A stretch of 6,753 nt of DNA from Candidatus Desantisiibacteriota bacterium (GTDB lineage: Bacteria > JACRDZ01): the NCBI GenBank assembly GCA_016209155.1, contig JACQWU010000277.1:1-6753 (forward strand). Reading direction: 5' to 3'. Below, in pieces: positions 1 through 6,753 of the stretch. The position numbers and the translations under genes were made by a program. Position 1 is the stretch's first letter; every line of letters begins with the position of its first letter. The notes beneath the pieces are model-generated. The model saw only the letters and a list, made by a program, of their open reading frames with translations. It did no database searches and was not told the origin of the DNA.

Positions 1-375
1 AAGGTTTTAGATGTGATGACCAGAGGTGTTGTCTCTGTTCATCTTGCAGACAGCGTGAAAGATGTGGCTAAAACATTAATTGAGAACAAAATTCACGCTG
101 TAGCTGTGATGGATAATAACGGAGATGTTGTTGGTGTTATCTCTGAAATGGACCTCTTGAAGGTGATAAATCAAGACTTGGACCTGACAAGAGCAGAAGA
201 TATTATGTCTTCTTACTTACGAAGTATTACACCTGACTCAAGGATAAGAGAGGCAGCAGAGATAATGTTAGGGCTCAAGGTTCATCGGCTCATCATCCTT
301 CATCCAGAAGGAAGAAGGGCTGTCGGTGTTCTCGCAATCAGTGATATTATCCGAGAGATGACTAAACAAGACTAA
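1..375 (+). CDS. CBS-domain pair protein, C-terminal part (5' end outside window)
   Basis: The frame is open from base 1 and ends with TAA at 373-375, giving at least 124 residues. Two CBS domains follow each other. The first opens with the typical V-x-D-V-M-T-R motif (codons from base 4) and ends near SEMDLLKVI; the second opens with AEDIMSS and ends with GVLAISDIIREM. CBS pairs bind adenine nucleotides or related ligands and usually act as regulatory modules; no catalytic domain is visible in this piece. A GTG at 13 could serve as a start, but it would cut into the first CBS motif, so the true start is probably just upstream of the window. The stop overlaps the purF start (TAATG), which suggests translational coupling and a shared purine-related operon. 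G+C and codon choice match purF and differ from the genes to the right. The CBS assignment is firm; the role is unknown. Confidence 0.85.
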   Translation, partial: KVLDVMTRGVVSVHLADSVKDVAKTLIENKIHAVAVMDNNGDVVGVISEMDLLKVINQDLDLTRAEDIMSSYLRSITPDSRIREAAEIMLGLKVHRLIILHPEGRRAVGVLAISDIIREMTKQD

Positions 376-557
376 TGTGTGGTATATTTGGGGTTTTCGG
401 AGTTAAGGAGGCATCGTCCCTTATTTATCGTGGCTTATTTGCCCTTCAGCATAGGGGTCAAGAGTCAGCTGGGATAGTTGTGTCTGACGGAAAAACACTT
501 CGTCTGCATCGGGGGATGGGGCTTTTGGCACAGGCATTTACAAGCAGTTTATATTGA
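375..557 (+). CDS. purF: Amidophosphoribosyltransferase PurF, N-terminal fragment (truncated)
   Basis: PurF makes 5-phosphoribosylamine from PRPP and glutamine, the first committed step of purine synthesis. The fragment starts MCGIFGVFG, with Cys2 placed as the N-terminal nucleophile of the glutamine amidotransferase class II domain, and continues with LFALQHRGQESAGI, a hallmark of PurF, then LHRGMGLLAQAF. Family resemblance runs to about residue 55 (base ~542); SSLY and the TGA at 555-557 look like accidental read-through of foreign sequence. Full PurF proteins are about 450-500 residues, so the rest of the glutaminase and the whole phosphoribosyltransferase domain are missing. The ATG overlaps the stop of the CBS gene. 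It cannot be functional as it stands. Either the gene was cut by a rearrangement or the contig is joined wrongly here, because the opposite gene is cut at the same place. Identity is very sure; the status as real pseudogene or artefact is open. Confidence 0.88.
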   Translation: MCGIFGVFGVKEASSLIYRGLFALQHRGQESAGIVVSDGKTLRLHRGMGLLAQAFTSSLY

Positions 558-955
558 AAACGCCGTTTCCATACCTGAATATGCGGAAATAAAAATATTG
601 CCAAATCATGTATCGTTATTATTGATGGTATCGAATGATCAAGAGGGATAAAAGGACTCGGAGAATGAAGCATCTGAGGTTTATGTTTTAATAATCTTAA
701 TGGAAGCCATAGTTGTTCCCAGAGTATTAAATGTGTAATATAACTGTCAGGACAGGGGATTGAATTAAAATCAAGCAAAACTCGACCAATATCAATATTT
801 TTCATGAAATCCAATTCGGGTTTTTTATATGAAAAAAGATGATATGAGTTTTCCTTGTCAATTTTAAAAATATATTTTAGCAAATTATCAATATAATATG
901 CTATCCCGGCTTTAACAGTAGTAATATATGCAAGATCAATTGCTATATTTGCCAT
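458..955 (-). CDS. GT4-family glycosyltransferase, N-terminal part (truncated at its 3' end)
   Basis: This is the N-terminal Rossmann-like half of a group 1 (GT4, GT-B fold) glycosyltransferase, which would add a sugar to the lipid-linked glycan on the cytoplasmic face. Family features are the start MANIAIDLAY, a GIAYYIDNLL segment in place of the usual GIGRY region (17-26), WEQLWLPL (79-86), HSPSPFIPL (97-105) and ITIHDLAIFLFP (113-124). Likeness continues through FQYKLLVNACAKS (133-145) to about base 524. The last ~20 residues (PIPRCRR onward) are read from the antisense of purF. Complete members are about 350-400 residues; the nucleotide-sugar-binding C-terminal domain is absent, so the product should be inactive. 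ATG at 953-955 has AAAGGA about 12 bases upstream. It follows the flippase gene by 33 bases and is the last visible gene of the operon. The genuine part ends near 524-545. Confidence 0.75.
   Translation of the reverse strand: MANIAIDLAYITTVKAGIAYYIDNLLKYIFKIDKENSYHLFSYKKPELDFMKNIDIGRVLLDFNSIPCPDSYITHLILWEQLWLPLRLLKHKPQMLHSPSPFIPLDHSIPSIITIHDLAIFLFPHIQVWKRRFQYKLLVNACAKSPIPRCRRSVFPSDTTIPADS
520..557. other. Junction where purF and a GT4 gene are both cut (rearrangement or assembly chimera)
   Basis: Two convergent reading frames lose family likeness at the same place: purF (plus) after about base 542 and the glycosyltransferase (minus) before about base 524. The bases in between still look acceptable in both proteins, as a short microhomology of about 20 bases would. 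G+C falls from about 43-45% on the left to about 25-35% on the right. No insertion sequence, inverted repeat or target duplication is visible. A genuine deletion or inversion and a k-mer-overlap misassembly would both look like this. Confidence 0.65.
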
Positions 956-988
956 ATTTTAAATAATTTCCTTTGCATTCATTTTATA

Positions 989-2452
989 TCAGTTTGATAT
1001 TTCAGAATTTGATATTTCCTTTTTTTTATAATTAATAATTTGTTTAAGATATTCGAGATCTTCGCTGCCGATACATCCTGTTACTATAAGTAAAAAGGAA
1101 TAAATTAAAGTGCTTAATATTATAATGAGAAATATGTTTAGTGAGTAAAAAAAATAAGTAAAAATACACATTATAGCTGAGCAAATTGCGGGTTTAAGTG
1201 CTGTTATGAAAAAATCTTTTATAGGCTGCCGCATTTTTTCTATTTGGTATTGCAGAATAAAACCAAAACCAAAAAAAGTAAATACTGTAGAAAGAGAGGC
1301 CCCGACAATACCGTATTTTGGTATTAAAAGCAAATTTAGTATTAAGTTTTGAACCGCGCCGAAAAGCGAAAGGACAAAAACATGTTTTTGCATCCCGGAT
1401 GCATAAAAAATACTTCCGTTTACAATAGCGAAAAAAATAAAGGGTTCTGCCCAGATTAATATTGATAACGCGTTTGAAGCCGGTAAAAAATTATTCCCGT
1501 AAAAAAGATAGATTAATTTTTGGGATAATATTGATGTCCCGAATGCAATCGGAATACTTATTATATTCATATATTTAAACGTCAGATAATTAATCTTCCC
1601 GAATTTATGATTTGATTTTTCAAAATGTGAGCATAATAAAGGAAATATTGATACCATAAACATTCCGGGAATAATATTTAGAGCTTCAGTTAGTTTTACA
1701 ACGGCTGAATATAATCCTAATGTTTTAGCGTCAAAGTGTTTAAATAAAATCAACTGATCAATTCTCATGGTTACTGAACTGAATACGCATGTGAGAAATA
1801 TTGGCCATGCTTCTTTAAGAAGAAAATTCCATATGGTAAAGTCAATTTTATAGATTGGTTGAAAATTACTGATTTTTTTTGAAAAATAGATATAAATAAT
1901 TGTTTGAGGAATAATCAAAAAACTCTGGAGTATAATAAAATAGAAAACAGATACTTTAAGTTTGATAAATAAAAGAGTGAAAATTAAAAAAGCAAGAAGT
2001 GTAAATAGTTCCGGAATTGCATAATAAACAGTTTTAAAATGTATTTGAAACAGGCCCAGATAAATAGTATTAAAACTCATCAGCATACTAAGTGAAGCTA
2101 TATATATAAAGAATTTTATTTCATTTGTATATCCCATAAATTGTAATGAAATATATGAAATAAAAATTGCAGAAACGGAAAAAACAATTTTCATAATTAT
2201 AGCATTACCAATTATATTATTTTGTTTGGAATTGTCTTTGGATATTTCTTTAATTACTATCTGGTCAATACCCAGGGAGGTCAGGATTTGAAAAAAGGAA
2301 AGATATGCAAATACAATACTGAATTTACCGTATCTTTCTTTACCTAAATATCTGACAATTAATAAAGATGCAAGTATAAAAAGAATACTGTAAATTATCT
2401 TGCATATAAGTAATACTATACTATTTATCGCTATTTTCCGTGTTGTACTCAT
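989..2452 (-). CDS. Wzx-like polysaccharide flippase (MOP superfamily)
   Basis: A polytopic inner-membrane protein of 487 residues, the usual length for O-antigen or capsule flippases, which move undecaprenyl-linked oligosaccharide units from the cytoplasmic to the periplasmic leaflet. I count about 12-14 hydrophobic segments, for example 8-33, 43-60, 84-105, 113-136, 145-165, 168-190, 245-270, 291-315, 327-350, 358-378, 417-437 and 438-461. Family signatures are RYLGKERYGKFS (34-45) after the first helix, MRIDQLIL (229-236), and NLLLIPKYGIVGASLSTV (373-390), the typical late motif of the polysaccharide biosynthesis/flippase family. The ATG overlaps the stop of the upstream glycosyltransferase gene by one base (TAATG), with TAAGG just before it, so the two are probably translationally coupled. 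The substrate cannot be told from sequence; the operon suggests a heptose-containing glycan. The C-terminus ends in a short repeat (EISNSEISN). The gene appears intact. Confidence 0.9.
   Translation of the reverse strand: MSTTRKIAINSIVLLICKIIYSILFILASLLIVRYLGKERYGKFSIVFAYLSFFQILTSLGIDQIVIKEISKDNSKQNNIIGNAIIMKIVFSVSAIFISYISLQFMGYTNEIKFFIYIASLSMLMSFNTIYLGLFQIHFKTVYYAIPELFTLLAFLIFTLLFIKLKVSVFYFIILQSFLIIPQTIIYIYFSKKISNFQPIYKIDFTIWNFLLKEAWPIFLTCVFSSVTMRIDQLILFKHFDAKTLGLYSAVVKLTEALNIIPGMFMVSIFPLLCSHFEKSNHKFGKINYLTFKYMNIISIPIAFGTSILSQKLIYLFYGNNFLPASNALSILIWAEPFIFFAIVNGSIFYASGMQKHVFVLSLFGAVQNLILNLLLIPKYGIVGASLSTVFTFFGFGFILQYQIEKMRQPIKDFFITALKPAICSAIMCIFTYFFYSLNIFLIIILSTLIYSFLLIVTGCIGSEDLEYLKQIINYKKKEISNSEISN
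993..1018. repeat. Short direct repeat at the 3' end of the flippase gene
   Basis: TTTGATATTTC occurs at 993-1003 and 1008-1018, a 15-base period that encodes the duplicated EIS-N motif at the flippase C-terminus. It keeps the reading frame and looks like a small slippage duplication without evident function. Confidence 0.5.
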
Positions 2453-3573
2453 TATACCTTATATTTCATTTTAGCTTTTATATTTCTGATAGTGGAATAA
2501 AATTTGTTATCTTCTAATATATAATAAATATCTTTTTTATATACAAAAAAAATTACTTTTGTACAATAATAAAGAATTACAATACTCCTGAACCTAATGT
2601 TTTTCATAAAAAATATTAATAAACATTTAAAATGTTTCCATTTATAATATTTATCAGGTTTTAAGGTTTTTGCCGGCAGACTATTATTAACATTTACAGG
2701 GACAGATACCGGAGGATATTCTTTAAATGAATAATTAGCAAGTCCCCAACTTTCATCATTTACAACAAGCGGATTAAAAAAGAAAGGATTCTTTTTTTTA
2801 TCTTTCATTACTTTATAGAGCTGATCTTCCGGAATATGGTTAAGGTGATAAATAAACATATCCTTTTCATCATAACAGGTAAATAAGAAATAGTTACTAA
2901 TTTGAATCCTTAACAGGAGATCACTGTCAGACCATCCCCAAAGTTGATATTTTTCATCAAATGCATGGCATTCGAACCATAAATCTCTATGCATCATTAT
3001 CCCGTCAGATGGCCCGTAAGTATATGGGACAGGAGGAACAGCAGGTATATTTTCCCTATTTTCCTTAATAAATTTGTCAAGAAAAAATATCGATGGTTTT
3101 TGGCATACCATGTCATATTGCAGTTCTTTACGATTAAAAACAAAAAGAGTTTTTTCGAGTAAAATTTTTTGCTTTTGTTTTCCATCCAGAATATTAAATA
3201 GACGTTTTAAACTTATATCATCCCATAGCACATCAGCTAACGTCTGCATGATAAAAGTTCCTTTTGAACGCCGGATAGCAAGATTCATAACTATCGGGGT
3301 AGGAAAATTATTATCAAATTTTAAATTTTCGAATGAAGTGATTGGAATTAATATAAACCGGGTTATTTGTTTTGCCTGTTCTGTTAAAGATAAAACAGAG
3401 TGTAAAGGGACATCACTCCACCAATCAGCTATAACTATTTCAGCATCTTTTAACCTTCCGAGTCTTTCAAGGGTCATTGCAAGAAAATTTATAGTGGTCT
3501 CCAGACGCCAATTAGCATTCCCCATATAATTGTCATTTCTGGCAGGAATTACAAAAGAAATCAAATTTTCCAT
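2452..3573 (-). CDS. GT-A-type (GT2-like) glycosyltransferase with C-terminal galactosyltransferase-like motif
   Basis: The protein (373 residues) begins like a family 2 glycosyltransferase: SFVIPARND (6-14), then EIVIADWWSD (45-54) where nucleotide-binding aspartates usually lie. A segment with TPIVMNLAIRRSKGTFIMQTLADVLW (92-117) fits the strand leading to the DxD region, but only a single aspartate (D114) is present. DGIMMHRDLWF...AFDEKYQLWGWSDSDLLLR (190-222) matches the pattern of the GT7-C/chondroitin-polymerase type C-terminal module, where the W-G-x-x-D-x-D-L motif contacts acceptor and metal. Residues 316-347 hold a basic, hydrophobic stretch that may attach it to the membrane. It would transfer a sugar to the lipid-linked glycan; donor and linkage are unknown. 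The ATG directly follows the stop of the hddC-like gene (TAAATG) with AGGGGAT as ribosome binding site inside the end of that gene. The middle part (140-185) is not recognised. Confidence 0.7.
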   Translation of the reverse strand: MENLISFVIPARNDNYMGNANWRLETTINFLAMTLERLGRLKDAEIVIADWWSDVPLHSVLSLTEQAKQITRFILIPITSFENLKFDNNFPTPIVMNLAIRRSKGTFIMQTLADVLWDDISLKRLFNILDGKQKQKILLEKTLFVFNRKELQYDMVCQKPSIFFLDKFIKENRENIPAVPPVPYTYGPSDGIMMHRDLWFECHAFDEKYQLWGWSDSDLLLRIQISNYFLFTCYDEKDMFIYHLNHIPEDQLYKVMKDKKKNPFFFNPLVVNDESWGLANYSFKEYPPVSVPVNVNNSLPAKTLKPDKYYKWKHFKCLLIFFMKNIRFRSIVILYYCTKVIFFVYKKDIYYILEDNKFYSTIRNIKAKMKYKV

Positions 3574-4284
3574 TTAAATCCCCTGAATTTTAGATATTAA
3601 TTTATCAGGCTTCTTTTTAAGTTTTAAATAGTCTTCAGGAATCCCGATATCCATGAAAAATTTTTTTATTTTTATTCCATATAAACCATGGTTTATTAGC
3701 ATCGGCAGAATTCCATTCTCAAGTGAAATTGCGCCTTCCGGAATATTATTAATTAATTCACGGTTAATAATATATATCCCGCTATTAATAAAACCTTTAC
3801 CGCTATAACCTTTTTCTATAAATTTAATTATTTCCCCGTTTTCATTAATTTCTATTCTACCATATCGATTTGTATTATCAACATGCACTGTGGCAATTGT
3901 GGCTATTGCTTTTTTATGTTTGTGATAAGAAATAAGCTTATTGAGATCAATAACCAGAAATGAATCTCCATTCATAACAATAAAATTTTTATCTTTGATT
4001 ATTCTTGAGGATTCTCTCAGTGCTCCGCCGGTACCGAGAGGCAATTCTTCCCTGCAATATATTATTTTTACACCCCATTTATCGCCATTTCCAAAGTAAT
4101 CAATTATTTTTTCATTTTTATAACCGACAGAAAGGACTATTTCTTTTATACTCCACTTTTTAAGCTGTAAAATTAAATATTCTAAAAAAGGTTTTTCCCC
4201 GATTAGCGCCATAGGTTTTGGTACATCTTTAATTATTTTTTTTAATCGTGTGCCAATTCCGCCTGCTAAAATAATTGCTTTCAT
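3574..4284 (-). CDS. hddC: D-glycero-alpha-D-manno-heptose-1-phosphate guanylyltransferase-like nucleotidyltransferase
   Basis: A 236-residue sugar-phosphate nucleotidyltransferase, full length for the HddC group. Visible motifs are the signature LAGGIGTRL (6-14) for nucleotide triphosphate binding, PKPM (22-25) with the usual lysine, LGTGGALR (83-90), NGDS (105-108) with the metal-binding aspartate, GFINSGIYII (164-173) and FMDIGIPEDYL (210-220). The last motif, with D212, is typical of HddC and other short GDP/CDP-sugar pyrophosphorylases. HddC forms GDP-heptose from heptose 1-phosphate and GTP in the cytoplasm. The assignment to heptose rather than another sugar rests mainly on the HddA-like kinase two genes upstream; a mannose-1-phosphate or glucose-1-phosphate enzyme is the alternative. 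It lies 20 bases after the DegT gene, has AGGGTGAT as ribosome binding site, and its stop abuts the next start. The gene appears intact. Confidence 0.75.
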   Translation of the reverse strand: MKAIILAGGIGTRLKKIIKDVPKPMALIGEKPFLEYLILQLKKWSIKEIVLSVGYKNEKIIDYFGNGDKWGVKIIYCREELPLGTGGALRESSRIIKDKNFIVMNGDSFLVIDLNKLISYHKHKKAIATIATVHVDNTNRYGRIEINENGEIIKFIEKGYSGKGFINSGIYIINRELINNIPEGAISLENGILPMLINHGLYGIKIKKFFMDIGIPEDYLKLKKKPDKLISKIQGI

Positions 4285-4304
4285 TGTTTATATCACCCTG
4301 TGAT

Positions 4305-5308
4305 TTACGCCTTTTTATCCAAAAATTCTTCTAATACGGTTAGAATATAATCACATTCTTTTTTCCCTAAATTCTGATGTACTCCGATATGAATACCATT
4401 ATTCCCGATATATTCAGCCTCGGGGAAGTCCCCGGGTTTGTAACCTAGAAAATCAAATCCATTACATTGAGTTGGCATGGATGAAAATAAACTGCGTGTA
4501 TCAATATCCTTTTTTTCCATAAAATTAGTGAGTTCATCGCGTGTGAAATTTGCTTTTTCCTGAACAATAATAGGTAAAGCATGCGGACCGATCTCTTCAT
4601 ACGGTTCTTTATTTATTGTAGATAAAAACGGGCTGAATTTTTTAAACTGTTCAATCAAATAATATAAATTTTCTCTTCTTTTATTCAGAATATCATAATA
4701 TATGTCAAGATTACCTAATCCCACCGCTGCTTCCAGTTCATTCATTTTTGAAGAAAATCCGATTCTTTCAAAAATAAATCTTATATCTTTATTATCTCCA
4801 TAGCTAAATCTTTTAGCGCAATAGGCGGATTCTTTATTAAGCAGACAACTTTCACATTTGCATGCCCGTCCGTGACTTCTTAAGGATCTCAATATTTCCG
4901 CGAAATCCGGATTATCCGTTGTTATAATTCCGCCTTCGACAGTTGAAATAATGTGCGCTACATAAAGGCTGAAAGCACCCATATCGGCTAATGTCCCGGC
5001 TTTTTTACCTTTATAAACCGCACCATGTGCTTCAGCGGCGTCTTCAATAACATAAAGCTTATGTTTTTGTGCGATACTGCTGATGGTGTCCATCTCGGCC
5101 GGTTTACCCATAATATGGACAGGCATTATTGCTTTTGTTTTTTTTGTAATATATTTTTTAATTTTAAGAGTATCAATATTGAGTGTATTTCTGTCAATAT
5201 CAACGAAAACGGGTTTGAAACCGGCTTGTAAAATTGCGTTCCCTGTTGCAACGAAAGATAAAGCCGGAACTATAATCTCATCGAGATGGTTCCAAAAGGA
5301 ATTTTCAT
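4305..5308 (-). CDS. DegT/DnrJ/EryC1-family enzyme of the His (3-dehydrase/E1-like) type, N-terminal coding part deleted
   Basis: Fold-type I PLP family acting on nucleotide sugars. The frame in phase with the body is open from just after the hddA stop and reads DEIIVPALSFVATGNAILQAG, PVFVDID, then from the first in-frame ATG (5124-5126) MPVHIMGKPAEMD. Counting from that ATG: YVIEDAAEAHGA (25-36) with the Asp that pairs with the cofactor pyridine; SLYVAHIISTVEGG (53-66), where H58 (codon 4953-4955) replaces the usual Schiff-base lysine; cysteines C89, C91, C94 and C103 followed by KRF; IGFSSKMNELEAAVGLG; a C-terminal GIHIGVHQNLG. The Ala-His motif, the CxC...C-x-x-RF pattern and the end resemble the CDP-4-keto-6-deoxyglucose 3-dehydrase E1 (DdhC/RfbH) and ColD, which remove a C-3 hydroxyl. 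About 60-100 N-terminal residues expected in the family are missing; the probable original start (ATG 5306-5308, MKIPFGTIS) is out of frame. Translation could begin at 5126 (273 residues), but the product would lack the cofactor phosphate-binding region. Confidence 0.72.
5270..5308 (-). other. Orphan start of the DegT gene and deletion/frameshift junction
   Basis: One base after the hddA stop, an ATG (5306-5308) with GAAGG about 12 bases upstream opens MKIPFGTIS, which looks like a normal DegT-family N-terminus. This frame then ends at TAG (5270-5272) after 12 codons. The body of the enzyme (DEIIVPAL onward) begins at once in another frame, at about 5283. The phase change and the missing family segment between the two place a deletion near 5282-5290. 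Confidence 0.65.
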
Positions 5309-5309
5309 T

Positions 5310-6302
5310 TTATAGCCCGCCTTCATTATAATAAATAATTTGACTCCCTAATGAATCAAAACAAAAAGGAACATGCAGCAAAGGGCTTAATGATTTTTTT
5401 AGTTTTTCTTTATTATCCGGTTCAACAAAAAATAAAATAAAACCTCCTCCGCCTGCTCCCAATATCTTCCCTCCAAGAGCTCCATTTTTCAATCCTGTTT
5501 CGTAAATTTTATCTATAGCAGATGTTGTGACTTTATCAGATAAGGATTTTTTTAGTTTCCAGCTTTCATGCAGCATTTTCCCAAATTGAGTAATCTCAGA
5601 TTCCCCGTTTAGAATATTAATTGCTTCATCAACCATTTCAGTCATTGTTTTAATTTCATATTCTTTTTTTTTAATTTGATTTATTTTTTCACCTTCAATA
5701 TCTGTCGCAAATCTTGTAAATCCGGTAAAAAAAAGCATTAAATGAGATTGTAATTCTTTAGATTTTGATGAGCTCATAGGTACCGGAGCAACTTCTATAT
5801 TATGATCTCCGGAAAATACGATTTTATTCAAACCTCCATAAGCAACTATTACCTGATCCTGAGAACCTACATTTTCTTTTATCATATCCTGTTCTATATG
5901 AATGGCTTCAAGGGATAATTGTTTTTTTGATACCATATTTCCTTTAAATGCATAAAAAGTATGTAATAGTCCTACGGTAAAAGCAGAACTTGATCCCAGT
6001 CCAGACCGCGCAGGGAGATCCCCGTCATGATGAATTTCAAGACCTTTTTCAATATTCATAAACCTTAATGTTTCTCTTACAGCAGGATGAACTATTTCAT
6101 TAATTTCTTTAATGTTTTCAATTTTTGAATATACAATTCTATGTTTATATTCAAAAAACGGTGGAAGTTCCCTGCAGCTTATATAACAGTATTTATCAAT
6201 TGTTGTTGATAAAACTGCCCCTCTATTTTCTTTGTACCAGGCAGGGAAATCAGATCCGCCTCCAAAAAACGATATGCGAAATGGTGTTCTGGTTATAATC
6301 AT
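5310..6302 (-). CDS. hddA: D-glycero-alpha-D-manno-heptose-7-phosphate 7... kinase-like GHMP kinase (HddA group)
   Basis: A 330-residue GHMP-family sugar kinase, full length. HddA phosphorylates C-1 of D-glycero-D-manno-heptose 7-phosphate with ATP, giving the 1,7-bisphosphate of the GDP-heptose route. The three GHMP motifs are present: the start MIITRTPFRISFFGGGSD (1-18), typical of the HddA subgroup; DLPARSGLGSSSAFTVGLL (95-113), the ATP-phosphate loop; and GGKILGAGGGGFILFF (277-292). GSQDQ (146-150) carries the probable catalytic aspartate D149. Other kinases of the group (fucokinase or GDP-fucose salvage type) share much of this, but the HddC-like guanylyltransferase in the operon favours heptose. 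It is the first gene of the operon, about 150 bases after the predicted transcription start. The start ATG (6300-6302) is preceded by an eight-G run and, further up, AGGAG. The stop lies one base before the orphan DegT start codon. The gene appears intact. Confidence 0.82.
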   Translation of the reverse strand: MIITRTPFRISFFGGGSDFPAWYKENRGAVLSTTIDKYCYISCRELPPFFEYKHRIVYSKIENIKEINEIVHPAVRETLRFMNIEKGLEIHHDGDLPARSGLGSSSAFTVGLLHTFYAFKGNMVSKKQLSLEAIHIEQDMIKENVGSQDQVIVAYGGLNKIVFSGDHNIEVAPVPMSSSKSKELQSHLMLFFTGFTRFATDIEGEKINQIKKKEYEIKTMTEMVDEAINILNGESEITQFGKMLHESWKLKKSLSDKVTTSAIDKIYETGLKNGALGGKILGAGGGGFILFFVEPDNKEKLKKSLSPLLHVPFCFDSLGSQIIYYNEGGL

Positions 6303-6322
6303 TTCCCCCCCCTTATTCTCCT
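6303..6322 (-). promoter_or_regulatory. hddA ribosome binding region with a G8 homopolymer
   Basis: On the minus strand AGGAG (6318-6322) is followed by AATAA, eight G (6305-6312), AA and the ATG. AGGAG is 15 bases from the ATG, too far for best use, while the G-run is only two bases away. Slippage in the G-run would change the spacing and perhaps the translation rate. Confidence 0.5.
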
Positions 6323-6370
6323 GATATCAAAAATGAACAATGCTTTAATTTAATTATGAAATTTCAAATC

Positions 6371-6393
6371 CCTCCCCCGGTCCGCCGCCTTTC
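6371..6393 (-). other. GC-rich, G-run island in the hddA leader
   Basis: In an otherwise AT-rich stretch the minus strand carries GGCGGCGGACCGGGGGAGGG, with five G-runs of two to five bases. It could form a two-layer G-quadruplex or be part of a dispersed intergenic repeat. One minus-strand frame reads WKGGGPGEGFEIS before a stop, but no start codon or longer gene goes with it. Confidence 0.35.
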
Positions 6394-6396
6394 CAT

Positions 6397-6414
6397 GAGG
6401 TAATTTTATACCTC
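6397..6414 (-). repeat. Inverted repeat in the hddA leader
   Basis: GAGGTA (6397-6402) and TACCTC (6409-6414) are perfect 6-base arms around a 6-base loop. The left half of the minus-strand RNA arm lies in AAGAGAGG, which could instead pair with the upstream CCUCUU repeats (6427-6444), so two hairpins would exclude each other. Confidence 0.4.
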
Positions 6415-6426
6415 TCTTCATTAGTA

Positions 6427-6450
6427 AAGAGGAAGAGGAAGAGGATGAGG
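6427..6450. repeat. Hexanucleotide tandem repeat (AAGAGG)3 plus one variant copy
   Basis: Three perfect AAGAGG units (6427-6444) and ATGAGG (6445-6450). On the minus strand it reads CCTCAT followed by three CCTCTT, a few bases after the predicted start of the hddA transcript. It makes the early leader pyrimidine-only and is of a type that can change copy number. Confidence 0.7.
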
Positions 6451-6454
6451 AGTG

Positions 6455-6489
6455 GACTAATATTATAAAACTTTTATAATATAGTAGTC
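6455..6489. repeat. Long near-perfect palindrome covering the hddA promoter
   Basis: GACTA + ATATTATAAAA (6455-6470) pairs with TTTTATAATAT (6472-6482) + TAGTC (6485-6489), with one central base (6471) and a two-base bulge (6483-6484): 16 paired bases in all. It spans the -10 box, the spacer and most of the -35 box of the minus-strand promoter, as an operator or cruciform site would. Confidence 0.7.
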
Positions 6490-6491
6490 AA
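6462..6491 (-). promoter_or_regulatory. Sigma70-type promoter of the heptose/glycan operon
   Basis: On the minus strand TTGACT (6486-6491) and a perfect TATAAT (6462-6467) are 18 bases apart. Transcription should begin near 6455, leaving a leader of about 150 bases before hddA. It is the best -35/-10 pair in the gap and points into the operon. Confidence 0.65.
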
Positions 6492-6588
6492 TGTATTTTT
6501 TGCTTTTTATTATTTAAAGCTACTATTATCATGGCAATTTGTCAAGCCATCACTTCAATTTTAATGGAAATTTTAATTAATTTAACAG

Positions 6589-6617
6589 TTGAAAATATTT
6601 TTATCACATGATATGAT
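6589..6617 (+). promoter_or_regulatory. Sigma70-type promoter reading rightward
   Basis: TTGAAA (6589-6594) and TATGAT (6612-6617), five of six matches each, are 17 bases apart. Transcription would begin near 6624, about 115 bases before the ATG at 6739, and would run through both hairpins at 6647-6694. Confidence 0.45.
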
Positions 6618-6646
6618 TTTTTTCGTGAAAGATATTATAAAAAAAG

Positions 6647-6671
6647 TTCCTTAACATTAAAAAATAAGGAA
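6647..6671. repeat. Inverted repeat upstream of the rightward gene
   Basis: TTCCTTA (6647-6653) and TAAGGAA (6665-6671) form 7-base arms around an 11-base A-rich loop. It ends directly before the GC-rich hairpin at 6673-6694. Confidence 0.5.
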
Positions 6672-6672
6672 T

Positions 6673-6694
6673 CCTGCGGCAGACATACCGCAGG
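6673..6694 (-). terminator. GC-rich hairpin, terminator-like on the minus strand
   Basis: CCTGCGG (6673-6679) and CCGCAGG (6688-6694) form a perfect 7-base stem with an 8-base loop. On the minus strand it is followed by ATTCCTTATTTTTT, an interrupted T-tract, so it could end leftward transcription or protect the operon promoter from it. On the plus strand it lies in the leader of the gene at 6739, where the following sequence (GTATCTTTATATAT) is a weaker tail; a leader hairpin is the alternative. Confidence 0.45.
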
Positions 6695-6738
6695 GTATCT
6701 TTATATATCAAAACATTTAAATCCGGCGGTGAAAAAAT

Positions 6739-6753
6739 ATGAAAAAAACAGAA
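6739..6753 (+). CDS. Start of a rightward gene (first codons only)
   Basis: ATG at 6739-6741 opens MKKTE and runs off the window. GGCGGTGA (6725-6732) gives a good ribosome binding site six bases before the ATG, and a promoter-like pair lies at 6589-6617. Five codons are too few to say what it encodes. The gene would be divergent from the heptose operon. Confidence 0.45.

Follow-up and report, generated by a model that had tools for sequence, protein, structure and literature searches.

To our knowledge, few sugar 3-dehydrases have been investigated, and a standing question is why E1 requires an iron-sulfur cluster and ColD does not. Both E1-type and ColD-type enzymes yield a 3-deoxy-4-keto product. 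E1/RfbH (CDP-4-keto-6-deoxyglucose 3-dehydrase, PDB ID 3bcx) has the PMP-type DegT fold with a catalytic histidine at the lysine position (H220, numbering of the PDB alignment) and cysteines at positions 193, 251, 253, 257, and 261, among which we take C193, C251, C253, and C261 to be the Fe-S ligands. SpnQ, the Fe-S 3-dehydrase of spinosyn biosynthesis, uses general ferredoxin or flavodoxin systems (PMC8987622). ColD and the Campylobacter jejuni HS:5/HS:11 enzyme, 62 to 67% identical to it, are also His-type enzymes that act on GDP sugars with an Fcl-like C4-reductase as a partner; the Campylobacter C3-dehydratase removes the C3 oxygen from a GDP-heptose, its native substrate being the 6-deoxy-4-keto-heptose (PMC10440746). 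In vitro, Raushel's group combined Cj1427, a C3-dehydratase, and a C4-reductase, taken from different Campylobacter strains, to produce a GDP-3-deoxy-heptose (PMC10680097). Among the papers that our literature search listed, none other mentions a "3-deoxy-heptose", and we found such sugars described only from this enzyme mixture.

The window analyzed here, a 6,753-nt stretch of DNA, is the entire contig C214 of one metagenome-assembled genome (MAG; 3.08 Mb, 79% complete). Its minus strand encodes an HddA-like GHMP kinase (5310..6302), the body of a His-type DegT enzyme with four clustered cysteines (4305..5309, stop codon at 4305-4307), an HddC-like nucleotidyltransferase (3574..4284), an uncharacterized 373-amino-acid protein without a Pfam match (2452..3573), which probably serves the same polysaccharide operon as a glycosyltransferase, a Wzx-type flippase (989..2452; 88 bits with Polysacc_synt and 72 bits with Wzx_EPS), and the end of a GT4 glycosyltransferase (458-955). 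We consider it reasonably probable that the DegT gene is a disrupted gene for a PMP-dependent C3-dehydratase that represents a third, distinct lineage among the His-type DegT enzymes, has a rearranged Fe-S site, and serves a GDP-heptose pathway. E1 is the top PDB match of the window protein, and the NCBIfam RfbH model (NF011936) is its top model, with 172 bits for the window and 238 bits for the homologue from Solidesulfovibrio magneticus, both below the cut-off of 423. The genome of the window also encodes a genuine E1/RfbH-type 3-dehydrase on contig C336 (L259, DegT frame at ~10381, with EDNCDAL and CWC...C), which falls within the RfbH clade.

The C-terminal DegT frame (4305-5126, minus strand, 273 amino acids) matches Pfam DegT_DnrJ_EryC1 with 181.7 bits. 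Numbered from the ATG at 5126, it has His58 in AHIIST (codon 4953..4955, minus strand) at the position of E1 H220, replacing the Schiff-base lysine. Cysteines are found at positions 89, 91, 94, and 103 and also at 221 and 258; the first four, candidate Fe-S ligands, form the loop CKCESCLLNKESAYC (4818..4862, minus strand). Rereading the sequence confirmed the histidine and the four cysteines ahead of KRF as given in the initial annotation. The ATG at 5126, from which the residues were counted there, proved to be an internal methionine, aligning with Met130 in the undamaged S. magneticus protein, and the DegT reading frame stays open up to 5309. Judging from the sequence, the native start is probably the ATG at 5308-5306, one base past the hddA stop codon (5312-5310). 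This start survives as a remnant (5270..5308, minus strand) that reads MKIPFGTIS and then MRL-stop, homologues beginning with M(K/R)(V/I)PFGT, and the DegT body picks up out of frame at 5282 (DEIIVPALSF). Hence, about 65 N-terminal codons, S. magneticus residues 13 to 77 in the alignment to the intact homologue, are absent from the assembly.

The window copy itself is thus very likely to be functionless, either a pseudogene or an assembly error, given the lost codons and the frame broken at 5282. The contig shows a further anomaly, in that the start of a purF-like frame (375-557, plus strand; MCGIFGVFG, of the amidophosphoribosyltransferase type as judged by eye) reaches the end of the GT4 glycosyltransferase, on the opposite strand, in about 55 codons, indicating a rearrangement or an assembly chimera. 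In addition, a second damaged four-Cys DegT gene, with an in-frame TGA and TAA, is present in another genome (L176, G021:C39:613-1515). However, the remainder of the window frame is intact and retains every invariant residue, and the break would therefore be recent or artefactual.

Intact relatives give the family its outline. The window DegT is 76% identical to its nearest relative, L205, and 60% identical to the S. magneticus enzyme, an intact protein of 401 amino acids encoded on plasmid pDMC1 (WP_148208558). The four-Cys enzyme is present in 30 of the 384 genomes sampled from the phylum group to which an Omnitrophota MAG belongs, in 4 genomes of a phylum group of 19 centered on a Nitrospira-titled MAG, and in 2 of 392 genomes in the phylum group of a Spirochaetia-titled MAG. 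Clear members score ~650 to 770 bits, and the next group scores at most 366 bits. There was no second member among the four genomes of the window organism's own phylum, no four-Cys member at an E value of 1e-120 among the 195 genomes in the phylum group of G007, and no match on plasmids searched by blastn with the window gene. A protein-only scan of viral contigs returned no four-Cys enzyme, and an alignment scan of viral contigs returned one, L088 (IMGVR_UViG_3300020171_002008, 10001-11191), with HddA-like, transketolase, and B12-radical-SAM neighbors; this contig, listed as viral, may be host DNA.

The clusters of the four-Cys enzymes contain an HddA-like kinase, an HddC-like transferase, an Fcl-like C4-reductase, and B12-radical-SAM proteins, with the HddA-like (45 to 59% identity) and HddC-like genes present in most full-length clusters; the window kinase is 56% identical to that of the S. 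magneticus cluster. A homologue of PDB 6vo6 (PDB title, "putative sugar-nucleotide epimerase/dehydratease"), which we take to be the GDP-heptose C4-dehydrogenase Cj1427 of C. jejuni, is encoded in 19 four-Cys clusters and in 6 clusters of a sister group lacking the cysteine loop, with 53 to 65% identity. Among the 384 genomes, and uncorrected for relatedness, the Cj1427-like gene occurs in 22 of the 30 with the four-Cys enzyme, 44 of the 45 assigned to the sister group, and 30 of the 309 with neither; the 8 other genomes with the four-Cys enzyme are without it. The 79% complete MAG of the window has no clear Cj1427 orthologue (best match, 58.6 bits). The cluster of L205 has gmhA above its cut-off, and that of S. 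magneticus has LhgO, an L-2-hydroxyglutarate oxidase, above its curated cut-off, four other clusters holding relatives below it. Cj1427 works in a ping-pong cycle that converts α-ketoglutarate to L-2-hydroxyglutarate (PMC10680097). At the level of the family, the GDP-heptose context first proposed for the operon is thus supported, since the intact clusters hold GDP-heptose enzymes, including that of the Cj1427 type. The C3-deoxygenation of a GDP-heptose is in itself not new, as it is already known in Campylobacter with a ColD-type enzyme (PMC10440746).

A rather unlikely alternative is that the enzyme is a C3-dehydratase for a different GDP-4-keto sugar, either a 6-deoxy-heptose or a hexose, and that the HddA- and HddC-like proteins serve another sugar phosphate. 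The curated NCBIfam cut-offs are missed for both proteins: the window kinase reaches 153 bits with the HddA model NF049969 (cut-off, 600), and the HddC model NF049965 (cut-off, 300), top among all models for the window nucleotidyltransferase, gives 193 bits there and 257 for L205. The kinase is also matched by fucokinase models, and Fcl's own substrate is GDP-4-keto-6-deoxymannose. In the cluster of L205, moreover, a 4,6-dehydratase-like SDR adjoins the enzyme and the Cj1427-like gene is absent, a combination that would give a 3,6-dideoxy sugar. The presence in the clusters of Cj1427-like genes at the identities given above, of GmhA, and of LhgO speaks against this alternative and for GDP-heptose. 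Judging from these gene contents, the intact relatives, found in more than 30 bacteria, probably make 3-deoxy-heptoses.

The histidine, the four cysteines (CxCxxCx8C), and D158-A159-A160-E161 are invariant in 40 of 40 aligned homologous sequences, and the conservation of the four cysteines and the histidine is far beyond chance. This contradicts the possibility, raised at the outset, that the cysteines vary among homologues. Three of the four align with E1 C251, C253, and C261, which are kept together with C193 in all 11 E1-group rows of the alignment; Cys257 is not kept. In contrast with E1, the family has alanine at the C193 position (160) in all 40 sequences and an extra, invariant cysteine in the CxxC motif, in line with the initial proposal that the upstream E1 ligand is absent and that CESC holds a candidate replacement. 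The strongest sign that the loop may still bind a metal cluster is this exchange of C193 for alanine combined with an invariant CxxC cysteine. C348, a fifth conserved cysteine (39 of 40), was set aside as a ligand because five of eight loop-less sister proteins retain it.

In a tree of 74 rows (LG+C20), all His-type proteins split from the Lys-type aminotransferases (support, 100/100). The four-Cys family and its sister group form their own branch (100/100), outside E1/RfbH and ColD, which group together (100/99). The RfbH rows make up a clade (99/98) that excludes the four-Cys family, and the family likewise lies outside the ColD clade; its branch adjoins a further His-type group in which CxCxxC is likewise present (92/88). 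This topology suggests that the four-Cys enzymes are a third branch of His-type 3-dehydrases, apart from E1/RfbH and ColD. SpnQ, which differs in acting on a TDP sugar in an antibiotic pathway, was compared by its description, the tree being without an SpnQ sequence. Two more His-type DegT groups with CxCxxC and a fourth cysteine were also observed (L240-L243 and L252-L255, e.g., GRMCECNVCTRSKGVCP and GRACTCEVCIASDGKNVC); we know of no function for them.

The eight sister proteins inspected keep the histidine and EDAAEAH, and a clean 26-residue deletion removes all four cysteines. They are ~51% identical to the S. magneticus enzyme, are nested within the four-Cys family, and are encoded in the same gene cluster. 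By the extent of the profile match alone, a further ~37 genomes were put in the sister group. Deletion of the loop in the same cluster indicates that the metal site is dispensable for some clusters. Since the E1 and ColD types share their product, loss of the loop likely leaves the reaction as it is and changes the way in which the catalytic cycle is closed.

The same deletion would also fit a ColD-like C3-dehydratase throughout the family, in which the aldimine is hydrolyzed, glutamate serves to regenerate PMP, and the cysteine loop is structural or zinc binding and redox inactive. We regard this as unlikely. An E3-type gene was not found nearby, and the known GDP-heptose C3-dehydratase is of the ColD type (PMC10440746); against this, all 40 sequences have the four cysteines, three of which align with E1 Fe-S ligands, whereas ColD has no cysteines there. 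ColD lacks the loop and belongs to another clade, while in the new family only the nested sister group is without the cysteines. The predicted structure is neutral on the Fe-S reading: the AlphaFold model of L008 shows a DegT fold (mean pLDDT, 93.5) with the cysteine loop, residues 217 to 228, below a pLDDT of 50, and a fold search left E1, ColD, and GDP-perosamine synthase nearly equal and unseparated (Z scores of 51.0 to 49.0). A true DegT aminotransferase whose lysine was merely lost or moved is highly improbable and was rejected, since, although GDP-perosamine synthase is the top fold match (Z 51.0, nearly tied with 49.7 for E1), the histidine is invariant in the family and kept in the sister group, and the intact homologues stand in a clade apart from the Lys-type aminotransferases, a placement among which would have refuted the initial proposal.

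Further genes of the clusters bear on the final sugar. In the clusters L204-L239, genes for a B12-binding radical SAM protein and for split-transketolase or PDH-E1-like alpha and beta subunits stand beside the DegT gene. The two kinds are mostly alternatives to each other: split-transketolase genes are found in 16 clusters, PDH-E1-like genes in 8, both in 1, and neither in 9 (Fisher P = 0.017, uncorrected for relatedness). L213, one of the clusters with neither, carries a third pair of TPP-type genes, which are shorter. These genes suggest TPP chemistry, and the TPP-enzyme and B12-radical-SAM genes point to steps beyond the C3-dehydration route proposed here. In the yersiniose pathway, E1-type 3-deoxygenation comes before branching. 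In both yersiniose and avilamycin, a two-carbon branch is attached at C-4 by a TPP enzyme (PMC4753412). Those are CDP or TDP sugars, whereas here the TPP-type genes, with a putative role, lie in GDP-heptose clusters; the final sugar may be branched in the same manner, or the TPP genes may merely supply sedoheptulose.

The metal, reaction, substrate, and product that we propose are predictions, built on the observed residues, their conservation, the tree, and the gene linkage. A possible pathway would start from sedoheptulose-7-phosphate, which GmhA, the HddA-like kinase, and the HddC-like guanylyltransferase would convert to GDP-D-glycero-D-manno-heptose. Cj1427-like oxidation at C4 would follow, with α-ketoglutarate reduced to L-2-hydroxyglutarate, which LhgO would remove. 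The four-Cys C3-dehydratase would act next, the histidine taking a proton from the PMP ketimine of the GDP-4-keto-heptose and the C3 hydroxyl leaving, and the Fcl-like C4-reductase would then deliver a GDP-3-deoxy-heptose for a surface glycan. The CxCxxCx8C loop would hold a [2Fe-2S] or, less likely, a [4Fe-4S] cluster next to PMP, at the place of E1 C251, C253, and C261, with the extra cysteine of CxxC standing in for C193. The neighbors of the four-Cys enzymes also differ from those of E1/RfbH in being GDP-heptose genes and not rfbG or other CDP-sugar genes. A search for E3-type reductases in 36 genomes, many of them draft MAGs, gave no FAD_binding_6 match out to 80 kb from the enzyme. Electrons would thus be supplied by general ferredoxin or flavodoxin systems, the arrangement reported for SpnQ.

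Comparison with the described systems suggests that this family is probably a further variant among the E1/ColD sugar 3-dehydrases, one acting on GDP-heptose. More speculatively, and with somewhat less than even confidence, we propose a third lineage of Fe-S 3-dehydrases that carries its ligands in one 15-residue loop and makes GDP-3-deoxy-heptoses, perhaps TPP branched, for the surface glycans of little-studied bacteria, Omnitrophota among them, and in which later deletion of the loop would represent a natural switch from an E1-like to a ColD-like enzyme. Because one family, in one conserved cluster, occurs with and without the cysteine loop, close relatives can be compared directly. Omnitrophota is a phylum known chiefly from genomes. 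Whereas the in vitro route joined enzymes of different strains, homologues of its three enzymes are linked here in natural clusters, which resemble a natural GDP-3-deoxy-heptose pathway and point to an undescribed sugar of the Omnitrophota.
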